Origin: Plantibacter flavus
GTDB taxonomy: Bacteria; Actinomycetota; Actinomycetes; Actinomycetales; Microbacteriaceae
Direction: 5' to 3'
Length of the DNA: 64,000 nucleotides
NCBI RefSeq assembly: GCF_002024505.1
Contig: NZ_CP019402.1
Span: forward strand, 3,534,001-3,598,000
Translations under genes and position numbers: made by a program
The notes under the pieces: model-generated
Databases searched by the model: none
Told to the model about the DNA's origin: nothing
Seen by the model: only the letters and a program-made list of their open reading frames with translations
Shown here: piece by piece, positions 1 to 64,000 of the stretch
Numbering within the stretch: the first letter of the stretch is position 1
Layout of the letters: each line of letters starts with the position of its first letter

Positions 1-77
1 CTCCCGCACGCCGTGAGCAGGAGTGCCCCGACCGCCAACACGGCGGCGACGGCCAACGTCCTCGATCGGCGGGCCAT
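1..77 (-). CDS. TlpA/ResA-like lipoprotein, N-terminal fragment
   Basis: Only the first 25 codons are present and the gene continues past the left edge. They encode an arginine-rich n-region, a hydrophobic stretch and the lipobox LLTAC, so the product is a secreted lipoprotein. Its ATG overlaps the stop of the histidine phosphatase gene by one base (TGATG), implying translational coupling. In actinobacteria a phosphoglycerate-mutase-like gene followed by a thioredoxin-fold lipoprotein commonly opens the cytochrome c maturation cluster (tlpA-ccdA-resB-ccsA). That context is the only basis for the TlpA call, because no thioredoxin motif lies inside the fragment. Confidence 0.55.
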   Translation of the reverse strand, partial: MARRSRTLAVAAVLAVGALLLTACG

Positions 78-748
78 CAGACGGCCCCGACATCTGTCGC
101 GCCGGACGACAGACGGGCGGCCGGATCGACGTAGCCGACCTCGACGAAGCCCTGCTCGGTCCGCTCGAAGCTGGTGATGCTCGACAGGGCGCACCGTCGC
201 TTCCGCGGGTCGTGACGATAGGGCGCCCCGACCACAGAGCTGTGCAGCATCCAGATGGGCAGCTGGTGGCTGACGATGACCACGTCTCCCGACGGCGTCG
301 CGCGCCAGGCGTCCTCGACGGCCGCGGTCATGCGGTTGACGATCGACGCGTACGGCTCACCCCAGCTCGGACGGGACGGGTTGCGGAGCTTGGGCCAGTT
401 GAGCGGGTTCTTCAGGGCGCGGCTCATGCGCTTGCCCTCGAACTCGTTGAACGGTTCGATCACGCGCGGCTCGGAGACGACGGCGAGCCCGAACGCGGCG
501 GCGACCGGCGCGGCGGACTCCTGCGTGCGCTGCAAGGGGGACGCGTAGAGCGCACCCACCGTGCGGTCGCGGCTCACGAGGTCGTCTGCGGCCGCCTGCG
601 CCATGCGCTCACCGAGCTCGGACAGTCGGAATGCGGGGAGTCGACCGTAGAGCACACGAGAAGGATTGTGCACCTCGCCGTGACGCACGAGATGGATCTG
701 GTCGGCTACCACCCTCCAAGTGTACGTTTCCCCAAGCTGCGGATTCAC
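77..748 (-). CDS. Histidine phosphatase family protein
   Basis: The protein carries the phosphohistidine signature LVRHGEV near its N-terminus and a second catalytic histidine in VIVSHQLP, so it belongs to the phosphoglycerate-mutase-like superfamily. The substrate is unknown. Three GTG starts are possible. I chose the one with GGAGG five bases upstream; an upstream GTG at 775 adds nine residues, and a GTG at 712 would match family N-termini better but has its ribosome-binding site directly abutting. It lies upstream of the lipoprotein gene and diverges from aspS. Confidence 0.85.
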   Translation of the reverse strand: MNPQLGETYTWRVVADQIHLVRHGEVHNPSRVLYGRLPAFRLSELGERMAQAAADDLVSRDRTVGALYASPLQRTQESAAPVAAAFGLAVVSEPRVIEPFNEFEGKRMSRALKNPLNWPKLRNPSRPSWGEPYASIVNRMTAAVEDAWRATPSGDVVIVSHQLPIWMLHSSVVGAPYRHDPRKRRCALSSITSFERTEQGFVEVGYVDPAARLSSGATDVGAV

Positions 749-785
749 CGTGACCTCCGTCCAGGTCCGAGCCACGAGCGACGGC

Positions 786-791
786 TAAGCT
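786..791 (+). promoter_or_regulatory. -10 hexamer of leaderless aspS promoter
   Basis: TAAGCT ends six bases before the GTG start and there is no convincing ribosome-binding site, so transcription probably begins at or next to the start codon. Confidence 0.45.
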
Positions 792-797
792 GTCGGG

Positions 798-2138
<1,341 letters not shown>

Positions 2139-2156
2139 CCCCGCAAGAAGGACGCC

Positions 2157-2609
2157 ATGCAGATCGTCATCCTGTACGGGACCGAATCCGGCAACGCCGA
2201 ACGCCTCGCCGGCGACCTCGGCAAGGCCATCGGCTCTCAGCACCAGTGGCGCGTCGTCGACCTCGGCGACGTCGACCCTGCGGAGCTGTCGACCGACGAG
2301 ATCCACATCTTCATCACGTCGACGTACGGCGACGGCCTCCTCGGTGAGACCGGCCAGATCTTCTACGAGGCGCTCGAGGAGTCCGACGTGGAACTCGACG
2401 GGCTCCGGTACGCCATCTTCGGGCTGGGCGACAGCAGCTACGAGGACACGTACAACCAGGGCAGCTCGCTGCTCGACGCCCTGCTCACCGAGCACGGCGC
2501 GACCCGGTTCGGTGAGTTCGGTCTGCACGACGACGGCGGGTTCGAGCGCAAGAAGGACGTCGCGCTCGCCTGGCTGCCCGGCGTGCTCGCCGCAGCAGAA
2601 CAGCTCTGA
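2157..2609 (+). CDS. Flavodoxin domain protein (MioC-like)
   Basis: A 150-residue single-domain flavodoxin. The FMN phosphate loop is visible as YGTESGNAE at residues 6-14, followed by isoalloxazine-contacting loops TSTYGDG and GLGDSSYED. It is an electron carrier rather than a full reductase, because there is no NADPH-binding domain. The start has AAGAAGGA upstream. Its position directly behind aspS suggests co-transcription. The redox partner cannot be told from context. Confidence 0.9.
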   Translation: MQIVILYGTESGNAERLAGDLGKAIGSQHQWRVVDLGDVDPAELSTDEIHIFITSTYGDGLLGETGQIFYEALEESDVELDGLRYAIFGLGDSSYEDTYNQGSSLLDALLTEHGATRFGEFGLHDDGGFERKKDVALAWLPGVLAAAEQL

Positions 2610-2701
2610 CCACCGCTCTGGTGCGAGCCCGGACGCGACGGTAGCGTGACTCGCACCGACCGTGCGGCGTCCGTCGCAGGTGGGCGAGGGGTGTAGGCCA
2701 G

Positions 2702-3478
2702 ATGAACGCGACCGCCGAATCCGTGGTCCTGCGCCTTCGTGCGGCGGGGTGCGTCTTCGCCGAGGACGAGGCGGCTCTCCTCCTCGCCGAATCGGATGAT
2801 CCGGATCGACTCGAACGGATGGTCGCGGCACGGGTCGCCGGCCGGCCGCTCGAGCATGTCCTCGGCTGGGTCGCGTTCCGGGGCCGCCGGGTTGTCGTCG
2901 AGGACGGGGTCTTCGTGCCGAGGCGACGCACCGAGCTCCTGGTCGACGTCGCCCTCCCGCGCCTCCGGAAGGGTTCGGTGGTCGTCGAGCTCTGCTGCGG
3001 TGCCGCGGCCGTCGGGAGTGCGCTCCTCACCGAGGCGCCCGGCCCCATCGACGTCTGGGCGTCGGACATCGACCTCGCCGCGGTGGACTGCGCACAGCGC
3101 AACCTCGAGCCGCTCGGTGGGCACGCCCTGCGCGGAGACCTGTTCGACGGGCTGCCCGGGGTGCTCGCGGGGCGCGTCGACCTTCTGCTCGCGAACGCCC
3201 CCTACGTCCCGACGGCGTCGATGGTGACGATGCCCCCGGAGGCTCGGGAGCACGAGGCCGTGATCGCGCTCGACGGCGGTGCCGACGGGCTCGACGTGCA
3301 GCGTCGGATCATCGCGCAGGCCCCGGACTGGCTCGCGCCGACCGGCGCCATCCTGATCGAGACGAGCGAACGTCAGGCTCCCGAGACCGCAACGCTCATG
3401 CGGGCGGCGGGCCTCTCGGCGTCGATCGTCCGCGACGACGAGCTCGACGGCACCGTGGCCGTCGGCGTCATGGCCTGA
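2702..3478 (+). CDS. PrmC-related protein-(glutamine-N5) methyltransferase-like protein
   Basis: SAM-dependent methyltransferase of the HemK/PrmC superfamily. The SAM-binding motif I reads VVELCCGAAAVGSAL around residues 98-112, and an acidic strand (WASDID) follows. The catalytic tetrapeptide is NAPY instead of the canonical NPPY. That substitution marks a PrmC paralogue family of unknown substrate rather than the release-factor enzyme itself. Length (258 residues) is slightly short of true PrmC. It stands alone on its strand, followed by the convergent Dabb gene. Confidence 0.85.
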   Translation: MNATAESVVLRLRAAGCVFAEDEAALLLAESDDPDRLERMVAARVAGRPLEHVLGWVAFRGRRVVVEDGVFVPRRRTELLVDVALPRLRKGSVVVELCCGAAAVGSALLTEAPGPIDVWASDIDLAAVDCAQRNLEPLGGHALRGDLFDGLPGVLAGRVDLLLANAPYVPTASMVTMPPEAREHEAVIALDGGADGLDVQRRIIAQAPDWLAPTGAILIETSERQAPETATLMRAAGLSASIVRDDELDGTVAVGVMA

Positions 3479-3495
3479 GCCCTGCGGGTGCCGGC

Positions 3496-3804
3496 TCAGT
3501 CGAGCTGGAAGTCGACCGCGGAGCGCTCGACCACGAGCTGGCGGACGATCTGCACCACGCGGACATGCTCCGGGTGGACCTGGTAGCGCTCCAAGGCTTC
3601 GAGGCTCGGGTAGTCGCCGACCAGCACGACGTCCCAGTTGCTCTCCGGGTAGGCGATGTTGCGTCCGACCTGGAGGCGCTCGATGTCGTCCGGCATGAAC
3701 CCGGCGAGTGCCTCGAGTTCGGACTGCATCGTGGCGAACGCCGCGTCGCGCTCGGCCTCGTCCGTTGCTGCCAGCTTCCAGCTGACGATGTGGCGGATGG
3801 TCAC
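3496..3804 (-). CDS. Dabb (stress-responsive alpha/beta barrel) family protein
   Basis: A 102-residue protein beginning IRHIVSWKL, the typical first strand and conserved histidine of Dabb-family dimeric barrels, followed by a helix and the conserved DVVLVGDYPSLEAL strand-helix. Function in this family varies (stress-induced proteins, polyketide cyclases), so no reaction is assigned. It reads in the same direction as the glutaredoxin gene upstream, about 40 bases away. Confidence 0.85.
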   Translation of the reverse strand: MTIRHIVSWKLAATDEAERDAAFATMQSELEALAGFMPDDIERLQVGRNIAYPESNWDVVLVGDYPSLEALERYQVHPEHVRVVQIVRQLVVERSAVDFQLD

Positions 3805-3844
3805 TGGGCCCCCAAGGGTCGATGTGGATGGATGGTCGTGCGGA

Positions 3845-4105
3845 TCAGTCGGCGAGCAGCGCGGACCGCAGACGGTCGGGGTCGATGCGCCAGTAGTTGT
3901 GGACCCTGCCGTCGATGAGGACGACGGGGATCTCCTCCCAGTGGCGGTCGTGGAGCGCCGGATCGTCGAGGATCGAGAGCTCCTCGCGTTCGATCGTGGG
4001 GCCGTCGGACGGGAGACCTGCGACCACCTCGTCGATCACGGCTCGCGCGTCGTCGCAGAGGTGACAGCCGGGCTTACCGATGAGCGTGACGTGCAGAGTG
4101 GACAC
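3845..4105 (-). CDS. Glutaredoxin-family thioredoxin-fold protein
   Basis: An 86-residue thioredoxin-fold protein with a CHLC redox motif at residues 14-17 and the cis-proline loop EEIPVVLIDG, typical of small actinobacterial glutaredoxin-like (DUF836) proteins. The frame stays open far upstream, but the start is fixed by family length and by TACAGT ending seven bases before the GTG. A GAGGAG touches the start codon with no usable spacing, which fits leaderless translation better than Shine-Dalgarno initiation. Confidence 0.85.
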   Translation of the reverse strand: MSTLHVTLIGKPGCHLCDDARAVIDEVVAGLPSDGPTIEREELSILDDPALHDRHWEEIPVVLIDGRVHNYWRIDPDRLRSALLAD

Positions 4106-4112
4106 CTCCTCA

Positions 4113-4118
4113 ACTGTA
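4113..4118 (-). promoter_or_regulatory. -10 hexamer of leaderless glutaredoxin-like gene
   Basis: TACAGT lies seven bases upstream of the GTG start, so the transcript probably begins at the start codon. Confidence 0.45.
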
Positions 4119-4297
4119 CGGGGTGCTCGAGGCCGCAGCACGTCCAGGGACCCGACACGTGTGGTGTTTCTCGACGACATCTGGGACGATGCCGGAATGA
4201 TGATGCCGTTGAACCCAGGATCCAGAACCATAGGTTGCGGATCCACCCGACACAGACGCTCTGGCATGCGCCGGTCGAGGTCCGTTGTCATTGAGTG

Positions 4298-4597
4298 ATG
4301 CCTACACATTCGGAAGCCGCGACCATCCTCGGCGAGCGGTTGCGGGCCGCCCGCAACGAGCGACAGCTGACCCTCGAGGACCTGGGCGTGTTGGCGGGGA
4401 TGCACTGGACGAACATCGGCAAGATCGAGCGAGGGCAGGTGCACCCGAGCGTGGAGACGCTCGTCCGACTGAGTACCGCGCTCGACCTCGACCCGGCCCC
4501 GTTCATCACGGGCCTCAACGCGGACATGTACCCGGGCCGGGCGCACAAGCTGACGGCCCGCGACCTGCTGGCCGCTCGCCGCGACCAGGAACGCTGA
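4298..4597 (+). CDS. XRE-family helix-turn-helix regulator
   Basis: A small DNA-binding protein whose residues 12-70 form a five-helix XRE domain ('LGERLRAARNERQLTLEDLG' through 'GQVHPSVETLVRLSTALDL'). There is no effector domain, only a basic tail. The start is either this ATG or the GTG one codon earlier; neither has a clear ribosome-binding site. The 190 bases upstream hold no recognisable gene. The target is unknown. Confidence 0.85.
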   Translation: MPTHSEAATILGERLRAARNERQLTLEDLGVLAGMHWTNIGKIERGQVHPSVETLVRLSTALDLDPAPFITGLNADMYPGRAHKLTARDLLAARRDQER

Positions 4598-4639
4598 TCC
4601 GCGCATCGGAGACCACTCCCCTCCACCGGATGGCGTCCG

Positions 4640-4948
4640 TCAGAAGGTGACCCGCCAGAGGTACTGGTGACCGCCGGGACGGAACCAGGACACCTGCACA
4701 CTGGTCGCGCGGGCCAACTCGGTGCCCAACACCTCGAACTCCAGAGCGCTGCCAGGCGTCAGGCGACACGGTTCCAGTGGGGCGAGGAGTCCGGGCCCGT
4801 TCAGGCGCAGCACGACCCAGTGCACGGCTTCGTCACCGACGTTCCGGAGTCGATAGCGAGGCGCGTCGTCTCGTTCGACGACGAACGGCACCCGGTACGC
4901 GAGCTCGCGTCGGTTGCGGCGGGCGGTTGGAGGAAGATCGCGGGTCAT
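4640..4948 (-). CDS. Conserved-looking hypothetical protein
   Basis: I do not recognise this 102-residue protein. It has no signal peptide or membrane segment. It alternates short hydrophobic strands (YRVPFVVE, HWVVLRL, LEFEVLG, VQVSWF), suggesting a compact beta-sandwich, and an arginine-rich N-terminus. Codon use is normal for the window. It converges on the XRE gene. The 245 bases between it and the bS22-like gene contain nothing I can support. Confidence 0.6.
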   Translation of the reverse strand: MTRDLPPTARRNRRELAYRVPFVVERDDAPRYRLRNVGDEAVHWVVLRLNGPGLLAPLEPCRLTPGSALEFEVLGTELARATSVQVSWFRPGGHQYLWRVTF

Positions 4949-5193
4949 GCGAACACCGTACGAAGGACCGCCGACGATCTCGGGCCGACGGATCGCGTGC
5001 CGCGACGCGCTGTGGATCAGTCCCCTCCGGCCTCGCCTGTGGAGGAACCTCGACGCCGCTCGACCCGCGGGGATCCCACGCCACGACCGGCGACGAGACG
5101 ATCACCTCGACAACGCCAGAAAGCGCCGTACCCCATTGGGCAGGCGCTTCCGGTGGACGAAGAGTCGTCAGGCGCTCCGAACGGAGCAGCCGG

Positions 5194-5292
5194 CTACTTC
5201 TTGTTGCGGCGCTGGTGACGGGTCTTGCGAAGCAGCTTGCGGTGCTTCTTCTTCGCCATACGCTTGCGGCGCTTCTTGATAACAGAACCCAC
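5194..5292 (-). CDS. Small basic ribosomal protein bS22-like (AURKAIP1/COX24 domain)
   Basis: A 32-residue, extremely basic protein (GSVIKKRRKRMAKKKHRKLL, then RKTRHQRRNKK) starting with GTG behind GAGG at about seven bases. It matches the short actinobacterial AURKAIP1/COX24-domain protein seen as bS22 in mycobacterial ribosomes. It is easily missed because of its size. The BldC-like gene lies upstream on the same strand. Confidence 0.88.
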   Translation of the reverse strand: MGSVIKKRRKRMAKKKHRKLLRKTRHQRRNKK

Positions 5293-5431
5293 GGATTTAC
5301 CTCACAGAATTGGGGGGCTTGGCCGCAGGGATCGCGACCGAAGAGAACAAGTCTTGTTGCCAGTCTAGCCGATTGCAGCGCGCGTCGTTCACACGCCGTA
5401 CGCCTGCAGGCTGCTAGGAGCGGGGAACGCC

Positions 5432-5626
5432 TCAGCCGGCGTCGGCGACCGGGCGCTGCCGGACGGCGTCGACGGCGGTCTCCGGCACTCGGAACGACTT
5501 CCCGAACCGGATGGCCGGGAGCTCCCCCGAATGCACCAGGCGATACACGGTCATCTTGGACACCCGCATCATCTCGGCGACTTCGGCCACGGTGAGGAAG
5601 CGGACGTCGGCAGTGTCCTGCGTCAT
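5432..5626 (-). CDS. BldC/excisionase-type helix-turn-helix protein
   Basis: A 64-residue protein that is essentially one winged MerR-like/excisionase DNA-binding domain: FLTVAEVAEMMRVSKMTVYRLV then a wing 'GELPAIRFGKSFRVPE'. The frame extends upstream, but the chosen ATG has GGAGGGG seven bases before it and matches the family start. Such proteins bind DNA cooperatively and control development or excision; here no integrase is nearby, so a BldC-type chromosomal regulator is more likely. Confidence 0.88.
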   Translation of the reverse strand: MTQDTADVRFLTVAEVAEMMRVSKMTVYRLVHSGELPAIRFGKSFRVPETAVDAVRQRPVADAG

Positions 5627-5753
5627 CGAACCCCTCCTACGCCTCTGGAAACCTGCTTGAACGGCGCCCCGAGGACCGGAACGCCGCATGGCAACTCTAG
5701 AGGTCCGACGCCCGCCCTGTACATCCCCTGTGTGAACGGTATGCGAGGCCCGG

Positions 5754-6158
5754 CTAGGGGCGGAGCTTCTTCGTGACCGACTGCACCGCGTGGGTCACGT
5801 CCGCCGCGACCTTGCCGACCGATCCGGCGACCGCCTTGGCCTGGTCCGGCAGCGACAACGCCGCGAAATCGACACCGTCGTCCTGGTAGTCGACGCTGAG
5901 GAACGGGATGAGCCAGTCCTCCACGTCCTCGAGCGGCGCCGAGTCCAGGCTGTAATAGCGGTGCTGGCCCTCCTCGCGCACCTCCACGAGCTCTGCTTCG
6001 CGCAGGACCTTGAGGTGCTTCGACACCGTCGGTTGGCTGAGGCCGAGCTGGGCGACGATCTCGGAGACGCTCGTCCCGGTGCCACCGTGCCGTTCGAGCA
6101 GCAGCGCGAGGATGTCCCGCCTGGTGGTGTCAGCGATCACGTCGAAAATGTCGGCCAT
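5754..6158 (-). CDS. ArsR-family winged-helix repressor
   Basis: The ArsR winged-helix domain occupies residues 1-85 (MADIFDVIADTTRRDILALL; recognition helix QPTVSKHLKVLREAELV; wing EGQHRYYSLD). An extension of about 50 residues has no cysteine or histidine metal site, so the signal is unlikely to be a metal bound at the canonical sites. Start choice follows the domain boundary and the -10 hexamer just upstream. It diverges from the K+ uptake genes, with 72 bases between starts, and might regulate them. Confidence 0.88.
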   Translation of the reverse strand: MADIFDVIADTTRRDILALLLERHGGTGTSVSEIVAQLGLSQPTVSKHLKVLREAELVEVREEGQHRYYSLDSAPLEDVEDWLIPFLSVDYQDDGVDFAALSLPDQAKAVAGSVGKVAADVTHAVQSVTKKLRP

Positions 6159-6164
6159 GGTCCA

Positions 6165-6170
6165 ACGATA
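6165..6170 (-). promoter_or_regulatory. -10 hexamer of leaderless arsR-type gene
   Basis: TATCGT lies six bases before the ATG, with no ribosome-binding site between. Confidence 0.4.
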
Positions 6171-6230
6171 GTGATGGAGCGCACGGAGTACCATTGCCTC
6201 CGGCGCAGTCCTGAGGTGTTGAGGGGTCAG

Positions 6231-7673
6231 ATGAGCGGCAATGCCATGGGTCGTCGTCCCGAGATCATCGTGCGCCACGGCCTCGCGAGGGTCCGGGAGG
6301 CCGTCAGCGACTTCGCGGCGAAGTCGACCTCCCGGTTCGCCATCCTCGTGTTCAGCTTCCTGATCTTCGTCTTCACGATGCTGTTCTCACTCCCCATCGC
6401 GAGCGCCGACCGCCAGGTGACCCCGATCGCCGACGCGCTCTTCACCGCCGTCTCCGTCATCTGCGTCACCGGGCTCTCGACCGTCGACATGGCCACGCAC
6501 TGGTCCCTCTTCGGTCACGTGCTCGTGTTCATCGGCGTCCAGATCGGCGCGCTCGGCGTCCTGACCCTGGCCTCGATCCTCGGGTTCGTGATCGCCCGAC
6601 GACTCGGGCTCCGCCAGAAGCTCATGGCGGCGAGTGACACGAACCCGCTGCGGTCGCACCACGGCCCCGTCGCCGAGGGTCAGGCGGTCCGCCTCGGGGA
6701 GATCGGCAACCTGCTCGTCACCGTCGCCGTCAGCGCGCTCGTGATCGAGGCGGCACTGGCGGTCCTGCTCTTCCCGCGCATGCTGCTCGACGGCATCAAT
6801 CCCTGGGACGCCGCCTGGAACAGCGTCTACTACGCGGCCATGGCCTTCACCAACACCGGTTTCACGCCGAACGCCGAGGGCCTCGCGGCGTTCGAGAACG
6901 ACTACTGGTTCCTCAGCATCCTCATGCTCGGGGTCTTCCTCGGCAGCATCGGCTTCCCGGTCATCTACGCGCTGAGCCGCAACTTCCGTCGGCCGAGCCG
7001 CTGGTCGCTGCACGTCAAGCTCACGCTCGTCACGACGATCATCCTGTTCTTCGCCGGGGCGCTCGCCTTCATCCTGCTCGAGTTCAACAACCCTGAGACC
7101 TGGAACAAATGGAACCTCTGGGACACGATCTTCCAGGGGTTCTTCCTGTCGGCCATGACCCGGTCGGGAGGCTTCTCCACGGTGGACATCGGCGACCTCA
7201 ACGGTTCGACCCTGCTCGTCGCCGACATGCTCATGTTCATCGGCGGTGGTTCCGCCTCGACCGCCGGCGGGATCAAGGTGACGACGCTGGCCGTCCTGTT
7301 CCTGGCGGCGTTCGCCGAGGCCCGCGGCCGCGAGGGCGTGGAGGTCTTCCGCCGGCGGATCCCCCAGGACGTGCTCCGCGTCGCGGTGAGCGTCGTCCTC
7401 TGGGGCGCGACGATCGTGGCCCTGTCGACGATCGTCATCCTGCAGATGACCAAGGCTCCGCTCGACCACGTGCTGTTCGACGTCATCTCCGCCTTCGCGA
7501 CCGTCGGGCTGAGCACCGGCCTCGTCGCGGACCTGCCCGACGCCGGGGTGTACGTCCTCGCCGTCACCATGTTCCTGGGCCGCGTTGGTACAGTGACACT
7601 CGCTGCAGCCGTGGCCGCGAGTCAGAGCGGCCAGCTGTTCAAACGTCCCGAAGAGAGGCCCATCGTTGGTTGA
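6231..7673 (+). CDS. TrkH/KtrB-family K+ uptake membrane subunit
   Basis: A 480-residue polytopic membrane protein. All four K+-pore loops of the TrkH/KtrB/HKT superfamily are visible: VTGLSTVDM, NTGFTPN, RSGGFSTVD and VGLSTGL. The third-repeat glycine-rich gating loop (FIGGGSASTAGGIK) is also present. The short N-terminus is KtrB-like. The frame is open far upstream; the ATG used has GAGGGG four bases before it. The last eight bases overlap the regulatory subunit gene. Confidence 0.93.
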   Translation: MSGNAMGRRPEIIVRHGLARVREAVSDFAAKSTSRFAILVFSFLIFVFTMLFSLPIASADRQVTPIADALFTAVSVICVTGLSTVDMATHWSLFGHVLVFIGVQIGALGVLTLASILGFVIARRLGLRQKLMAASDTNPLRSHHGPVAEGQAVRLGEIGNLLVTVAVSALVIEAALAVLLFPRMLLDGINPWDAAWNSVYYAAMAFTNTGFTPNAEGLAAFENDYWFLSILMLGVFLGSIGFPVIYALSRNFRRPSRWSLHVKLTLVTTIILFFAGALAFILLEFNNPETWNKWNLWDTIFQGFFLSAMTRSGGFSTVDIGDLNGSTLLVADMLMFIGGGSASTAGGIKVTTLAVLFLAAFAEARGREGVEVFRRRIPQDVLRVAVSVVLWGATIVALSTIVILQMTKAPLDHVLFDVISAFATVGLSTGLVADLPDAGVYVLAVTMFLGRVGTVTLAAAVAASQSGQLFKRPEERPIVG

Positions 7674-8337
7674 CCGCATCAAGCACGACGCCCCGGTCCT
7701 CGTCATCGGACTCGGTCGGTTCGGTGCGGCCTGCGCCGGCGAACTCGACCGGCTCGACCGCGAGGTGCTCGCGATCGACGACAACTCCGATCTCGTGCAG
7801 AAGTGGTCCGACCGGGTCACGCACACCGTGCAGGCCGACGCGAAGAACATCGAGGCGCTCCGGCAGATCGGCGCGCAGGACTTCTCGGTCGCGGTCGTCG
7901 CGGTCGGCTCCTCGATCGAGGCGAGCGTGCTCATCACCGCCAACCTCGTCGACCTCAAGATCCCGCAGATCTGGGCCAAGGCCGTCTCGCAGTCGCACGG
8001 CAAGATCCTCGCCCGAGTGGGGGCGAGCCACGTCATCTACCCCGAGCGCGAGGCCGGCGAACGCGTCGCCCACCTCGTGTCGGGCCGCATGCTCGACTTC
8101 ATCCAGTTCGACGACGACTTCGCGCTCGTCAAGATGTACCCGCCGAAGCCCATCCGCGGGCTGAACCTGACGGAGTCGGGTGTCCGGACGAAGTACCGGA
8201 TCACCGTCGTCGGGGTGAAGTCACCGGGGAAGCCCTTCACCTACGCGACCGCAGACACCGTCGTGTCGAACCACGACCTCATCATCGTCTCCGGCACGTC
8301 GGCCGACATCGAGCGCTTCGCCTCGCTCGAGGGCTGA
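7666..8337 (+). CDS. TrkA/KtrA-family K+ uptake regulatory subunit
   Basis: A cytosolic RCK protein of 223 residues. The Rossmann TrkA-N domain begins VLVIGLGRFGAACAGEL (GxGxxG) with an acidic nucleotide-binding strand (VLAIDDN). A TrkA-C domain follows from about residue 140. It gates the membrane subunit encoded by the overlapping upstream gene in response to bound nucleotide. The start is TTG with AGAGAGG upstream. Confidence 0.93.
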   Translation: MVDRIKHDAPVLVIGLGRFGAACAGELDRLDREVLAIDDNSDLVQKWSDRVTHTVQADAKNIEALRQIGAQDFSVAVVAVGSSIEASVLITANLVDLKIPQIWAKAVSQSHGKILARVGASHVIYPEREAGERVAHLVSGRMLDFIQFDDDFALVKMYPPKPIRGLNLTESGVRTKYRITVVGVKSPGKPFTYATADTVVSNHDLIIVSGTSADIERFASLEG

Positions 8338-8349
8338 GGCCCCCTCAGC
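8333..8349 (+). terminator. Short hairpin at end of K+ uptake operon
   Basis: GCTGAGG and CCTCAGC can pair around a three-base loop, overlapping the stop codon. There is no U-tract, so terminator function is tentative. Confidence 0.3.
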
Positions 8350-8400
8350 TCAGGCTGCGCGCGTAACAGCCCCGTCAGCTCAGGCTGCGCGCGTAACAGC
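8341..8400. repeat. 30-bp tandem duplication of a gene 3' end
   Basis: Two adjacent 30-bp copies differ at one base (position 4 of the unit). The right-hand copy is the true end of the GNAT gene with its stop; the left-hand copy repeats the last codons and stop as untranslated sequence. Confidence 0.95.
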
Positions 8401-8833
8401 GTGACTGCGGCTCGTCGACGTACACCCCGAACGCCTCGATCGGGTGGTATCCCTCGCGCTCGTAGAACCGCATCGCGTCCGGCTGTTCCGTGCCGGTCTC
8501 GAGGAGGAGCTCACCGAGACCCAGCGACCGCGCTTCGTCCTCCAGTGCCCGCAGGAGCGCAGTGGCGACGCCGGTCCCCCTGGCCTGCTGCACGACGAAC
8601 ATGCGTTTGATCTCCGCCCGGTCCTCACCGAGCATCCGCAGGCCGCCGCAGCCCAGCGGGGTGTCGTCGACGTCACTGGCGAGCAGGAAGAGCGTGATGT
8701 CGGCTGCGGTCGGCGGTGTGCCGGGTTCGTGATCGTCGCTCCCGTAGCGGGCGTCGAGTTCGCGGCGCTGGGCGGCCCGCAGCACGGTGCCCGCCTCGTC
8801 GTCCCAGGCCACCCGGCTGATCCTGATCGTCAT
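8375..8833 (-). CDS. GNAT-family N-acetyltransferase
   Basis: A 152-residue acetyl-CoA-dependent transferase. The acetyl-CoA loop is seen in VVQQARGTGVATALLRALE (Q/RxxGxG/A) and the C-terminal strand in AMRFYEREGYHPI. The substrate is unknown. The start is the ATG with GGAG seven bases upstream. It diverges from the TetR gene, and the two may share control. Its 3' end is duplicated in tandem immediately downstream. Confidence 0.9.
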   Translation of the reverse strand: MTIRISRVAWDDEAGTVLRAAQRRELDARYGSDDHEPGTPPTAADITLFLLASDVDDTPLGCGGLRMLGEDRAEIKRMFVVQQARGTGVATALLRALEDEARSLGLGELLLETGTEQPDAMRFYEREGYHPIEAFGVYVDEPQSRCYARSLS

Positions 8834-8863
8834 TCGCGTTCTCCAGTCATTCCATAACAAGCA

Positions 8864-8872
8864 TTACGGTAA
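8864..8872. promoter_or_regulatory. Possible TetR operator
   Basis: TTACGGTAA is a 4+1+4 palindrome in the AT-rich gap between the divergent GNAT and TetR genes, 24 bases before the TetR start. It is short, so this is only a candidate. Confidence 0.25.
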
Positions 8873-8896
8873 CATCGGTTCCGAGGTGATCACGAC

Positions 8897-9496
8897 ATGG
8901 CAAGAACCAAGGACCCAGCGGCCCAGGCGCGGATCTCGCGCGCGGTCTGGGAGGTGCTGGGCGAACGCGGGCCGCACGGGTTGACCCTCCGCGCGGTCGC
9001 GGAGCGGGCCGGGTGCACGACCGGCCTCGTCCTGCATCGCTTCCCCGACAAGCGCGCGCTCCTGCTGCACGCTCGCGATCTGCTCCACGAGCGGACGGCC
9101 GCGCGGACCGAGGCGCTCGAAGCCGCAGCGGAGACCCCGCGTGACGCTCTGCGCGCCGTCCTCCGGCAGGCCCTGTCCCTCACGGACGAGACGCGCCAGG
9201 AGGCCCGGGTCTGGCTCGGCTACCTCGCGGCGGCGCTCGACGACGAGGTGCTGGCCGAACGGCACCGTGCGGGTCATGGTGTGTTCGTCGCGCGCACCCG
9301 CCGGCTCGTGGCCGAGATCCGCCCCGAGCTCACCGAGGCCGAGGTCACCGCGACGGCCAACGTCGTCGTCGGATTCATCGAGGGTGTCAGCACCCTGAGC
9401 ACAGCCGACGACGATTACTACGACGCCGCGGCCCAGCTCGCCGCCCTGGACCGGCTGCTGCTCGTCCTCGGGCTCGACGGGACGAGCCACGCATGA
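8897..9496 (+). CDS. TetR-family transcriptional regulator
   Basis: Residues 10-55 form the TetR helix-turn-helix (ISRAVWEVLGERGPHGLTLR, AVAERAGCTTGLVLHRFPDK). The remaining 145 residues are the helical ligand-binding and dimer domain. Its stop overlaps the start of the next GNAT gene (ATGA), so the two are an operon, and a second GNAT gene diverges upstream. The ligand is not predictable. Confidence 0.9.
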   Translation: MARTKDPAAQARISRAVWEVLGERGPHGLTLRAVAERAGCTTGLVLHRFPDKRALLLHARDLLHERTAARTEALEAAAETPRDALRAVLRQALSLTDETRQEARVWLGYLAAALDDEVLAERHRAGHGVFVARTRRLVAEIRPELTEAEVTATANVVVGFIEGVSTLSTADDDYYDAAAQLAALDRLLLVLGLDGTSHA

Positions 9497-9996
9497 TCGT
9501 CGTGGAACGGTGGGCGGATGCTCCGGCTCATCACCGGGAGCGGTTCGCCGGGCTCCTCGAGGAGTACCACCGCCGGACCGAGCATGAGAAGCTCCTCGGC
9601 CGAGAACCGCGTCCGGACGAGCCCGCTCCGACGACCACCCTCCCCGACCGCTACCGGGCCGAGATCACCGACCCGGGCACGGCCTTCGCCTCCGACGAGG
9701 TCCTCCTGGCCGTCGAGGACGACCTGGTGCTCGGCTGCGTCGTCCTGACGGACGGCCCGTCGCCGGAGCTCAAGCGACTCTGGGTCGCCCCCGACGCTCG
9801 TCGCAGGGGCGTTGCCGCAACCCTGCTCGAGGCCGCGACCACCGTCTCCCGGCAGCGGGGCGACGTCGCCGTCCGTCTCTCCGTGTGGCGCTGGCGCTCC
9901 GCCGCGATCGCGCTCTACCGACGGTCCGGCTTCGTCGCGGTCGCGTCCTGGGACGGCAGACCCGGCCTCGACTGCTTCGTGCGGTCCTTCGACTGA
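9493..9996 (+). CDS. GNAT-family N-acetyltransferase
   Basis: A 167-residue acetyltransferase with the acetyl-CoA motif LWVAPDARRRGVAATLLEAA and the terminal ALYRRSGFVAV strand. It is translationally coupled to the preceding TetR gene, suggesting that the regulator responds to this enzyme's substrate. Nothing in the sequence identifies that substrate. Confidence 0.9.
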   Translation: MIVVERWADAPAHHRERFAGLLEEYHRRTEHEKLLGREPRPDEPAPTTTLPDRYRAEITDPGTAFASDEVLLAVEDDLVLGCVVLTDGPSPELKRLWVAPDARRRGVAATLLEAATTVSRQRGDVAVRLSVWRWRSAAIALYRRSGFVAVASWDGRPGLDCFVRSFD

Positions 9997-10012
9997 TCCG
10001 GCCGCCGTCGGG

Positions 10013-10855
10013 TCAGGACGCCGACAGCTCCTCGGCGCGTGCGATGGCGGCTGCCGCAGCACGGTCGAACGTCTCGCTGAAGCCCGCCTCGGCGAGCACG
10101 GCGAGCGCCCGTTCCGTCGTCCCCTTGGGGCTCGTGACGTTGATCCGCAGCTGCTCGGCGCTCTCCCCCGTCGTCGCGAGGAGTTCCGTCGCGCCACGGA
10201 AGGTGCCGTCGACCATCACGGACGCCTGCTCGGGGGTGAACCCGAGGCCGATCGCCGTGCGGGTCAGTTCCTCGATGAGGTAGTAGACGTACGCCGGACC
10301 GGAACCGGAGATGGCGCTGAGGGCGTCGATCTTCGATTCGGGGATGACGACCACCTGGCCGACGGTCTCGAAGAGCGCGGTGACGATGGCGAGGTCGTCC
10401 TCGCTCGACCGGGTACCCGGCGCGAGCCCGGTGACGCCGAGCCCCACGTAGGACGGAGTGTTCGGCATGGAACGCAACACCGAGACCGACTCCGGCAGGG
10501 CGGCCTCGAAGGCCGCACCGCGGATGCCGGCCGCAAGGCTCACGACGATGGTGCCCGGCTGCAACGTGTCGGCGATCTCGGCGAGGAGGTCGGCGACCAG
10601 GTAGGGCTTCACGCCGATCAGGACGATCTTCGCCGCGGCTGCCGCCCGTCGGTTGCCGTCGGCGTCCTGCTCGAGGGCGATCGAGGTGACGCCCGGCAGC
10701 TCGGCCAGAGCCTCCGCCTTGGCGATGGTCCGGTTCGTCACCGTGATGCCACCGTCGACCTCGACACCCGGCTGGACGAGACCGCGGAGGACGGCCCCTC
10801 CCATCGAACCGGCTCCGAGGATGGCGATGCTGGGCAGGCTGATCGTTTCACTCAC
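10013..10855 (-). CDS. proC: Pyrroline-5-carboxylate reductase
   Basis: Last step of proline synthesis, NAD(P)H reduction of pyrroline-5-carboxylate. The N-terminal Rossmann motif is AILGAGSMGGAVLRG. The C-terminal dimerisation domain carries the family signature DALSAISGSGPAYVYYLIEE and the MVDGTFRGATELL helix. Length (280) is normal. TAGACT six bases before the GTG start suggests a leaderless message. Confidence 0.96.
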   Translation of the reverse strand: MSETISLPSIAILGAGSMGGAVLRGLVQPGVEVDGGITVTNRTIAKAEALAELPGVTSIALEQDADGNRRAAAAAKIVLIGVKPYLVADLLAEIADTLQPGTIVVSLAAGIRGAAFEAALPESVSVLRSMPNTPSYVGLGVTGLAPGTRSSEDDLAIVTALFETVGQVVVIPESKIDALSAISGSGPAYVYYLIEELTRTAIGLGFTPEQASVMVDGTFRGATELLATTGESAEQLRINVTSPKGTTERALAVLAEAGFSETFDRAAAAAIARAEELSAS

Positions 10856-10861
10856 CCTGCG

Positions 10862-10867
10862 AGTCTA
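10862..10867 (-). promoter_or_regulatory. -10 hexamer of leaderless proC
   Basis: TAGACT is separated from the GTG by six bases (CGCAGG), too close for a 5' leader. Confidence 0.45.
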
Positions 10868-10903
10868 GGCACCTGCATGCTCGGCGGCACGTGCGCGGCC
10901 GAC

Positions 10904-12091
10904 TCAGTCGGCGAGGCAGGCGCCCGACGGGACCGCGGACTGCAGTGACCCGGCGAGCGCGACGACGGGCAGGACCTCGTCCATCGCGAGCGCGTAGCCG
11001 ACCGGCGCGGAGTTCGCATCGCGGGCGAAGATCACGCCCGCCACCTCACCGGACTCGGTGAGCAGCGGGCCACCGGAGTTGCCCGGCTGCACCGTCCCGG
11101 ACAGCGTCACGACCTGACGGCTCGTCGGGTTGTTCCCGCTGATGTCGGCGACGAGGCTCGGCCCCACCACGATGACCTGCGCGCCACCGGCCGTGTACGG
11201 GCCGCCGAACGGATACCCGGCGACGACGGCGTTCGATCCGGGCGCCGGATTCGGTGCGAGCGGCAGCGATCGGGCGCCGAGGTCGTCGACGCGGATGACG
11301 GCGAGGTCGTCGACCGGGTCGAAGTAGACGATCCGCCCTTCCCGAGGCATGGACCCCGGGACCTCGACGACCGGGTTCGTCACGCCGGCGAGGACGTGCG
11401 CGTTCGTCATGACCAGGTCGTCGGCGAAGACGAAGCCGCTTCCGGTGAGGCTCCGCGAGCAGGACTCGGCGGTGCCGCTGATGCGCACCACGGACGCGGA
11501 GGCCGTCTGCAGCGCCGTCGTCGAGGTGTCGAGCTGCGGGGCGGCGGGGACGTCCGCGGTTCCGCCGAACGCCTCGATGACGCGTTGGGCCCCACCGTCG
11601 ACCACCGTGGAGCGGAGCTGCGCGAGCGTGCTCTTCACCTGCACGGGCGTGACGCGGTCGATCGTGCCGATCACCGCGGACGACCCGACCGCCTGGGCGA
11701 GCAGCGGGATGCCGAGGGAGCCGACACCGAGTGCCGCGGTCACGAGGACGAGCGCGGTGACGACGAGGTTGAGGGCGGCGCCGAGCAGCCGTTCCAGACC
11801 GCGCAGCGGGGTCTTGCGGACGACGGAGCCGATGGCCCCGCCGATGAACGCACCGATCGTGTAGCCGACGGCGAGGACGACCACCGCCGCCGCCACGGCC
11901 GCCCAGCCACGCCAGGCCGCGTCCGGCACCCACGAGGCGACGAGCGGGATCGCGAAGAACGCGCCGACCCCACCGGCCGCCAGCCCGACGAGCCCGCCGA
12001 GGCTCCCGAGGAGCCCCGCACGCCACCCGCGGATCAGGAAGCCGATCAGGACGACGACGAGGATGATGTCGAGGATCACGCCGGGTTGCAT
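10904..12091 (-). CDS. marP: MarP-family membrane serine protease (CvpA + trypsin-like)
   Basis: Residues 1-165 are a CvpA-type domain with four predicted membrane helices. A chymotrypsin-like periplasmic protease follows with the full triad: His in MTNAHVLAG, Asp in DPVDDLAVIRVDD, Ser in QPGNSGGPLL. This matches MarP, which is needed for acid and oxidative stress tolerance in mycobacteria. Two cysteines, in ESCSRSLTG and near the C-terminus (SGACLAD), could form the disulfide known from MarP. Confidence 0.92.
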   Translation of the reverse strand: MQPGVILDIILVVVLIGFLIRGWRAGLLGSLGGLVGLAAGGVGAFFAIPLVASWVPDAAWRGWAAVAAAVVVLAVGYTIGAFIGGAIGSVVRKTPLRGLERLLGAALNLVVTALVLVTAALGVGSLGIPLLAQAVGSSAVIGTIDRVTPVQVKSTLAQLRSTVVDGGAQRVIEAFGGTADVPAAPQLDTSTTALQTASASVVRISGTAESCSRSLTGSGFVFADDLVMTNAHVLAGVTNPVVEVPGSMPREGRIVYFDPVDDLAVIRVDDLGARSLPLAPNPAPGSNAVVAGYPFGGPYTAGGAQVIVVGPSLVADISGNNPTSRQVVTLSGTVQPGNSGGPLLTESGEVAGVIFARDANSAPVGYALAMDEVLPVVALAGSLQSAVPSGACLAD

Positions 12092-12202
12092 CCTGCGATC
12101 CTGCCATCACCCGCCGACAACGGGCTCCGGAAGTGCTGGGAGCAGCCGCATCCGATCAGCGATCCTGTCGACGCATGGAAATCTCCGGGGCCGCCTGCGC
12201 CC

Positions 12203-12679
12203 TCAGGAGGCTCCGACGCCGTCCGCGCCCCGGAAGAAGTCGGTGAGGAGCGTCGAGCAGCGCTCGGCCTCCACGCCCGCGTAGACCTCGACGCGGTGCT
12301 GCAGTCGCCGGTCGCGTAGGACGTCGTAGACGGAACCGACCGCGCCGGCCTTCTCGTCCCAGGCCCCGAAGACGACCCGCGGGATCCGGGCGGCGAGGAT
12401 CGCGCCGGCGCACATCACGCAGGGTTCGAGCGTGACGACGAGCGTCAGCTCCGTGAGGTGCCAGTCGGCCAGCGCGGCCGCGGCGGCGCGGATAGCGACC
12501 ACCTCGGCGTGGGCGGTCGGGTCGGTGTGCAGCTCGCGCTCGTTGCGCCCGACGGAGACGACCGTGCCGTCCGGGGCGACGAGGACCGCGCCCACCGGGA
12601 CGTCGTCGCTGGCGAGGGCCGCCTCGGCCTCGGCGACGGCGAGGTCCATCCACACGGCGAACTCGGCCGGTGCGTGCAT
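12203..12679 (-). CDS. tadA: tRNA adenosine(34) deaminase / nucleoside deaminase
   Basis: Zinc-dependent cytidine-deaminase-fold enzyme with the catalytic HAEVVAIRAA motif (His ligand, Glu proton shuttle) and the second zinc motif EPCVMCAGAI. Size and arrangement fit TadA, which makes inosine at the wobble position of tRNA-Arg(ACG). GGGGAG seven bases before the ATG supports the start. It diverges from upp with about 50 bases between starts. Confidence 0.92.
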   Translation of the reverse strand: MHAPAEFAVWMDLAVAEAEAALASDDVPVGAVLVAPDGTVVSVGRNERELHTDPTAHAEVVAIRAAAAALADWHLTELTLVVTLEPCVMCAGAILAARIPRVVFGAWDEKAGAVGSVYDVLRDRRLQHRVEVYAGVEAERCSTLLTDFFRGADGVGAS

Positions 12680-12718
12680 CCGTCATCTCCCCGAAATCCT
12701 GGTCGCCGCGCGAGCGAC

Positions 12719-12724
12719 TAGATT
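12719..12724 (+). promoter_or_regulatory. -10 hexamer of leaderless upp
   Basis: TAGATT, then GATCGT, then the ATG. There is no ribosome-binding site. Confidence 0.5.
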
Positions 12725-12730
12725 GATCGT

Positions 12731-13363
12731 ATGCGAGTGCACGTAGCCGACCACCCACTCATCACCCACAAGCTCACGGTGCTCCGCGACAAGACGACAC
12801 CCTCACCGGTGTTCCGTGCCCTCACCGAGGAGCTCGTCACGTTGCTCGCCTACGAGGCGACGCGCGGCGTCACGGTCGAGGAGATCACGATCCAGACGCC
12901 CGTCACCGAGACGGTCGGCGTCAAGATCAGCGAGCCGCGTCCGCTCGTGGTCCCGATCCTGCGGGCCGGCCTCGGCATGCTCGAGGGCATGGTGAAGCTG
13001 CTCCCCACCGCGGAGGTCGGCTTCCTCGGCATGGTGCGCAACGAGGAGACCCTCGAACCCACCACATACGCGGAGCGCCTCCCCGACGACCTGTCCGACC
13101 GCCAGTGCTTCGTGCTCGACCCGATGCTCGCGACCGGTGGCTCGCTCGCGGCGGCGATCGACTTCCTCTTCCAGCGCGGTGCGATGCACGTCACCGCCAT
13201 CTGCCTGCTCGCCGCCCCCGAGGGCCTCGAGCGCCTCGAGGCCGAGACGGCAGGCAAGGACGTCACCATCGTCCTCGGCGCCCTCGACGAGAAGCTCGAC
13301 GAGAACGGGTACATCGTCCCCGGCCTCGGCGACGCCGGCGACCGCCTCTACGGCGTCGTCTGA
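12731..13363 (+). CDS. upp: Uracil phosphoribosyltransferase
   Basis: Pyrimidine salvage enzyme converting uracil and PRPP to UMP. The PRPP-binding loop is [18 protein letters not shown], and the uracil-binding C-terminal signature is [15 protein letters not shown]. Length (210) is standard. It probably has a leaderless transcript and ends at a long perfect hairpin. Confidence 0.97.
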
Positions 13364-13380
13364 CCCCTGCTCCCGCCGAC

Positions 13381-13429
13381 ATGAGGCGGATCGCCGTCCA
13401 TCCCCGCGATGGACGGCGATCCGCCTCAT
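13381..13429 (+). terminator. Very long perfect hairpin after upp
   Basis: Two 21-base arms pair perfectly around a seven-base loop (ccccgcg), starting 18 bases after the upp stop. There is no U-run, but a stem of this length is a strong candidate terminator. Confidence 0.75.
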
Positions 13430-13488
13430 CTCAGTTGTGCCGCCAGCTGGCAATCCCCGAGTAACAGAACGTCATCTTCTGCTCGCAC

Positions 13489-13519
13489 TTGACAGGATCC
13501 GGGGGATTCCTGTTGTATT
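13489..13519 (+). promoter_or_regulatory. Promoter of the Cys-rich leader ORF
   Basis: A consensus TTGACA -35 is followed after 18-19 bases by TTGTAT/TGTATT, which ends seven or eight bases before the ATG of the leader ORF. This predicts a leaderless transcript. Confidence 0.55.
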
Positions 13520-13526
13520 GCGGACT

Positions 13527-13628
13527 ATGACGACCAACGCGCCCACCCCGACCTCCTTCGAGGCCCCTGGGAACGCCGGCATGATGATGCCCGGCCGCGC
13601 TGTCATGTGCTGTCGAATGTGTCGCTGA
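13527..13628 (+). CDS. Cys-rich micro-ORF, putative leader peptide
   Basis: A 33-codon ORF ending VMCCRMCR-stop, with three cysteines in the last seven residues and three consecutive methionines mid-peptide. It sits seven bases behind a good promoter, so it should be translated from a leaderless mRNA. This architecture (leaderless short ORF with a 3' cysteine cluster) matches the cysteine-responsive attenuator uORFs described in mycobacteria. The next gene is a winged-helix regulator, 237 bases downstream. Attenuation is an inference. An alternative is a free-standing small protein. Confidence 0.6.
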   Translation: MTTNAPTPTSFEAPGNAGMMMPGRAVMCCRMCR

Positions 13629-13865
13629 TCCGACTCCTCCAGCACCGGTAGCGGTCCACACGGATCCGCTCCACTGCTCCCAGCACCTCCGAGTCCGCCG
13701 CTCCCCCACCAGGTGAGCCGACTCCCGGACGCACCCCGTCCGCACCCGGCCGACGCGCCACTTCCCGGATCGCGGGACCGCAACTGCCCACCGGCAAGCG
13801 GGATCACCCCGAGCGCACCGCGCACGATCCGTCGCAGCATCATCACTCCCGAGGACCTCGCACCC

Positions 13866-14573
13866 ATGTCTCTTGCAGCCGTTCAGACCACCCGCCCCAC
13901 CCGCCAGCTCGCCGCCGTCGAGGACGCACCTCGGGCCGCGACCCCGCACGTCCGTGCTGTTCCGGCCGGCCCCGAAGCCCGAGGCTTCGTCCTCTACGTC
14001 GGCCTCGACGAGGCGAAGGCGGCGGCGGCCGGCACGAGCCTCGGTGAGATCGTCGAGGCCATCAAGGCCCTGACCGCCCAGTTCGCCCCGGAGGCCGAGA
14101 CGCACGCAGCCGTCGCACTGGCCCCGCGCGGTGCCGGCGGCCGCGACCTCGACGTCGTCCGGCTCGCCCTGCAGGACCCCTCGGCACTCGCGGCCCACCG
14201 TGACGAGGTCGACGAGGAGGAGCAGGACCGCGCCCACGCGGGTGTCGTCGTCGACATCTCCCGAAAGCGCCTGGTACTCGACAACGAGGCCGCGCCGCTC
14301 ACGTACAAGGAGTTCGAGCTCCTCCAGTACCTCGTCCTCCGCGAGGGACGCACGATCGAGCGCGCGGAGCTCATCTCCTCGCTGTGGCGCGCCGGCGACG
14401 ACGAAGAGGTTCCGAACGAGCGGACCATCGACGTCCACGTTCGTCGCCTCCGCGCCAAGCTCGGCCGCTACGAGGACATCGTCCGCACCGTGCGCGGTGT
14501 CGGCTACCGCTTCGACCGCCACGCGGACGTCTCCATCCGCTACGCCAGCACCCCGTCGCCCGACCTGTTCTGA
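13866..14573 (+). CDS. Winged-helix (OmpR/PhoB C-terminal type) regulator without receiver domain
   Basis: Residues about 140-225 form an OmpR-type winged helix (LTYKEFELLQYLVLREGRTI, VRRLRAKLGRYEDIVRTVRG, GVGYRF). The N-terminal 130 residues do not look like a phosphorylatable receiver: there is no DD/D/K arrangement, only an alanine-rich linker and a short alpha/beta segment. Activity is therefore probably not controlled by a cognate kinase. The 5' region carries the Cys-rich micro-ORF. Confidence 0.85.
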   Translation: MSLAAVQTTRPTRQLAAVEDAPRAATPHVRAVPAGPEARGFVLYVGLDEAKAAAAGTSLGEIVEAIKALTAQFAPEAETHAAVALAPRGAGGRDLDVVRLALQDPSALAAHRDEVDEEEQDRAHAGVVVDISRKRLVLDNEAAPLTYKEFELLQYLVLREGRTIERAELISSLWRAGDDEEVPNERTIDVHVRRLRAKLGRYEDIVRTVRGVGYRFDRHADVSIRYASTPSPDLF

Positions 14574-14600
14574 GCCGGTTCGGCGGCCCCACCGACGAGA

Positions 14601-14643
14601 CGACGGGCCCGGTGCGTGGGTGTTCCACTCACCGGGCCCGTCG
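14601..14643. terminator. Bidirectional terminator hairpin
   Basis: Fourteen-base perfect arms (CGACGGGCCCGGTG and its complement) flank a 15-base loop between the convergent winged-helix and DMT genes. Confidence 0.75.
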
Positions 14644-14654
14644 AAGGTTCTGCG

Positions 14655-15665
14655 TCAGATGACGCGGGGCTTCTTCGGCTTGTCGCCGGGAGCCGGGACC
14701 GGTCGCATCGCGAGCTTCCAGACGCCGAACACGGCCACCGCTCCGGCGACGACGAACAGCACGAGGGCGTACCAGGGGGCGTTCGAAGCCTCGCCCAGCA
14801 CCACGATGCCGATGCCGACCGCGACGAGCGGGTCGACGACGGTGAGTCCGGCGACCACGAGGTCCGGCTGCCCGCTCTGGTGCGCCTTCTGGACGAAGAA
14901 GCCACCGAGCCCGGCGGCCACGAGCAGGCCGATGATGCCGACGACGGTGAGCCCCTCGAAGTTCTGCGTGATCACCCGGTTGATGACCACCTTCGCGAGC
15001 GTGACGACGAAGCCGTACAGCACACCGGCTGCGACCACGTAGAAGACGGTGTGCAGCTTCCGCCGCCACAGGGCGTACGCCGCCGCGAGTGCAGCGGTCA
15101 CGACCGCGAGCATGATGAGGATGATGATGAGCTGCGGCTGACGGATCGGCTCCTCCACCGCGTACAGCGCCGCGACGATGACGAAGAGACCGATACCGGC
15201 GACGCAGAGCACCATCGCGCGGGTCTGCTCCTTCGTGATCTTCACCCGGGTGACCCTGGCGTTCAGGAGCGCCGTGATCACGAGGGCGATCGCCCCCAGG
15301 GGCTGCACGACGATGAGCGGAGCGAAGCCGAGCGCGACGAGCTGGAACACGATCGCCAGGCCGAGGAGCAACGTCCCGATGAGCCAGGACGGACGCCCGA
15401 GGAGCTGCGGCAGCTGCTTCAGACCGAAGGCCGACGACGCCGCCTCCACCTTGCCGACACCGCGGGACTGCAACTGCGTCCCGACCGCGAGGAAGAACGC
15501 TCCGACGAGCGCGATCGGGATGCCGATCGCCTGGTACGGCGTGACACTGATCGTGGGGATGTCGATGTCGACCGCAGTGCGGGCGGACTGCGCGACGACA
15601 CCGGCTGTACCAGACAGCAGCAGGGCGCCGGCCGCAAGGGCCGGGAACGACGTGGCCGCCATCAC
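14655..15665 (-). CDS. DMT-superfamily (NIPA/EamA-like) transporter
   Basis: A 336-residue protein with about nine to ten hydrophobic helices in two halves. The second helix region (GAFFLAVGTQLQSRGVGK) and QPLGAIALVITALLNARV resemble the NIPA-type branch of the drug/metabolite transporter superfamily. The C-terminus is a basic cytosolic tail. Its start overlaps the stop of the AI-2E-type gene, so the two transporters are one operon. The substrate is unknown. Confidence 0.85.
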   Translation of the reverse strand: MMAATSFPALAAGALLLSGTAGVVAQSARTAVDIDIPTISVTPYQAIGIPIALVGAFFLAVGTQLQSRGVGKVEAASSAFGLKQLPQLLGRPSWLIGTLLLGLAIVFQLVALGFAPLIVVQPLGAIALVITALLNARVTRVKITKEQTRAMVLCVAGIGLFVIVAALYAVEEPIRQPQLIIILIMLAVVTAALAAAYALWRRKLHTVFYVVAAGVLYGFVVTLAKVVINRVITQNFEGLTVVGIIGLLVAAGLGGFFVQKAHQSGQPDLVVAGLTVVDPLVAVGIGIVVLGEASNAPWYALVLFVVAGAVAVFGVWKLAMRPVPAPGDKPKKPRVI

Positions 15666-16936
15666 TTCGCCGCCGCACTCGTGCCGACGGCCGCCGTCTC
15701 GGCGTCACCGAGTTTGTTCTCCGGTACCACTTTGGAGTCCTGGCTCGGGAAGATGACCTTCTGCACGATGATGATGATCGACGCGGCGACCGGGATCGCG
15801 ACGAGGGCTCCGAGGATGCCACCGAGGGCGCCGCCACCGAACGCCGCGATCACGACAAGGGCTCCGGGGACGGCGACCGCCTTGTTCATGATGCGCGGGC
15901 TGAGGAAGTACGCCTCGATCTGCATGTAGATCAGGTAGTAGATGATCGCGATGAGTGCCGTCACCGGCGAGACGAAGAGGCAGAGCGCACTGTTCACGAT
16001 CGAGGCGCTGAGCGTGCCGACGAGCGGGATCATCGATCCGATGAACGCCAGCAGGGCGAGCAGCGGCGGGAACGGCGCTCCGATGATGCTGAGGAAGATG
16101 AAGCTCAGCACGCCGTTGACCAAGGCGAGTCCGACCTGTCCGACCACGTAGCGCCCGACGGCCTGGGTGATCTCCTCGAGCACCTGCGCGAAGCCCTCGC
16201 GGCGGTAGGCGGGGAGGAACCGGTACGTGACGGCCTTCATCGACCGCAGGGAGGCGAGGAAGTAGAGGGTCAGGATGAGGACGATGATCGAGCCGGTGAT
16301 TCCCGACGCGACCCCCGCTCCGACCGCGACGATGCCGCCACCGATGTTCAGCAGGTTGTTGGGGTCCTTGAGGAAGGAGAACGCGTCGTTGAGCGCCGAG
16401 TCGATGTCGAGCGTGTTCCCGATCGTGTTCTGCACCCACGCGACGAAGTCACTGTTGAGGAACTGCTGGGAGATCCGGGGGTAGTCGCTCACGAAGTTCG
16501 AGATCTGCGTCACGAGCAACGGCACGATGGCGAAGATGATCCCGACGAACGCGCCGATCACGGCGAGGAAGACGACGGCGATGGCGAGGCCGCGCGGCAG
16601 CTTCTGCTCGAGCCATGACACGAGCGGGTCGAGGCCGAGCGCGATGAAGAGCGCGACGCCGACGTAGATCAGCGTGGTGCTGAGCTGCGACACGATGCTC
16701 CCGATCACGAGCGCGACGAGGACGCCGATGCCACCCACGAGTCCGATCCGGAACGCGTTGATACGGACGCTCGGAGCCGACGGCTGGAGGGCGGCGACCA
16801 CGGCGGCCGACGGCGGGGAGGATGCGGCGGCCTTCGCCGCACGCTCCTGCTTGGCTTCCTGGTGCTTGGCGCGCCTGGCTTCGCGTTCCTCCGGGGTGGA
16901 GGAGAACCCGGGCAACCGGAGTTTGGGGGTCTTCAT
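15662..16936 (-). CDS. AI-2E-family transporter (PerM-like)
   Basis: A 424-residue membrane protein. After a charged, lysine/alanine-rich cytosolic N-terminus, an initial helix pair, a soluble loop rich in amphipathic segments and five C-terminal helices follow the AI-2E/PerM plan, including FIGSMIPLVGTLSASIVNS. Despite the family name, most members are not shown to move autoinducer-2; several act as efflux proteins or ion antiporters. GAGGAG eight bases upstream supports the start. Confidence 0.9.
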   Translation of the reverse strand: MKTPKLRLPGFSSTPEEREARRAKHQEAKQERAAKAAASSPPSAAVVAALQPSAPSVRINAFRIGLVGGIGVLVALVIGSIVSQLSTTLIYVGVALFIALGLDPLVSWLEQKLPRGLAIAVVFLAVIGAFVGIIFAIVPLLVTQISNFVSDYPRISQQFLNSDFVAWVQNTIGNTLDIDSALNDAFSFLKDPNNLLNIGGGIVAVGAGVASGITGSIIVLILTLYFLASLRSMKAVTYRFLPAYRREGFAQVLEEITQAVGRYVVGQVGLALVNGVLSFIFLSIIGAPFPPLLALLAFIGSMIPLVGTLSASIVNSALCLFVSPVTALIAIIYYLIYMQIEAYFLSPRIMNKAVAVPGALVVIAAFGGGALGGILGALVAIPVAASIIIIVQKVIFPSQDSKVVPENKLGDAETAAVGTSAAAK

Positions 16937-17103
16937 GGTGCGGTCTCCTCGGTGATGATGCCGTCGTGGTGCTGGGGGCGTTCACATGGACCGCCGCTCT
17001 GTGCCTACAGTAGTGAGACGGAGCCCGACCCGCTGATGTCACGGTCCGGTACGACGAAATCGGCGGAAGTCGCCTCGGGCCGGAACAGAGAGGTGGTGCG
17101 ACG

Positions 17104-17679
17104 GTGGGAGCTGATCCAATGCGCACATCGGCCGGCCTCCTCGAGCAGGCGACCGACCGCACCCTCGTCGAACGGTGCGTCGACGGCGACACCCGCGCGT
17201 TCCAGGTGCTCATCACGCGCTACGGCCGGATGATGAAGGCGTACGCCGTGCGACTCACGCGTTCCTCGGCGGACGGCGACGACGTCGTCCAGGAGGCGCT
17301 CATCTCGGCCTGGAAGCGGATCGACACGCTCGAGGACGGCGCGATGGTCAAGAGCTGGCTGATGCGCATCGTCAGCCGTCGAGCGATCGACCTCATGCGG
17401 CAGCGCAAGGACACCGAGTCGACCGACGACGCCATCATCGAGGCCCCGGAGCGCGACGGACCCGAACGGAAGGCCGAGGCATCGTCGCAGCTGGGAGCAC
17501 TGTCAGCAGCACTCGACAGACTGCCGCACGGACAGCACCAGGCTTGGGTGCTCCGAGAGATCGGCGGATACTCGTACGAGGAGATCGCCGAACAACTGGG
17601 GCAGAGCGTCGCCAGCGTCCGAGGGAGTCTCGCACGGGCTCGGGCGACACTGGTCAAGGAGATGGAGGGGTGGCGATGA
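17104..17679 (+). CDS. ECF-family RNA polymerase sigma factor
   Basis: Region 2 (FQVLITRYGRMMKAYAVRLT through DDVVQEALISAWKRID) and region 4 (LPHGQHQAWVLREIGGYSYE then QSVASVRGSLARARATL) are both intact in 191 residues. It heads a three-gene overlapping operon with two envelope-associated proteins, so it probably drives an envelope-stress response. No classical zinc anti-sigma factor follows. A second possible ATG lies five codons in. Confidence 0.93.
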   Translation: MGADPMRTSAGLLEQATDRTLVERCVDGDTRAFQVLITRYGRMMKAYAVRLTRSSADGDDVVQEALISAWKRIDTLEDGAMVKSWLMRIVSRRAIDLMRQRKDTESTDDAIIEAPERDGPERKAEASSQLGALSAALDRLPHGQHQAWVLREIGGYSYEEIAEQLGQSVASVRGSLARARATLVKEMEGWR

Positions 17680-18293
17680 ACACCGATATTCCGGGCCCCG
17701 GACCGGGTGAGCCGGGCGGCTGCGCGCACGGCATCGACGCCCTCACGGATTACCTCGAACGCGACATGCTGCCGGCCGACCCGTCGATCGACGACTCACC
17801 GGAATGCCAGCGGATCCTCCGGTCGCTTCGACGCGTCCGCGCGCTTGCCACGCCCTTGCGGGAGGCGGACGAGGCGGCGGTCACCGCGCTCGACCAGGAC
17901 TGGATCCGCGGGATCATGGAGAACATCGGCCGCGAGGCGAAGGCCGGGCGCGACATCCCGTTCGCCGCATCCGACGACGACGCGGCGCTCGTCATCACGG
18001 AGGGCACGGTCCGCGGGCTGGTCCGCGGTGCCGGCGACCGCACCCCCGGCGTGCTCGTGGGTCGCTGCGTGCTCGAGGGCGACGTCACCGTGGTCGGCGA
18101 ACCGATCATGCTCCATGTCACCGTGAGCATCGGTTGGGGCAAGTCGGTCGCCGAGACGGTCTCGCTGTTCCGCGAGGAGGTCGCAGCCAGCCTCCAGCAG
18201 CACACGGACCTCGTCGTGGCAGGACTCGACATCGTCGTCGACGACCTGCACTTCGAGGCCGACGAGATCGGAGAGGTGGGGGACGATGCATGA
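17676..18293 (+). CDS. Asp23/Gls24-family envelope stress protein
   Basis: A 205-residue protein. The N-terminal 75 residues (CAHGIDALTDYLERDMLPA through CQRILRSLRRVRALATPLRE) resemble a zinc-free anti-sigma-like helical region. The C-terminal part (about residues 105-200: EGTVRGLVRGAGDRTPGVLV through VVAGLDIVVDDLHFE) fits the Asp23 domain. Its ATG overlaps the sigma factor stop. The order suggests the N-terminal helices could bind the sigma factor, which would make this a combined sensor; that is inference only. Confidence 0.8.
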   Translation: MNTDIPGPGPGEPGGCAHGIDALTDYLERDMLPADPSIDDSPECQRILRSLRRVRALATPLREADEAAVTALDQDWIRGIMENIGREAKAGRDIPFAASDDDAALVITEGTVRGLVRGAGDRTPGVLVGRCVLEGDVTVVGEPIMLHVTVSIGWGKSVAETVSLFREEVAASLQQHTDLVVAGLDIVVDDLHFEADEIGEVGDDA

Positions 18294-18654
18294 CCTGACG
18301 GAGACGGACGACGATCTCGGAGCGCTCGCGAGCTCACTCGACGACGTGGTGCTGGCGGTACCGGGCGTCGACGGGTTGACCGCCGTCGAGCCCACACTGC
18401 TCCGGGCCGCGAAGGAGGGCGTCGGAGCACTGCTCGGCTCGCCCGATCAGCAGACACGGGTGAGCGTCAGGCGCGTCACAGGCGTCCTGACCGTCAACAC
18501 CAACATCTCCGTGGCAGCTGAGGCGGCCTCCCCTGCCGTCGCGCAGGCAGTCCACCGCGCCATCGCGGACCGGCTCCCCTCGTCCCCCGGCGAGGGCGCT
18601 CCGTCCATCACCGTCCGCGTGATCGACGTCGTCCCGAGCGGCTCCCAGGACTGA
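18286..18654 (+). CDS. Small Asp23-operon protein of unknown function
   Basis: A 122-residue acidic protein that overlaps the Asp23 gene by eight bases. The middle (TRVSVRRVTGVLTVNTNISV) and end (SITVRVIDVVP) look like strands of a small alpha/beta fold similar to the Asp23 domain, suggesting a diverged paralogue. There is no membrane segment. The function is not known. Confidence 0.8.
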   Translation: MHDLTETDDDLGALASSLDDVVLAVPGVDGLTAVEPTLLRAAKEGVGALLGSPDQQTRVSVRRVTGVLTVNTNISVAAEAASPAVAQAVHRAIADRLPSSPGEGAPSITVRVIDVVPSGSQD

Positions 18655-18773
18655 CCCGACGGCAGGGTCCGCGCTGCGACAGGAACGCGGATCGGCTTGC
18701 GTCCGGCTTCCAGGGGTTCGTCCTGCGTTCGCGCTCCGCGCTGGTAGCGCACTCGGACAACTCCCAGTAAAAA

Positions 18774-18829
18774 TAACGTTCTGATAACTACCGCTCGTTA
18801 CCGATCCGTTATATGGTTTTGGAACGTTA
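18774..18829. repeat. Inverted repeat in AT-rich island
   Basis: TAACGTTC and GAACGTTA are perfect eight-base inverted copies 40 bases apart inside a strikingly AT-rich stretch of otherwise GC-rich DNA. They may be a paired operator. No gene occupies the roughly 380 bases between the Asp23 operon and the MarR gene. Confidence 0.6.
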
Positions 18830-18925
18830 GTTGTTTTGCTGTGGCAGCTGACGGAATGTGATTGCAGGACACTCTTGGTGCAAGGGAAAGAGAGCCGGTC
18901 GTAGCCTCTGCGACCGGCTCTCGTC
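18821..18925 (+). ncRNA. Candidate small RNA with terminal hairpin
   Basis: A possible -10 (TATATG at 18810) in the AT-rich island precedes about 105 nt. These contain a small TTGCA/TGCAA stem (18862-18883) and a perfect 12-base GAGAGCCGGTCG stem with a nine-base loop (18890-18922) acting like a terminator. I found no ORF and recognise no RNA family. The -35 is poor. The hairpin alone is firmer than the transcript. Confidence 0.35.
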
Positions 18926-19032
18926 ATGTCCGGAGACGATACGGATCGCAACCACCTCGTCCCGACGCGCGGCTCGACGTCCGTCCAGGATAGATTCAGG
19001 TGGTGGATCGTCGGACGGCAGCGGGAGCAGGT

Positions 19033-19464
19033 ATGGACGAGAGGCGACTCGCGATCGCCGCGTGGGAGTCACTCTTCCGCGCGCAGGTCGACGTGATGCG
19101 CCACATCTCGCACGACTTCCCGAGCCACGGCATCTCGCTCAACGAGTACGACGTCCTGCACACGATGTCGCGGGAGCCCGATCGTCGCATCCGTCTGCGC
19201 GACCTCAACTCGAGTGTGCTGCTCTCGCAGCCGAGCATCAGCCGTCTGGTCGACCGGCTCGTCGCGCGCGGGCTGGTCGGCAAATGCCCCGACCCGGACG
19301 ACGGCCGCGGCACCCTCGTCCGCATGACCGACGCGGGATACGAGGTCTACCGTGCGGTCGCCATCGCCCACGGTGCGACGATCGCCGAACGCGTGACCAC
19401 CTCGCTCAGCCCGCAGGAGATGGCGACCCTCGCGGCGCTCAGCGACAAGCTCCGCGGAGCGTGA
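19033..19464 (+). CDS. MarR-family transcriptional regulator
   Basis: A 143-residue winged-helix regulator: SLNEYDVLHTM, then recognition region SVLLSQPSISRLVDRLVARGLV, then the wing DPDDGRGTLVRMTDAG. GTG codons 30-33 bases upstream are alternative starts, but the ATG has GGGAG at six bases, and TAGATT at 18991 would place the transcript start at the first GTG. It stands ahead of the DNA repair genes but separated from them by its own stop and a new promoter-like region. Confidence 0.88.
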   Translation: MDERRLAIAAWESLFRAQVDVMRHISHDFPSHGISLNEYDVLHTMSREPDRRIRLRDLNSSVLLSQPSISRLVDRLVARGLVGKCPDPDDGRGTLVRMTDAGYEVYRAVAIAHGATIAERVTTSLSPQEMATLAALSDKLRGA

Positions 19465-19553
19465 GCCGCGCCGACTGACCCGACGCGGACGGCCCCCACT
19501 GTCGTGTCCGATTTCCGCTCGTCCGACCCGGTGGCGCATGTCAGACTCGGATC

Positions 19554-21056
19554 ATGGACGACACCCGGAGCATGGACTTCGCCGAACGCTACCGCGCGAT
19601 CCAAGCCCGCGACCAGCGCTTCGACGGGCAGTTCATCACGGCCGTGAGCTCCACGGGGATCTACTGCCGGCCGTCCTGCCCGGCTCGGACCCCGAAGCCG
19701 GAGAACGTCACCTTCTACGCGACGAGCGCTGCAGCGCACGAGGCCGGCTTCCGCGCGTGCAAACGGTGCCTGCCCGAGGCCGTCCCGGGCACGCCCGCCT
19801 GGAACCTCGGTAACGACGTCGCCGCGCGCAGCATGCGCCTCATCGCCGACGGCGTCGTCGAACGCGAAGGTGTCCCCGGGCTCGCCTCGCGTCTCGGGTA
19901 CTCGAGCCGCCATCTGACACGGATCCTCAGCGCCGAGCTGGGCGCGGGTCCACTCGCGCTGGCACGTGCCCACCGTGCGCAGGGTGCTCGACAGCTGCTG
20001 ACCGGCACCGACCTCCCCTTCGGTGACATCGCCTTCGCCGCCGGGTTCTCGAGCATCCGGCAGTTCAACGACACGATGCGGGAGGTGTTCGAGCTCACCC
20101 CAGGTGAGCTGCGCGCGAAACACCGGACGGTCGGCGAACACGCCCCCGGCTCGATCACCCTGACCCTGCCGTTCCGCCGCCCGTTCGACGCAGCGGGCGT
20201 CTTCGCGTGGTTCGCCCCACGGGCGGTGGACGGCGTCGAGCTCGCGGGCCCCGACCACTACGCCCGGCTCCTCGCCCTCCCCGGTGGCACGGCGTGGTTC
20301 GAAGTCCGGCAGGTCGGCGACGAGCTCCGACTCACCGCCGAGGTGACGGACCTCGCCGACCTGCCGGTGCTCGTCTCGCGGGTCCGTCGGCTCTTCGACC
20401 TCGACGCCGACCCCACGTCCGCCGACGCCGTCCTCGCGACGGACCCGCGTCTCGCCGCCTCGGTCGCGGCCACACCGGGCATCCGACTCCCCGGGGCGGT
20501 CGACCCGGAGGAGATGCTGGTCCGGGCGATGGTCGGGCAGCAGATCACCGTGGCCGCGGCGCGCACCCAGCTCCGTCGTCTCGCGGACGAGGTGAGCACG
20601 ACGGTCCCCGAACGACACGGACTGCACCGGCTCTTCCCGACGGCGTCGCAGATCGCGAACGGCGGGGAGGCCGCACTCGTCGGGCCCCGAGCGCGGATCG
20701 ACAGCCTGCTCGGCGTCGCAGGGGCGCTCGTGTCCGGTGAACTCGCGATCGGCTTCGGTGACGACCGTGACGAGCTCCGAGCCCGCCTGCTCGCCATGAA
20801 GGGGATCGGTCCGTGGACGGCCGACTACGTCAGCATGCGGGTGCTCGGCAACCCCGACGCTTTCCTGCCCGGCGACGTCGCCGTCCGCACGGGTGCGGGC
20901 CGGCTCGGTCTGCCCTCCGACGCGCGCACGCTCACCGCGGAAGCGGACGCCTTCGCCCCATGGCGCTCCTATCTCTGCCTCCACCTGTGGAAGGCGGCCT
21001 CCACACCGGCACCGTCCTCCGCACCATCAGCCCTCGAGAAAGGTCCAGCAGCATGA
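19554..21056 (+). CDS. Ada-type regulator fused to AlkA DNA-3-methyladenine glycosylase
   Basis: A 500-residue fusion. Residues about 1-80 are the Ada zinc domain with four cysteines ([18 protein letters not shown]), where methyl phosphotriesters are repaired. Residues 85-190 are an AraC-type DNA-binding domain ([20 protein letters not shown]). The rest is AlkA: an N-terminal domain, then the helix-hairpin-helix glycosylase with [15 protein letters not shown] and catalytic Asp in FLPGDVAVR. It senses alkylation, activates its own operon and excises alkylated bases. Ogt is coupled downstream. Confidence 0.93.
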
Positions 21057-21613
21057 CCACCATCATCTCCAGCACGAGGATCCGCCGCGGTGACGGCCAC
21101 GTGTCCGGCGCACAGCTCACCGCGACCAGCCAGACCGTCGACACCCCGGACGGCCCCTTCACGATCCTCGCGCGCGAGGACGGGGCGGTGCTCTCCTCAG
21201 GGTGGTCCGACGACATCGACGTCATGCTCGAACGGATCCGACCCGCCGACCGCCCCGGCGAGACGGTGGCGGGGACGATCGGGGCGATGGACGCCGTCCG
21301 CGCGTACTACGACGGCGACCTGACGGCGATCGACGTGGTGCCGGTCGCCCAGTTCGGCGGCCCGTTCCGCACGCACGCCTGGACGGTGCTGCGGACGATC
21401 GCCGCGGGACACCCGGTGACCTACACGGAGTTCGCCGCGGCGAGCGGTCGGCCGTCGGCGGTCCGCGCTGCGGCGAGCGCCTGCGCGACGAACGCTCCGG
21501 CTCTGTTCGTCCCGTGCCACCGCGTCCTCCGGACCGACGGGACGCTCGGCGGGTTCGCCTGGGGACTCGACGTCAAGCGGTCGTTGCTCGACCGCGAGGC
21601 CGCGCTGAGCTGA
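21053..21613 (+). CDS. ogt: Methylated-DNA--protein-cysteine methyltransferase
   Basis: Suicide repair enzyme that takes the methyl group from O6-methylguanine. The active-site motif PCHRVL is at about residue 157, preceded by the helix-turn-helix [21 protein letters not shown]. The ATG overlaps the AlkA fusion stop (ATGA), so the two are co-translated as an adaptive-response operon. The 80-residue N-terminal domain is diverged, as is usual. Confidence 0.95.
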
Positions 21614-21706
21614 GCGGGCACCTCGACCAATACGGTGACACCGGACGGCACGATGACCGGAACGGGCGGGTTCGGTCAACCCTCCGGAGCGAACGGATCG
21701 TCCGCG

Positions 21707-21712
21707 TAGGCT
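21707..21712 (+). promoter_or_regulatory. -10 hexamer of leaderless photolyase gene
   Basis: TAGGCT sits six bases before the ATG. Confidence 0.45.
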
Positions 21713-21718
21713 GACGGG

Positions 21719-23089
21719 ATGGCTGCCGCACCGACGATCGTATGGTTCCGTGACGACCTCCGCCTGGCGGACAATCCCGCACTGCACGCGGCGGTCGAGC
21801 TCGGTTCCCCGATCCTCTGCCTGTTCGTGCTCGACGACAGCGAGGAGCTGCGACCGCTCGGCGGGGCGTCCCGCTGGTGGCTCCACCACAGCCTCGAAGC
21901 CCTCGGAGACGACATCCGTGGTCTCGGCGGCACGCTGCTCCTCCGATCCGGAAGTGCGGCGACCATCGTGCCTGAACTCGCCCACTCGATCGGCGCCGGC
22001 GCCGTCCTGTGGAACCGTCGCTACGGCGCGGCCGAGCGGGAGATCGACGCCGGGATCAAGTCGGAGCTGAAGGATGCCGGCCTCGACGCGCGCAGCTTCG
22101 CCGCGAACCTCCTCGCCGAGCCGTGGGAGATCGTCACCGGCCAGGGCCAGCCGTACTCCGTCTTCACCCCGTTCTGGAAGGCGTCGCTCCAGCGACACGC
22201 GGCGAACCCGCCGAGGCACCCGCTCCCCGCACCCACCACGTTGACGTCGATGTCGGAGCCGCCCGCCGGCGACGAGCTCGAGTCCTGGGACCTGCTTCCG
22301 ACGAAGCCCGACTGGGCGGGGGGACTGCGCGAGCAGTGGACGCCGGGCGAGGCCGGCGCCGACGCACGGCTCGCCGACTTCCTCGGCGGTGGCGTCTCCG
22401 GCTACACCGAGGATCGCGACTACCCGGCCCAGCCGTCGACCTCGGGGCTCTCCCCGCACCTCCGCTTCGGCGAGATCAGCTCGCCGCAGATCTGGTACGC
22501 CGCCCGCGACGGACGCCGACACCTCGGCGACGACGGCGCCACCTTCCTCAAGGAGCTCGGCTGGCGCGAGTTCGCCTACCACTGCCTCTACGCCTTCCCC
22601 GACCTCGCGACGCGCAACTGGCGTCAGGCCTTCGACCGGTTCCCCTGGCCGGACGTCGACCAGGAGGCGTTCGACGCGTGGAAGACCGGCAAGACCGGGA
22701 TCCCGCTCGTCGACGCCGGCATGCGGGAGTTGTGGGCGACAGGCACCATGCACAACCGGATCCGGATGGTGACGGCGTCGTTCCTCACCAAGAACCTGCT
22801 CATCCACTGGAAGCTCGGCGAGGACTGGTTCTGGGACACGCTCGTCGACGCCGACCCGGCGTCCAACCCCTTCAACTGGCAGTGGGTGGCCGGCAGTGGC
22901 TTCGACGCCTCGCCCTACTTCCGGATCTTCAACCCCGAGCGACAGCGCGAACGCTTCGACGCCGACGACGCGTACATCAAGCGGTGGGTGCCCGAGTTCG
23001 GGACGGACGACTACCCCGAGCCGATCGTCGACCTCGGCGAGACGAGGCAGGCTGCGCTCGCGGCGTACGAGCAGGTCAAGGGGGCGTAG
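21719..23089 (+). CDS. phr: Deoxyribodipyrimidine photolyase (cryptochrome/photolyase family)
   Basis: A 456-residue class I photolyase that splits pyrimidine dimers with light. The N-terminal antenna domain starts IVWFRDDLRLADNPAL. The FAD-binding domain carries ELGWREFAYHCLY, GMRELWATGTMHNRIRM and NPFNWQWVAGSGFDASPYFR. All parts are intact and it forms a repair neighbourhood with the Ada-AlkA and Ogt genes. Confidence 0.95.
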   Translation: MAAAPTIVWFRDDLRLADNPALHAAVELGSPILCLFVLDDSEELRPLGGASRWWLHHSLEALGDDIRGLGGTLLLRSGSAATIVPELAHSIGAGAVLWNRRYGAAEREIDAGIKSELKDAGLDARSFAANLLAEPWEIVTGQGQPYSVFTPFWKASLQRHAANPPRHPLPAPTTLTSMSEPPAGDELESWDLLPTKPDWAGGLREQWTPGEAGADARLADFLGGGVSGYTEDRDYPAQPSTSGLSPHLRFGEISSPQIWYAARDGRRHLGDDGATFLKELGWREFAYHCLYAFPDLATRNWRQAFDRFPWPDVDQEAFDAWKTGKTGIPLVDAGMRELWATGTMHNRIRMVTASFLTKNLLIHWKLGEDWFWDTLVDADPASNPFNWQWVAGSGFDASPYFRIFNPERQRERFDADDAYIKRWVPEFGTDDYPEPIVDLGETRQAALAAYEQVKGA

Positions 23090-23110
23090 CTCCGGGCCGT
23101 CGTCCTGCGA

Positions 23111-23134
23111 CACTTCGACAAGCTCACTGACCGG
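23111..23134 (+). repeat. Dispersed repeat copy
   Basis: CACTTCGACAAGCTCACTGA plus CCGG, a variant of the window's CTTCGACAAGCTCAGGGACCGG family. Confidence 0.7.
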
Positions 23135-23185
23135 GGTGGGGCTCAGGGACCGGGGTGGGGCTCAGGGACCGGGGTGGGGGTCAGC
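23129..23185. repeat. Three tandem 19-bp units
   Basis: GACCGGGGTGGGGCTCAGG is repeated three times, the last with two changes and containing the response-regulator stop codon. It grows directly out of the dispersed repeat at 23111. Confidence 0.9.
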
Positions 23186-23837
23186 GGGTGCGGAAGAGAC
23201 CGGCGCGCTGGGCCGCGGCGATCGCCGCCGAGCGGTTCGACACGTCGAGCTTCGTGTAGATGTGCGCGAGATGCGACTTCACCGTCGTCTCCCCGACATG
23301 CAGTCGCCCGGCGATCTCGAGGTTGGTGAGCCCCTCGGCCGCCCGCGCGAGCACCTCGATCTCCCGCGCGCTCAGCGCCTGCTGCGGTGCACTCACCCGG
23401 GCGACCAGACGGGTCGCCACCGCCGGCCCGAGCACCGAGTTCCCGCCGGCCGCCGAGCGGATGCCGTCGATGAGGTCCTCCGGGGCGGCGTCCTTCAACA
23501 GGTACCCCGCGGCTCCGGCTTCGATCGCGCCGAGGATGTCGGCGTCGGAGTCGTAGTTCGTCAGCACGAGGACCGACGGGCCGCCCGGCAGCGACGCGAT
23601 CTCCCTCGTCGCATCGATCCCCGTCGGACCATCGCCGAAGCTCAGATCCATGAGGACGAGGTCGGCGCCGGGTGCGGCGGCCACAGCCTCGGCTGCGGTC
23701 GATGCGGTCCCGACCACCTCGATGTCGGCGATCGGCGCGAGCACCGCGAGGAGTCCGGCTCGGACGATCGGGTGGTCGTCCGCCACCACGACCCGGATGA
23801 CCGGCGGCTCGCCGACAACGGTCGCATCGTCACGCAT
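23181..23837 (-). CDS. NarL/LuxR-family response regulator
   Basis: A 218-residue two-component regulator. The receiver domain has VVVADDHPIVRAG, phospho-acceptor Asp in VLMDLSFGDG and Lys in YLLKDAAPED. The LuxR helix-turn-helix is ALSAREIEVLARAAEGLTNL, followed by TTVKSHLAHIYTKL. It overlaps the kinase gene by eight bases, so the kinase is its partner. The divergent FtsX-type ABC operon is a plausible target. Confidence 0.92.
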   Translation of the reverse strand: MRDDATVVGEPPVIRVVVADDHPIVRAGLLAVLAPIADIEVVGTASTAAEAVAAAPGADLVLMDLSFGDGPTGIDATREIASLPGGPSVLVLTNYDSDADILGAIEAGAAGYLLKDAAPEDLIDGIRSAAGGNSVLGPAVATRLVARVSAPQQALSAREIEVLARAAEGLTNLEIAGRLHVGETTVKSHLAHIYTKLDVSNRSAAIAAAQRAGLFRTR

Positions 23838-25095
23838 GGGCGGCCCCTTCCGTTCCTGGTGCTGCGAACCGCACGGTGATGGTCGTGCCGGCGCCCGGCG
23901 CACTGCGCACCTCGACCTCGCCACCCAGTTCGGTGATGCGACGGCGCATGGACGTCATGCCGAACGGGCCGCCCGCAGTGCGCTCGGCGACCCTCGCCGG
24001 ATCGAACCCCACCCCGTCGTCGTCGATGTCGAGGATGACCTCCTCGTCGAGGTAGGTGAGGGTGACGTCCGCCCGGCTCGCTCCGGCATGCCGGACGACG
24101 TTCGCGAGACTGCTCTGCGCAGCCCGGAGGAGCGCGGTCGTCACCGGCGTGCCGAGGACGAACGCATCGCCGGTGACCGTCGTGGAGACCGGTGTGCCGC
24201 TCTGGGCGGTCGTCGTCTCGGCGAGCCGACCGAGTGCGTCCGCGATCGTCGCGCCCACCAACGCCGGCGGGCTCAGCTCGTCGATGAGGCTGCGCGTCTC
24301 GGCGAGGGCCGTCGCCGCGGCGTCCCGGGCCAGCCCGATGTGCGAACGCAGCTGCTCCGTGCCCGGCTGCTCGGCAGCGGAGCGTTCGGCCGCGTGCAGG
24401 AGCAGTTGGATGCTCGACAGGGCCTGGGCGACCGTGTCGTGGAGGTCTGCGGCGAGGCGCTCGCGCTCCGCCAGCTTGCCCGCCTGCCGCCCCCGCTCGG
24501 CGAGCTCCTCGCGTGCCGCGACGAGCTCGGCGATGAGTCGCTCCCGCTCGGCCGCCTCCCGGGCCAGCGCCTCGTAACCGAGTCCGATCGCGACGGCCAC
24601 GGCCGCACCGACGAGCGGGCCGACGACTCCCCCGACGCTGAAGCCGGCGTGCAGGCCGATCGCGACGACCGCGGCGACGGTGGCGATCACCACGGCGGGC
24701 ACCGCGACGGCCCTGGGCAGGAGGTGAAGATAGAGGAAGAACAACGGGAAGACGAGGTAGGCGGCATCCGGGCTGAGGAGGACGAGGACCACCCACTCGA
24801 CGCTGAGCAGCACCAGCCAGGCGAGGACGGACACCCGACCTCGACGCACACCGACAGGAGCAGCGTCGCGATCGGTGGTGCCGCTGACGGCCACCGCACG
24901 GCGGACCCGACCGCCGAGGACGGCGCCGGCGGCGTAGGTGAGCAGCATGCCCACGGCGAGGACGATCGCCGTGAGGGCCGCCTGGCCACCGACCGAGACG
25001 GATCGCGCGATCACGAGCACGATGAGTGCGGTGACGAGGCCGTGGAGGCCGAGCTGCAGGCCGGTGAACACGGGGCTGAGTGCCGAGTGCTTCAT
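23830..25095 (-). CDS. NarL-type sensor histidine kinase
   Basis: A 421-residue membrane kinase. Six hydrophobic helices span residues 10-165, then a coiled linker, the HisKA_3 phosphorylation helix (ERERLAADLHDTVAQALSSI, His in LHDT) and an ATPase domain with DDDGVGFDP and GGPFGMTSMRRR. There is no large extracellular domain, so it probably senses within the membrane. The start is fixed by TACGCT six bases upstream. Confidence 0.92.
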   Translation of the reverse strand: MKHSALSPVFTGLQLGLHGLVTALIVLVIARSVSVGGQAALTAIVLAVGMLLTYAAGAVLGGRVRRAVAVSGTTDRDAAPVGVRRGRVSVLAWLVLLSVEWVVLVLLSPDAAYLVFPLFFLYLHLLPRAVAVPAVVIATVAAVVAIGLHAGFSVGGVVGPLVGAAVAVAIGLGYEALAREAAERERLIAELVAAREELAERGRQAGKLAERERLAADLHDTVAQALSSIQLLLHAAERSAAEQPGTEQLRSHIGLARDAAATALAETRSLIDELSPPALVGATIADALGRLAETTTAQSGTPVSTTVTGDAFVLGTPVTTALLRAAQSSLANVVRHAGASRADVTLTYLDEEVILDIDDDGVGFDPARVAERTAGGPFGMTSMRRRITELGGEVEVRSAPGAGTTITVRFAAPGTEGAAHA

Positions 25096-25101
25096 CCGCC
25101 C

Positions 25102-25107
25102 AGCGTA
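25102..25107 (-). promoter_or_regulatory. -10 hexamer of leaderless kinase operon
   Basis: TACGCT, then GGGCGG, then ATG. Confidence 0.45.
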
Positions 25108-25271
25108 CGGCGGGGATCGTCGTCGCGAATCATCAGAAAGGTGGAACGTCGCCTCCACCCGACAGCGCCGGAGGACCGTCCCGTCCGACGATGCCCTGGC
25201 TCGGCGACGCGACGAGGCTGGAACCACGCCGCACCACGGAGACGCCGTCGGGCGGCTGACAAGGAGTCCCC

Positions 25272-26357
25272 ATGTTCGTCGCCTGGCGCGACATGCGCTT
25301 CGCCACCGGTCGCTTCGTGCTGATCGGGGCGGTCGTCGCCCTCATCACCCTGCTCGTCGGATTCCTCAGCGGCCTCACCGCAGGGCTGGCGAACCAGAAC
25401 ATCTCGGCGATCACCGGGCTGGGTGCGTCGAGCATCGTCCTTGCGGCCCCGTCCGACGGCGAGCAGGCGACGTTCGCGGACTCCGCGATCGACGCGGACG
25501 CGGCCACGACGTGGGCTGCGGTCCCCGGAGTCGACGGTGTCCAGGAACTCGGCATCGGCCAGACGCGGATGACCACGGACGACGCGCGCACCTCCGTGGC
25601 GCTGTTCGGGATCAGTGGCGACGCCGTCGCGGGTCGCACCGTCGACGTGCCCGCCGACGGGACCGCCCGCCTGAGCCGGACCGCCGCGGAGGCCCTCCAC
25701 GTCTCCCGAGGCGACACCGTCTCGATCGGTGGCAGCGAACTCGAGGTCGGATCGGTCGTCGACGACCAGTGGTACAGCCACACGCCGGTCGTCTGGACGA
25801 GCCTGGCCGAGTGGCGGTCGCTGCAGGCTGCGCAAGGGTCCCCCGGCGACGGAGCGACCGCGCTCGCCATCGCCGGGAACCCGAGCGCCGAAGCGGTGAC
25901 GGAGGCGGAGCAGGCCACCGGCACGGTGTCGAAGGACGTCCTGTCTTCCTTGCTCGCGATCGGCTCGTTCCGCTCCGAGATCGGATCGCTCCTCCTCATG
26001 GTCGCCATGCTGTTCGGGATCTCCGCGCTCGTCATCGGAGCCTTCTTCACGGTGTGGACCATGCAGCGCGCGGGCGACGTGGCGATCCTCAAAGCGCTGG
26101 GCGCGACGACCCGTCGGCTGTCGCTCGATGCGCTCGGCCAGGCGCTCGTCCTCCTCGTCATCGGTGTCGGGCTCGGCATCGGCATCACCGCCGCACTCGG
26201 TTCCGCGGCGGGCACGGCACTGCCCTTCGTGCTCAGCCCACTGACGACGCTCGTGCCCGGGGTGATCATGATCGCCCTCGGTCTGATCGGAGCGGCGTTC
26301 GCCCTGCGGTCCATCCTCTCGGCCGACCCGCTGACCGCGCTCGGCGGCAACCGGTGA
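25272..26357 (+). CDS. FtsX/MacB-type ABC transporter permease
   Basis: A 361-residue protein. An N-terminal membrane helix (FVLIGAVVALITLLVGFLSG) is followed by an extracytoplasmic domain of about 200 residues and three C-terminal helices, which is the FtsX/MacB type-VII exporter plan. GGAG sits seven bases upstream. The ATPase gene follows after 61 bases. Such exporters in actinobacteria often expel antimicrobial peptides or move lipoproteins. The two-component genes diverge from it. Confidence 0.88.
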   Translation: MFVAWRDMRFATGRFVLIGAVVALITLLVGFLSGLTAGLANQNISAITGLGASSIVLAAPSDGEQATFADSAIDADAATTWAAVPGVDGVQELGIGQTRMTTDDARTSVALFGISGDAVAGRTVDVPADGTARLSRTAAEALHVSRGDTVSIGGSELEVGSVVDDQWYSHTPVVWTSLAEWRSLQAAQGSPGDGATALAIAGNPSAEAVTEAEQATGTVSKDVLSSLLAIGSFRSEIGSLLLMVAMLFGISALVIGAFFTVWTMQRAGDVAILKALGATTRRLSLDALGQALVLLVIGVGLGIGITAALGSAAGTALPFVLSPLTTLVPGVIMIALGLIGAAFALRSILSADPLTALGGNR

Positions 26358-26418
26358 ACGCGCCCGACCTCCCTGTCTCCTTCCTCGCACCCGCCCTCGT
26401 CACCATCGGAGTCTCCGC

Positions 26419-27123
26419 ATGATCTCGCTCACCGACGTCACCCTCACCTTCCCCGACGGCGACCACCGCGTCACCGCCGTCGACCACGCGACCCTCACCG
26501 TCCCGGCCGGGACCGTCTCCGCGCTCACCGGGCCATCGGGCTCCGGGAAGTCGAGTGTGCTCGCCGTCGCAGCCGGCCTCATCCGGCCCGACAGCGGCCT
26601 GGTGGAGGTGGCGGGGGTCGACGTCACCTCCCTCGACCGCCGTGCGGCCACCGACTTCCGCCGCACGAGGCTCGGCATCGTGTTCCAGCAGGCCAACCTG
26701 CTGCCGTCGCTCACGGCCCTCGAGCAGTTGTGCGTCCTCGGGACGCTCGGCGGCCGCACGTCGCGGGCCGACCGGACGCGCACCCGCGAGCGGGCCACGA
26801 TGCTGCTCGCCGCCGTCGGGCTCGGCGACCAGGCCGGCAAGCGGCCGCATCAGCTCTCGGGTGGTCAGCGGCAGCGGGTCAACATCGCGCGCGCCCTCAT
26901 GAACGAGCCCGACGCCCTCGTCGTGGATGAGCCGACCAGTGCGCTCGACCACGAGCGGGGATCCGCGATCATCGAGCTCATCCTCGAACTCACCGCTACC
27001 TCGGGCGCCGCGACGCTGCTCGTCACCCACGATCGGAGCCACCTCGACCGCATGGACCAGGTGCTCGTCATGGAGGACGGTCGGCTCAGCGCCGCCGCCG
27101 ACGCGCTGGCCCTGCGGTCCTGA
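26419..27123 (+). CDS. ABC transporter ATP-binding protein (MacB/LolD-like)
   Basis: A 234-residue ATPase with Walker A GPSGSGKSS, signature LSGGQRQRV, Walker B ALVVDEPTSALD and the switch histidine in LLVTHDRSH. The Q-loop region reads GIVFQQANLLPSLTA, typical of LolD/MacB exporters. It partners the adjacent FtsX-type permease. Confidence 0.93.
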   Translation: MISLTDVTLTFPDGDHRVTAVDHATLTVPAGTVSALTGPSGSGKSSVLAVAAGLIRPDSGLVEVAGVDVTSLDRRAATDFRRTRLGIVFQQANLLPSLTALEQLCVLGTLGGRTSRADRTRTRERATMLLAAVGLGDQAGKRPHQLSGGQRQRVNIARALMNEPDALVVDEPTSALDHERGSAIIELILELTATSGAATLLVTHDRSHLDRMDQVLVMEDGRLSAAADALALRS

Positions 27124-27174
27124 GGTCCTCCGTCGCCCGGCGGTAGGGTGAGGTCACGTCGAGAGAGGACCGCC

Positions 27175-27576
27175 ATGCGCCGTGCCACCCGTGGGCTGAC
27201 CGTGATCGCGATCGTCGGAGCGGTGCTCGGCACGAGCGCCTGCACCGGTGGCGCGGACTCACCCTCCGGTCAGAGCTCCGCGAGCGAGGCCGGCGTGATC
27301 GCACCCGTCATCGTGCAGCTCGTCGATCAGGACGGCCGCACCGTCACCGTCGGCCTCGACAACGTGGTGGACCTCGTCGCCGTCGATCCGACCGTGTGGT
27401 CCGCGGAGATCGAGGATCCGTCGATCGCGGAGTACGTGCCGGGCGGCTCCCGCGGCGGCGCGTCCTTCAACCCCGGTCTGCAGCCGCTCGAGGTCGGGAG
27501 CACGACGGTGACACTGACGAACAGCTCAGACGATTCGACCGTCGTCCTCACGCTCGAGGTCGTCGACCGGTCCTGA
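27175..27576 (+). CDS. Putative lipoprotein of unknown function
   Basis: A 133-residue secreted protein: arginine-rich n-region, hydrophobic core, and a lipobox-like GTSAC at residues 19-23, which is atypical at -3. The mature part has beta-rich segments (VIVQLVDQDGRTVTV, VGSTTVTLTNSSDDSTVV) like a bacterial Ig-like fold. AGAGAGG precedes the ATG. It follows the ABC genes and could be its extracytoplasmic partner. Confidence 0.75.
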   Translation: MRRATRGLTVIAIVGAVLGTSACTGGADSPSGQSSASEAGVIAPVIVQLVDQDGRTVTVGLDNVVDLVAVDPTVWSAEIEDPSIAEYVPGGSRGGASFNPGLQPLEVGSTTVTLTNSSDDSTVVLTLEVVDRS

Positions 27577-27604
27577 GCCGGGACACTCGGACGAACCGAA
27601 CCGG

Positions 27605-27686
27605 CCCCTGAGCCGTTCGGAGGGCGCACCCCAACCGGTCCCTGAGCTGCGCCGCACTGAGCCTGTCGAAGTGTCGAAGGGCGTTC
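27605..27686. repeat. Composite of dispersed-repeat fragments
   Basis: Partial copies of GGTCCCTGAGCCTGTCGAAG lie one after another: CCCTGAGCCGTTCGGAGGGC, CGGTCCCTGAGCTG and ACTGAGCCTGTCGAAG, ending at the ppnP stop. Confidence 0.6.
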
Positions 27687-27981
27687 AGATGTTGAGGTAA
27701 CGGCAGAGGTACGCCGTGGTGACCTCGACCTCGACCTGGAAGCTGCTGCTCCCCGGGACGCTGAACTGCGCGTCGGGCCCGAAGTCCTGCCACGCACTCG
27801 TGTTCGGCAGCAGCACGCGGAGCTTGCCGGAGATCACGGACATCTCCTCGGCCTTGCCCGTGGTGAAGGTGTACTCCCCCGGCTCCATCACTCCGACACT
27901 GGCCGACTCCGCACCGGGCTCGTTCGTGGTGAAGCCGATCGACTTCACGTTGCCGTCGAAGTACTCGTTGCTCGTCAGCAT
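27685..27981 (-). CDS. ppnP: Pyrimidine/purine nucleoside phosphorylase (DUF1255)
   Basis: A 98-residue cupin-like protein beginning MLTSNEYFDGNVKSIGF and containing GVMEPGEYTF and FSVPGSSSFQVEV, ending in TAYLCRYL. It aligns along its full length with E. coli PpnP, which phosphorolyses diverse nucleosides. I chose the ATG matching that start, which has AGAGG at six bases; an ATG at 28032 overlapping the thiD/tenA stop would add 17 residues and couple translation. It ends the thiamine operon. Confidence 0.88.
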   Translation of the reverse strand: MLTSNEYFDGNVKSIGFTTNEPGAESASVGVMEPGEYTFTTGKAEEMSVISGKLRVLLPNTSAWQDFGPDAQFSVPGSSSFQVEVEVTTAYLCRYLNI

Positions 27982-28028
27982 CAGGGGCCTCTCGTCGTGG
28001 TCCGGGACCGCGGCGGCGGATCCGGCCT

Positions 28029-29597
28029 TCATCGTATCGGCTCGGCGAAGAAGGCCTCCTCGTGAGCGGCCGAGGCGAGGAACGCCCGACGCATCGTGTC
28101 GCGGCCGGTCTCGTCCGCGCGAGCTGCCGCCCCGGCGACGATCTCGATCGCCCGGGCGTTCGCGGTCGCGAAGGCGGGGTCGGCGTAGGTGTCGAGCCAC
28201 GCGGCGAACGGGTGCTCCGCGTGCGATGCGTCGACGAGCCGTTCACCGAGATCCTGGTAGATCCAGTAGCAGGGCAACACGGCGGCGACCACCCGCCCGT
28301 AGTCGCCGTCGACCGTCGCCGCGTGCAGGTGGTCGAGGTACGCCGTGGTCGTCGCCGATGGTTCCACCTCCATACCGCTCACGGCATACGCGCTGAGCCA
28401 GGTGCGATGCAGCTCCATCTCGGCCTCGATCGAGCTCGCCGCGCCGGTCGCCCAGAACACCTGCTCCTCGGCCGTCGGCGCCAAGGCACTCGCTCGTGCG
28501 AGGACCCGGGAATACGCCCGCAGGTAGATCGCGTCCTGCTGCAGGTACCAGGCGAACCGGGCCGGATCGAGGGTGCCGTCCGCGAGCGTCGTCACGAACG
28601 GCAGGTGATCGATCCGCGTCCGCACCTTGGCGATCTCCTCCCACCAGTCCGCGACGATGTCGGCACCGCCCTGCCGCCGTGAGGTCGTCCCGCCCGCTGC
28701 CCACAGCTCGGCGAAGTGGCTGATCGGGCCGTTGCCCGAGCCGACCTCGAGCGCGTCCGCGTGCCGGAGGCTCGTCGTGAGCCACGCCTTCGCCTCGCCG
28801 AGCGCCTCGGTCCAGGACCCCGACCGGGCGACGAGGGTGGCCATCGCGCTCGACAGGGAGCACCCGGTCCCATGGGTGTTCACCGTGTCGACCCGCGCAC
28901 CGTCGAACTCGACGAATGATCCGTCGTCGCCCAGACCACCGGTGGCGTCGACGAGCGCATCCGGGCACGCGGTCGTCCCCGTCAGGTGCCCGCCCTTCAC
29001 GAGCACGATCACGCCCGCCTGCACCGAGACCCGCTCCGCCTGCGCGAGTGCGTCGGCCCAACTCGTCGCCACCGGCTCGGCCGCGAGGACGGCGAGCTCC
29101 GGCAGGTTCGGGGTCACGAGGTCGACGTGCGGCAGGAGCGCGCGCATGGCCGCTTCGGCGTCGCGGTGGAGGAGACGGTCGCCGCTCGTCGCCACCATCA
29201 CCGGGTCGAGGACGACGGGTCCGGTCTCGGTCTCCTGCAGCCAGCTCGACACGGTGTCGATGATCGCGACATCGCCCAGCATCCCGATCTTGACCGCGTC
29301 GATCACCACGTCGTCCGCGACCGCGTCCAACTGCTCGCGGAGGAACCCGACCGGCGGGGTGTGCACGGACCGGACGCCCCGGGTGTTCTGCGCGACGAGC
29401 GCGGTGACGACCGCCATGCCGTATCCGCCGTTCGCGGCGATGCTCTTGAGATCGGCCTGGATCCCGGCACCACCGGTCGGGTCGGTCCCGGCGATGCTCA
29501 GCACCCGGGGTGTCTCGCGGATCGTGACGGGTCGTCGACCGTGCACCCGGTTCGAGTTCGACGACTCCGGCGTCGTCGACGGTTCCACGGCGCTCAT
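28029..29597 (-). CDS. thiD: Bifunctional HMP/HMP-P kinase ThiD fused to TenA-type thiaminase
   Basis: A 522-residue fusion. Residues about 30-290 are ThiD (SIAGTDPTGGAGIQADLKS; catalytic NTHGTGCSLSSAMATL), which phosphorylates hydroxymethylpyrimidine twice. Residues about 310-520 are TenA (LPFVTTLADGTLDPARFAWY; active-site Cys in LPCYWIYQDLGERL; Glu in AHEEAFF), which salvages HMP from degraded thiamine. The fusion couples pyrimidine salvage to activation. The ATG overlaps the thiE stop. Confidence 0.95.
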   Translation of the reverse strand: MSAVEPSTTPESSNSNRVHGRRPVTIRETPRVLSIAGTDPTGGAGIQADLKSIAANGGYGMAVVTALVAQNTRGVRSVHTPPVGFLREQLDAVADDVVIDAVKIGMLGDVAIIDTVSSWLQETETGPVVLDPVMVATSGDRLLHRDAEAAMRALLPHVDLVTPNLPELAVLAAEPVATSWADALAQAERVSVQAGVIVLVKGGHLTGTTACPDALVDATGGLGDDGSFVEFDGARVDTVNTHGTGCSLSSAMATLVARSGSWTEALGEAKAWLTTSLRHADALEVGSGNGPISHFAELWAAGGTTSRRQGGADIVADWWEEIAKVRTRIDHLPFVTTLADGTLDPARFAWYLQQDAIYLRAYSRVLARASALAPTAEEQVFWATGAASSIEAEMELHRTWLSAYAVSGMEVEPSATTTAYLDHLHAATVDGDYGRVVAAVLPCYWIYQDLGERLVDASHAEHPFAAWLDTYADPAFATANARAIEIVAGAAARADETGRDTMRRAFLASAAHEEAFFAEPIR

Positions 29598-30304
29598 GCC
29601 GAGACCTCGGTCCAGGCGCTGCGGAACGCCCGGGCGGCGGCCGCCGGATCGTCGGCGGCGCAGATGGCGGAGACGACGGCGAGACCACCGGCACCGGCGG
29701 CGTGGAGCTCGACCGTGTCGTCCAGTGACACCCCACCGATGGCGACGCACGGGAGCGGGGTCGCGGCGGCGATCGCGGCGAACCCCTCCACGCCGAGCGG
29801 CGCCGGGTGGTCCGGCTTCGTCGTCGTCGGGCGGATGACGCCGACGCCCAGGTAGTCGACCGTCCCGGGTGACAGCGCTGCGACCGCGTCGAGGTGCGCC
29901 GGGGTGTTCGCCGTCAGTCCCACGACGGCGGCCTGCCCCACGATACGACGCACGGCGTCGACCGGGAGATCGCTCTGACCCACGTGGACGCCGTGGACGA
30001 CGGCACCGGCGGAACGGGCCGCGAGGAAGACGTCCACCCGGTCGTCGACGAGGAGCAGCGCCCGACCGGCGACGACCTCCGCCGCACGCACGGTCAGGTC
30101 GAACAGCGCTCGCGCCGACGCGGTCTTCTCCCGCAGCTGGACCGCGGTCACCCCGCCGTCGACGGCTCGGCGCACGACGTCGAGGACACCGCGATCCCCG
30201 CTGGCCGAGGCGTCCGTGACGAGGTAGGTGGCGATGCCGCGGCGCACGAGCTCGGCGTGCGAACGGGCCGCGAGGACCCGGTCCGCGGTGGTCGAGGCGC
30301 TCAC
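29594..30304 (-). CDS. thiE: Thiamine phosphate synthase
   Basis: Joins HMP-PP and thiazole phosphate to give thiamine phosphate. TIM-barrel signatures are [16 protein letters not shown] for pyrophosphate binding, [37 protein letters not shown] and the C-terminal [11 protein letters not shown]. The GTG start overlaps the thiM stop, and the gene lies between its two pathway partners. Confidence 0.95.
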
Positions 30305-31152
30305 GCGATCACCGCCAGGCTGCGGACGGTGTCGGCGTCGAGGAGGTGGAGGCGGTCGAGGAAGGCGGGAGCGAAGGAGCCGGGGCCGCGGCTCTCCGCA
30401 GCCGCAAGCTGCGCGGCGACCGTGTACGCGGTGGTCGCCGCGACCGTCGTCAGCAACCGGTCGTCGTCGAGTGAGGCGAAGGCGGCGAGTACGGCACCAA
30501 GGGCACAGCCGCCGCCCGTCACGAGGGTGAGCCAGGCGTGCCCGTTCGAGCAGCGGACGATGCGCTCACCGTCGGTGATGACGTCCGTCGGGCCGGAGAT
30601 CGCGACGACGGCGCCCGAGGTGCGGGCGATCGCGGTGGCCGCCTCGATCGCGCTGTCGACCGAGTCGGTGCTGTCGACCCCGCGACCGCCGGCGCCCAGT
30701 CCGGCGAGGGCGATGATCTCGCTGGCGTTGCCGCGGACGATCGTCGGCCGGAGGTCGAGGAGGTCGGCGGCGAGCGCCGTGCGCACCGGTAGGAAGCCGA
30801 CGGCCACGGGGTCGAGCACCCACGGTGTGCCGGCGTCGTTCGCGGCGGAGGCGGCCTCGACCATCGCCTCGCGCTGCTCCGCCTGCGGCGTCCCGAGATT
30901 GAGGAGCACCCCGGAGGCGATGCGGGCGAACGGCCCGGCTTCGGTGGGGATGTCGGTCATCGCCGGGGCGGCGCCGATGGCGAGCAGGACGTTCGCGGTG
31001 AAGTTCGTCACCACGGCGTTCGTGATCGATTGGACGAGCGGCGTGTGCTCTCGCAGGCGCTCGAGGAGGTCCCCGGACGCGCTCGCGAACTCGCCGACGG
31101 ACGAGTCGTCGGTGGACGGGTGGGCGGACTGCTGCGGTGTGCGAACGCTCAT
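30301..31152 (-). CDS. thiM: Hydroxyethylthiazole kinase
   Basis: Phosphorylates 4-methyl-5-hydroxyethylthiazole in thiazole salvage. Visible signatures are [20 protein letters not shown] at the N-terminus, the [13 protein letters not shown] nucleotide segment and the anion hole [14 protein letters not shown] near the C-terminus. The start has AAGGGA eight bases upstream, and those bases form the 3' part of the TPP riboswitch. The operon holds salvage genes but no thiC or thiG. Confidence 0.94.
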
Positions 31153-31155
31153 TCG

Positions 31156-31241
31156 CGACATCCCTTCGCTCGGACTAACGAGATCAGGTTCGACGGGTGT
31201 GTTCTCAGCCGATCGTCGTGGGATCGGCACCCCGTGTCACT
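31156..31241 (-). promoter_or_regulatory. TPP riboswitch (THI element)
   Basis: The leader carries the THI-box consensus in order: ACACGGGGTGCC, GGCTGAGAACACACCC, GAACCTGATC, GTTAGTCC, GAAGGGATGT. TAGGGT at 31249-31254 is a -10 placing the transcript start at the element's edge. The closing helix contains the AAGGGA used by thiM, so TPP binding should hide the ribosome-binding site. Confidence 0.95.
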
Positions 31242-31304
31242 CGCGACCACCCTAGCGGGTCGGCCCGGCTTCCCGTCCAGCGGGCGGGCGAGGATGATGG
31301 AGGG

Positions 31305-31826
31305 ATGGACTTCTTCGAGCTGGTCACCATCGTCTTCGAGGTCGCCGGTGTCGGGGCGATGGTCGTGGGCTTCGTGATCGCCGTCACCCTCTCGGCCCGC
31401 CTGTGGTGGAGCACGCGCGACGGCGCTCGGGCCTTCCGGATGCTGCGGGAGACGATCGGCTCGGTCATCCTGCTCGGGCTGGAGATCCTCGTGGCCGCAG
31501 ACCTCGTGAAGACGGTCACGTCGACGCCGTCGCTGACCGACGCGCTCGTCCTCGCGATCATCGTCGTCATCCGCACCCTGCTGAGCTTCTCCCTGCAGAT
31601 CGAGATCGAGGGCACCCTCCCCTGGAGGCGCCTGGCGACGACCGGCCCGCAGTTGTTCGACCGCGCGGTCAAGCGCGGCGGCGAACGCACCCGACGTCGC
31701 GCCGAGGAGCAGGACGCCTCGGCCCAGGATCTCGAACCGTCCGATGCGACGCCGGCACCGACGGTCGCGGCGCAGCCGATCCCCGACGACGAGGACGGCT
31801 TCCCGGAGCTCCGCAGTCGCAGCTAG
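31305..31826 (+). CDS. DUF1622-type membrane protein
   Basis: A 173-residue protein with three predicted helices (FEVAGVGAMVVGFVIAVTLS, IGSVILLGLEILVAADLVK, TDALVLAIIVVIRTLLSFSL) and conserved charged loops, matching DUF1622. The last 60 residues are a charged, proline/alanine-rich cytosolic tail. The start has GGAGGG directly adjacent, so initiation is unclear. It diverges from the thiamine operon. Confidence 0.82.
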   Translation: MDFFELVTIVFEVAGVGAMVVGFVIAVTLSARLWWSTRDGARAFRMLRETIGSVILLGLEILVAADLVKTVTSTPSLTDALVLAIIVVIRTLLSFSLQIEIEGTLPWRRLATTGPQLFDRAVKRGGERTRRRAEEQDASAQDLEPSDATPAPTVAAQPIPDDEDGFPELRSRS

Positions 31827-31836
31827 CGCGGCACGG

Positions 31837-32520
31837 CTAGCGTGCCGCGGAGGCCGCCCAGGTGTCGCGGATGAGGTCGGGCAGCAGGCGCATGTCGTCG
31901 AAGACGTGGGTGCCGTCGCCGATGAGCCGCTCGGCGGGCGTCATGCCGCCGGCGTAGGCGTAGACCGTCATGCCGGCCGCACGGGCAGCCAGGACGCCGA
32001 CGACGCTGTCCTCGACGACCGCGCACCGCTCGGGGGCCGTGTCGAAGTCGGCGGCGGCGTGCAGGAAGAGGTCGGGTGCGGGCTTGCCGACGGCGACGTC
32101 GGTCGCGCTGAAGATGCGCCCGTCGAAGCGGTCGTGGATGCCCACCTGCCCGAGGTTGCGGACGACGTCGTGCAGCATCCCGTTCGAGGCGACGCACAGC
32201 GGCACCCCGGTCGCAGCGATACCGTCGAGGGCGTCGACGACCCCGTCGACGGCCTCGAGCTCACGTTCGCAGATGCCGCGGAACATGTCGCTCCAGCGCT
32301 GGATCCAGTCGGCCTCGAGCGGCTTCCCGAGGCGCTGCTCGACCAGCGTCGCGTACGTCTCGAGTGAGGCGCCGACGAAGAGCTCCCGCACCTCCGCCTC
32401 GGTGTAGTCGCCGCCGACCTCGTTGAGGAGCTGCAGGTTCACCCGGACGGAGATGCGTTCCGTGTCGACGAGGGTGCCGTCGCAGTCGAAGATGACGAGG
32501 TCCGGATAGTCGACTGGCAT
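31837..32520 (-). CDS. HAD-family (phosphoglycolate-phosphatase-like) hydrolase
   Basis: A 227-residue HAD phosphatase. Motif I FDCDGTLVDTE carries the nucleophile Asp, motif II is ASNG, motif III the Lys in VAVGKPAPDLF, motif IV VVEDSVVGVLAA. The helical cap between motifs I and II is type C1. Substrate is probably a sugar phosphate but is not determined. TAGGCT six bases before the ATG suggests a leaderless message. Confidence 0.92.
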   Translation of the reverse strand: MPVDYPDLVIFDCDGTLVDTERISVRVNLQLLNEVGGDYTEAEVRELFVGASLETYATLVEQRLGKPLEADWIQRWSDMFRGICERELEAVDGVVDALDGIAATGVPLCVASNGMLHDVVRNLGQVGIHDRFDGRIFSATDVAVGKPAPDLFLHAAADFDTAPERCAVVEDSVVGVLAARAAGMTVYAYAGGMTPAERLIGDGTHVFDDMRLLPDLIRDTWAASAAR

Positions 32521-32526
32521 GCTCCG

Positions 32527-32532
32527 AGCCTA
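32527..32532 (-). promoter_or_regulatory. -10 hexamer of leaderless HAD gene
   Basis: TAGGCT, six bases (CGGAGC), ATG. Confidence 0.45.
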
Positions 32533-32600
32533 AACGACGCCGCCTGCGCTGTGGCCGTGTGCCATCCGGTGGGGGCCTCCGACGATGGTCGGCGCGGTGC

Positions 32601-33878
32601 TCAGCGGGCCGCGCGGACGCCCTGTCGCTGCCAGGTGACGACCATGCGTCGCGCATACTGGGTCGCCGCGACGAAGTGGCCGAGGAGTCCGAGCAGGATC
32701 GCCACGAAGCCGACCCCGCCGAAGACCCGGTACAGCGCCGACGCCGGATCCCCGCCGCCGAGCGCGAGGCCCGTGAGCAGCGCGAAGAAGCCGACGAAGA
32801 GGAACACCGTCCGGATCTTGCCGGCGATGCTCACCGGCACCTCCGGCGTCCCGCGGAACGCGACGACGGCGACGAACGCGAGCAGGAGGTCGGGGACGAT
32901 CATGACCACGAACACCTGCCATGGGATGATCTGCGCGATGGCGAACGACGCGGCGACCACGACCACGGTCAGGCGGTCGGCGACCCCGTCGAGCCAGGTG
33001 CCGAGCGCGGAGACCGTGCCCATGCGGCGCGCGATCTGTCCGTCGGCGACGTCGCTCAGGAACACGACCGCACCGACGACGAGCGCGGCCCAGTAGGAGC
33101 CGGTGATCACGAGGGCGGCGAAGACCGGTAGGAGGACGATACGTCCCGCCGTGATCGCGTTCGGCAGGTTCTTCCAGTCGTCGTCGGAGAACAGCTGCGT
33201 CCGGAGGCGCGCGAGCGGCGTCTTCTCGTGCAGCGTCACCGGGATCATCGCCTCGTCACCGGGGATCGCGGCACCGCGGCGGAATCGGGCGATCGCGGCG
33301 ATCGTGACCACCACGACGAGCGCGAACAGCAGCACCCAGCCGGTGGCACCGAGGTACTGGCGGACCGTGTCGAGCGTGGCACGGACGAGGGAGCCGACGC
33401 CGACGTAGACGGCGGACCAGAGGAGGGAGCCCAGCAGGGATGCCGCGAGGAACGACCGGTAGGGCACGCCGGCGACCCCCGCGGCGGTCGGTGTCAGGCA
33501 TCGGAGCACGGGCACGAGCCGGGTGAGGAAGACGGCCTGGGCCCCGCGTCGCTCGAGCGCCTCGACCGCGCGGTCCCAGCCGTCGACACCGAGGCGCCGG
33601 ATGACGGCCGAGTCACGGAGACGACCACCGGAACGACGACCGACGAGGTAGCCGAGCTGGTCCCCGAGCGACCCGCCGAGGGCGACCGCGAGGAACAGCA
33701 CGAGGGCGCCGGGGGCGGAGTCGAGCATGGCCGAGAGGAGGAGCACCACCGGTTCACCGGGGACGACGAGGCCGAGCCAGAGGCCGGATTCGGCGGTCGT
33801 GAACAGGAGCCCGAGGAGCCAGATCAGCGGATCAGGCAGCGCCGTCGCGGCGTCGTTCACCCACCCGATGATGTCCAC
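32601..33878 (-). CDS. DedA-family membrane protein fused to CDP-alcohol phosphatidyltransferase
   Basis: A 425-residue fusion. Residues 1-205 are a DedA/SNARE-associated domain (ESGLWLGLVVPGEPVVLLLS, GDQLGYLVGRRSGGR, FLTRLVPVLRCLTPTAAGVA), a family linked to lipid flipping. Residues about 230-425 are a PgsA-type enzyme with the full DGx2ARx8Gx3Dx3D motif (DGQIARRM...GTWLDGVAD). Coupling a flippase-like domain to phospholipid headgroup transfer is suggestive, but the acceptor (glycerol-phosphate, inositol-phosphate or other) is not shown. Confidence 0.9.
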   Translation of the reverse strand: MDIIGWVNDAATALPDPLIWLLGLLFTTAESGLWLGLVVPGEPVVLLLSAMLDSAPGALVLFLAVALGGSLGDQLGYLVGRRSGGRLRDSAVIRRLGVDGWDRAVEALERRGAQAVFLTRLVPVLRCLTPTAAGVAGVPYRSFLAASLLGSLLWSAVYVGVGSLVRATLDTVRQYLGATGWVLLFALVVVVTIAAIARFRRGAAIPGDEAMIPVTLHEKTPLARLRTQLFSDDDWKNLPNAITAGRIVLLPVFAALVITGSYWAALVVGAVVFLSDVADGQIARRMGTVSALGTWLDGVADRLTVVVVAASFAIAQIIPWQVFVVMIVPDLLLAFVAVVAFRGTPEVPVSIAGKIRTVFLFVGFFALLTGLALGGGDPASALYRVFGGVGFVAILLGLLGHFVAATQYARRMVVTWQRQGVRAAR

Positions 33879-33982
33879 GGATCCCCGTTCAGCAGTGCGA
33901 TCCGCACTCCTGGGTGGGGCGCGGCTCGCCCAAGTCTACGGACGAGCCGCGCCCTCCCATCCCCGAGAGGTCGTTCAAACGG

Positions 33983-36232
33983 TCATTCGCCGGACAGTTC
34001 GTCCCGATTCGCGCGTCGACGACGCAGGACGGCCGCGGTGACGACACCGGCGGCGCCGAGCACGAAGAGCGCTCCGGCAGCGACGATCCACGGCATCGCG
34101 TCCGCACCGGTCGAGGGCAGGCGACCCGAGTTGCCCGGAACGGCGGGGTCGCTCGGATTCGCCGACGGCACGGGCACGACGGCGTCGGGAACGAGGACGA
34201 AGGCCGGCACCGAGACCTCGGAACCGTCTGCGGCGACGACCGCGGTCGCCGTGGTGGCCCCCTCGGCGGTGTAGCCCGCCGGGACCGCCACGGACACCTC
34301 GTAGGAGCCGGGCGCGAGTCCGTCGAGGCCATAGGCGCCGTCGGCGTCAGTCGTGATGTCGACCGGGCCGGCCGGGGTCTCGACGGTCACGGTCACGTCC
34401 GCGATCGGAGCACCGGCGTCCGTCTCGACCGTTCCGGCGAGGCCGCCGAGCACGGCGTCGGCGACGAGCACGAAGGTGGGCACCGTCTGGACAGCGCCGT
34501 CGGTGCCGACGACGACGGTGGCGGTCGTGGCGCCACCCGCGGGCACGGAGTACCCGACCGGGACGGTCAGCGTGACCTCGTAGCTGCCCGGCGCCAGGTC
34601 GGCGAGCCCGTAGGACCCCTCGGCCGTCGTCGTCAGGGCGACCGGGCCGCCCGGCGTCGTCACCGTGACCGTCGCGGCGGGCACCGGGGCCCCGGTGTCC
34701 GTCCGGACGTCGCCGATGACGGTGCCGAGCCGAGCGAGCTCGAAGTCGACCGCGTCCAGATCGGCGCCGGCGAGCTCCTCCGCCCGGGTTGCGGTTCCGG
34801 AGACGACGTACCCCTCGGGGGCGACGACCGAGACCTCGTAGGACCCGGCGGGCAGGAGCGGGAAGCGGTAGGAACCGTCGGCGGCCGTGACGGCGCGCTC
34901 GACACCGTTCGGACCGTCGACGCTCACGGTGACGCCGGCCACACCGACCCCGCCGGAGCTGACCACGCCGCCGAGGCTGGGGTTCGCGACGAGCACGAAG
35001 TCCTGCTCGGTGATGGGCGTCCCGCTGCCGACCGGCACGGTGAACGACGCCGGTGCGGTCTGGACCGCGTACCCGGACGGTGGCGTGATGACCACCGAGT
35101 GGTCGCCGACCGGCACGGTGTCGAAGAGGTAGTTCCCGTCGGTGTCGGTGGTGACGCTGCCGACACCGACGATGGTGACGGTGGCACCGACGATCGGGAC
35201 GCCGTCCGTGTCGAGCGCGGTCCCCGACACGGCGACGGGCACGATGTCGCGGACGGTGAAGTCCGCGACGGCGTCCGTGTCCGTGAGGTCAACCGCGGCA
35301 CGTGCAGGACCGACGGCGATCTTGCCGGTCGGCGGGACGAGCTGCACCGTGTAGCCGTCGGTCGCGAAGTAGCCGGCGAAGGTGTACGTGCCGCCACCCG
35401 CGGTCGTGGTCGACGCCACCACCCGGCCGTCGCGGTCGATGAGCCGGACGCCGACGCCGTCCAGCGGGCCCGCGGTCTGGTCGGTCACCGTGCCGGTCAC
35501 ATCACGCGCGATCGACGCGAACCACGCCTGGTAGACGGGCGCGCCCGACCGCTGCCGGAACGAGAAGGTGAGGCTGGAGATCGGGGCGGAGGGTTCGAAC
35601 CACCCTGCCGCGCCGGCGGTGTCCGCAGCGGCGTCGTTGCCGCGGAGTATCTGCGTCGTCGGGTCCCAGGTGGGGACGTCCGTTGCGGATCCGGTGCAGG
35701 ACGGCTTGCCGACCAGGCCGGGAGCGCAGTAGTTGAAGCCGCCGTTGAACCCGAGCTCGTCAGGGGTGAGCGCCGCGCCGTCGGGACCGATCGCCGTCAC
35801 GGTGACCTGGTCGGCGTCGATGTCGCCGAGGACGAAGGTCCAGCCGGACGGCGGCGTCGGCGTCGCGAAGGAGTAGGTCGTGGTCGAGGGCGACGCCGCG
35901 TTGTTCGCCTTCGGGCGGAGGTTGAGGTAGGGCTGATCCCGGCTGCTGCCGTACTTGGCACCGACGGGGGTCGAGGCCGCCAGCCAGGTCGAGGCGCCGG
36001 AGATGACGCCGACGCCACCGCCACCGACCGAGTCGCTCGTCAACGCCGCGGAAAGGGCGGGCTGACCGGCCAGGGTCATGGTGCCCTGGTACGACCCCGA
36101 TGCACCGGAGAACGTGGGCCACGTCGCCCAGCTCGACGTGGTCGCGGCGGAGGCCGCCGGGACGGCTGCGGTGAGGGCGAGCGCGGAGGCTCCGAGCAGG
36201 GCGAGCACAGCGGCTCCGATGCGGCGGGTCAT
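33983..36232 (-). CDS. LPXTG cell-wall-anchored repeat protein
   Basis: A 749-residue secreted protein. A signal peptide ends at ASAA (about residue 29). A unique domain (30-245) follows, with two cysteines that could pair. Then come about six beta-sandwich repeats of 80-90 residues with the carboxypeptidase-regulatory/SdrD-B-like core 'DxdGxYxFxxLxPGsYeV' (for example TDADGAYGLDGLAPGSYEVS). The end is a sortase signal: LPSTGAD, membrane helix, RRRR tail. It should stand as a stalk on the wall. No sortase gene is in the window. Confidence 0.93.
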   Translation of the reverse strand: MTRRIGAAVLALLGASALALTAAVPAASAATTSSWATWPTFSGASGSYQGTMTLAGQPALSAALTSDSVGGGGVGVISGASTWLAASTPVGAKYGSSRDQPYLNLRPKANNAASPSTTTYSFATPTPPSGWTFVLGDIDADQVTVTAIGPDGAALTPDELGFNGGFNYCAPGLVGKPSCTGSATDVPTWDPTTQILRGNDAAADTAGAAGWFEPSAPISSLTFSFRQRSGAPVYQAWFASIARDVTGTVTDQTAGPLDGVGVRLIDRDGRVVASTTTAGGGTYTFAGYFATDGYTVQLVPPTGKIAVGPARAAVDLTDTDAVADFTVRDIVPVAVSGTALDTDGVPIVGATVTIVGVGSVTTDTDGNYLFDTVPVGDHSVVITPPSGYAVQTAPASFTVPVGSGTPITEQDFVLVANPSLGGVVSSGGVGVAGVTVSVDGPNGVERAVTAADGSYRFPLLPAGSYEVSVVAPEGYVVSGTATRAEELAGADLDAVDFELARLGTVIGDVRTDTGAPVPAATVTVTTPGGPVALTTTAEGSYGLADLAPGSYEVTLTVPVGYSVPAGGATTATVVVGTDGAVQTVPTFVLVADAVLGGLAGTVETDAGAPIADVTVTVETPAGPVDITTDADGAYGLDGLAPGSYEVSVAVPAGYTAEGATTATAVVAADGSEVSVPAFVLVPDAVVPVPSANPSDPAVPGNSGRLPSTGADAMPWIVAAGALFVLGAAGVVTAAVLRRRRANRDELSGE

Positions 36233-36239
36233 GGGCGCC

Positions 36240-36245
36240 AGGATA
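36240..36245 (-). promoter_or_regulatory. -10 hexamer of leaderless LPXTG protein gene
   Basis: TATCCT, seven bases, ATG. Confidence 0.4.
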
Positions 36246-36438
36246 AACGGACACCCGTCGCCTGCGAAACCCCTCTGTCCCGTTTACGGGGGTCGGCTCA
36301 AGCCGTGGTAGTCGCCGTGTGTGGCACCAGCGGCCCACGGACGGGCCGCGCAGGATACCTCCGTAGGAGGACGGGGGATCGGGCGCGCGGGCGATTCGGA
36401 ACGGAGGCGGTCCGAGCAGGCTGGAACCATCAACCGAT

Positions 36439-36480
36439 CAGCTCCGCACACCGCGGAGACAGCTCCGCACACCGCGGAGG
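36439..36480. repeat. Two tandem 21-bp units with inner hairpins
   Basis: CAGCTCCGCACACCGCGGAG occurs twice in a row just before the DUF4190 gene. Each unit can fold CTCCGC against GCGGAG around five bases, directly upstream of the ribosome-binding site. Confidence 0.85.
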
Positions 36481-36493
36481 AAGGAACCAGTTC

Positions 36494-36907
36494 ATGTCCG
36501 CCTCAGCCACAACCGAGTCCACCACGATCTCGCCCGCCGAGGACGTGACCCTGGCAGACGCCCCGACCGAAGCGTTCGGCCCCGAGCCCCTCACCCAGGC
36601 CACGCCCGTGCCCCTCGCACCCGTACCCGCCCCGACGGCCGTCGACCGCGAGAGCTCGACCCAGACACTGTCGATCATCGCGTTCGCCCTGTCGATCGCC
36701 GCGGTCGTCGCGCCGTCGTTCGTGCTCCTGCCGATCGCCTCGCTCGTGCTCGGCATCATCGCGCTCGCCCGCAAGCCGAAGTCGAAGGGCTTCGCCCTCA
36801 CCGCCGTCATCATCTCCGGCACCATGCTGGCGCTCGCCCTGATCGTCGCCGCCGGCGCAGCCCTCCTGCTCGGGGTGTCGGTGATCAGCGGCGGTTACGC
36901 CGGCTGA
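36494..36907 (+). CDS. DUF4190-type small membrane protein
   Basis: A 137-residue protein with a Thr/Pro/Glu-rich cytosolic N-terminus of about 55 residues and two membrane helices (LSIIAFALSIAAVVAPSFVL, GFALTAVIISGTMLALALIV) separated by the conserved LVLGIIALARKPKSKG loop of DUF4190. AAGGA eight bases upstream supports the start. Unknown function; it diverges from the LPXTG gene. Confidence 0.8.
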   Translation: MSASATTESTTISPAEDVTLADAPTEAFGPEPLTQATPVPLAPVPAPTAVDRESSTQTLSIIAFALSIAAVVAPSFVLLPIASLVLGIIALARKPKSKGFALTAVIISGTMLALALIVAAGAALLLGVSVISGGYAG

Positions 36908-36989
36908 CCCGGTCTCCCTCCCGACGCCCGTCCGCTCCTCGAGCGGGTGGGCGTCGTGGCGTATGTACCGGACATCCCATGCAGCCGTT

Positions 36990-37004
36990 GATTGTTACAC
37001 AATC
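36990..37004. promoter_or_regulatory. Candidate GntR operator
   Basis: GATTGT-TAC-ACAATC is a perfect six-base inverted repeat 19 bases before the EamA start, in an operon that encodes a GntR regulator. The GT/AC half-site pattern is typical of GntR operators, so autoregulation is likely. Confidence 0.55.
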
Positions 37005-37022
37005 TTGCGGCAAGCTGTGCCC

Positions 37023-37997
37023 ATGACCCGTTCGCCGATGGCGACCCCGACGACCGGCGACAGCACCGCCGCGGGGCGCCTGCCCGTCGCCGCCGCGATC
37101 CTCGCCGCCGTGTGCTTCGGGACGACGGGGACGGCTCACGCGCTCCTGCCGATCGAGGTGGGTTCGGTCGCCTTCGGCGCCGCACGCATCGTCTTCGGCG
37201 GAGCGTTGCTCGTCCTCGTGTGGGCGGCGTTCGCCCATCGCTCCGGGTCCACGAGGCCGCCTCGCCCCGGCGCCGTGGAACTCGGGAGGCCCGTCCTGAT
37301 CATCGCCGTCATCGTCGGTACGGTCGGCGTCACCGCGTACCAGCCGTTCTTCTTCCTCGGAGTGGAACGCAACGGTGTCGCGATCGGGACCCTCACGGCG
37401 CTCGGTTCCGCACCCGCCATCACCGGCCTCCTCGAATGGGCGATCCATCGCCGGCGCCCGAGCGGTCGCTGGTTCCTGGCCACGATCGTCGCCGCGATCG
37501 GTGTCGCCGTCCTGTCCGGAGTGACGGGCGGCGGGATCGGGACCGTCTCGGTGGACGGGCTGCTCGCGTCCGTCGGCGCCGGAGCCTCGTACGCCCTGTA
37601 CACGCTCTGCAGCAAGGCACTCATCGAACACGGGTGGACACCGCTCGGCACCATGGCGGCGCTCTTCGGCGGAGCGGCGCTCGTCTCGGTGCCGATCCTC
37701 CTCGCCACCGAGACCGCCTGGATCCTCACGGCACCCGGCGCACTCGCGGTCGTGTGGCTCGCGCTGGTGAACACGGTGGCGGGGTACCTGCTGTTCGGCT
37801 ACGCGCTCGGCGGGTTGCCCGCGTCACGGGTCGCGACGCTCACGCTCTTCGAGCCGTTGACGGCGACGCTCCTCGGCATCCTGCTCCTCGGAGAGTCCTT
37901 CGGGCCCTCGACCGTCGTCGGTGCAGCGCTGCTCGTGACCGGACTCGCGATCCTCGTCGTGCCCACGCGCACCGATCGTCGCGAGGTCGCCCGATGA
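37023..37997 (+). CDS. EamA-family (DMT) transporter
   Basis: A 324-residue transporter with ten helices in two EamA repeats (ILAAVCFGTTGTAHALLPIE; LASVGAGASYALYTLCSKAL). The C-terminal repeat ends TLLGILLLGESFGPSTVVGA, the usual EamA closing motif. The gene overlaps the GntR regulator downstream, which implies the regulator senses the transporter's substrate, probably an exported metabolite or amino acid. The frame is open further upstream, but the ATG used lies after the operator. Confidence 0.88.
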   Translation: MTRSPMATPTTGDSTAAGRLPVAAAILAAVCFGTTGTAHALLPIEVGSVAFGAARIVFGGALLVLVWAAFAHRSGSTRPPRPGAVELGRPVLIIAVIVGTVGVTAYQPFFFLGVERNGVAIGTLTALGSAPAITGLLEWAIHRRRPSGRWFLATIVAAIGVAVLSGVTGGGIGTVSVDGLLASVGAGASYALYTLCSKALIEHGWTPLGTMAALFGGAALVSVPILLATETAWILTAPGALAVVWLALVNTVAGYLLFGYALGGLPASRVATLTLFEPLTATLLGILLLGESFGPSTVVGAALLVTGLAILVVPTRTDRREVAR

Positions 37998-38653
37998 CCG
38001 CGGTCGACGCTGTCGCAGATGCACTGCGGGAGGACATCCTCGACGGACGACTCGGCGCGGACGAGCCGTTGCGGGAGACCGCCCTCACCGTCCGGTTCGG
38101 CGTCAACCGGCACACCGTCCGGGCGGCACTGCAGGCGCTCGCGGCGGAGCGCCTCGTCACGTTCGAGGCCTACCGCGGCGCACGGGTGCGGTCGTTCAGC
38201 GACGCCGACGTGCTCGCCCTCATGGAGTACCGGACGGCGATCGAGGCCGAGGCGGTCCGACTGCTGCGAACACGTGCGGAGCCGTCGTCCCACCCACCGG
38301 CCTCGATCATCGCGGCGAACGACAACCTCCGACGCATCTGCATCGACCGGCCCGGCGATCACCGCGCCATCGAGGTCGCGCACGCCGAGCTGCACCACGC
38401 GATCGTCGCCGCGGCCCGGAGCCCTCGACTGGGCGAGGCGCACGCTGGCCTGCTCGCCGAGCTCGGCCTGTTCATGGTGCAGCTCCGGAGCGTCCTCCCG
38501 CCGGAGGAACTCATCGACCAGCACGACCGACTCGTCGACGCCCTCAGCGGCGACCATGGCGAGGAGGAGCTCCGCGCGCACCTCGCGCACTCGGCGGAAC
38601 AGCTCATCGCGCTCCGCCGATCGGCCCCCGAGGGCATCCGGTCCGGCCCCTGA
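37994..38653 (+). CDS. GntR-family regulator (FCD-like)
   Basis: A 219-residue regulator. The GntR winged helix occupies residues 5-70 (LREDILDGRLGADEPLRETA, FGVNRHTVRAALQALAAERL). The C-terminal helical domain (ALMEYRTAIEAEAVRLLRT, HAELHHAIVAAARSPRL) is FCD-like with potential metal-binding histidines. It overlaps the EamA gene and probably binds the palindrome ahead of it. Confidence 0.9.
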   Translation: MTAVDAVADALREDILDGRLGADEPLRETALTVRFGVNRHTVRAALQALAAERLVTFEAYRGARVRSFSDADVLALMEYRTAIEAEAVRLLRTRAEPSSHPPASIIAANDNLRRICIDRPGDHRAIEVAHAELHHAIVAAARSPRLGEAHAGLLAELGLFMVQLRSVLPPEELIDQHDRLVDALSGDHGEEELRAHLAHSAEQLIALRRSAPEGIRSGP

Positions 38654-38694
38654 GCCGCCTCTCCCGGTCCGGCCCCTGCTCCACCCCTCCCGGT

Positions 38695-38742
38695 CCGGTC
38701 CCTGAGCCTGTCGAAGGGCGCCTCGACAAGCTCGGTGAGCGG
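38695..38742. repeat. Inverted pair of dispersed repeats
   Basis: CCGGTCCCTGAGCCTGTCGA followed by AGGGCG and an inverted partner CCTCGACAAGCTCGGTGAGC. Together they can fold into a hairpin after the GntR gene. Confidence 0.7.
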
Positions 38743-38788
38743 ATCGCGCTCGGTGACCGGATGGAACTCGACGACCGCGGTCGTGCGA

Positions 38789-40420
38789 TCAGCCTCGCGT
38801 CGAGGTGACCGTCTCCGGCAGCGAGCCGGTGGCGTCGGCCGCCGGGCGGACCGCGGGGTGCTCCTCGGACGGACCCGACCACGGCAGCGTCACCGTGAAC
38901 GTCGTGCCGGCGGAGGACGAGGCGACCTCGATCGAGCCCTCGTGACCCTCGGCGATCGACAGGGCGATCGCCAGCCCGAGGCCCGTGCTGCCGGCCGCAC
39001 GCGAGCGCGACGAGTCGGCCCGGGCGAACCGGTCGAAGAGTTCGGGGAGGAAGGCCTCGTCGATGCCGGGTCCGTCGTCGGCGATCGTCAGCGAGGCGCG
39101 CTGCGGCTCGTCGGGACTCTTCGGTGCGCTGATGCGGGTGACCACGGAGGTGCCGGCCGGGGTGTGCACGGCGGCGTTCGACAGCAGGTTCACGACGAGC
39201 TGATGCAGGCGCTCGCGGTCGCCGCGCACGACGATCGCGCGCTCCGGCACGTCGACCGACCAGTGGTGCGCCGGCGCCGAGACCGCCGCGTCGCTCACGG
39301 CGGCGGCGACGAGGTCGCTCAGGTCGACGTCGTCGAGGTGCAGGTCCTGGCCCTCGTCGAGACGCGCCAACAGGAGCAACTCGCTGACGAGCGAACTCAT
39401 CCGGGTCGCCTCCGACTCGATGCGGGCGAGCGCGTGCTCCGTCATGGGCGGGAGACTCTCACTGTCCTGACGGGTGAGCTCGGCGTAGCCCTGGATCGCG
39501 GCGAGCGGCGTCCGGAGTTCGTGGCTCGCGTCGGTGACGAACCGACGCATGCGCTTGTCGGTCGCGGCTCGGACGGCGAGTGCGCGGTCGACGTGGTCGA
39601 TGAGGCCGTTGAGCGCCTCGCCGACCTTGCCGATCTCCGTCCGAGGGTCGGTGTCGGCCTGATCGACCCGCACGTCGATCCCGGTGTCACCGCGCTCGAG
39701 TTGCAGCGTGGACACCTCCTCGGCGGCGGCGGCCACGCGGGACAATGGTCGGAGCCCGAGGCGTACCACGATGATCGCCCCGACGATGGTGACCGCGAGC
39801 GCGAGCACGGCGAGGATCGCGATGACGATCGCCTCCTGCTGCACGGCCGCTCGCGGGGTGGCGAGCGAGACGCCGGCCACGAGGGTCTCGCCGTCGCCGT
39901 GGTCGAGGAACTCGAGCCGGTACCCGCCGAGCGACCCCAACTCGATGTTCTGTCGCTCGGAGCCGTCGGCCGCGACGGCCTCCTCGATGAGCGCCTTCGT
40001 CCGCACGTCGAGCGCCGTCGCGTTGGACTGGGTGAAGCGCGCGGAGTCGACGACCGCACCGTCAGCGACGAGCGCGATGAGCGTGCCGGGCCCGTGGCCG
40101 ACGTAGTCGACGAACGGTTTGACGTAACCGGGCTCGCCGCGCGTGGCATCGGGGTCCACCACGGCTCCCCCACCGGCCTGCTGATCGTGGAACTTCACCA
40201 CGGAGTGTTCGAAGGCCTCCATCGATCCCGTGAGCTGGGTGTCGACGACGGCGGTGACCGACGCTTCGACCGTGACGATCGTGAGGATGCCCGACACCGC
40301 GAGGACCGCGGCGATGACCGCGGCGATGCCCGTCACCAGCCGTCGCTGGAGCGTCCACGGGTGCCGCCGGTCCGCCCGAGGCGTCGGCACGCCCGCAGTC
40401 GGAACCGAAGCGGTGCTCAT
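38789..40420 (-). CDS. OmpR-type sensor histidine kinase
   Basis: A 543-residue kinase. Two membrane helices (about 30-52 and 192-215) flank an extracytoplasmic sensor of about 140 residues. A HAMP segment, the H-box TDASHELRTPLAAIQGYAEL, and an ATPase domain with N-box LHQLVVNLLSNAAVHTP, G1 IADDGPGID and G2 GSTGLGLAIA follow. It resembles mycobacterial TcrY/TrcS-type kinases. Its start overlaps the response regulator stop. Confidence 0.93.
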   Translation of the reverse strand: MSTASVPTAGVPTPRADRRHPWTLQRRLVTGIAAVIAAVLAVSGILTIVTVEASVTAVVDTQLTGSMEAFEHSVVKFHDQQAGGGAVVDPDATRGEPGYVKPFVDYVGHGPGTLIALVADGAVVDSARFTQSNATALDVRTKALIEEAVAADGSERQNIELGSLGGYRLEFLDHGDGETLVAGVSLATPRAAVQQEAIVIAILAVLALAVTIVGAIIVVRLGLRPLSRVAAAAEEVSTLQLERGDTGIDVRVDQADTDPRTEIGKVGEALNGLIDHVDRALAVRAATDKRMRRFVTDASHELRTPLAAIQGYAELTRQDSESLPPMTEHALARIESEATRMSSLVSELLLLARLDEGQDLHLDDVDLSDLVAAAVSDAAVSAPAHHWSVDVPERAIVVRGDRERLHQLVVNLLSNAAVHTPAGTSVVTRISAPKSPDEPQRASLTIADDGPGIDEAFLPELFDRFARADSSRSRAAGSTGLGLAIALSIAEGHEGSIEVASSSAGTTFTVTLPWSGPSEEHPAVRPAADATGSLPETVTSTRG

Positions 40421-41208
40421 TCGACCGGCCGCAGCACGTATCCGACACCGCGGACGGTGTGGATCATCGGCGCCCGATCGGCGTCGATCTTCTTACGGAG
40501 GTAGGAGACGTAGAGGTCGACGATGCTCGCCTTGCCGGCGAAGTCGTAGTTCCACACGCGGTCGAGGATCTGGGCGCGACTCAGCACGCGCTTCGGGTTG
40601 CGCATGAAGTATCGGAGCAGTTCGAACTCCGTCGTCGTGAGCGCCACCGGCTCGCCGTCGCGGCTGACCTCGTAGCTGCGTTCGTCGAGGAAGAGCCCGC
40701 CGATCGTGATGCGGGAGTCGTCGTCGGACACGACGTGCGCGGTACGGCGGAGGAGACCACGGAGGCGGGCCACGAGCTCCTCGAGTGAGAACGGCTTCGT
40801 CATGTAGTCGTCGCCGCCCGCGGTGAGTCCCATGATGCGGTCGTCCACCGAGTCGCGTGCGGTGAGGAACAGGGTCGGGGTGCCCGATTCCGGCTCCCCC
40901 TGCGAGAAGCTGCGGAGCTGGCGGAGGACGCTCAGCCCGTCCATGTCGGGCAGCATGATGTCGAGGACGACGACGTCCGGACGTTCCGTGCGGTAGCGCT
41001 GGACGGCCTCGCGACCGTTGGTGGCGACGTCCACGACCCACCCCTCATAGCCGAGGGCCAGGCTCACGAGGTCGGTCAGGACCGCTTCGTCGTCGACGAG
41101 GAGGACGCGGATGGGTGAACCGTCGGCCCGGTACATCCGCGGTAGCTTGGCGAGGACCGCCCGGCGGCGCCCCGAGTCGACGATCTGCGTTGGCAGGTCG
41201 GAGGGCAT
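40417..41208 (-). CDS. OmpR-family response regulator
   Basis: A 263-residue regulator. The receiver has VLLVDDEAVLTDL, acceptor Asp in VVLDIMLPDMDGL and Lys in MTKPFSLEEL. The C-terminal winged helix (TTTEFELLRYFMRNPKRVLS, VSYLRKKIDADRAPMIHTVR, GVGYVLR) binds DNA. A 30-residue N-terminal extension precedes the receiver; an internal ATG at 41136 is possible, but GATAAT six bases before the outer ATG supports the longer form. Confidence 0.93.
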   Translation of the reverse strand: MPSDLPTQIVDSGRRRAVLAKLPRMYRADGSPIRVLLVDDEAVLTDLVSLALGYEGWVVDVATNGREAVQRYRTERPDVVVLDIMLPDMDGLSVLRQLRSFSQGEPESGTPTLFLTARDSVDDRIMGLTAGGDDYMTKPFSLEELVARLRGLLRRTAHVVSDDDSRITIGGLFLDERSYEVSRDGEPVALTTTEFELLRYFMRNPKRVLSRAQILDRVWNYDFAGKASIVDLYVSYLRKKIDADRAPMIHTVRGVGYVLRPVE

Positions 41209-41214
41209 GGGTCG

Positions 41215-41220
41215 ATTATC
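41215..41220 (-). promoter_or_regulatory. -10 hexamer of leaderless two-component operon
   Basis: GATAAT (five of six consensus bases) lies six bases before the ATG. Confidence 0.5.
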
Positions 41221-41305
41221 CGTCGTCGAGCTGCGAGGCGTGGGAGCGACGGGCGATTCATAGAGGCCTCATATCTTTTCAGGCCGAGCCCATGGGTGCG
41301 GTGCC

Positions 41306-41311
41306 TACCGT
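41306..41311 (+). promoter_or_regulatory. -10 hexamer of leaderless GNAT gene
   Basis: TACCGT is followed by GGAGGGC and the ATG. The purine tract is only two bases from the start, too close for normal Shine-Dalgarno use. Confidence 0.4.
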
Positions 41312-41318
41312 GGAGGGC

Positions 41319-42083
41319 ATGACCCGAGCAGAGCCCCTGGGCACGTCGTTCGCCCCCCGCCGTCGCCGGACGGCCGGAGCGACGGCCGAGCCCGCGGACC
41401 GGATCCGGAGCGGCCTCGCCGCCGCGGTCCGGGCTCTGCGTCCCCTGTTCCCGGCAGGCGTCTCACGTCCTCGCTTCCTCCGCGGGCCGCGGATCGAGGC
41501 TCCGGTCGACGCGCACCCGATCAGCACCGACCGTCTCGTCCTGCGTCGCCACCGGTTGGAGGACGCCGAGGCCTGGTACCGCATCCAGTCCACGCCCGAG
41601 GTCGTCGAGCACCTGCCGTGGCCCGTCCGCGACCGGGAGGCGTCCCGCGAGCACCTGCGCCACCGCGTCCGGCACAGCCGCCTCTGGCAGTCGGGCGACT
41701 TCCTCGCCCTGGCCGTCGAGCACGACGGACGGCTCGTCGGCGACGTCTCCCTGCACCTCCGCGACGTCCAGCCCGCCGAGCGCTCGGTCGAGATCGGATG
41801 GGTCCTCGACCCCGCCGTCGGCGGACGTGGTCTCGCGAGCGAGGCCTCGGCAGCCATGATCGACCTGGCGTTCCGCGAGGTCGGGGCGAAGACCGTGACG
41901 GCCGTCATCGAGCCGGAGAACACCAGGTCCATCGCCCTGGCCGAGCGGCTCGGCTTCCTGCGGGCGACCGCTCCGCGCCGCTCATCGAGCATCACCTTCG
42001 CGATCACGCCCTCGCTCCTCGCGGCACGCCGTGCGGAGCGCGTCGAATCCGCGCACACGGAGTCGACCGCCACGCGTCCCTGA
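41319..42083 (+). CDS. GNAT-family (RimJ/RimL-type) acetyltransferase
   Basis: A 254-residue acetyltransferase. The core starts at about residue 68 with ISTDRLVLRRHRLEDAEAWY, then the acetyl-CoA motif VLDPAVGGRGLASEASAAMI and the final ENTRSIALAERLGFLR, as in RimJ/RimL enzymes. The first 65 residues are an unusual arginine/alanine-rich extension. An in-frame ATG at 41292 is an alternative start. Confidence 0.87.
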   Translation: MTRAEPLGTSFAPRRRRTAGATAEPADRIRSGLAAAVRALRPLFPAGVSRPRFLRGPRIEAPVDAHPISTDRLVLRRHRLEDAEAWYRIQSTPEVVEHLPWPVRDREASREHLRHRVRHSRLWQSGDFLALAVEHDGRLVGDVSLHLRDVQPAERSVEIGWVLDPAVGGRGLASEASAAMIDLAFREVGAKTVTAVIEPENTRSIALAERLGFLRATAPRRSSSITFAITPSLLAARRAERVESAHTESTATRP

Positions 42084-42088
42084 TCGCC

Positions 42089-42164
42089 GGCGTCCCGATC
42101 GCCGAACCTGCCGGGGCCGGGTCTCCCCCACTCGAGCCTCGGCAGGTTCAGCCGTCGGGACGCC
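42089..42164 (+). terminator. Large imperfect hairpin after GNAT gene
   Basis: Two 28-base arms (GGCGTCCCGA, five unpaired, GAACCTGCCG...) pair around a 20-base loop. It insulates the operon that follows. Confidence 0.65.
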
Positions 42165-42302
42165 GTCGACGTGTGCCCCTCGAGTCACACGTTCACAATT
42201 CAGGTACTCTCCGGCGCGTCGTCTCCGGCCGCCGCCCGACGGCACCGACCCGCCTGCGGTCTCCTGAGTTGTGCACAGCCCAGGGTTCCGGTCGGTTCCA
42301 AT

Positions 42303-42314
42303 ATCCTATAGGAT
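42303..42314. promoter_or_regulatory. Operator-like palindrome ATCCTATAGGAT
   Basis: A perfect 12-base palindrome in an AT-rich patch about 57 bases before the kinase start. Its core recurs at the promoter of the 52.9-kb operon. The FCD-GntR encoded in this operon is the obvious ligand. Confidence 0.7.
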
Positions 42315-42370
42315 TATCGCGATGTGCCGGCTTGCGCCGGATCGACGGACTCGATGACGAGGAGATGCAG

Positions 42371-44101
42371 ATGACCAGGCTCTGGAACCGACCGGCCGAC
42401 TTCGCGGATGAGATGGTGGACGGCTTCGTCCGCGCCAACGGACGCTGGGTGCGCAAGGTCTCCGGCGGGGTGTCGCGGTCCACGAAGTCCGCGGAACCGG
42501 AGGTCGCCCTCGTGATCGGTGGCGGATCCGGCCACTACCCCGCCTTCGCCGGCCTCGTCGGCCCGGGACTCGCCCACGGCGCGGCCATGGGCAACCTCTT
42601 CGCCTCGCCGTCCGCGCACCAGGTGGAGAGCGTCGTCCGCGCGAGCGAGCAGGGACGGGGCGTCCTCCTCAGCTACGGCAACTACGCCGGCGACGTCCTG
42701 CACTTCACCGCCGCCCAGGACGCCGTGCGTGCCGACGGCATCGACTGCCGCACCGTCACCGTGACCGACGACATCTTCAGCGCACCGCCCACCGAACTCG
42801 AGAAGCGCCGCGGGATCGCGGGCGACCTCACCGTCTTCAAGGTCGCGGGCGGCGCTGCCGCTGGTGGGTACTCCATCGATGATGTCGAGCGTGTGGCGGT
42901 CCTGGCCAACGCCCGGACCCGTTCGATGGGTGTCGCGTTCTCCGGGTGCACGCTGCCCGGTGCCGACGAACCGCTGTTCTCCGTGCCGGAGGGACGCATG
43001 GCCGTCGGGCTCGGCATCCACGGCGAGCCCGGCATCGACGAGACCGACATCCCCTCCGCGGACGGACTGGCGGAGTTGTTCGTGCACCACCTCCTGGCCG
43101 AGGCCGAGATCCCGGAGGGCGTCACCCCGAAGGGAGCGCGTGTCGTCCCGATCCTCAACGGCCTCGGCTCCGTGAAGTCCGAAGAGCTGTTCGTCGTCTA
43201 CGACCGCATCGCCTCCCTGCTGGAGGACGCCGGGATCACCCTCGTCGACCCGCAGGTCGGGGAGTTCTGCACGAGCTTCGACATGGCCGGCGTCTCGCTC
43301 ACCCTGCTCTGGGTGGACGAGGAGCTGGAGCGACTGTGGAGTGCCGCTGCGGACACGCCCGCGTTCCGCACGGGTGCCGTCGACACCGGCGCCCTCGAGA
43401 CCGTGGCCGCCGACGACACCGAGGACGTCGCCTTCCAGGTCCCGGACGCCTCGCCCGAGTCCCAGGAGTCGGCGGCGGTCGTCGCCGACGCGATCACCGC
43501 GATCCACGAACTCCTCGCGGAGCACGCGGACGAGCTGGGACGCCTCGACGCCATCGTCGGCGACGGCGACCACGGCATCGGCATGGACCGCGGGGCGACC
43601 GCCGCCGCCGAGGAGGCCGGGCGACTGCGCGAGGCCGGTGCCGGCGTGGCGACCCTCCTCGACCGCGCGGGCGACGCCTGGTCCGACCGCGCCGGTGGCA
43701 CCTCGGGTGCACTGTGGGGCGTCATGCTCCGCACCCTCGGCGAGCGCCTCGGCGACGCCGAGCGCCCGACCGCCACCGCTGTGAGCGAGGGCGTGACCGC
43801 CGCCAAGAACGCCGTCATGCGCTACGGCAAGGCCTCCGTCGGCGACAAGACGCTCGTCGACGCGCTGGTCCCGTTCGCCGACACGCTGGCCGAGCGCGTC
43901 GCCGCCGAAGACGACCTCTCCGCCGCCTGGACCACGGCGGCGGCAGCGGCCACCACCGCTGCCCACGACACGGCCGGTCTCATGCCCGGCATGGGCCGCG
44001 CCCGCTCGCACGGCTCGAAGGCCGTCGGCGTCGAGGACCCCGGAGCCGTCTCGCTCGCCCTCATCGTGGAGCGTGTCGGCACCCTCCTCGCCGAGCGCTG
44101 A
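42371..44101 (+). CDS. Fused DhaK-DhaL-type ketose kinase (candidate erythrulose kinase)
   Basis: A 576-residue single-chain ATP-dependent dihydroxyacetone-kinase-family enzyme. The K domain has the substrate-binding histidine in GLGIHGEPGID and the GGGSGHYPAFAG loop. The L domain (from about residue 380) has the Mg-ADP aspartates in VGDGDHGIGMDRG and GGTSGALWG. Operon partners (RpiB-family and TPI-family isomerases, FCD-GntR) are those of tetritol/erythrulose catabolism, so L- or D-erythrulose is a better guess than dihydroxyacetone. GAGGAG six bases upstream sets the start; an ATG two codons earlier is possible. Confidence 0.88.
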   Translation: MTRLWNRPADFADEMVDGFVRANGRWVRKVSGGVSRSTKSAEPEVALVIGGGSGHYPAFAGLVGPGLAHGAAMGNLFASPSAHQVESVVRASEQGRGVLLSYGNYAGDVLHFTAAQDAVRADGIDCRTVTVTDDIFSAPPTELEKRRGIAGDLTVFKVAGGAAAGGYSIDDVERVAVLANARTRSMGVAFSGCTLPGADEPLFSVPEGRMAVGLGIHGEPGIDETDIPSADGLAELFVHHLLAEAEIPEGVTPKGARVVPILNGLGSVKSEELFVVYDRIASLLEDAGITLVDPQVGEFCTSFDMAGVSLTLLWVDEELERLWSAAADTPAFRTGAVDTGALETVAADDTEDVAFQVPDASPESQESAAVVADAITAIHELLAEHADELGRLDAIVGDGDHGIGMDRGATAAAEEAGRLREAGAGVATLLDRAGDAWSDRAGGTSGALWGVMLRTLGERLGDAERPTATAVSEGVTAAKNAVMRYGKASVGDKTLVDALVPFADTLAERVAAEDDLSAAWTTAAAAATTAAHDTAGLMPGMGRARSHGSKAVGVEDPGAVSLALIVERVGTLLAER

Positions 44102-44124
44102 CGCCCGATCCCTGAGCAGTCCAC

Positions 44125-44148
44125 GGTCCCTGAGCCTGTCGACGGGCC
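44125..44148 (+). repeat. Dispersed repeat copy
   Basis: GGTCCCTGAGCCTGTCGACG plus GGCC lies between the kinase and isomerase genes of one operon. Confidence 0.7.
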
Positions 44149-44173
44149 CCGCTCCAACAACGAAAGGCACACC

Positions 44174-44635
44174 ATGACCCGCACCTGGCGAATCGTCATC
44201 GGCTCCGATGACGCCGGTTACGACTACAAGGAGATCCTCAAGCGCGACCTCGAGGCGAGCGATCTGGTCGCCTCCGTGGTCGACGTCGGGGTCGACGCCG
44301 ACGGCCACACCAACTACCCGACCGTCGCGGTGACCGCGGCCGAGATCGTCGCCCGCGGCGAGGCCGACCGCGCGCTGCTCATCTGCGGCACGGGCCTCGG
44401 TGTCGCGATCGCGGCGAACAAGGTCCAGGGCATCCGAGCCGTCACCGCGCACGACGGATTCTCCGTCGAACGCGGGGTGCTGTCGAACGACGCCCAGGTG
44501 CTCTGCATGGGCCAGCGCGTCGTCGGCATCGAACTCGCCCGCCGCAACGTGCGCGAGTGGCTCACCTACGAGTTCGACGCCTCGAGCGCGTCGAACGACA
44601 AGGTGCAGGAGATCAGCGCGTACGAAGCGTCCTGA
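44174..44635 (+). CDS. RpiB/LacAB-family sugar-phosphate isomerase
   Basis: A 153-residue isomerase. Family signatures are [14 protein letters not shown], the catalytic cysteine loop [19 protein letters not shown], and [14 protein letters not shown]. Annotation pipelines would call it ribose-5-phosphate isomerase B. Beside a DhaK-type kinase and a TPI paralogue it more likely interconverts D-erythrulose 4-phosphate and D-erythrose 4-phosphate, like EryI in Brucella and DerI in mycobacteria. That assignment is contextual. Confidence 0.9.
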
Positions 44636-45438
44636 TGTCAGGACGTCCCAGACTCGTCGGCGTGAGCCTGAAGATGTACTTCGGGCACGCGCAGACGCTC
44701 GACTGGTGCTCGGTCGTCGCGGGGGTGTCGGCCGAGCACCACGCACTCCGATCCGGCGCGGCTGAGCTGTTCGTCATCCCCGGATACCTCTCGGTGACCG
44801 GCGCGGTCGAGCGGCTCCACGGCGTCGCGTCCGTGGGGGCTCAGGACCTCGCGACCGAGGACACCGGGGCGTTCACCGGCGAGGTGAGCGGTGCCGAGCT
44901 CCGCGAGGTCGGCTGCGAGGTCGTCGAGGTCGGACACGCGGAGCGACGCCGACTGTTCGGCGAGACGCCCGACGTCGTCCGCGCGAAGACGACCGCCGCG
45001 CTCCGCAACGGCCTCGCGCCGGTACTGTGCATCGGAGAGACCGAACGCGGAGACGCCGAGACGGCGGCTGAGGAATGCGTCGCACAGCTCGACGACGCCC
45101 TGGCGGGGGCGGTCGCCGCCGGGATCGTGGGCCGCGTCATCGTCGCCTACGAACCGCACTGGGCCATCGGTGCCTCCGAGGCCGCGAGTCCAGCCCACAT
45201 CCGCGCGGTGTGCCTCCGGCTGCGTGGTCACCTCGACGTCCTCGACACGAGGGGTGTGGTCGACACCTCCTCGGCCGTCATCTACGGCGGGAGCGCCGGA
45301 CCCGGCCTGCTCACCACGATCGGCGACGCGGTCGACGGGGTCTTCCTCGGCCGCTTCGCCCACGATCCGGCAGCCCTCGCGCTGGTGCTCGACGAGGTGG
45401 TCGGCCTCGACCGCGCGGGCTCCGACCTGCCGCGATGA
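44635..45438 (+). CDS. Divergent triose-phosphate-isomerase paralogue (candidate erythrulose-1-phosphate isomerase)
   Basis: A 267-residue TPI-fold barrel. The catalytic residues survive: Lys in VSLKMYF (not NWKMN), His in VGHAERRRLFGE, Glu in VAYEPHWAIG. Loop 6 reads AIGASEAASP where true TPI has AIGTGKTA. These departures fit the EryH/LerI branch that converts L-erythrulose 1-phosphate to D-erythrulose 4-phosphate. Its start overlaps the previous stop (TGATG). Confidence 0.88.
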   Translation: MSGRPRLVGVSLKMYFGHAQTLDWCSVVAGVSAEHHALRSGAAELFVIPGYLSVTGAVERLHGVASVGAQDLATEDTGAFTGEVSGAELREVGCEVVEVGHAERRRLFGETPDVVRAKTTAALRNGLAPVLCIGETERGDAETAAEECVAQLDDALAGAVAAGIVGRVIVAYEPHWAIGASEAASPAHIRAVCLRLRGHLDVLDTRGVVDTSSAVIYGGSAGPGLLTTIGDAVDGVFLGRFAHDPAALALVLDEVVGLDRAGSDLPR

Positions 45439-45504
45439 CAGCCGGAGGCCCCGTAAACTGGTCATCGACGATCATCGCGGCCGCTCGACCGGAGGTCCCC
45501 CTCC

Positions 45505-46254
45505 GTGACGACGCCTCGAGCACACCCTTCGGAGCCTGCCGTGGTTGATGCCGTGTTCCCGCTCGGCGCCTCCTCCTCGCTCGAGCGCCGTGGTCTGCGC
45601 GACCGCGTCTACGAGCTGGTGCTCGACATGCTGCTCAGCTCCGGCATCGAACCGGGCGCCCGGCTGTCCATCGACGCCATCGCCCGCGACCTCGACGTCT
45701 CACCCACGCCCGTCCGTGAGGCACTCGTCCAGTTGGAACGCACCGGGCTCGTCACCCGCGTCACCCACAAGGGCTACCGAGTGGCACCGCCGCTCGCCGA
45801 CGACCAGCTCGAGTCACTGTTCGACGCCCGCATCGTGCTCGAGAGCGGCGCCACCGCGCTGGCCGCCGCCCACGCCGACGAGCTCGTCCCGGCCCTCGAG
45901 GTCGCCCTCGCGCAGCACGTCGAGATGACCGCCAGGGTGCGCGCCGCGGCATCGGCCGGCGAGATCCCCGTCGCGCTCCTCCGCGAGTACTTCGCGGTGG
46001 ACTGGAACTTCCACCACCTCATCTTCGAGGGCACCCGCAACCCGTTCCTCCTCGACATGTCCGAGGGCATCTCCACCCGCGTGCACCGCATGCGCCAGAC
46101 GGTCGAGACGGGTGTCACCGACGCCGACCAGGCGGTCGTCGAGCACCGAGCCATCCTCGACGCGTTCTCCGACGGCCCCGAGGCCGCCGCGGCGGCCATG
46201 CGCTCGCACATCGAGCTCGTGCGCACCCGCGCTCGCACCGACGCCGAGCACTGA
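45505..46254 (+). CDS. GntR/FCD-family regulator of the sugar operon
   Basis: A 249-residue regulator. The winged helix spans residues about 30-95 (DMLLSSGIEPGARLSIDAIA, DLDVSPTPVREALVQLERTG). The FCD ligand domain has the metal-site histidines seen in family members (WNFHHLIFEGTRNPFLLDM; VVEHRAILDAFSDG; MRSHIELV). GGAGG nine bases before the GTG supports the start. It is the likely reader of the TCCTATAGGA sites at both operons. Confidence 0.92.
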   Translation: MTTPRAHPSEPAVVDAVFPLGASSSLERRGLRDRVYELVLDMLLSSGIEPGARLSIDAIARDLDVSPTPVREALVQLERTGLVTRVTHKGYRVAPPLADDQLESLFDARIVLESGATALAAAHADELVPALEVALAQHVEMTARVRAAASAGEIPVALLREYFAVDWNFHHLIFEGTRNPFLLDMSEGISTRVHRMRQTVETGVTDADQAVVEHRAILDAFSDGPEAAAAAMRSHIELVRTRARTDAEH

Positions 46255-46303
46255 GCCGCCTCACGTCCGGTGAGCGACAGCGCCAGTCACCTCCGTTTGT
46301 CTG

Positions 46304-46328
46304 GGTCGCTGAGCCTGTCGAAGTGCCC
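46304..46328 (+). repeat. Dispersed repeat copy
   Basis: GGTCGCTGAGCCTGTCGAAG plus TGCCC marks the left border of the atypical insert. Confidence 0.7.
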
Positions 46329-46361
46329 AGCAGCACCTCTCGGCATCCCGGACCGACGCTG

Positions 46362-46367
46362 TAGAAT
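46362..46367 (+). promoter_or_regulatory. -10 hexamer of leaderless antitoxin-position gene
   Basis: TAGAAT, six bases (CGCGCC), ATG. Confidence 0.5.
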
Positions 46368-46373
46368 CGCGCC

Positions 46374-46715
46374 ATGTCCACCTCGGCAGCATCCGCGCGT
46401 GAGGCTCGAGTCTTCTACGAAGACATCAAGCCGTACGACGTTCCGGCGAGCCTCGACGAGCTTCACGGGCCCGAGCATGGTCTCCTCGATCTACCAATCA
46501 CGGTCTACTGGGGCCCCGCGAGCATCGTCGACCTCGATACGCCTGGCGGCATAGCAAAGGCCTATCAAGCGGTCCTGCGGGAGGGTCGCGTCTCCGACCA
46601 AATCACGCTGCTCAATCAGCGGCGTCTCGTCCAGGTCTGGCCCGAGCTCCTGCTCCCCACCCGCGTCCGCGAACTCTGGGAGACCCGTTTCCCTCCACTC
46701 TCCACGGCCGCGTGA
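46374..46715 (+). CDS. Unknown protein in antitoxin position
   Basis: I do not recognise this 113-residue protein as a family. It is acidic and helical with no helix-turn-helix that I can see; the C-terminus (QRRLVQVWPELLLPTRVREL) is amphipathic. It overlaps the AbiEii-type nucleotidyltransferase gene by four bases and precedes it, the normal order for an antitoxin. Codon use is less GC-biased than its neighbours. Confidence 0.7.
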   Translation: MSTSAASAREARVFYEDIKPYDVPASLDELHGPEHGLLDLPITVYWGPASIVDLDTPGGIAKAYQAVLREGRVSDQITLLNQRRLVQVWPELLLPTRVRELWETRFPPLSTAA

Positions 46716-47398
46716 ACGACAACGAAGCGCTCCAGCGTGAGTTGACCAGGATCGCCCTCGACGCCGTCGGGAGCGACGGGTTCGCCCTTGCCGGTTCAGG
46801 AGCCATCCGCGAGCACGGTCTCGTCGACCGGCTGACTCACGACGTCGACCTCTTCACGAACAATGTCGATCCTGCGGCGTTCGAACTCGCGGTCGATCGA
46901 CTCGCCGTCGAACTGCGTCGGACAGGCCATGGGGTCGATGAAGTGCGCCGCCACCGGCAGTTCGCCCAGCTCCATGTCTCCACCGAGGACGGTCGGGCCG
47001 TCGAGATCGACCTCGCCGTGGATTGGCGCGAGCTCGAACCGGTGAAACTGTCCGTCGGCCCGGTCTTGAGCGTGACTGACGCTGTGGCGAGTAAGGTCGG
47101 TGCCTTGTACACCCGTCTCGAGGCACGAGACTTCATCGACGTCGACGCGATCCGTCTCTCTGGGCGATTCACCGATGACCAATTGCTCGCCGCGGTCGCT
47201 GAGCGTGATGCCGGCTTCGAACGCACCATGTTCGCCGACCAGCTGCAGCAGATCCGTCGCGTCACGGATGACAGATTCACGGAGTACGGGCACGCGCTCG
47301 AGCAGATTGTTGCGTTGAAGCAACGTTTCATGGACTGGGCATCGGAGCTGCGTGGGGAATCCGCCACGAGTTCATCGGGGCTTTCGCCGCTCGTTTGA
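46712..47398 (+). CDS. AbiEii/MenT-type nucleotidyltransferase toxin
   Basis: A 228-residue DNA-polymerase-beta-fold nucleotidyltransferase. The motif is AGSGAIREHGLVDRLTHDVD (GS then DVD), a third acidic residue lies in VEIDLAVDW, and the C-terminal helical half has LEARDFIDVDAIRLSG as in AbiEii/AbiGii toxins. Such enzymes add nucleotides to tRNA or act in abortive infection. The start is GTG overlapping the upstream gene. Confidence 0.87.
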   Translation: MNDNEALQRELTRIALDAVGSDGFALAGSGAIREHGLVDRLTHDVDLFTNNVDPAAFELAVDRLAVELRRTGHGVDEVRRHRQFAQLHVSTEDGRAVEIDLAVDWRELEPVKLSVGPVLSVTDAVASKVGALYTRLEARDFIDVDAIRLSGRFTDDQLLAAVAERDAGFERTMFADQLQQIRRVTDDRFTEYGHALEQIVALKQRFMDWASELRGESATSSSGLSPLV

Positions 47399-47428
47399 CG
47401 ACGAGAAGCGCCCTGGCCTCATTTCATT

Positions 47429-47447
47429 CTGAAATCTTCTATTTCAG
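47429..47447. terminator. AT-rich perfect hairpin
   Basis: CTGAAAT and ATTTCAG pair around CTTCT, between the toxin gene and the membrane protein gene. It could be a terminator or an operator. Confidence 0.4.
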
Positions 47448-47469
47448 TGACTGTGTGTGAAGCTGGGGC

Positions 47470-48429
47470 GTGTCGTTCATCGTGAAGCGAAAAACCGTGT
47501 CCAAACGAATCTCTGTTCCGTCGTCGCTCATCGGGTCCGCCATCTGGACTCTCGTCGCCGTCCAAGCCGGGCTCAGCATCGGATTGGCCTTCAGCGTGCA
47601 GTGCGCTGGATGGATCCTCGGCCTCTTCGGCGAACCGTACCCAGACCTCAACGAGGTTGTCACGGCCGTCTACGCGTGTGCTCTTGCGTTCAACTTCGTC
47701 CTGGTGGGTTTCATCGGTTGGATGCTCCTGGGCTCGACTGGCGCAACAGAGCGGAGCATTCTGGCGCATCTCAAGCTCGTCTTCGGTTCGCGAACCGCAT
47801 GGTGGTTCGCTTCATGGTGGGCCTCAGGGAGCATGACGCTCATGGTTGTCGCTGGCTACGAACGGTACGGCGGCTTCAGTGTGGGTGCATTGGTCGCAAC
47901 CCCGGTGCTGTCACTCATCACCTTCTGGCCAGCACTCACAGGCCTCGTACGAATCTGGCGCCTCAATCGACGGGAACCGTATTTCGCCGGGCTCTCCGCG
48001 GAGGAGTGCCTCAGACTGCAGCCTGCGACCTTCTCCCACCGACCGAACGCGCTCGCCAGACTTGATGCCGTTGCAGACCATGACGAGGCGAACCGGTACG
48101 CTCGCCTGGCCAGATCCATGGGACGGAACCGCAGCTATGCATCGGCGTTCATCCTGCTCATCGCGACTGCTGGGTTCGGCTTGGGTCTGACACGAGCACT
48201 GGAACCGGCCCTCGCGGCGGTGCCGCTCCTGTCGACCACCCTCACGCTGCTGATGATCGGGCACTGGATGCGCGACAGAGCCGACGCATTCGGGAGATCT
48301 GCCGATGAATTCGACCGACTGGCCGAGGATCTCCGCGCCTCAACGGAAGCTCCTCAGAACCGAGGGCGGGTGTGGGCGCGATCACTAACAGGCACACTGG
48401 CCGACTGGGCATCCGGCTTCGCCCGGTAG
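47470..48429 (+). CDS. Orphan membrane protein
   Basis: Not recognised. The 319 residues include four strong helices in the first half (IGSAIWTLVAVQAGLSIGLA, VYACALAFNFVLVGFIGWML, SMTLMVVAGYERYG, ALVATPVLSLITFW). A charged cytosolic stretch and two more helices (ASAFILLIATAGFGLGLTRA, LAAVPLLSTTLTLLMIGHWM) follow, then a hydrophilic tail. Codon use is less GC-biased than the flanking genes. It may belong with the toxin module as cargo of one transfer event. Confidence 0.7.
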   Translation: MSFIVKRKTVSKRISVPSSLIGSAIWTLVAVQAGLSIGLAFSVQCAGWILGLFGEPYPDLNEVVTAVYACALAFNFVLVGFIGWMLLGSTGATERSILAHLKLVFGSRTAWWFASWWASGSMTLMVVAGYERYGGFSVGALVATPVLSLITFWPALTGLVRIWRLNRREPYFAGLSAEECLRLQPATFSHRPNALARLDAVADHDEANRYARLARSMGRNRSYASAFILLIATAGFGLGLTRALEPALAAVPLLSTTLTLLMIGHWMRDRADAFGRSADEFDRLAEDLRASTEAPQNRGRVWARSLTGTLADWASGFAR

Positions 48430-48462
48430 AGGCGCGCAGGAGCAATACTCCTCAGTACAAGA

Positions 48463-48494
48463 ACGGGGCCGACCGCCTGAGCGATCAACCCCGT
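48463..48494 (-). terminator. Weak hairpin at MFS operon end
   Basis: ACGGGG and CCCCGT can pair around a 20-base loop downstream of the MFS stop. Confidence 0.3.
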
Positions 48495-48512
48495 CCGGGA
48501 GTTGCGTCGTGA

Positions 48513-49886
48513 CTAGTGCGCCGTGCGGGTCGCCGTCGTCTCGAGCAGCTCGTCCGCCTTCGCCCCACGGAAGAACCGGGTGCAGTAGAGCATCGCGGCC
48601 GCGAGGAAGGCGAACACGCCGAGCGAGACCACACCCCACACGCCGCTGTCGGTCGGCACGCTCTCGTTGATCCCGGTGCGCATGATCGGGGCGACGAAGC
48701 CGCCGAGGTTACCGAGCGAGTTGATGAGGCCGATGCCCGCCGCCGCAGCCGTTCCGGTGAGGAACGCCGTCGGGTAGGCCCACGTGATCGGCCCGACCGA
48801 GAGGAAGCTCGCCACCGCGATGGTGATGAACAGGATGCCGAGGATCGGCTGGTTGTTCGCGCCCGCCCAGGCCGAGGCCAGGATGAACACGCCGGTGGAG
48901 ATGTAGAACCACGTGCCCCAGGTGCGGCGCCGGACGACCGTGTTCGCGTTCCGTCCCACGTAGTAGCAGGCGAACAGACCCACGAGCCACGGGATGGCCG
49001 CCACGAGACCGACCTGCCAACCGACGTCCTGACCGATGAGGTTCGACACCTGCTGCGGGAGGTAGAACGTCGTGCCGTACACCGCGATCTGCAGGCAGAA
49101 GTAGATGATGGTGAAGTACCACACCTTCCAACTCGTCATCGCCTTCGCGATACCGGTCGGGCCGTCCGACTGCCGGACGGTGTCCTCGCGTTCCATCGCG
49201 GCCGTCAACGAGTCCTTCTCCTGTTGGTCCAGCCACTTCGCCTGTTGCGGCGAGTTGGTGAGGAAGTAGAGCGCGGCGAAACCGGCGAGGACCGCGAGCA
49301 TGCCCTCGGCGAAGAACATCACCTGCCAGCCGTGCCACGGGGTCAGGGCGTCACCGAAGCTGATGAGGCCACCGCTCAGCGGCGCGCCGAGCATCTGCGA
49401 GAAGGGCTGTGCCAGGTAGAAGATCGAGAACATCTGGACGCGGACCTTGTTCGGGAACCACTCCGACAGGAACATGATGACGCCGGGGAAGAGCCCGGCC
49501 TCGGTCACGCCGAGCAGGAAGCGCAGGACGATGAACATCGTGTCGTTCGTCGTGAAGGCGAACAGGGCGGCGACGATGCCCCAGGTCACTGCGATGCGGG
49601 CGAGCCAGAACCGGGCGCCGAACTTCTTCAGCAGCAGGTTGCTCGGGATCTCGAAGATCGCGTAGCCGATGAAGAAGATGCCGGCACCGAGGGCGAAGGC
49701 ACCGTTCGAGATGCCGCGGTCGACGCTGAGCGCCTCCTCGGCGAAGCCGACGTTCGTGCGATCCAGGAACGCGACGAAGTACAGGATGACGAGCATCGGC
49801 ATGAGGTGCTTCGACGCCTTGCGGATCGCCGACTTCAGCGCCGGATCGTTGGTCGATCCGATCGCCGGCGGATTGGGTGTGGACAA
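48513..49886 (-). CDS. MFS transporter, anion:cation symporter type
   Basis: A 457-residue, 12-helix transporter. The sequence LDRTNVGFAEEALSVDRGIS, FIGYAIFEIPSNLLLKKFGA and RFLLGVTEAGLFPGVIMFLS is typical of the ACS branch that carries organic and sugar acids (galactonate, tartrate, phthalate). The start is TTG with GGAG eight bases upstream. It is the last gene of the operon beginning at 52.9 kb, so it probably imports the pathway's sugar-acid substrate. Confidence 0.92.
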   Translation of the reverse strand: MSTPNPPAIGSTNDPALKSAIRKASKHLMPMLVILYFVAFLDRTNVGFAEEALSVDRGISNGAFALGAGIFFIGYAIFEIPSNLLLKKFGARFWLARIAVTWGIVAALFAFTTNDTMFIVLRFLLGVTEAGLFPGVIMFLSEWFPNKVRVQMFSIFYLAQPFSQMLGAPLSGGLISFGDALTPWHGWQVMFFAEGMLAVLAGFAALYFLTNSPQQAKWLDQQEKDSLTAAMEREDTVRQSDGPTGIAKAMTSWKVWYFTIIYFCLQIAVYGTTFYLPQQVSNLIGQDVGWQVGLVAAIPWLVGLFACYYVGRNANTVVRRRTWGTWFYISTGVFILASAWAGANNQPILGILFITIAVASFLSVGPITWAYPTAFLTGTAAAAGIGLINSLGNLGGFVAPIMRTGINESVPTDSGVWGVVSLGVFAFLAAAMLYCTRFFRGAKADELLETTATRTAH

Positions 49887-49953
49887 GACACTCTCCTTTG
49901 AGATGACTGGTGCGGGTGGGTGCTACTGGCGCTACTGCTGCTGCTGGCGGTGG

Positions 49954-50064
49954 TCAGGAGACCATCGAGGGGATGATCATCCAGAGGCCGATGCCGACGA
50001 AGACGACGCCGAGACCGAGGAAGATCAACCGGGATTTGGTCCACTGACCGGTGAGGTGCTGCAT
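49954..50064 (-). CDS. 36-residue single-span membrane peptide
   Basis: A short ORF with GGAG seven bases before its ATG, lying in line between the SDR and MFS genes. It encodes a basic amphipathic N-terminus (MQHLTGQWTKSR) and one strong membrane helix (LIFLGLGVVFVGIGLWMIIP). Placement directly upstream of a transporter suggests an accessory or stabilising subunit. There is no family name that I know. Confidence 0.7.
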   Translation of the reverse strand: MQHLTGQWTKSRLIFLGLGVVFVGIGLWMIIPSMVS

Positions 50065-50100
50065 GGTGCTGCTCCGTTCGCTCGTGGTGCGTGTGGTGGA

Positions 50101-50874
50101 TCAGTGCATGTAGAGGCCGCCGTCGACGTTCAGCGTCTGACCGGTGACGAAGCCGGCGTCCTCACTGATGAGGTAGGCGATGGCGGCCGCGATGTCGCGC
50201 GGGGTGCCGATGCGCGGCAGGACGCCGTCGGCGGCCATGGCCGTCTTGCGCTCCTCGGTGAGGGTGCCGCCCATGATGTCGGTGTCGATGGGTCCGGGCG
50301 AGATGGCGTTGACCGTGATGCCGTCGTGGCCGAGCTCGCGGGCGACGCTGCGGGTGAAGCCGATCACGCCGGCCTTCGCCGCCGAGTAGGCCGTCTTGCT
50401 GAAGGTGCCGCCGCCGCGCTGGGCGGAGACGGACGACAGGCTGACGACACGACCGACGCCGTTCGACACCATCGACTCGACCGCACGGCGGGTCGTGTAG
50501 TGGACGCCGTTGAGGTTGATGTCGATGACGCGCTGCCACTCGTCGGCGCTCACCTCGAGGTAGGGCACCGGTGAGGCGACGCCCGCGAGGTTCACGAGGG
50601 CGACGAGCTGCGGGAGGGACGCTTCGAGTGCGTCGAACGCGGCACGAACCTGCGCCTCGTCGGCGACGTTCGCGCCGGCGCCGGCCGCCTGCACCCCGTG
50701 CTGCTCCGCGATCTCGGCGGCGACCGCCTGGGCCGCAGCCTCGTCGAGATCGATGATCCCGATGTTCCAGCCGAGTTCGGCGAGGTGATGGGCTGAGGCG
50801 CGACCGATGCCGCGCGGGGAGGCTGCGCCGGTGAGGACGACGGTCTTGGATTCGGGGAAGGTGGTGGCGGTCAT
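50101..50874 (-). CDS. SDR-family oxidoreductase
   Basis: A 257-residue classical short-chain dehydrogenase. The cofactor motif is TGAASPRGIGRASAHHLAEL with acidic IDLDEA, favouring NAD. The catalytic set is Ser in LSSVSAQRGG, YSAAK and the PGPIDTD loop, and the C-terminus has FVTGQTLNVDGG. It likely oxidises a sugar, alditol or sugar acid in the operon's pathway; the exact substrate is unknown. Confidence 0.92.
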   Translation of the reverse strand: MTATTFPESKTVVLTGAASPRGIGRASAHHLAELGWNIGIIDLDEAAAQAVAAEIAEQHGVQAAGAGANVADEAQVRAAFDALEASLPQLVALVNLAGVASPVPYLEVSADEWQRVIDINLNGVHYTTRRAVESMVSNGVGRVVSLSSVSAQRGGGTFSKTAYSAAKAGVIGFTRSVARELGHDGITVNAISPGPIDTDIMGGTLTEERKTAMAADGVLPRIGTPRDIAAAIAYLISEDAGFVTGQTLNVDGGLYMH

Positions 50875-50949
50875 GGCCGGCCTTTCTGCGTGGGAGTGGT
50901 GAAGTCGGTGTCCGATCGAGTCGGACGTTGCGTTCGGTCGGCGCCGCGC

Positions 50950-51903
50950 TCAGTTGATGGGTGCGGGGCCGAGCTCGTCCATGAGCCGCTTGATCGCGAC
51001 GTACGCCTTGTTGCGGTAGGCGATCAGCTCGGGGGTGCGGTCGGCCGGGACGTCGAGGTAGCCGGCACCCGACTTGGTGCCGAACTTGCCGGCGTCGACG
51101 AGTTCCTTGAGGGAGTCCGGTGTGGCGAACCGCTCGGGCCACCGGGTCTGGAGCGAGGCGTAGCAGAACGAGTACACGTCGAGTCCGGCCATGTCGGCGA
51201 TCGCGAAGGGACCGAAGACGGGGAGCCGGAAGCCGAAGGTGGTGCGGACGATCGTGTCGATGTCCTCGGGCGTCGCGACGCCCTCCTCGACGAGCTGCGT
51301 CGCCTCGTGGAACAGCGCGTACTGCAGGCGGTTCAGCACGAAGCCGGTGGCGTCCTTGACGCGGGCGGTCTCCTTGCCGGTCGCCGCGACGATCTCCTCG
51401 ACGGTGGCGATCGCCGCATCGGCTGTGGTCTCGTGCGGGATGAGTTCGACGCCGGGGATGAACGGGGCAGGGTTCGAGAAGTGGACGCCGAGGAACCGCT
51501 CCGGGTTCGTGACGGCCTCGGCGAGTGAACCGATGAGGATGGTCGAGGTGTTCGAGCCGATGATGGCGTCGGGTGAGGCTGCGGCGCTGATGCGACGGAG
51601 GGTCTCGTGCTTGATCTCGATCTTCTCGGGGACGGCCTCCTCGATGAAGTCGGCTCCGGTGACCGCCTCCTCGATGGACGCGGCGGGCGAGACGTTGGCG
51701 AGGATCCGCTCCACGGCATCGGCCGGGAAGAGTCCGTCGGCGACGAACTGCTCGGCCTCGGCGATGAGGCGGTCGTAGTTCTTGCGCGCGATCTCCTCGG
51801 AGATGTCGGCGATGCGGACGGTGGCGCCGGACAGCGCGAGCACCTGGGCGATGCCGCCGCCCATGTACCCCGATCCGACGACGGCGATGGTGTGTGTGGT
51901 CAT
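50950..51903 (-). CDS. 3-hydroxyacyl-CoA-dehydrogenase-family enzyme (candidate sugar-acid 3-dehydrogenase)
   Basis: A 317-residue two-domain enzyme: Rossmann GSGYMGGGIAQVLALSGATV with acidic RIADISEE, catalytic His in GVHFSNPAPFIPGVELI, and C-terminal domain DATGFVLNRLQYALFHEATQ and GAGYLDVPADR. The same fold includes L-gulonate 3-dehydrogenase (lambda-crystallin), which makes 3-keto acids from sugar acids. With no fatty-acid genes near and a sugar-acid-type transporter in the operon, a 3-dehydrogenase of an aldonic acid is more likely than CoA chemistry. Confidence 0.88.
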   Translation of the reverse strand: MTTHTIAVVGSGYMGGGIAQVLALSGATVRIADISEEIARKNYDRLIAEAEQFVADGLFPADAVERILANVSPAASIEEAVTGADFIEEAVPEKIEIKHETLRRISAAASPDAIIGSNTSTILIGSLAEAVTNPERFLGVHFSNPAPFIPGVELIPHETTADAAIATVEEIVAATGKETARVKDATGFVLNRLQYALFHEATQLVEEGVATPEDIDTIVRTTFGFRLPVFGPFAIADMAGLDVYSFCYASLQTRWPERFATPDSLKELVDAGKFGTKSGAGYLDVPADRTPELIAYRNKAYVAIKRLMDELGPAPIN

Positions 51904-51930
51904 GATGAGGCTCTCCTGTGGTCGTCTGGA

Positions 51931-52884
51931 TCAGGCCTGCGGCAGCAGGGTCCTGATGTACTTCTGGTTGGTGGAGCACATGCCGAGGCTGTCGCCGCCG
52001 TAGTGCTCGGCCAGGATGATGCCGTTGAAGCCGAGCTCGACGGCGTCGCGGAAGACCTGGCGGTAGTTGATGAGCCCGGCCTCCATGGTGGAGGGCACGG
52101 ACGTCGCCCAGCTGCCGTCGGCCGCCTCGTCGCGGGTGTAGTTCTTCACGTGCATGTAGTTGGCGTAGGGCAGGGTCTTGGCGAACAGCTCGCGCCAGTC
52201 CTCCACCGGGCGGTGCAGGCGGATGAGGTTCGCGACGTCGGGGTTCAGGCCGACGTTGTCGAGCCCGACCTCCTCCACGAACCGGACCGCGCTGTCGGCG
52301 GTGCCGAGGTAGGTGTCCTCGTAGAGCTCGAGTGCGAGCGGCAGGCCGACTTCGGCCGCGTGCTTGCCGAGCTCACGGATGCGACTGACGGCGGCGTTCC
52401 AGACCTCGGGGTCGTCGGGGTCCTTCGGGCCCTGCGCGGTCCAGAACCACAGCGCCTTGCGCTGCGCGTCGTTGAACGGTTGGTGCAGGCCGGTGGAGAA
52501 GACCTGCATCCCCCACTCCGCCGCGGCGTCGATCGTGCGGTGCGCGTACTCGAGGTTGCGCTCCTCGTGGCCCGGCATGATCACGCTCTGCCGCTGCAGG
52601 TGGACGGACGGGACGCCGACGCCGTGCGACTTCGCGATGGCGAGGAACTCGTCGCGACGGGACGGTTCGAGGTCGGCGGGCCGGACATGGCTGTCGGGCA
52701 GTTCGGCGAGGGTGAACCCGACGCCGGCGACCTGCGCGAAGAGGTCGTCCCAGGCTTCGGGTTCCGCGTCGTGCAGGGAGACGCCGTTGCGGTCGACGGG
52801 CGGGATGCCGTGCAGACAGGTGGCGATGGGCCAGGTGTCGGCGGTCCATCGGGGGGTCGACGCGGTCGCGGTCGTATCCGTCAT
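51931..52884 (-). CDS. Sugar-phosphate-isomerase/epimerase-type TIM-barrel enzyme
   Basis: A 317-residue xylose-isomerase-like barrel. Candidate metal ligands occur on successive strands: Glu in LPLALELYEDTY, Asp in VGLNPDVANLIRLHRP, His in YMHVKNYTRDE, Glu in GIILAEHYGGDS. Members of this fold are isomerases, epimerases, dehydratases and, in apionate catabolism (OiaC), a 3-oxo-acid decarboxylase. It is the first gene of the operon, directly behind the TCCTATAGGA operator. Confidence 0.86.
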   Translation of the reverse strand: MTDTTATASTPRWTADTWPIATCLHGIPPVDRNGVSLHDAEPEAWDDLFAQVAGVGFTLAELPDSHVRPADLEPSRRDEFLAIAKSHGVGVPSVHLQRQSVIMPGHEERNLEYAHRTIDAAAEWGMQVFSTGLHQPFNDAQRKALWFWTAQGPKDPDDPEVWNAAVSRIRELGKHAAEVGLPLALELYEDTYLGTADSAVRFVEEVGLDNVGLNPDVANLIRLHRPVEDWRELFAKTLPYANYMHVKNYTRDEAADGSWATSVPSTMEAGLINYRQVFRDAVELGFNGIILAEHYGGDSLGMCSTNQKYIRTLLPQA

Positions 52885-52937
52885 GATGCTCCATTGCGCT
52901 CAGGGACTGCTCGGGGCTGGTGCTCCCGGTCAAAAAG

Positions 52938-52949
52938 ATCCTATAGGAA
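52938..52949. promoter_or_regulatory. Operator-like palindrome, second site
   Basis: ATCCTATAGGAA, whose inner ten bases are identical to the site at 42303. On the coding strand it lies directly downstream of the -10, where a bound repressor would block initiation. Confidence 0.7.
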
Positions 52950-52977
52950 ATAGTAAAGCGTTTCCACGAATGCGCAA
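52950..52977 (-). promoter_or_regulatory. Promoter of the oxidoreductase/MFS operon
   Basis: TTGCGC (-35) and TACTAT (-10) are spaced by 16 bases, about 65 bases before the TIM-barrel gene start. GGAAACGCTTT between them resembles a LacI-type half-site, so catabolite control is possible. Confidence 0.55.
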
Positions 52978-52978
52978 G

Positions 52979-53037
52979 GGCACTTCGACAGGCTCAGTGA
53001 CCGGCGGAAGGGAAGCTCAGTGACCGGCGGAAGGGAG
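52979..53037. repeat. Dispersed repeat with tandem 23-bp extension
   Basis: A CACTTCGACAGGCTCAGTGA CCGG copy is followed by duplication of GCTCAGTGACCGGCGGAAGG plus three bases. The roughly 250-base gap to the next gene holds nothing else that I can support. Confidence 0.8.
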
Positions 53038-53137
53038 GGTCGGTAAATGGTGGAGCGGGAGGCGAGCTTCCGGGGACCGAGTGCACCCGGTCACGAGCAC
53101 TCCGGTCACCGAGTCTGTCGAGGCGCGGCGTCGGGGC

Positions 53138-53833
53138 TCAGTCGCCGAGGATGTCCCAGTCCTCGTCGTCCGCGTCGGCGATGCCACCCGCGATGAAGGC
53201 CTCGCCGGCCTCGGTGGCGCGATCGCGCACACCGACCAGCAGCTCTTCGAACGAACCGGCCGACAGGAACCGCATCTGGTCGATCTCGCTCACCGGCGCG
53301 ATGCCCGCCAGCTGCCAGGACGACTCCAGCGGGTCGTCGGCGAGCTCCACGACCGAGGCCCACTGCTGCTCACTGAACTCGCTGGCCACCGCGAGCGAAC
53401 GCCGCACCGCCGCCTCGGTCTCATCCCGCAGCGGCTCCCAGCGCGCGTCCCACTCCAGGTCGTCGAGCGTTCGGATCTCAGCGCGTGGATACGGGTCGTC
53501 CGGCAGCCAGTCGGTCACCTCGAAGCGCTGACCGCCCTCGGCGATCACCGCGACGAAGCCCTCGCCGCCGTCGACCTCGACGATCTCCGCCACGGTCCCG
53601 GTGCGGAAGCGGTGCTCACCGCCTCCCGTCTCACGGCCGCGCTCGATGAGCACGACGCCGAACGCCGGGTCCTCGGCCTCGAGCAGGTGCGCCAACATGG
53701 TGAGGTAGCGCTCCTCGAAGAGCCGCAGGGCGAGCGGCATGTGTGGGAACAGCACGGAGCCGAGTGGGAACATCGGCAGCTCGAGAACCGGGAGGCCGGA
53801 TGCCCACGGCTCGGCACTGAAGGAGTCGGTCAT
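53138..53833 (-). CDS. Lon N-terminal (PUA-like) domain protein
   Basis: A 231-residue soluble protein whose first 110 residues match the Lon substrate-binding domain (LPMFPLGSVLFPHMPLALRL, FEERYLTMLAHLL, FGVVLIERGRE, RTGTVAEIVEVD). There is no ATPase or protease part, so it is a stand-alone family member of unknown role. GGAGG sits upstream of the ATG. Confidence 0.9.
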   Translation of the reverse strand: MTDSFSAEPWASGLPVLELPMFPLGSVLFPHMPLALRLFEERYLTMLAHLLEAEDPAFGVVLIERGRETGGGEHRFRTGTVAEIVEVDGGEGFVAVIAEGGQRFEVTDWLPDDPYPRAEIRTLDDLEWDARWEPLRDETEAAVRRSLAVASEFSEQQWASVVELADDPLESSWQLAGIAPVSEIDQMRFLSAGSFEELLVGVRDRATEAGEAFIAGGIADADDEDWDILGD

Positions 53834-53932
53834 GTCAGTCCCCCTCCGCCTCGCGGGCCCGAACGACGATCGCCCGGCCGTTCGTCCACCCGAATCGTGC
53901 TGCGATCATAGCCGCCGGACACCGGAGGCCAC

Positions 53933-54154
53933 TCAGGCGGCGAGGACGGCACGCAGCGCCTGATCGAACCGGATCGCGCGATCGACCTCGACCGCCGTCT
54001 CGTAGTCGGTTCCGCGCAGGGCGACGTGCAGTGGCCAGTCCACGTCGATGAACCCGACGCGCCGGTCGCCCACGAAGACGCCGAAGCGGTCTGCCGTGAG
54101 CTGCTCCACCCATGCACGGCGGAGTTCAGACGTCTCGCTACCGGTGGAGCCCAT
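53933..54154 (-). CDS. Small hypothetical protein
   Basis: A 73-residue protein with GAGAGG at a good distance before the ATG. Strand-like segments (RFGVFVGDRRVGFIDVDWPL) and a helical end (AVEVDRAIRFDQALRAVLAA) suggest a compact alpha/beta fold. No family recognised. Confidence 0.65.
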   Translation of the reverse strand: MGSTGSETSELRRAWVEQLTADRFGVFVGDRRVGFIDVDWPLHVALRGTDYETAVEVDRAIRFDQALRAVLAA

Positions 54155-54374
54155 GGAACGACCTCTCTCGGCGGGTGCGACGACCGGGTCCGGACTACCG
54201 TCGAAGTATCTCGACTGTCTAGCTATCTCCGCCGTGCTTCATCATGACAGCACGGCCGTGGGATGGACAACTCCCCTATCCGTCAGACGAAACGAGCACG
54301 AGGCGGTGGCATCGTTGCGAGATCGTGCCGTGATGGTCCGCGGATCCTCAGGAACCGTCCGTAGGATGCTGATC

Positions 54375-54584
54375 GTGGGGTGGAAGTGGCCGTGGGGACG
54401 CAAGCGCATCGTCGATGCGCCGGTCGATGCCGGGTCCGACCCCTACCTCCAGTACCTCGAGTGGGTCCGCCTCGGCAAACCGTCGCTCGCGTCACCCGAC
54501 GATCCACCGCTGCAGTTCGACCCGCGATTCGCGCCACGACTGGCCTCGGACGCCGTCAACTCCTCGCGCGCCGACGGCGTCTGA
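54375..54584 (+). CDS. Small hypothetical protein
   Basis: A 69-residue protein (GWKWPWGRKRIVDAPVDAGS then YLQYLEWVRLGKP). The start is uncertain: TAGGAT at 54362-54367 ends seven bases before this GTG, matching the leaderless pattern, while an ATG three codons earlier overlaps that hexamer. No family recognised. Confidence 0.5.
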   Translation: MGWKWPWGRKRIVDAPVDAGSDPYLQYLEWVRLGKPSLASPDDPPLQFDPRFAPRLASDAVNSSRADGV

Positions 54585-54620
54585 GTCTGCCGGTCTGAGC
54601 CCGCCGGTCCACGCACAGCA

Positions 54621-54650
54621 CAGCGCCCGGCACCGAGGTGACGGGCGCTG
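54621..54650. terminator. Hairpin between convergent genes
   Basis: CAGCGCCCG pairs perfectly with CGGGCGCTG around a 12-base loop, ten bases beyond the msrA stop. Confidence 0.6.
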
Positions 54651-54659
54651 CGAAGGTAC

Positions 54660-55208
54660 TTACGCGGTGGCCTGCTCCGCGACCTCGGCGCGGCGCGGGA
54701 GCTTCCAGCCCGGACGCACGAAGTGGCAGGTGTAGCCCCACGGGATGCGCTCCAGGTAGTCCTGGTGCTCCGGCTCGGCCTCCCAGAACTCGGAGACCGG
54801 CTCGACCTCGGTGACGACCTTGCCGGGCCAGAGCCCTGAGGCGTCGACGTCGGCGATCGTGTCGCGTGCGACGCGCTCCTGCTCGGGCGAGGTGAAGAAG
54901 ATCGCCGAGCGGTAGCTCAGGCCGACGTCGTTGCCCTGGCGGTTCTTCGTCGACGGGTCGTGGATCTGGAAGAAGAACTCCAACAGCTCGCGGAAGGACA
55001 GCTTGCTCGGGTCGAAGACGACCTCGAGGGCCTCCGCGTGGGTGCCATGGTTGCGGTAGGTCGCGTTGGCGACATCGCCACCGCTGTAGCCCACGCGCGT
55101 CGACTTCACGCCCGGCATCTTCCGGACGAGGTCTTCCATGCCCCAGAAGCATCCGCCGGCCAGCACCGCGCGCTCGGTCGTCGTGCTCTGCTCGTCTGCT
55201 GCACTCAT
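54660..55208 (-). CDS. msrA: Peptide-methionine (S)-S-oxide reductase
   Basis: Repairs oxidised methionine. The active site GGCFWGMED is at residues 18-26, with RVGYSGG and [18 protein letters not shown] single other cysteine (YTCHF) near the C-terminus could be the resolving residue. AAGGAGGA precedes the ATG. No msrB is adjacent. Confidence 0.95.
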
Positions 55209-55358
55209 CGTGACTCCTCCTTCGTGCCGAGCACCGTGCGGGGTCCCCGCGTGCTCCGGTCTTCGGCTCCATGGTATGCAACAGCGTCCGCTTCCGGACT
55301 GTTCCGGGCGGGGCTTGCACTCAGCGGTCGCACAGGTGCGAGGACGCGACAGCGAAGC

Positions 55359-56006
55359 TCAGACGGGCCGCTTGCGACGGAGCTGCTTGATCGACTCATG
55401 GATCTCGGGGGCCAGCACCACGACGCCGGACCGCTCCGACTGCTCGAGGGTGACCGCCTGCGCCTCGTCCGCCGCGGCGAACCAGGAGGCGATGGTCACG
55501 CCGTGGCCGGGCTGACGGACGATCTCGATCGGGTCGCCCGCCTGCACCGTCCCGCTCTTGACCACCTTGAGGTAGGCGCCGGGCCGTGCGGCGTCGGCGA
55601 AGCGCTTCACCCACCGTGGCTCACCCAGGCGCCGCTGGAAGGTGCCGCACGGGGTGCGCGGACAGGTCACCTCGACGACGAGGGTGTCGCCGATCCGCCA
55701 GCGCTCACCGATCTCGGCACCGTTCACGTCGAGCCCCTGCGTACGGAGGTTCTCCCCGAACAGCCCCGGCGTGATCTCCCGACCGAGCTCGCCCTCCCAG
55801 AACCGCGCGTCCTCCTCGGCGTAGGCGTAGAGCGCCTTCGTCAGGCCGCCGTGGTGTTTGCGATCGGCCTGCACGTCGCCGTACAGCCCCATCGGCCGCA
55901 CGTGCAGCGGCTCGTCGACCGGGCGCTTGTCGATCGCGGTGACACCGATCGAACCGTCGTCCACCCGGAGGGCTTCGACGCGACAGAGGGCGAGGAGTTC
56001 AGACAT
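55359..56006 (-). CDS. MOSC-domain protein
   Basis: A 215-residue MOSC protein with the conserved sulfur-carrying cysteine in CPRTPCGTF, plus KALYAYAEEDARFWEGEL and TPGLFGENLRTQGLDV. This is the YiiM/YuaD-like stand-alone type involved in molybdenum-cofactor sulfur handling or N-hydroxylated base detoxification. CAGACT six bases before the ATG is a possible leaderless -10. Confidence 0.9.
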   Translation of the reverse strand: MSELLALCRVEALRVDDGSIGVTAIDKRPVDEPLHVRPMGLYGDVQADRKHHGGLTKALYAYAEEDARFWEGELGREITPGLFGENLRTQGLDVNGAEIGERWRIGDTLVVEVTCPRTPCGTFQRRLGEPRWVKRFADAARPGAYLKVVKSGTVQAGDPIEIVRQPGHGVTIASWFAAADEAQAVTLEQSERSGVVVLAPEIHESIKQLRRKRPV

Positions 56007-56087
56007 GTGACCAGTCTGCCGTGTCGTCCGCGACCGTCCGGACGACGGGGCCGGTGCGGCTCAGGCGGAGTGGCTCAGTGGATCAGC

Positions 56088-57194
56088 TCAGGCGGACTCG
56101 CGGACGACGAGCGAGACACCCACCGAGCGTCGGACGGACGGCCCCGAGAGCGGGAGCGTGCCGGACATCATGCCGTCGAGCAACTCCAGGCTGTGCCGTG
56201 CGATGTCACCCTTGTCGACGGCGACGCTCGTCAGCTCAGGGGTGACGAAGCGACCGAGGTCGAGTCCGTCGATGCCGATGACGGCGACGTCCTCCGGCAC
56301 GCCGACCCCGGCACGGGCGAGGCCCTTGAGCACGCCGACCGCCATGACGTCGTTGAAGACGAGTACGGCGTCGACGTCGGGCATCGCGGCGCGGCACCGC
56401 AGGGCGGCCGAGACCCCGCCCTGGTGGGTGTCCTCCGCCCAGGTCTCCGACGCCTCCGACCACGGCAGGCCGTGTTCCTCGAGGAACGCGCGGTACGCGA
56501 GACGCCGTCCGGACGGTTCCGCCGAAGCGTCGATCATGGCGATCGACCGGCGCCCGGTCGCGACGAAGTGGGCGAGCGCCTGTCGGATGCCGTCCTCGAA
56601 GTCGATGTCGACGCCCGCCACCTGCAGCGCGGGCTGGGCGTCGGACGGGTCCGCACCGGCCTCAAACTCCTCTGGCCGATGGTCGCCGAGGGAGACGAAC
56701 GGGATGGTGGCGAAGGCGCCCTGGAGTGCTCCGTGGTCGGCGCCGTTGCGCCCGACGACCGCATCGACCTGCCGCGCGAGTTCGGCGAGCTGCGCACGTT
56801 CCGCGTCGGGGAGGTCCGGACCGCGATCCGCTGCGGCGGGTCGGTCGCCCGATGCGTTCGCCGCTCCCCCGACCTCGGCGACCAACACGGTCCATCCGCG
56901 CTCTGCGGCCTGCTGCACGAGGGCGGCCGCGAGCTCCGGGTAGTAGGGGTTCCTCAGGTCGTCGACGACCAGTCCGAGCGTCGTCGTCCGGCCGCTCACC
57001 AGGTGCTGCGCAGCGCGGTTCGGCCGGTAGTTGAGCGAGGCTGCGACCTCGACGACCCGTTGCCTGGTGGCGTCGCTGACGTCGCGCATCCCGTTGAGCG
57101 CTCGGGTCACGGTCTGGCGGGAGACACCGGCGACCCGGGCGACGTCGATGATCGTCGCTCGCGCTGGAGCGTGATCGTCGCGGGGCCTGGTCAT
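56088..57194 (-). CDS. LacI-family transcriptional regulator
   Basis: A 368-residue repressor. The DNA-binding head is ATIIDVARVAGVSRQTVTRA plus the hinge helix RPNRAAQHLVSGRTTTLGLV. The periplasmic-binding-like core carries an unusual Ala/Gly/Asp-rich insertion of about 30 residues near 115-150. It diverges from the Gfo-AKR fusion over a perfect palindrome, which it should bind. The effector is probably a sugar. TACGAT six bases before the ATG decides the start; a GTG two codons earlier overlaps the hexamer. Confidence 0.92.
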   Translation of the reverse strand: MTRPRDDHAPARATIIDVARVAGVSRQTVTRALNGMRDVSDATRQRVVEVAASLNYRPNRAAQHLVSGRTTTLGLVVDDLRNPYYPELAAALVQQAAERGWTVLVAEVGGAANASGDRPAAADRGPDLPDAERAQLAELARQVDAVVGRNGADHGALQGAFATIPFVSLGDHRPEEFEAGADPSDAQPALQVAGVDIDFEDGIRQALAHFVATGRRSIAMIDASAEPSGRRLAYRAFLEEHGLPWSEASETWAEDTHQGGVSAALRCRAAMPDVDAVLVFNDVMAVGVLKGLARAGVGVPEDVAVIGIDGLDLGRFVTPELTSVAVDKGDIARHSLELLDGMMSGTLPLSGPSVRRSVGVSLVVRESA

Positions 57195-57200
57195 GGTCAC

Positions 57201-57206
57201 ATCGTA
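57201..57206 (-). promoter_or_regulatory. -10 hexamer of leaderless LacI gene
   Basis: TACGAT, six bases (GTGACC), ATG. Confidence 0.45.
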
Positions 57207-57218
57207 CTGATACGCTCA

Positions 57219-57247
57219 CACCGTGAACGTTCACGGTGACGTTCACC
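57219..57247. promoter_or_regulatory. LacI-type operator pair
   Basis: CACCGTGAAC and its exact complement form a perfect 20-base palindrome centred on the CG typical of LacI sites. An overlapping imperfect copy (GGTGACGTTCACC) follows on the side of the fusion gene. Both lie between the divergent starts. Confidence 0.8.
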
Positions 57248-57290
57248 ACAGACCATCGCACCGCCGATCAACGTTGAGGAGCACTACCAT

Positions 57291-59282
57291 ATGGAACACG
57301 TCGCCTGGGGCATCATCGGACCCGGAACGATCGCCGAACGGTTCGCGACCGAGCTCCACGCGAGTCGCACCGGTCGACTCGCCGCCGTCGCCAGTCGTGA
57401 CGCGTCGCGTGCTGAGGAGTTCGGCGAGCGCTTCGGGGACGGCACGGCTCCCGTCCGCGCGTACGGCTCCGTCGCCGAGTTGCTGGCCGACCCCGGCGTC
57501 GACGCGGTCTACATCGCGACCCCGCACACGGAACACGTCCGGCTGGTGATCGAAGCGGCGGAAGCGGGCAAGCACATCGTCAGCGAGAAGCCGCTCTCGG
57601 TCAACCGCGCCGGTGCGATGCTCGCGATCGAGGCCGCCCGTCGTGCCGGCGTGTACCTCGCCGAGGCGTTCATGTACCGCTTCCACCCGCAGACCGCCAA
57701 GCTCGTCGAACTCGTGTCGTCCGGCGCCATCGGCGAGGTCGAGCACATCGAGGCGTCGTTCGCGTTCGCCGCGAACCTCCCGGCCGAGCACCGACTCATG
57801 AACCCGGAGCTGGCGGGCGGCGGGATCCTCGACGTCGGTGGCTACCCGGTCTCCATCGCGAGGCTCGTCGCCGGTGCCGCCGTGGGTGCACCGTTCGCCG
57901 ACCCGACGGAGGTCACCGGGAACGGCACCATCGGCTCGACCGGCGTCGACGAGTGGGCCAGCGCGTCGCTCGTGTTCCCGTCAGGCATCACGGCGCACGT
58001 CACGAGCGGCGTGCGCATGCAGGACGACAACCGCGTCGTCGTCACGGGTTCGACGGGCCAGATCATCGTGTCCGACCCGTGGTTGCCGTCGGTCGAGGAC
58101 GGGTCGACGATCGAGGTCCGCACCATCTCGGGCACGGAGTCGATCCACATCCCCGGGGCGCCGCAGTACGCGATCCAGGCCGACGCGGTCGCTGCGTTCG
58201 CCGACGCCGGTCAGGCACCGCAGATGCGCTGGGCGGACTCGCTCGGCAACGCGGCGACCCTCGACCGCTGGCGCGAGGCGGTCGGCCTCGAGTACCCGTT
58301 CGAGTCGATCGACACCGACATCCCGACCGGTTCCGGCCGGCCGCTCGCCGTGCGCGCCGAACTCCCGATGCCGACCGGCCGCATCGCGGGCATCGACCAC
58401 GACATCTCCCGGCTCGTGATGGGTGTCGACAACCAGCAGACCCTGTCGCACGCGTCGGCGATGTTCGACGACTTCTTCGAGCGCGGCGGCAACGCCTTCG
58501 ACACGGCCTGGCTGTACGGCGACGGCCTGCAGGAGCAGCTGCTCGGACGCTGGCTCGCCAACCGTGGCCTCCGGAACGACGTCGTGGTGATCGGCAAGGG
58601 TGCGCACACGCCGTTCTGCGACCCGGAGTCGATCTCGCGTCAGCTGTTCGAGAGCCTCGACCGGCTGGGCACCGACCACCTCGACCTGTACCTGATGCAC
58701 CGCGACAACGTCGAGGTCCCGGTGGGCGAGTTCGTCGACGTGCTGAACGAGCACGCCGAGGCCGGTCGCATCCGTGCGTTCGGTGGCTCCAACTGGTCGA
58801 TCGAGCGGTTCGAGGAGGCGAACGCCTATGCGGCGGCGAACGGGAAGCGGGGCTTCGCGGCGCTGAGCAACCACTTCGGTCTCGCCCGCGCACTCGACGT
58901 GCCGTGGGCCGGGTGCGTGGAGGTGACGGACCCGACGAGCCGCGCGTGGCTCGAGGAGACGAAGACGCCGCTGCTGCCGTGGTCGTCGCAGGCACGCGGC
59001 TTCTTCACCGGGCGTGCCGAACCCGAGGACCTGTCGGACCCGGATCTCGTGCGCTGCTACTACAGCGACGACAACTTCGAGCGGTTGGCCCGCGCCCGTC
59101 AGCTCGGCTCCGAGCTGGGTGTCGCGCCGACCGCGATCGCCCTGGCCTACGTGCTGGCGCAGGACTTCCCGACCTTCGCCCTCATCGGGCCGCGGTCCAT
59201 CGAGGAGACGCGTTCGTCGACCGACGCCCTGTCCCTGAAGCTGACCCCGGAGCAGGTCGCCTGGCTCGACCTCCGAGTCTGA
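57291..59282 (+). CDS. Gfo/Idh/MocA dehydrogenase fused to aldo/keto reductase
   Basis: A 663-residue fusion. Residues 1-330 are a Gfo/Idh/MocA enzyme (WGIIGPGTIAERFATEL cofactor loop, GKHIVSEKPLSVN with the catalytic Lys, GGGILDVGGYPVS). Residues about 365-663 are an aldo/keto reductase with the tetrad Asp/Tyr in FDTAWLYGDG, Lys in VVVIGKGAH, His in LYLMHRDN. Two nicotinamide enzymes in one chain suggest oxidation and reduction of successive positions of a sugar. GAGGAG precedes the ATG. Confidence 0.92.
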   Translation: MEHVAWGIIGPGTIAERFATELHASRTGRLAAVASRDASRAEEFGERFGDGTAPVRAYGSVAELLADPGVDAVYIATPHTEHVRLVIEAAEAGKHIVSEKPLSVNRAGAMLAIEAARRAGVYLAEAFMYRFHPQTAKLVELVSSGAIGEVEHIEASFAFAANLPAEHRLMNPELAGGGILDVGGYPVSIARLVAGAAVGAPFADPTEVTGNGTIGSTGVDEWASASLVFPSGITAHVTSGVRMQDDNRVVVTGSTGQIIVSDPWLPSVEDGSTIEVRTISGTESIHIPGAPQYAIQADAVAAFADAGQAPQMRWADSLGNAATLDRWREAVGLEYPFESIDTDIPTGSGRPLAVRAELPMPTGRIAGIDHDISRLVMGVDNQQTLSHASAMFDDFFERGGNAFDTAWLYGDGLQEQLLGRWLANRGLRNDVVVIGKGAHTPFCDPESISRQLFESLDRLGTDHLDLYLMHRDNVEVPVGEFVDVLNEHAEAGRIRAFGGSNWSIERFEEANAYAAANGKRGFAALSNHFGLARALDVPWAGCVEVTDPTSRAWLEETKTPLLPWSSQARGFFTGRAEPEDLSDPDLVRCYYSDDNFERLARARQLGSELGVAPTAIALAYVLAQDFPTFALIGPRSIEETRSSTDALSLKLTPEQVAWLDLRV

Positions 59283-59301
59283 TCCGTCCCTTCGGGTGAT
59301 G

Positions 59302-59427
59302 CCAGCGCGGTGCGCTGACGTCACCGCGGGGCATGGACGTGAGCGCGGGTCTCCAGAGACCCGCGCTCACGCGTGTGGGGCGCGCCCACGCCGAGTCGTT
59401 CCTCCTCGCGTCAGCGCACCGCGCTGG
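59302..59427. repeat. Nested palindromic element, copy 1
   Basis: Nineteen-base perfect terminal inverted repeats (CCAGCGCGGTGCGCTGACG and complement) enclose a central 16-base-arm palindrome (CGTGAGCGCGGGTCTC, CA, complement at 59338-59371). No ORF. It lies in the 327-base gap between convergent operons. Confidence 0.9.
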
Positions 59428-59466
59428 TCCGAGCGCGGGGTGAGGCCCGCTCAGGGGGACCCGATG

Positions 59467-59573
59467 CCAGCGCGGTGCGCTGGGCCTCGCCGCGGGTCAT
59501 GTGCGTGAGCGCGGGTCTCCAGAGACCCGCGCTCACGCCTATGGGGCGCGCTCGCGTCAGCGCACCGCGCTGG
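59467..59573. repeat. Nested palindromic element, copy 2
   Basis: The same design as copy 1: 16-base terminal inverted repeats (CCAGCGCGGTGCGCTG) around an identical central palindrome (59504-59537), with different sequence between them. Two copies 40 bases apart suggest duplication. Confidence 0.9.
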
Positions 59574-59609
59574 CGCAACCACACCGCCACAGCGAGGGTC
59601 GGGTGGGCG

Positions 59610-60701
59610 TCACGTGAGGGGTTTGCGGGACCGGTCGCGCGCCAGGAGGACGCCGAGGAGCAGGATCAGGATCAGGACGACACCACGGGCGAGGCCCTGC
59701 CAGTAGAAGGACAGCCCGATGAGGTTCATCCCGTTCGTCAGCAGCGCGAAGATGAGCACACCGACGAGCGTCCCGAAGAGGTTCGGCCGCCCGGTCCGAC
59801 TCAGCGTCGTCCCGATGAACACCGCCCCGATGGAGTCGAGCACGTAGAGCTGGCCGCTGTTGGCGACGAAGCCCTGGCTCCGCGAGGCCAGGATCAGCCC
59901 GGCGATGGCCGCGATCCCGGCGGCGAAGATGAACGCCGTCGCCATCGACGTCCCAGCCAACCGCCCGGAGATCCGGGTCGCCGTCGGCTGCTCCCCCGCC
60001 GCGGTCAGCACCCGACCCCAGCGACTCCGTTCGAGCGCAGCCCAGACGATGATCAGCACGAGCACGGCGACGACGATCGGTGCGGCGACGCCGAGCACGG
60101 TGCCGGCACCCAACCACGCGAACTCGTCCGGCACGCTGCTCCGCGACAGATAGATGGGCGACCCGCCGTCGGTCGCGACCTGCTGCACGCCACCACCGAT
60201 GAACCAGACGCTCAGCGTCGCGAGGAACGGTCGGATGCGGAGCACCACGATGAGGAACGCGTTCACGGCCCCGACGAGCAGACCGACGACCAGACCGCCG
60301 ACGATCGCCACCCATGCCACGTAGTCGTCGGCCAGGAGCGCCGACGCGGTGAGCGCCGCGAGGTCGATGGCGACACCGATCGAGAGGTCGATTCCACCGG
60401 CGCGGACGACGACCGTCATCGCGACGGCCGCGAGGAGGAGCAGCGCGTTCTGGTTGAGCACCCCGAGCAGGTTGTCGGCGGTCAGGAACGACGGCGACAG
60501 CACCGCGAACACGATGAGCAACGCCGCCAGCACGGCGGGGGCGAGCGCCTGCGGGACCGCGGCACCGAGGCCACGGACCGTCAGCCTCGAGAGCGGGCCG
60601 CCGGGACGCTGGTCATCACCGCCTCCCGGTCCAGCCGATCCGGCGTTCGGGACGGAGACGCCGGTGGTGGCGGAGGATTGCGTGCGCGTGTCGACACTCA
60701 T
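59610..60701 (-). CDS. Sugar ABC transporter permease (RbsC-like)
   Basis: A 363-residue permease of the ribose/xylose type: about nine helices, the family segment VVRAGGIDLSIGVAIDLAAL, and the ATPase-contact loop RWGRVLTAAGEQPTATRISG. The first 45 residues are a low-complexity Gly/Pro-rich cytosolic tail. The ATG overlaps the upstream permease stop, pointing to a heteromeric channel. Confidence 0.92.
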   Translation of the reverse strand: MSVDTRTQSSATTGVSVPNAGSAGPGGGDDQRPGGPLSRLTVRGLGAAVPQALAPAVLAALLIVFAVLSPSFLTADNLLGVLNQNALLLLAAVAMTVVVRAGGIDLSIGVAIDLAALTASALLADDYVAWVAIVGGLVVGLLVGAVNAFLIVVLRIRPFLATLSVWFIGGGVQQVATDGGSPIYLSRSSVPDEFAWLGAGTVLGVAAPIVVAVLVLIIVWAALERSRWGRVLTAAGEQPTATRISGRLAGTSMATAFIFAAGIAAIAGLILASRSQGFVANSGQLYVLDSIGAVFIGTTLSRTGRPNLFGTLVGVLIFALLTNGMNLIGLSFYWQGLARGVVLILILLLGVLLARDRSRKPLT

Positions 60702-61711
60702 CGCTTGACGCTCCGTTCGCGGATCGCGGCGACCGCGAGGACCAGCAGGATCAGCACACCCTTGGTGATGCCGATCCACTGGCTCGGGACGCCGAGCTGA
60801 CTGAAGCCGTTGGTGAGGATCGCGACGAACACGGCACTGAACAGGGTCCCCGTGATCGTGACGACGAGCCGACGGGAGAACGCGATGGACAGGAATGTCG
60901 CGAGGAGGATGTCGATGAGCGACTGCTCGCCGATCCCCGGCAGGGCAGCGGACAACCGACTGGTCATGAGGACGCCCGCGATCCCGGCGAGGACCGCCGC
61001 GAGGACGTAGCTGACGACGATGTGGCGGTTGACGTCGATCCCGGCCACCCGTGCGGCCGTCGGATTCTGCCCGACCGCGGCGTTCTTCACGCCCCAGCTG
61101 GTCCGCCCGGTGGCGAAGGCGGCGACCGCGAAGACGACGAGCAGCACGACGACCGCGGCAGGGACACCGACGACATGTCCGCTCCGCAGCCAGACCAGCC
61201 CGGCGTCGGAGACGGGCACCTTGACGTTGTTCGTGATGACGATCGTGAGACTCGTGACGATGCTCATCATCGCGAGGGTGACGAGCAGCGGGCGGATCTC
61301 GGCGACGACGACGAGACCGTTCACGAGCCCGATGACCGCCGTGGCTCCGAGCCCGATGAGCAGCGCGAGCGGCAGACCGAGCTCGGCCTGCAGGAGCACC
61401 GCGACGAGCGCGCCGGAGAAGCCGAGGACGGCGCCGATGGAGAGGTCGATGCCGCCGCGGACGACGTCCTCACCACCCGTGACGACGACGATGGACAGGC
61501 CGAAGGCCGCGATCGCGTAGACCGCGGACTGGGTGAGGATCGTCGCGAGGTTGGCCGGGTCGAGGAAGCCGGGCGAGGCGACCGCGAAGACGACGACCTC
61601 GATGACGACGATCGCGTAGCCGATGAGTCCCAACCGGGAGACCGGACGACGCTTCGTCGTGGACTCCGCCGCAGCCGAGGGCGCAGCGGGTGGAGCGGAG
61701 AGCGCGGTCAT
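60698..61711 (-). CDS. Sugar ABC transporter permease (RbsC-like)
   Basis: A 337-residue permease with the same plan: VTGGEDVVRGGIDLSIGAVL and the coupling loop SWGVKNAAVGQNPTAARVAG. It overlaps the ATPase stop and the second permease start, both as ATGA junctions. Two non-identical permeases pair with one double ATPase. Confidence 0.92.
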   Translation of the reverse strand: MTALSAPPAAPSAAAESTTKRRPVSRLGLIGYAIVVIEVVVFAVASPGFLDPANLATILTQSAVYAIAAFGLSIVVVTGGEDVVRGGIDLSIGAVLGFSGALVAVLLQAELGLPLALLIGLGATAVIGLVNGLVVVAEIRPLLVTLAMMSIVTSLTIVITNNVKVPVSDAGLVWLRSGHVVGVPAAVVVLLVVFAVAAFATGRTSWGVKNAAVGQNPTAARVAGIDVNRHIVVSYVLAAVLAGIAGVLMTSRLSAALPGIGEQSLIDILLATFLSIAFSRRLVVTITGTLFSAVFVAILTNGFSQLGVPSQWIGITKGVLILLVLAVAAIRERSVKR

Positions 61712-63513
61712 GCGGAGGCTCCTCGGGTGGGTGGCGTGGCGCCTCCGGGGCCTGCCGACGGGGCAGACCTCTGGGGATCAGCCTGCGTAGACGACGTGGG
61801 CCCTTCGACAAGCTCAGGGACCGGGGCGGTTGATTTGTCAGGATCCGCATCGGTTGACGAGGTGGACCCGTCGACAAGCGGTTCTTGCCCTTCGACAAGC
61901 TCAGGGACCGGCGGGACCGAGGGGGCCGACGGCGTGGAGGCGACCTCGGCGGCGCCCGTCGACCAGGCGAGGATCGTGTCGGCGGTCGCCTGCGATCGGG
62001 GCAGCTCCGCCCGGATCGTCCCGCGGTACAGCACGAGGACGCGGTCGGCGAGCCCGATGAGTTCCTCGAGGTCGACGCTCACGAGCAGGACGCCGGCGCC
62101 CTGCGCGACGAGCGCGTCGATCTCCGCGTAGATCTGCTGACGCGACCCGATGTCGACGCCGGAGGTCGGCTGGTCGAGCACGAACACCGTCGACCCGGCC
62201 GCGAGCCACCGACCGAGCACGACCTTCTGCTGGTTGCCGCCGGAGAGGCTCCCGGCCACGGCGGTGTCGTTCGCGGGCCGGACGTCGAGTCTCGTGACGA
62301 GGTCTGCGGCGATCTCCCGCTCGCGTCGACCCCGCAGGATCCCGCCGAGCCCGGTGATGCGGTCGAGCGCGGCGAGCGTGAGGTTCTCGCGGACGGACTG
62401 GCGGTTCAGGATGCCGTCGCGGTGGCGGTTCGCCGGGACGTACGCCCCGCCCGCCCGGACGAAGGCGCGCGGCGAGCGGATCGTCGCCCGGCCGAGCCGC
62501 ACGGTTCCGCCGTGCGCACGCAAGCCGGTGACCGCGTCGGCCAGCTCCTCGAGGCCCGAGCCGACGAGGCCCGTGACGCCCACGATCTCGCCCGGACGGA
62601 CGGCGATCGAGACGCCGTGCAGGCGTTCGGGGATCGTCAGTCCGTCGATCGCGAGCACCGGTTCGGCGCCGGCGTCGGCGACGATCCGTTCGCGGTCGCC
62701 GAACTCCTCGACGCTCCGCCCCACCATGAGCTGGACGATGGCGTCGAGGGTCGCCTCGGGATCGGCGAGGTCGAGGGCACCGACGCGCTCACCGTTGCGG
62801 AGCACGACGACGCGGGACGCGATGTCGCGCACCTCCTGCAGGTAGTGGGAGATGTAGATGACGGCGACGCCCTGGCCCTGCAGGGTCCGGACGGTGCGGA
62901 ACAGTCGCTCGACGTCGCCGGCGGCGAGCGGCGCGGTGGGTTCGTCGAGCACGAGGACCCGTGGGCGCGTGATCGTCGCGATCGCGAGCTGCAGGAGTTG
63001 CTGCTCGGCGACGCTCAGCTCGTCGACGAGGGTCTTGCCCGGTACGTCGAGCCCGACGAGGTCGAGCAGCTCGCGTTCGGCGCGGCGGTCGAGCTGCCGG
63101 CCGGTGAGGAACGCGGTGCGCGAGCCGAGGAACAGCTGCTCCGCGACCGTGAGTCGACCGGCCAGGTGGCGATCCTGGTGGATGACGCGGACACCGAGGC
63201 GTTCGGCGTCACCCGGGTTGCGGATGACGACCGGTTCGCCGTCGATCTCGATGGTGCCCTCGCTCGCCGTATAGAGGCCGGTGAGGATCTTGATGAGCGT
63301 CGACTTGCCCGCGCCGTTCTCACCGACGAGTGCGACGACCTCGCCGGGGTGCACCTCGAGGTCGACGTCGTCCAGCACCCGGACGCCGCCGAAGTCCTTC
63401 GCGATGCCACGCATGCTCACGGCGGGAGCCGAGGCTTCGGTCGTGGCGGCACCGGACCGACCGCCCAGCGAGCGCTGGGCGGCCTGACCGTCGATCGAGG
63501 TGTCGTGCGTCAT
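61708..63513 (-). CDS. Sugar ABC transporter ATP-binding protein (RbsA-like)
   Basis: A 601-residue duplicated ATPase. The first half has Walker A GENGAGKST, LSVAEQQLLQLA signature and VLVLDEPTAPL. The second half has the degenerate Walker A GLVGSGLEE and LSGGNQQKVVLGRWL, FVLDQPTSGVD, as in RbsA/XylG. Family members end near residue 510. Here about 85 extra residues, rich in Pro/Ser/Glu, carry PVPELVEG twice, where the dispersed DNA repeat lies inside the gene. Confidence 0.93.
   Translation of the reverse strand: MTHDTSIDGQAAQRSLGGRSGAATTEASAPAVSMRGIAKDFGGVRVLDDVDLEVHPGEVVALVGENGAGKSTLIKILTGLYTASEGTIEIDGEPVVIRNPGDAERLGVRVIHQDRHLAGRLTVAEQLFLGSRTAFLTGRQLDRRAERELLDLVGLDVPGKTLVDELSVAEQQLLQLAIATITRPRVLVLDEPTAPLAAGDVERLFRTVRTLQGQGVAVIYISHYLQEVRDIASRVVVLRNGERVGALDLADPEATLDAIVQLMVGRSVEEFGDRERIVADAGAEPVLAIDGLTIPERLHGVSIAVRPGEIVGVTGLVGSGLEELADAVTGLRAHGGTVRLGRATIRSPRAFVRAGGAYVPANRHRDGILNRQSVRENLTLAALDRITGLGGILRGRREREIAADLVTRLDVRPANDTAVAGSLSGGNQQKVVLGRWLAAGSTVFVLDQPTSGVDIGSRQQIYAEIDALVAQGAGVLLVSVDLEELIGLADRVLVLYRGTIRAELPRSQATADTILAWSTGAAEVASTPSAPSVPPVPELVEGQEPLVDGSTSSTDADPDKSTAPVPELVEGPTSSTQADPQRSAPSAGPGGATPPTRGASA
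61801..61824 (+). repeat. Dispersed repeat inside coding sequence (copy A)
   Basis: CCCTTCGACAAGCTCAGGGA plus CCGG; the coding strand reads PVPELVEG. Confidence 0.9.
61888..61911 (+). repeat. Dispersed repeat inside coding sequence (copy B)
   Basis: Identical to copy A and in the same reading frame, 87 bases away (29 codons). A partial copy (GTCGACAAG) lies between them. Confidence 0.9.
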
Positions 63514-64000
63514 TCCAGGCCGAGTCGCTTGCGCTCGTCGGCGACGTTCGCCTTGTCGATGAACACGGCGTCGAGGTAGGTGCTCAGCGGCACCTCGTCC
63601 TGCTTGCCACCGAGGTACAGGGCCACGTTGTTCGCGCTCGTCGTCCCGAACAGGGTCGGCTGCTGCGCGACCGTGAACTGGTACACCGAGTCGGGGTCCT
63701 GGATCAGGTCGAGCGCTCCGGGCTCGGCGTCGACGCCGTAGACCTTGATCTCATCGCGGCCCGCCGCGTCGATGGCCTGCGAGGCTCCGATCGCGGGGAG
63801 GTCCCAGCACGACCACACGGCCGAGATCTCGCCCTTGGGGTAGCGGGTGAGCGCGTCGTTCGTCTTCTGCTTGGCGTCCTCGATGGTGCCCTCGTAGATG
63901 TCCTGCAGCTCGGGCTCGATGATCTCGATGTTCGGGTAGTTCTTCAGCACGAGCTTGAACTCGTCGTAACGGATCTGGCAGGGGGTGACGTCGTAGAAGC
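63510..64000 (-). CDS. Sugar ABC transporter substrate-binding protein, C-terminal part
   Basis: The frame is open to the window edge and gives the last 162 residues of a periplasmic-binding protein of the ribose family (IYEGTIEDAKQKTNDALTRY, ISAVWSCWDLPAIGASQAID, VYGVDAEPGALDLIQ). The N-terminus with signal peptide lies beyond the window. The stop overlaps the ATPase start. Confidence 0.9.
   Translation of the reverse strand, partial: FYDVTPCQIRYDEFKLVLKNYPNIEIIEPELQDIYEGTIEDAKQKTNDALTRYPKGEISAVWSCWDLPAIGASQAIDAAGRDEIKVYGVDAEPGALDLIQDPDSVYQFTVAQQPTLFGTTSANNVALYLGGKQDEVPLSTYLDAVFIDKANVADERKRLGLE

Follow-up and report, generated by a model that had tools for sequence, protein, structure and literature searches.

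The D-apionate route was reportedly described by Carter et al. in 2018 as the succession of ApnO, OiaC, LerK, LerI and DerI, and Huang et al. are said to have found in 2015 that erythrulose intermediates take part in the use of tetritols by Mycolicibacterium smegmatis. The tetritol and erythritol routes proceed through a Dak-type kinase, a TPI paralogue and an RpiB paralogue to erythrose-4-phosphate. L-gulonate 3-dehydrogenase (lambda-crystallin) oxidizes a sugar acid at C3, after which decarboxylation gives a ketose. Published sources mention a RuBisCO-like branch of D-apionate catabolism (PMC6302742), summarize the erythrulose intermediates of M. smegmatis tetritol use (PMC12780249) and name EryH and EryI as enzymes of the Brucella-type erythritol route (PMC10190533). 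Among the titles listed by searches of an open-licence library, none dealt with the enzyme set presented here.

Two operons in the window, a stretch of 64,000 nucleotides of the Plantibacter flavus genome, point to a GntR/FCD-controlled route converting a C5 sugar acid into a 3-oxo acid, then L-erythrulose and finally erythrose-4-phosphate, a reading to which we assign a probability of about 0.6. The D-apionate route follows the same logic, from a C5 acid to a 3-oxo acid, to L-erythrulose by an AP_endonuc_2 enzyme, and by phosphorylation and isomerization to erythrose-4-phosphate. In contrast to it, the window locus is devoid of ApnO and ApnL, a 3HCDH-family enzyme takes the place of the dehydrogenase, and the TIM barrel belongs to another branch, with 26% identity over 191 columns (hhalign 96.8%) and similar metal-site motifs in a profile comparison with the TIM barrels of ApnO-type loci. 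The tetritol and erythritol routes share the Dak-type kinase and the TPI and RpiB paralogue families with the window, but they obtain the ketose or its phosphate from a tetritol, whereas the source predicted here is a decarboxylated sugar acid. L-gulonate 3-dehydrogenase (PDB 3f3s and 3ado, both matched) has the 3HCDH fold in common with the window enzyme, which is nevertheless closer by score to the pyridine-carboxylate enzyme 4om8 (180.6 bits) and to CoA-type enzymes than to 3f3s (125.6 bits).

Features of the two operons (positions in the window; strand left empty for the operators)
Feature	Position	Strand	Basis
Operator 1, ATCCTATAGGAT, upstream of kinase operon	42303..42314		motif scans, relatives
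Dak1-Dak2 kinase, LerK-like, predicted L-erythrulose kinase	42371..44101	+	NF011049
RpiB-family isomerase, DerI-like, predicted D-erythrulose-4-P isomerase	44174..44635	+	TIGR02133
TPI paralogue, LerI-like, predicted L-erythrulose-1-P isomerase	44635..45438	+	family match; genome paralogue comparison
GntR/FCD regulator, predicted to recognize operators 1 and 2	45505..46254	+	PF00392, PF07729
MFS transporter, D-galactonate type, predicted sugar-acid importer	48513..49886	-	TIGR00893
36-aa hydrophobic peptide	49954..50064	-	ORF between SDR and MFS genes
SDR oxidoreductase	50101..50874	-	family matches; SDR in 65/80 related loci
3HCDH-family NAD dehydrogenase, predicted to act at C3 of a 3-hydroxy sugar acid	50950..51903	-	domains, conserved residues
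AP_endonuc_2 TIM barrel, 5tnv family, predicted to decarboxylate a 3-oxo acid to erythrulose	51931..52884	-	family, profile, conservation
Operator 2, ATCCTATAGGAA, upstream of TIM-barrel operon	52938..52949		motif scans, relatives

The original prediction placed the same ten-base core ahead of both operons, and the scan of the window indeed located an exact TCCTATAGGA once before each, at 42304-42313 and 52939-52948. No third copy was found in the window with one mismatch allowed; at this stringency, shuffled windows gave a mean of 0.14 matches, and 0 of 100 shuffles contained two. That only two copies exist holds for the window and also for the 4.21-Mb genome (4,211,582 bases), in which the exact TCCTATAGGA occurs at these two sites; allowing one mismatch added four matches, compared with 71 for the reversed pattern. 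Operator 1 lies 56 bases from the predicted kinase start at 42371, and operator 2 precedes the minus-strand TIM-barrel gene. The core had also been placed directly downstream of the -10 of the second operon; this was not upheld by a sigma-70 promoter scan, which gave no match at either operator, though TACTATT precedes operator 2.

To follow the palindrome in relatives, we used the best 80 of 158 loci encoding a relative, a sample biased towards close relatives, and 39 further loci, whose genomes may repeat some of the 80. Genes were called with our own codon-usage script and labeled by BLAST thresholds, and neighbors were counted within 9.5 kb of the TIM-barrel gene. Some loci break off close to this gene, so that a missing neighbor may reflect the end of a contig; in L203 and L204, few ORFs were called around it. 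Within the 80 loci, all 113 exact TCCTATAGGA sites were upstream of TIM (70), DAK (38), second MFS (3) or PdxA-like (2) genes, and the upstream region of the TIM-barrel gene carried an exact site in 70 loci and a one-mismatch site in four more. The control set of 876 other genes yielded 23 exact sites, of which 20 belong to genes divergent to TIM or DAK, two to PdxA-like genes and one to a gene that faces PdxA. PdxA modules of relatives are also preceded by the palindrome. Likewise, WTCCTATAGGAW was present in 23 of the 24 genomes with a TIM barrel of at least 68% identity, lying within 300 bp of it in 22, against 23 of the 175 remaining sampled genomes and 3/199 for the reversed pattern. Wider sampling gave 4/396 matching genomes in the phylum (E <= 1e-30) and 19/394 in the class with the L101 protein as query, own genome included in both counts, while in the family of G080 only the starting genome itself matched among 201.

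The two operons almost certainly form a single regulon. Of the split regulon originally proposed, the shared operator is retained and the split turns out to be unusual: the kinase half and the TIM-barrel half are mostly adjacent in relatives, those of Plantibacter being parted by a 2.26-kb insertion, and Curtobacterium and L101 display one-operon forms of the locus. The L170 genome keeps both operators and HCDH-SDR-MFS, with no TIM gene called beside them.

The kinase operon contains the families announced from the sequence, with Dak1-Dak2, RpiB, TPI and GntR plus FCD domain matches. The kinase scored 728 bits against NF011049 (cut-off 492), and a DAK gene was found in 68 of the 80 loci and 96 of the 119. 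The RpiB member, whose family was found near TIM in only 50/80 loci, exceeded the cut-off of TIGR02133 (206 bits versus 168) and failed the DerI model NF051858 (135 bits versus 240), whose name ends in Rhiz, so that this model may be lineage-specific. Elsewhere, the Plantibacter genome encodes two RpiB paralogues (79% and 29% identity). It has three TPI-family genes, the glycolytic one being a separate gene beside ORFs that resemble GAPDH and PGK on inspection of their sequences. The window TPI matched a structure titled triosephosphate isomerase with 126.6 bits and the L-erythrulose-1-phosphate isomerase 11ef with 105.7 bits, and the TPI of a similar cluster in a class-level relative (L100) had 11ef as its best PDB match, at 237 bits versus 147 for the best triosephosphate isomerase. 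Four Rathayibacter loci and Agreia lack a TPI gene in the cluster; we dismissed this as an argument against the module, because all five genomes harbor a paralogue of 57-66% identity elsewhere. All three families stand in one operon apart from the housekeeping TPI and RpiB genes, in agreement with the set of kinase and TPI and RpiB paralogues that had been proposed.

Regarding the second operon, the predicted AP_endonuc_2, 3HCDH, SDR and MFS families were likewise recovered as domain matches, and the membrane peptide as a 36-aa hydrophobic ORF, similar small ORFs being present in 26 loci. The MFS protein reached 260 bits against TIGR00893, below the cut-off of 395. The dehydrogenase has the two 3HCDH domains as well as the catalytic pair of His and Glu, with H141, E153, S120, N191 and R226 conserved in at least 97% of 93 sequences. 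One of its loops is three residues longer than in the aligned CoA-type enzymes, as it is in 4om8, which may hint at a sugar acid, and not a CoA ester, as substrate.

The TIM barrel groups with PDB 5tnv, a xylose-isomerase-like TIM barrel of M. smegmatis whose entry titles state no function. Past 5tnv, the named fold neighbors among the matches listed were mostly epimerases, isomerases, dehydratases or hydratases and proved uninformative about function. Residues E186, D216, H245 and E293 are found in at least 97% of 117 sequences, a metal-site conservation that fits a decarboxylase, an epimerase or an isomerase alike. Within the 119 loci, the TIM barrel had an HCDH neighbor in 91 and a PdxA-like one in 13, one locus having both; 4 had an IPMDH-like gene (with a TTT transporter in L127 and L191, and possibly the leucine enzyme in L190 and L206), and 12 had none of these. 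As the TIM barrel stays constant beside the kinase/isomerase set while the dehydrogenase varies, its most likely predicted role is decarboxylation of the 3-oxo acid to erythrulose. PdxA-type enzymes yield the decarboxylated product themselves, and the TIM barrel would therefore have another job in PdxA loci.

In the proposed route, the MFS protein would import the C5 sugar acid, judging from its family, and the 3HCDH enzyme would use NAD to oxidize the 3-hydroxyl group, as suggested by family chemistry and the conserved catalytic residues. The TIM barrel, given its linkage to the module and its motifs common with the apionate-type-locus enzyme, would then release L-erythrulose. By analogy to the characterized L-erythrulose route, the Dak-type kinase would form L-erythrulose-1-P, the TPI paralogue would convert it into D-erythrulose-4-P, and the RpiB paralogue would deliver D-erythrose-4-P to the pentose-phosphate pathway. 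The SDR may form or epimerize the sugar acid. Linear pentonates are the likely substrates, with L-arabinonate as one candidate: an L-pentonate of this kind would yield L-erythrulose, which would account for the TPI paralogue. A hint of a pentonate comes from neighbors in a few relatives, namely arabinofuranosidase in only 3 of the 119 loci (in L128 and L202 the ArfA match exceeds its cut-off and the gene is collinear with TIM-DAK-HCDH), GH39 genes in L050, L071 and L137, and lactonase-like genes in L192 and L194. Of the interpretation first advanced, with importer, dehydrogenase, decarboxylase and kinase module, the common regulon and the separate kinase/TPI/RpiB set found support, and the linkage of the TIM barrel to this set fits the decarboxylase role; the view of the split was changed, and so was the likening of the window enzyme to OiaC.

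The latter point follows from a separate ApnO/ApnL-type locus in the same genome, with its own TIM, DAK, RpiB and TPI, whose ApnO-like gene matches 5t57 and lies at 251-269 kb, the window locus being at about 3.58 Mb. The window enzyme is thus not the local OiaC counterpart; apionate is not the likeliest substrate, a simple apionate locus is not favored, and the window locus probably serves another C5 acid. A branched substrate could still enter if the SDR and the 3HCDH enzyme produced 3-oxo-isoapionate (isoapionate being one possible precursor) and a second type of 3-oxo-isoapionate decarboxylase were represented by the TIM barrel, opening an alternative entry to the apionate route. The shared kind of downstream module, the TIM motifs resembling those in ApnO-type loci, the adjacency of both module types in L200 and the ApnO-like and ApnL-like pieces upstream of the TIM operon in L072 would agree with this. 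We consider it unlikely in view of the dedicated apionate-type locus, the arabinofuranosidase neighbors and the near absence of ApnO within 9.5 kb of TIM (0/80 loci, the L072 piece being just outside, and 1/39 further loci, as part of a separate module). Quite improbable, too, is a C4 tetronate substrate with an OtnI- or ketose-3-epimerase-like TIM barrel and a kinase and TPI paralogue acting on dihydroxyacetone and triose phosphates: it would leave the RpiB paralogue without a role, the glycolytic TPI is encoded elsewhere, and the L100 TPI is clearly L-erythrulose-1-phosphate isomerase-like. It does draw on the 3-epimerases that prevail among the fold neighbors listed, on the membership of the kinase in the dihydroxyacetone kinase family, and on DUF1537-type kinase and L-threonate-dehydrogenase-like genes (the latter below cut-off), each near TIM in 13 of the 80 loci.

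On the regulatory side, both the GntR winged helix-turn-helix and the FCD domain are present in the regulator (PF00392, 52.2 bits; PF07729, 76 bits), which would probably repress both operons through TCCTATAGGA near each start and would be released upon build-up of an intermediate. Binding of the common palindrome by some other regulator might be envisaged from its occurrence in 8 of 140 sampled genomes lacking any TIM match, and is very improbable given a GntR-family match in 75 of the 80 loci, a GntR-family gene (35-41% identity) beginning beside the extra sites of L175, L176 and L184, and the TNNTATANNA form of the site, which suits FCD regulators. As for a chance sharing between unrelated operons, ten bases may recur in 4.2 Mb, but the window and genome scans, the conservation in related loci and the one-operon forms contradict it, and its likelihood is practically negligible.

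The pentonate reading may, somewhat tentatively, represent a route undescribed so far in plant-associated actinobacteria, combining C3 oxidation, decarboxylation by a 5tnv-family enzyme and formation of erythrose-4-phosphate, with at least three exchangeable kinds of dehydrogenase and one palindrome across genera. If true, it would give a function to the structural-genomics orphan 5tnv and its relatives and add a C3-oxidation/decarboxylation route for C5 sugar acids to the known oxidative ones. As a regulon marker, TCCTATAGGA would let a DNA search pick out closely similar forms of the pathway.

The original prediction noticed two copies of the palindrome TCCTATAGGA, and these were confirmed at 42304 and 52939, with no other occurrence in the window. 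A scan of the whole genome, a single contig of 4.21 Mb, likewise returned these two exact copies only.

Features of the two operons and of the stretch between them
Feature	Position	Strand	Basis
Dak1-Dak2 kinase (DAK)	42371-44101	+	family match
RpiB-family isomerase	44174-44635	+	family match
TPI paralogue	44635-45438	+	family match
GntR/FCD regulator	45505-46254	+	domain match
ORF, 113 aa	within 46255-48512		
ORF, 228 aa, AbiEii-like	within 46255-48512		PF08843
ORF, 319 aa	within 46255-48512		no family match
MFS transporter, galactonate type	48513-49886	-	family match
SDR	50101-50874	-	family match
3HCDH-family dehydrogenase (HCDH)	50950-51903	-	family match
TIM barrel (TIM), PF01261	51931-52884	-	family match
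Hydrophobic peptide, 36 aa, grouped with TIM, HCDH, SDR and MFS		-	ORF

Among the best 80 of 158 TIM-bearing loci, an exact operator lies 5' of TIM in 70 (one mismatch in a further 4) and 5' of 36 of the 68 DAK genes (one mismatch in a further 3); about 25 of the 29 remaining DAK genes lie inside a single Curtobacterium-type operon. Exact copies number 113 across this set; the gene within 400 bp downstream was TIM for 70, DAK for 38, a second MFS gene for 3 and a PdxA-like gene for 2, and 21 copies also faced a divergent neighbour. Across 199 Microbacteriaceae genomes, WTCCTATAGGAW was found in 46 (68 sites), the reversed control pattern in 3 and a TIM match (E <= 1e-40) in 59. Where a genome had a TIM of at least 68% identity (24 genomes), a site was present in 23 cases, within 300 bp of the gene in 22; of the 175 others, 23 had a site. 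TIM relatives at 45-58% identity had an upstream operator in 8 of 38 cases, and 8 genomes carried a site without any TIM match. This conservation makes the assignment of both operons to one predicted regulon well supported.

The description of this regulon as split applies to the window strain, in which 2.26 kb separate the GntR and MFS genes, and not to the system, since this stretch is missing from three other Plantibacter loci (L019-L021). MFS and GntR are convergent with a small gap in many relatives (e.g. L019-L021, L027, L031), and in others (e.g. L042, L090) TIM follows the kinase operon in the same orientation. Curtobacterium has a single operon, GntR-TIM-HCDH-SDR-MFS-DAK-TPI, under one operator; locus L101 also has a one-operon form, in a different gene order. 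In locus L170 (genome G1084), gene calling placed no TIM gene next to HCDH-SDR-MFS, the kinase module and the two operators, all of which are present; elsewhere that genome has a TIM relative at 42%. In Clavibacter (L076, L080, L082, L084), the clusters are without SDR or MFS, and TIM-HCDH adjoins inositol (iol) operon-like genes, families being named by reading the sequences. Intergenic DNA of the window also holds dispersed copies of a short repeat, built around CTGAGCCTGTCGA or the complementary sequence, at about 44128, 46310 and 52985.

Named matches of HCDH at 98-99% identity are from Plantibacter, and the genome holds only one other match (26% identity). Residues S120, H141, N144, E153 and N191 align with identical residues of 1f12 and, like D33 and R226, are at least 97% conserved in 93 sequences; D33 marks the NAD type. 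Near R226, HCDH has three residues more than each of the three CoA-type enzymes compared and matches the length of 4om8, an enzyme whose substrate is a pyridine carboxylate.

Three TPI-family genes are present in the genome: that of the window, one at 259.6 kb (65% identity) and the glycolytic gene, which has GAPDH- and PGK-like ORFs as neighbours. For RpiB there are likewise two paralogues, one at 259 kb (79%) and a distant one (29%). A second tetrulose-type locus of this genome, L099 (G000:C1:251000-269000), reads GntR, then MFS-DAK-RpiB-TPI-TIM barrel (265 aa)-ApnO-like-SDR-ApnL-like, and its TIM barrel differs from the window's. The ApnO-like protein matches PDB 5t57 and PF16896, and the ApnL-like protein scores 178.6 against NF049900, far under the cut-off of 750; we take this gene set to be the D-apionate route. 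TCCTATAGGA was not found in the L099 stretch (251-269 kb). In a class-level relative (L100; TPI-RpiB-DAK-GntR, then TIM-HCDH-GntP), the best TPI match is the L-erythrulose-1-phosphate isomerase 11ef; the window TPI's score alone is not decisive. The TPI paralogue is missing from Rathayibacter and Agreia clusters (L022-L024, L026, L069), and one is present elsewhere in all five genomes. The one-operon form is found in many of the Curtobacterium loci analysed, and PMC12780249 describes Curtobacterium isolates from tetrose enrichments, recording Eru-6 from L-erythrulose enrichment and Ery-28b as unable to use L-erythrulose.

Neighbouring genes offer only hints to the substrate. ArfA (arabinofuranosidase) matches lie near TIM in 3 of 119 loci (L128, L138, L202), in line with TIM-DAK-HCDH in L128 (726 bits) and L202 (712 bits; cut-off 625); GH39 with an aldo-keto reductase does so in 3 of 119 (L050, L071, L137), and in L192 and L194 PdxA-like genes have lactonase-like amidohydrolases (NF052480, under cut-off) nearby. 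Four loci (L178, L182, L192, L194) contain genes of the lactonase-like and MFS kinds; L178, L192 and L194 have a PdxA-like gene close to these, and L178, L182 and L194 the palindrome, which suggests a wider regulon in some genera.

On stereochemical grounds, any L-pentonate, once 3-oxidised and decarboxylated, gives L-erythrulose, which needs the TPI paralogue, whereas D-pentonates would give D-erythrulose, which does not; an L-pentonate is therefore favoured, though not proven. Against it stands the absence of a pentoside hydrolase from most loci, and a branched acid is a possible substrate. The proposed route from sugar acid to tetrulose is a sound prediction.
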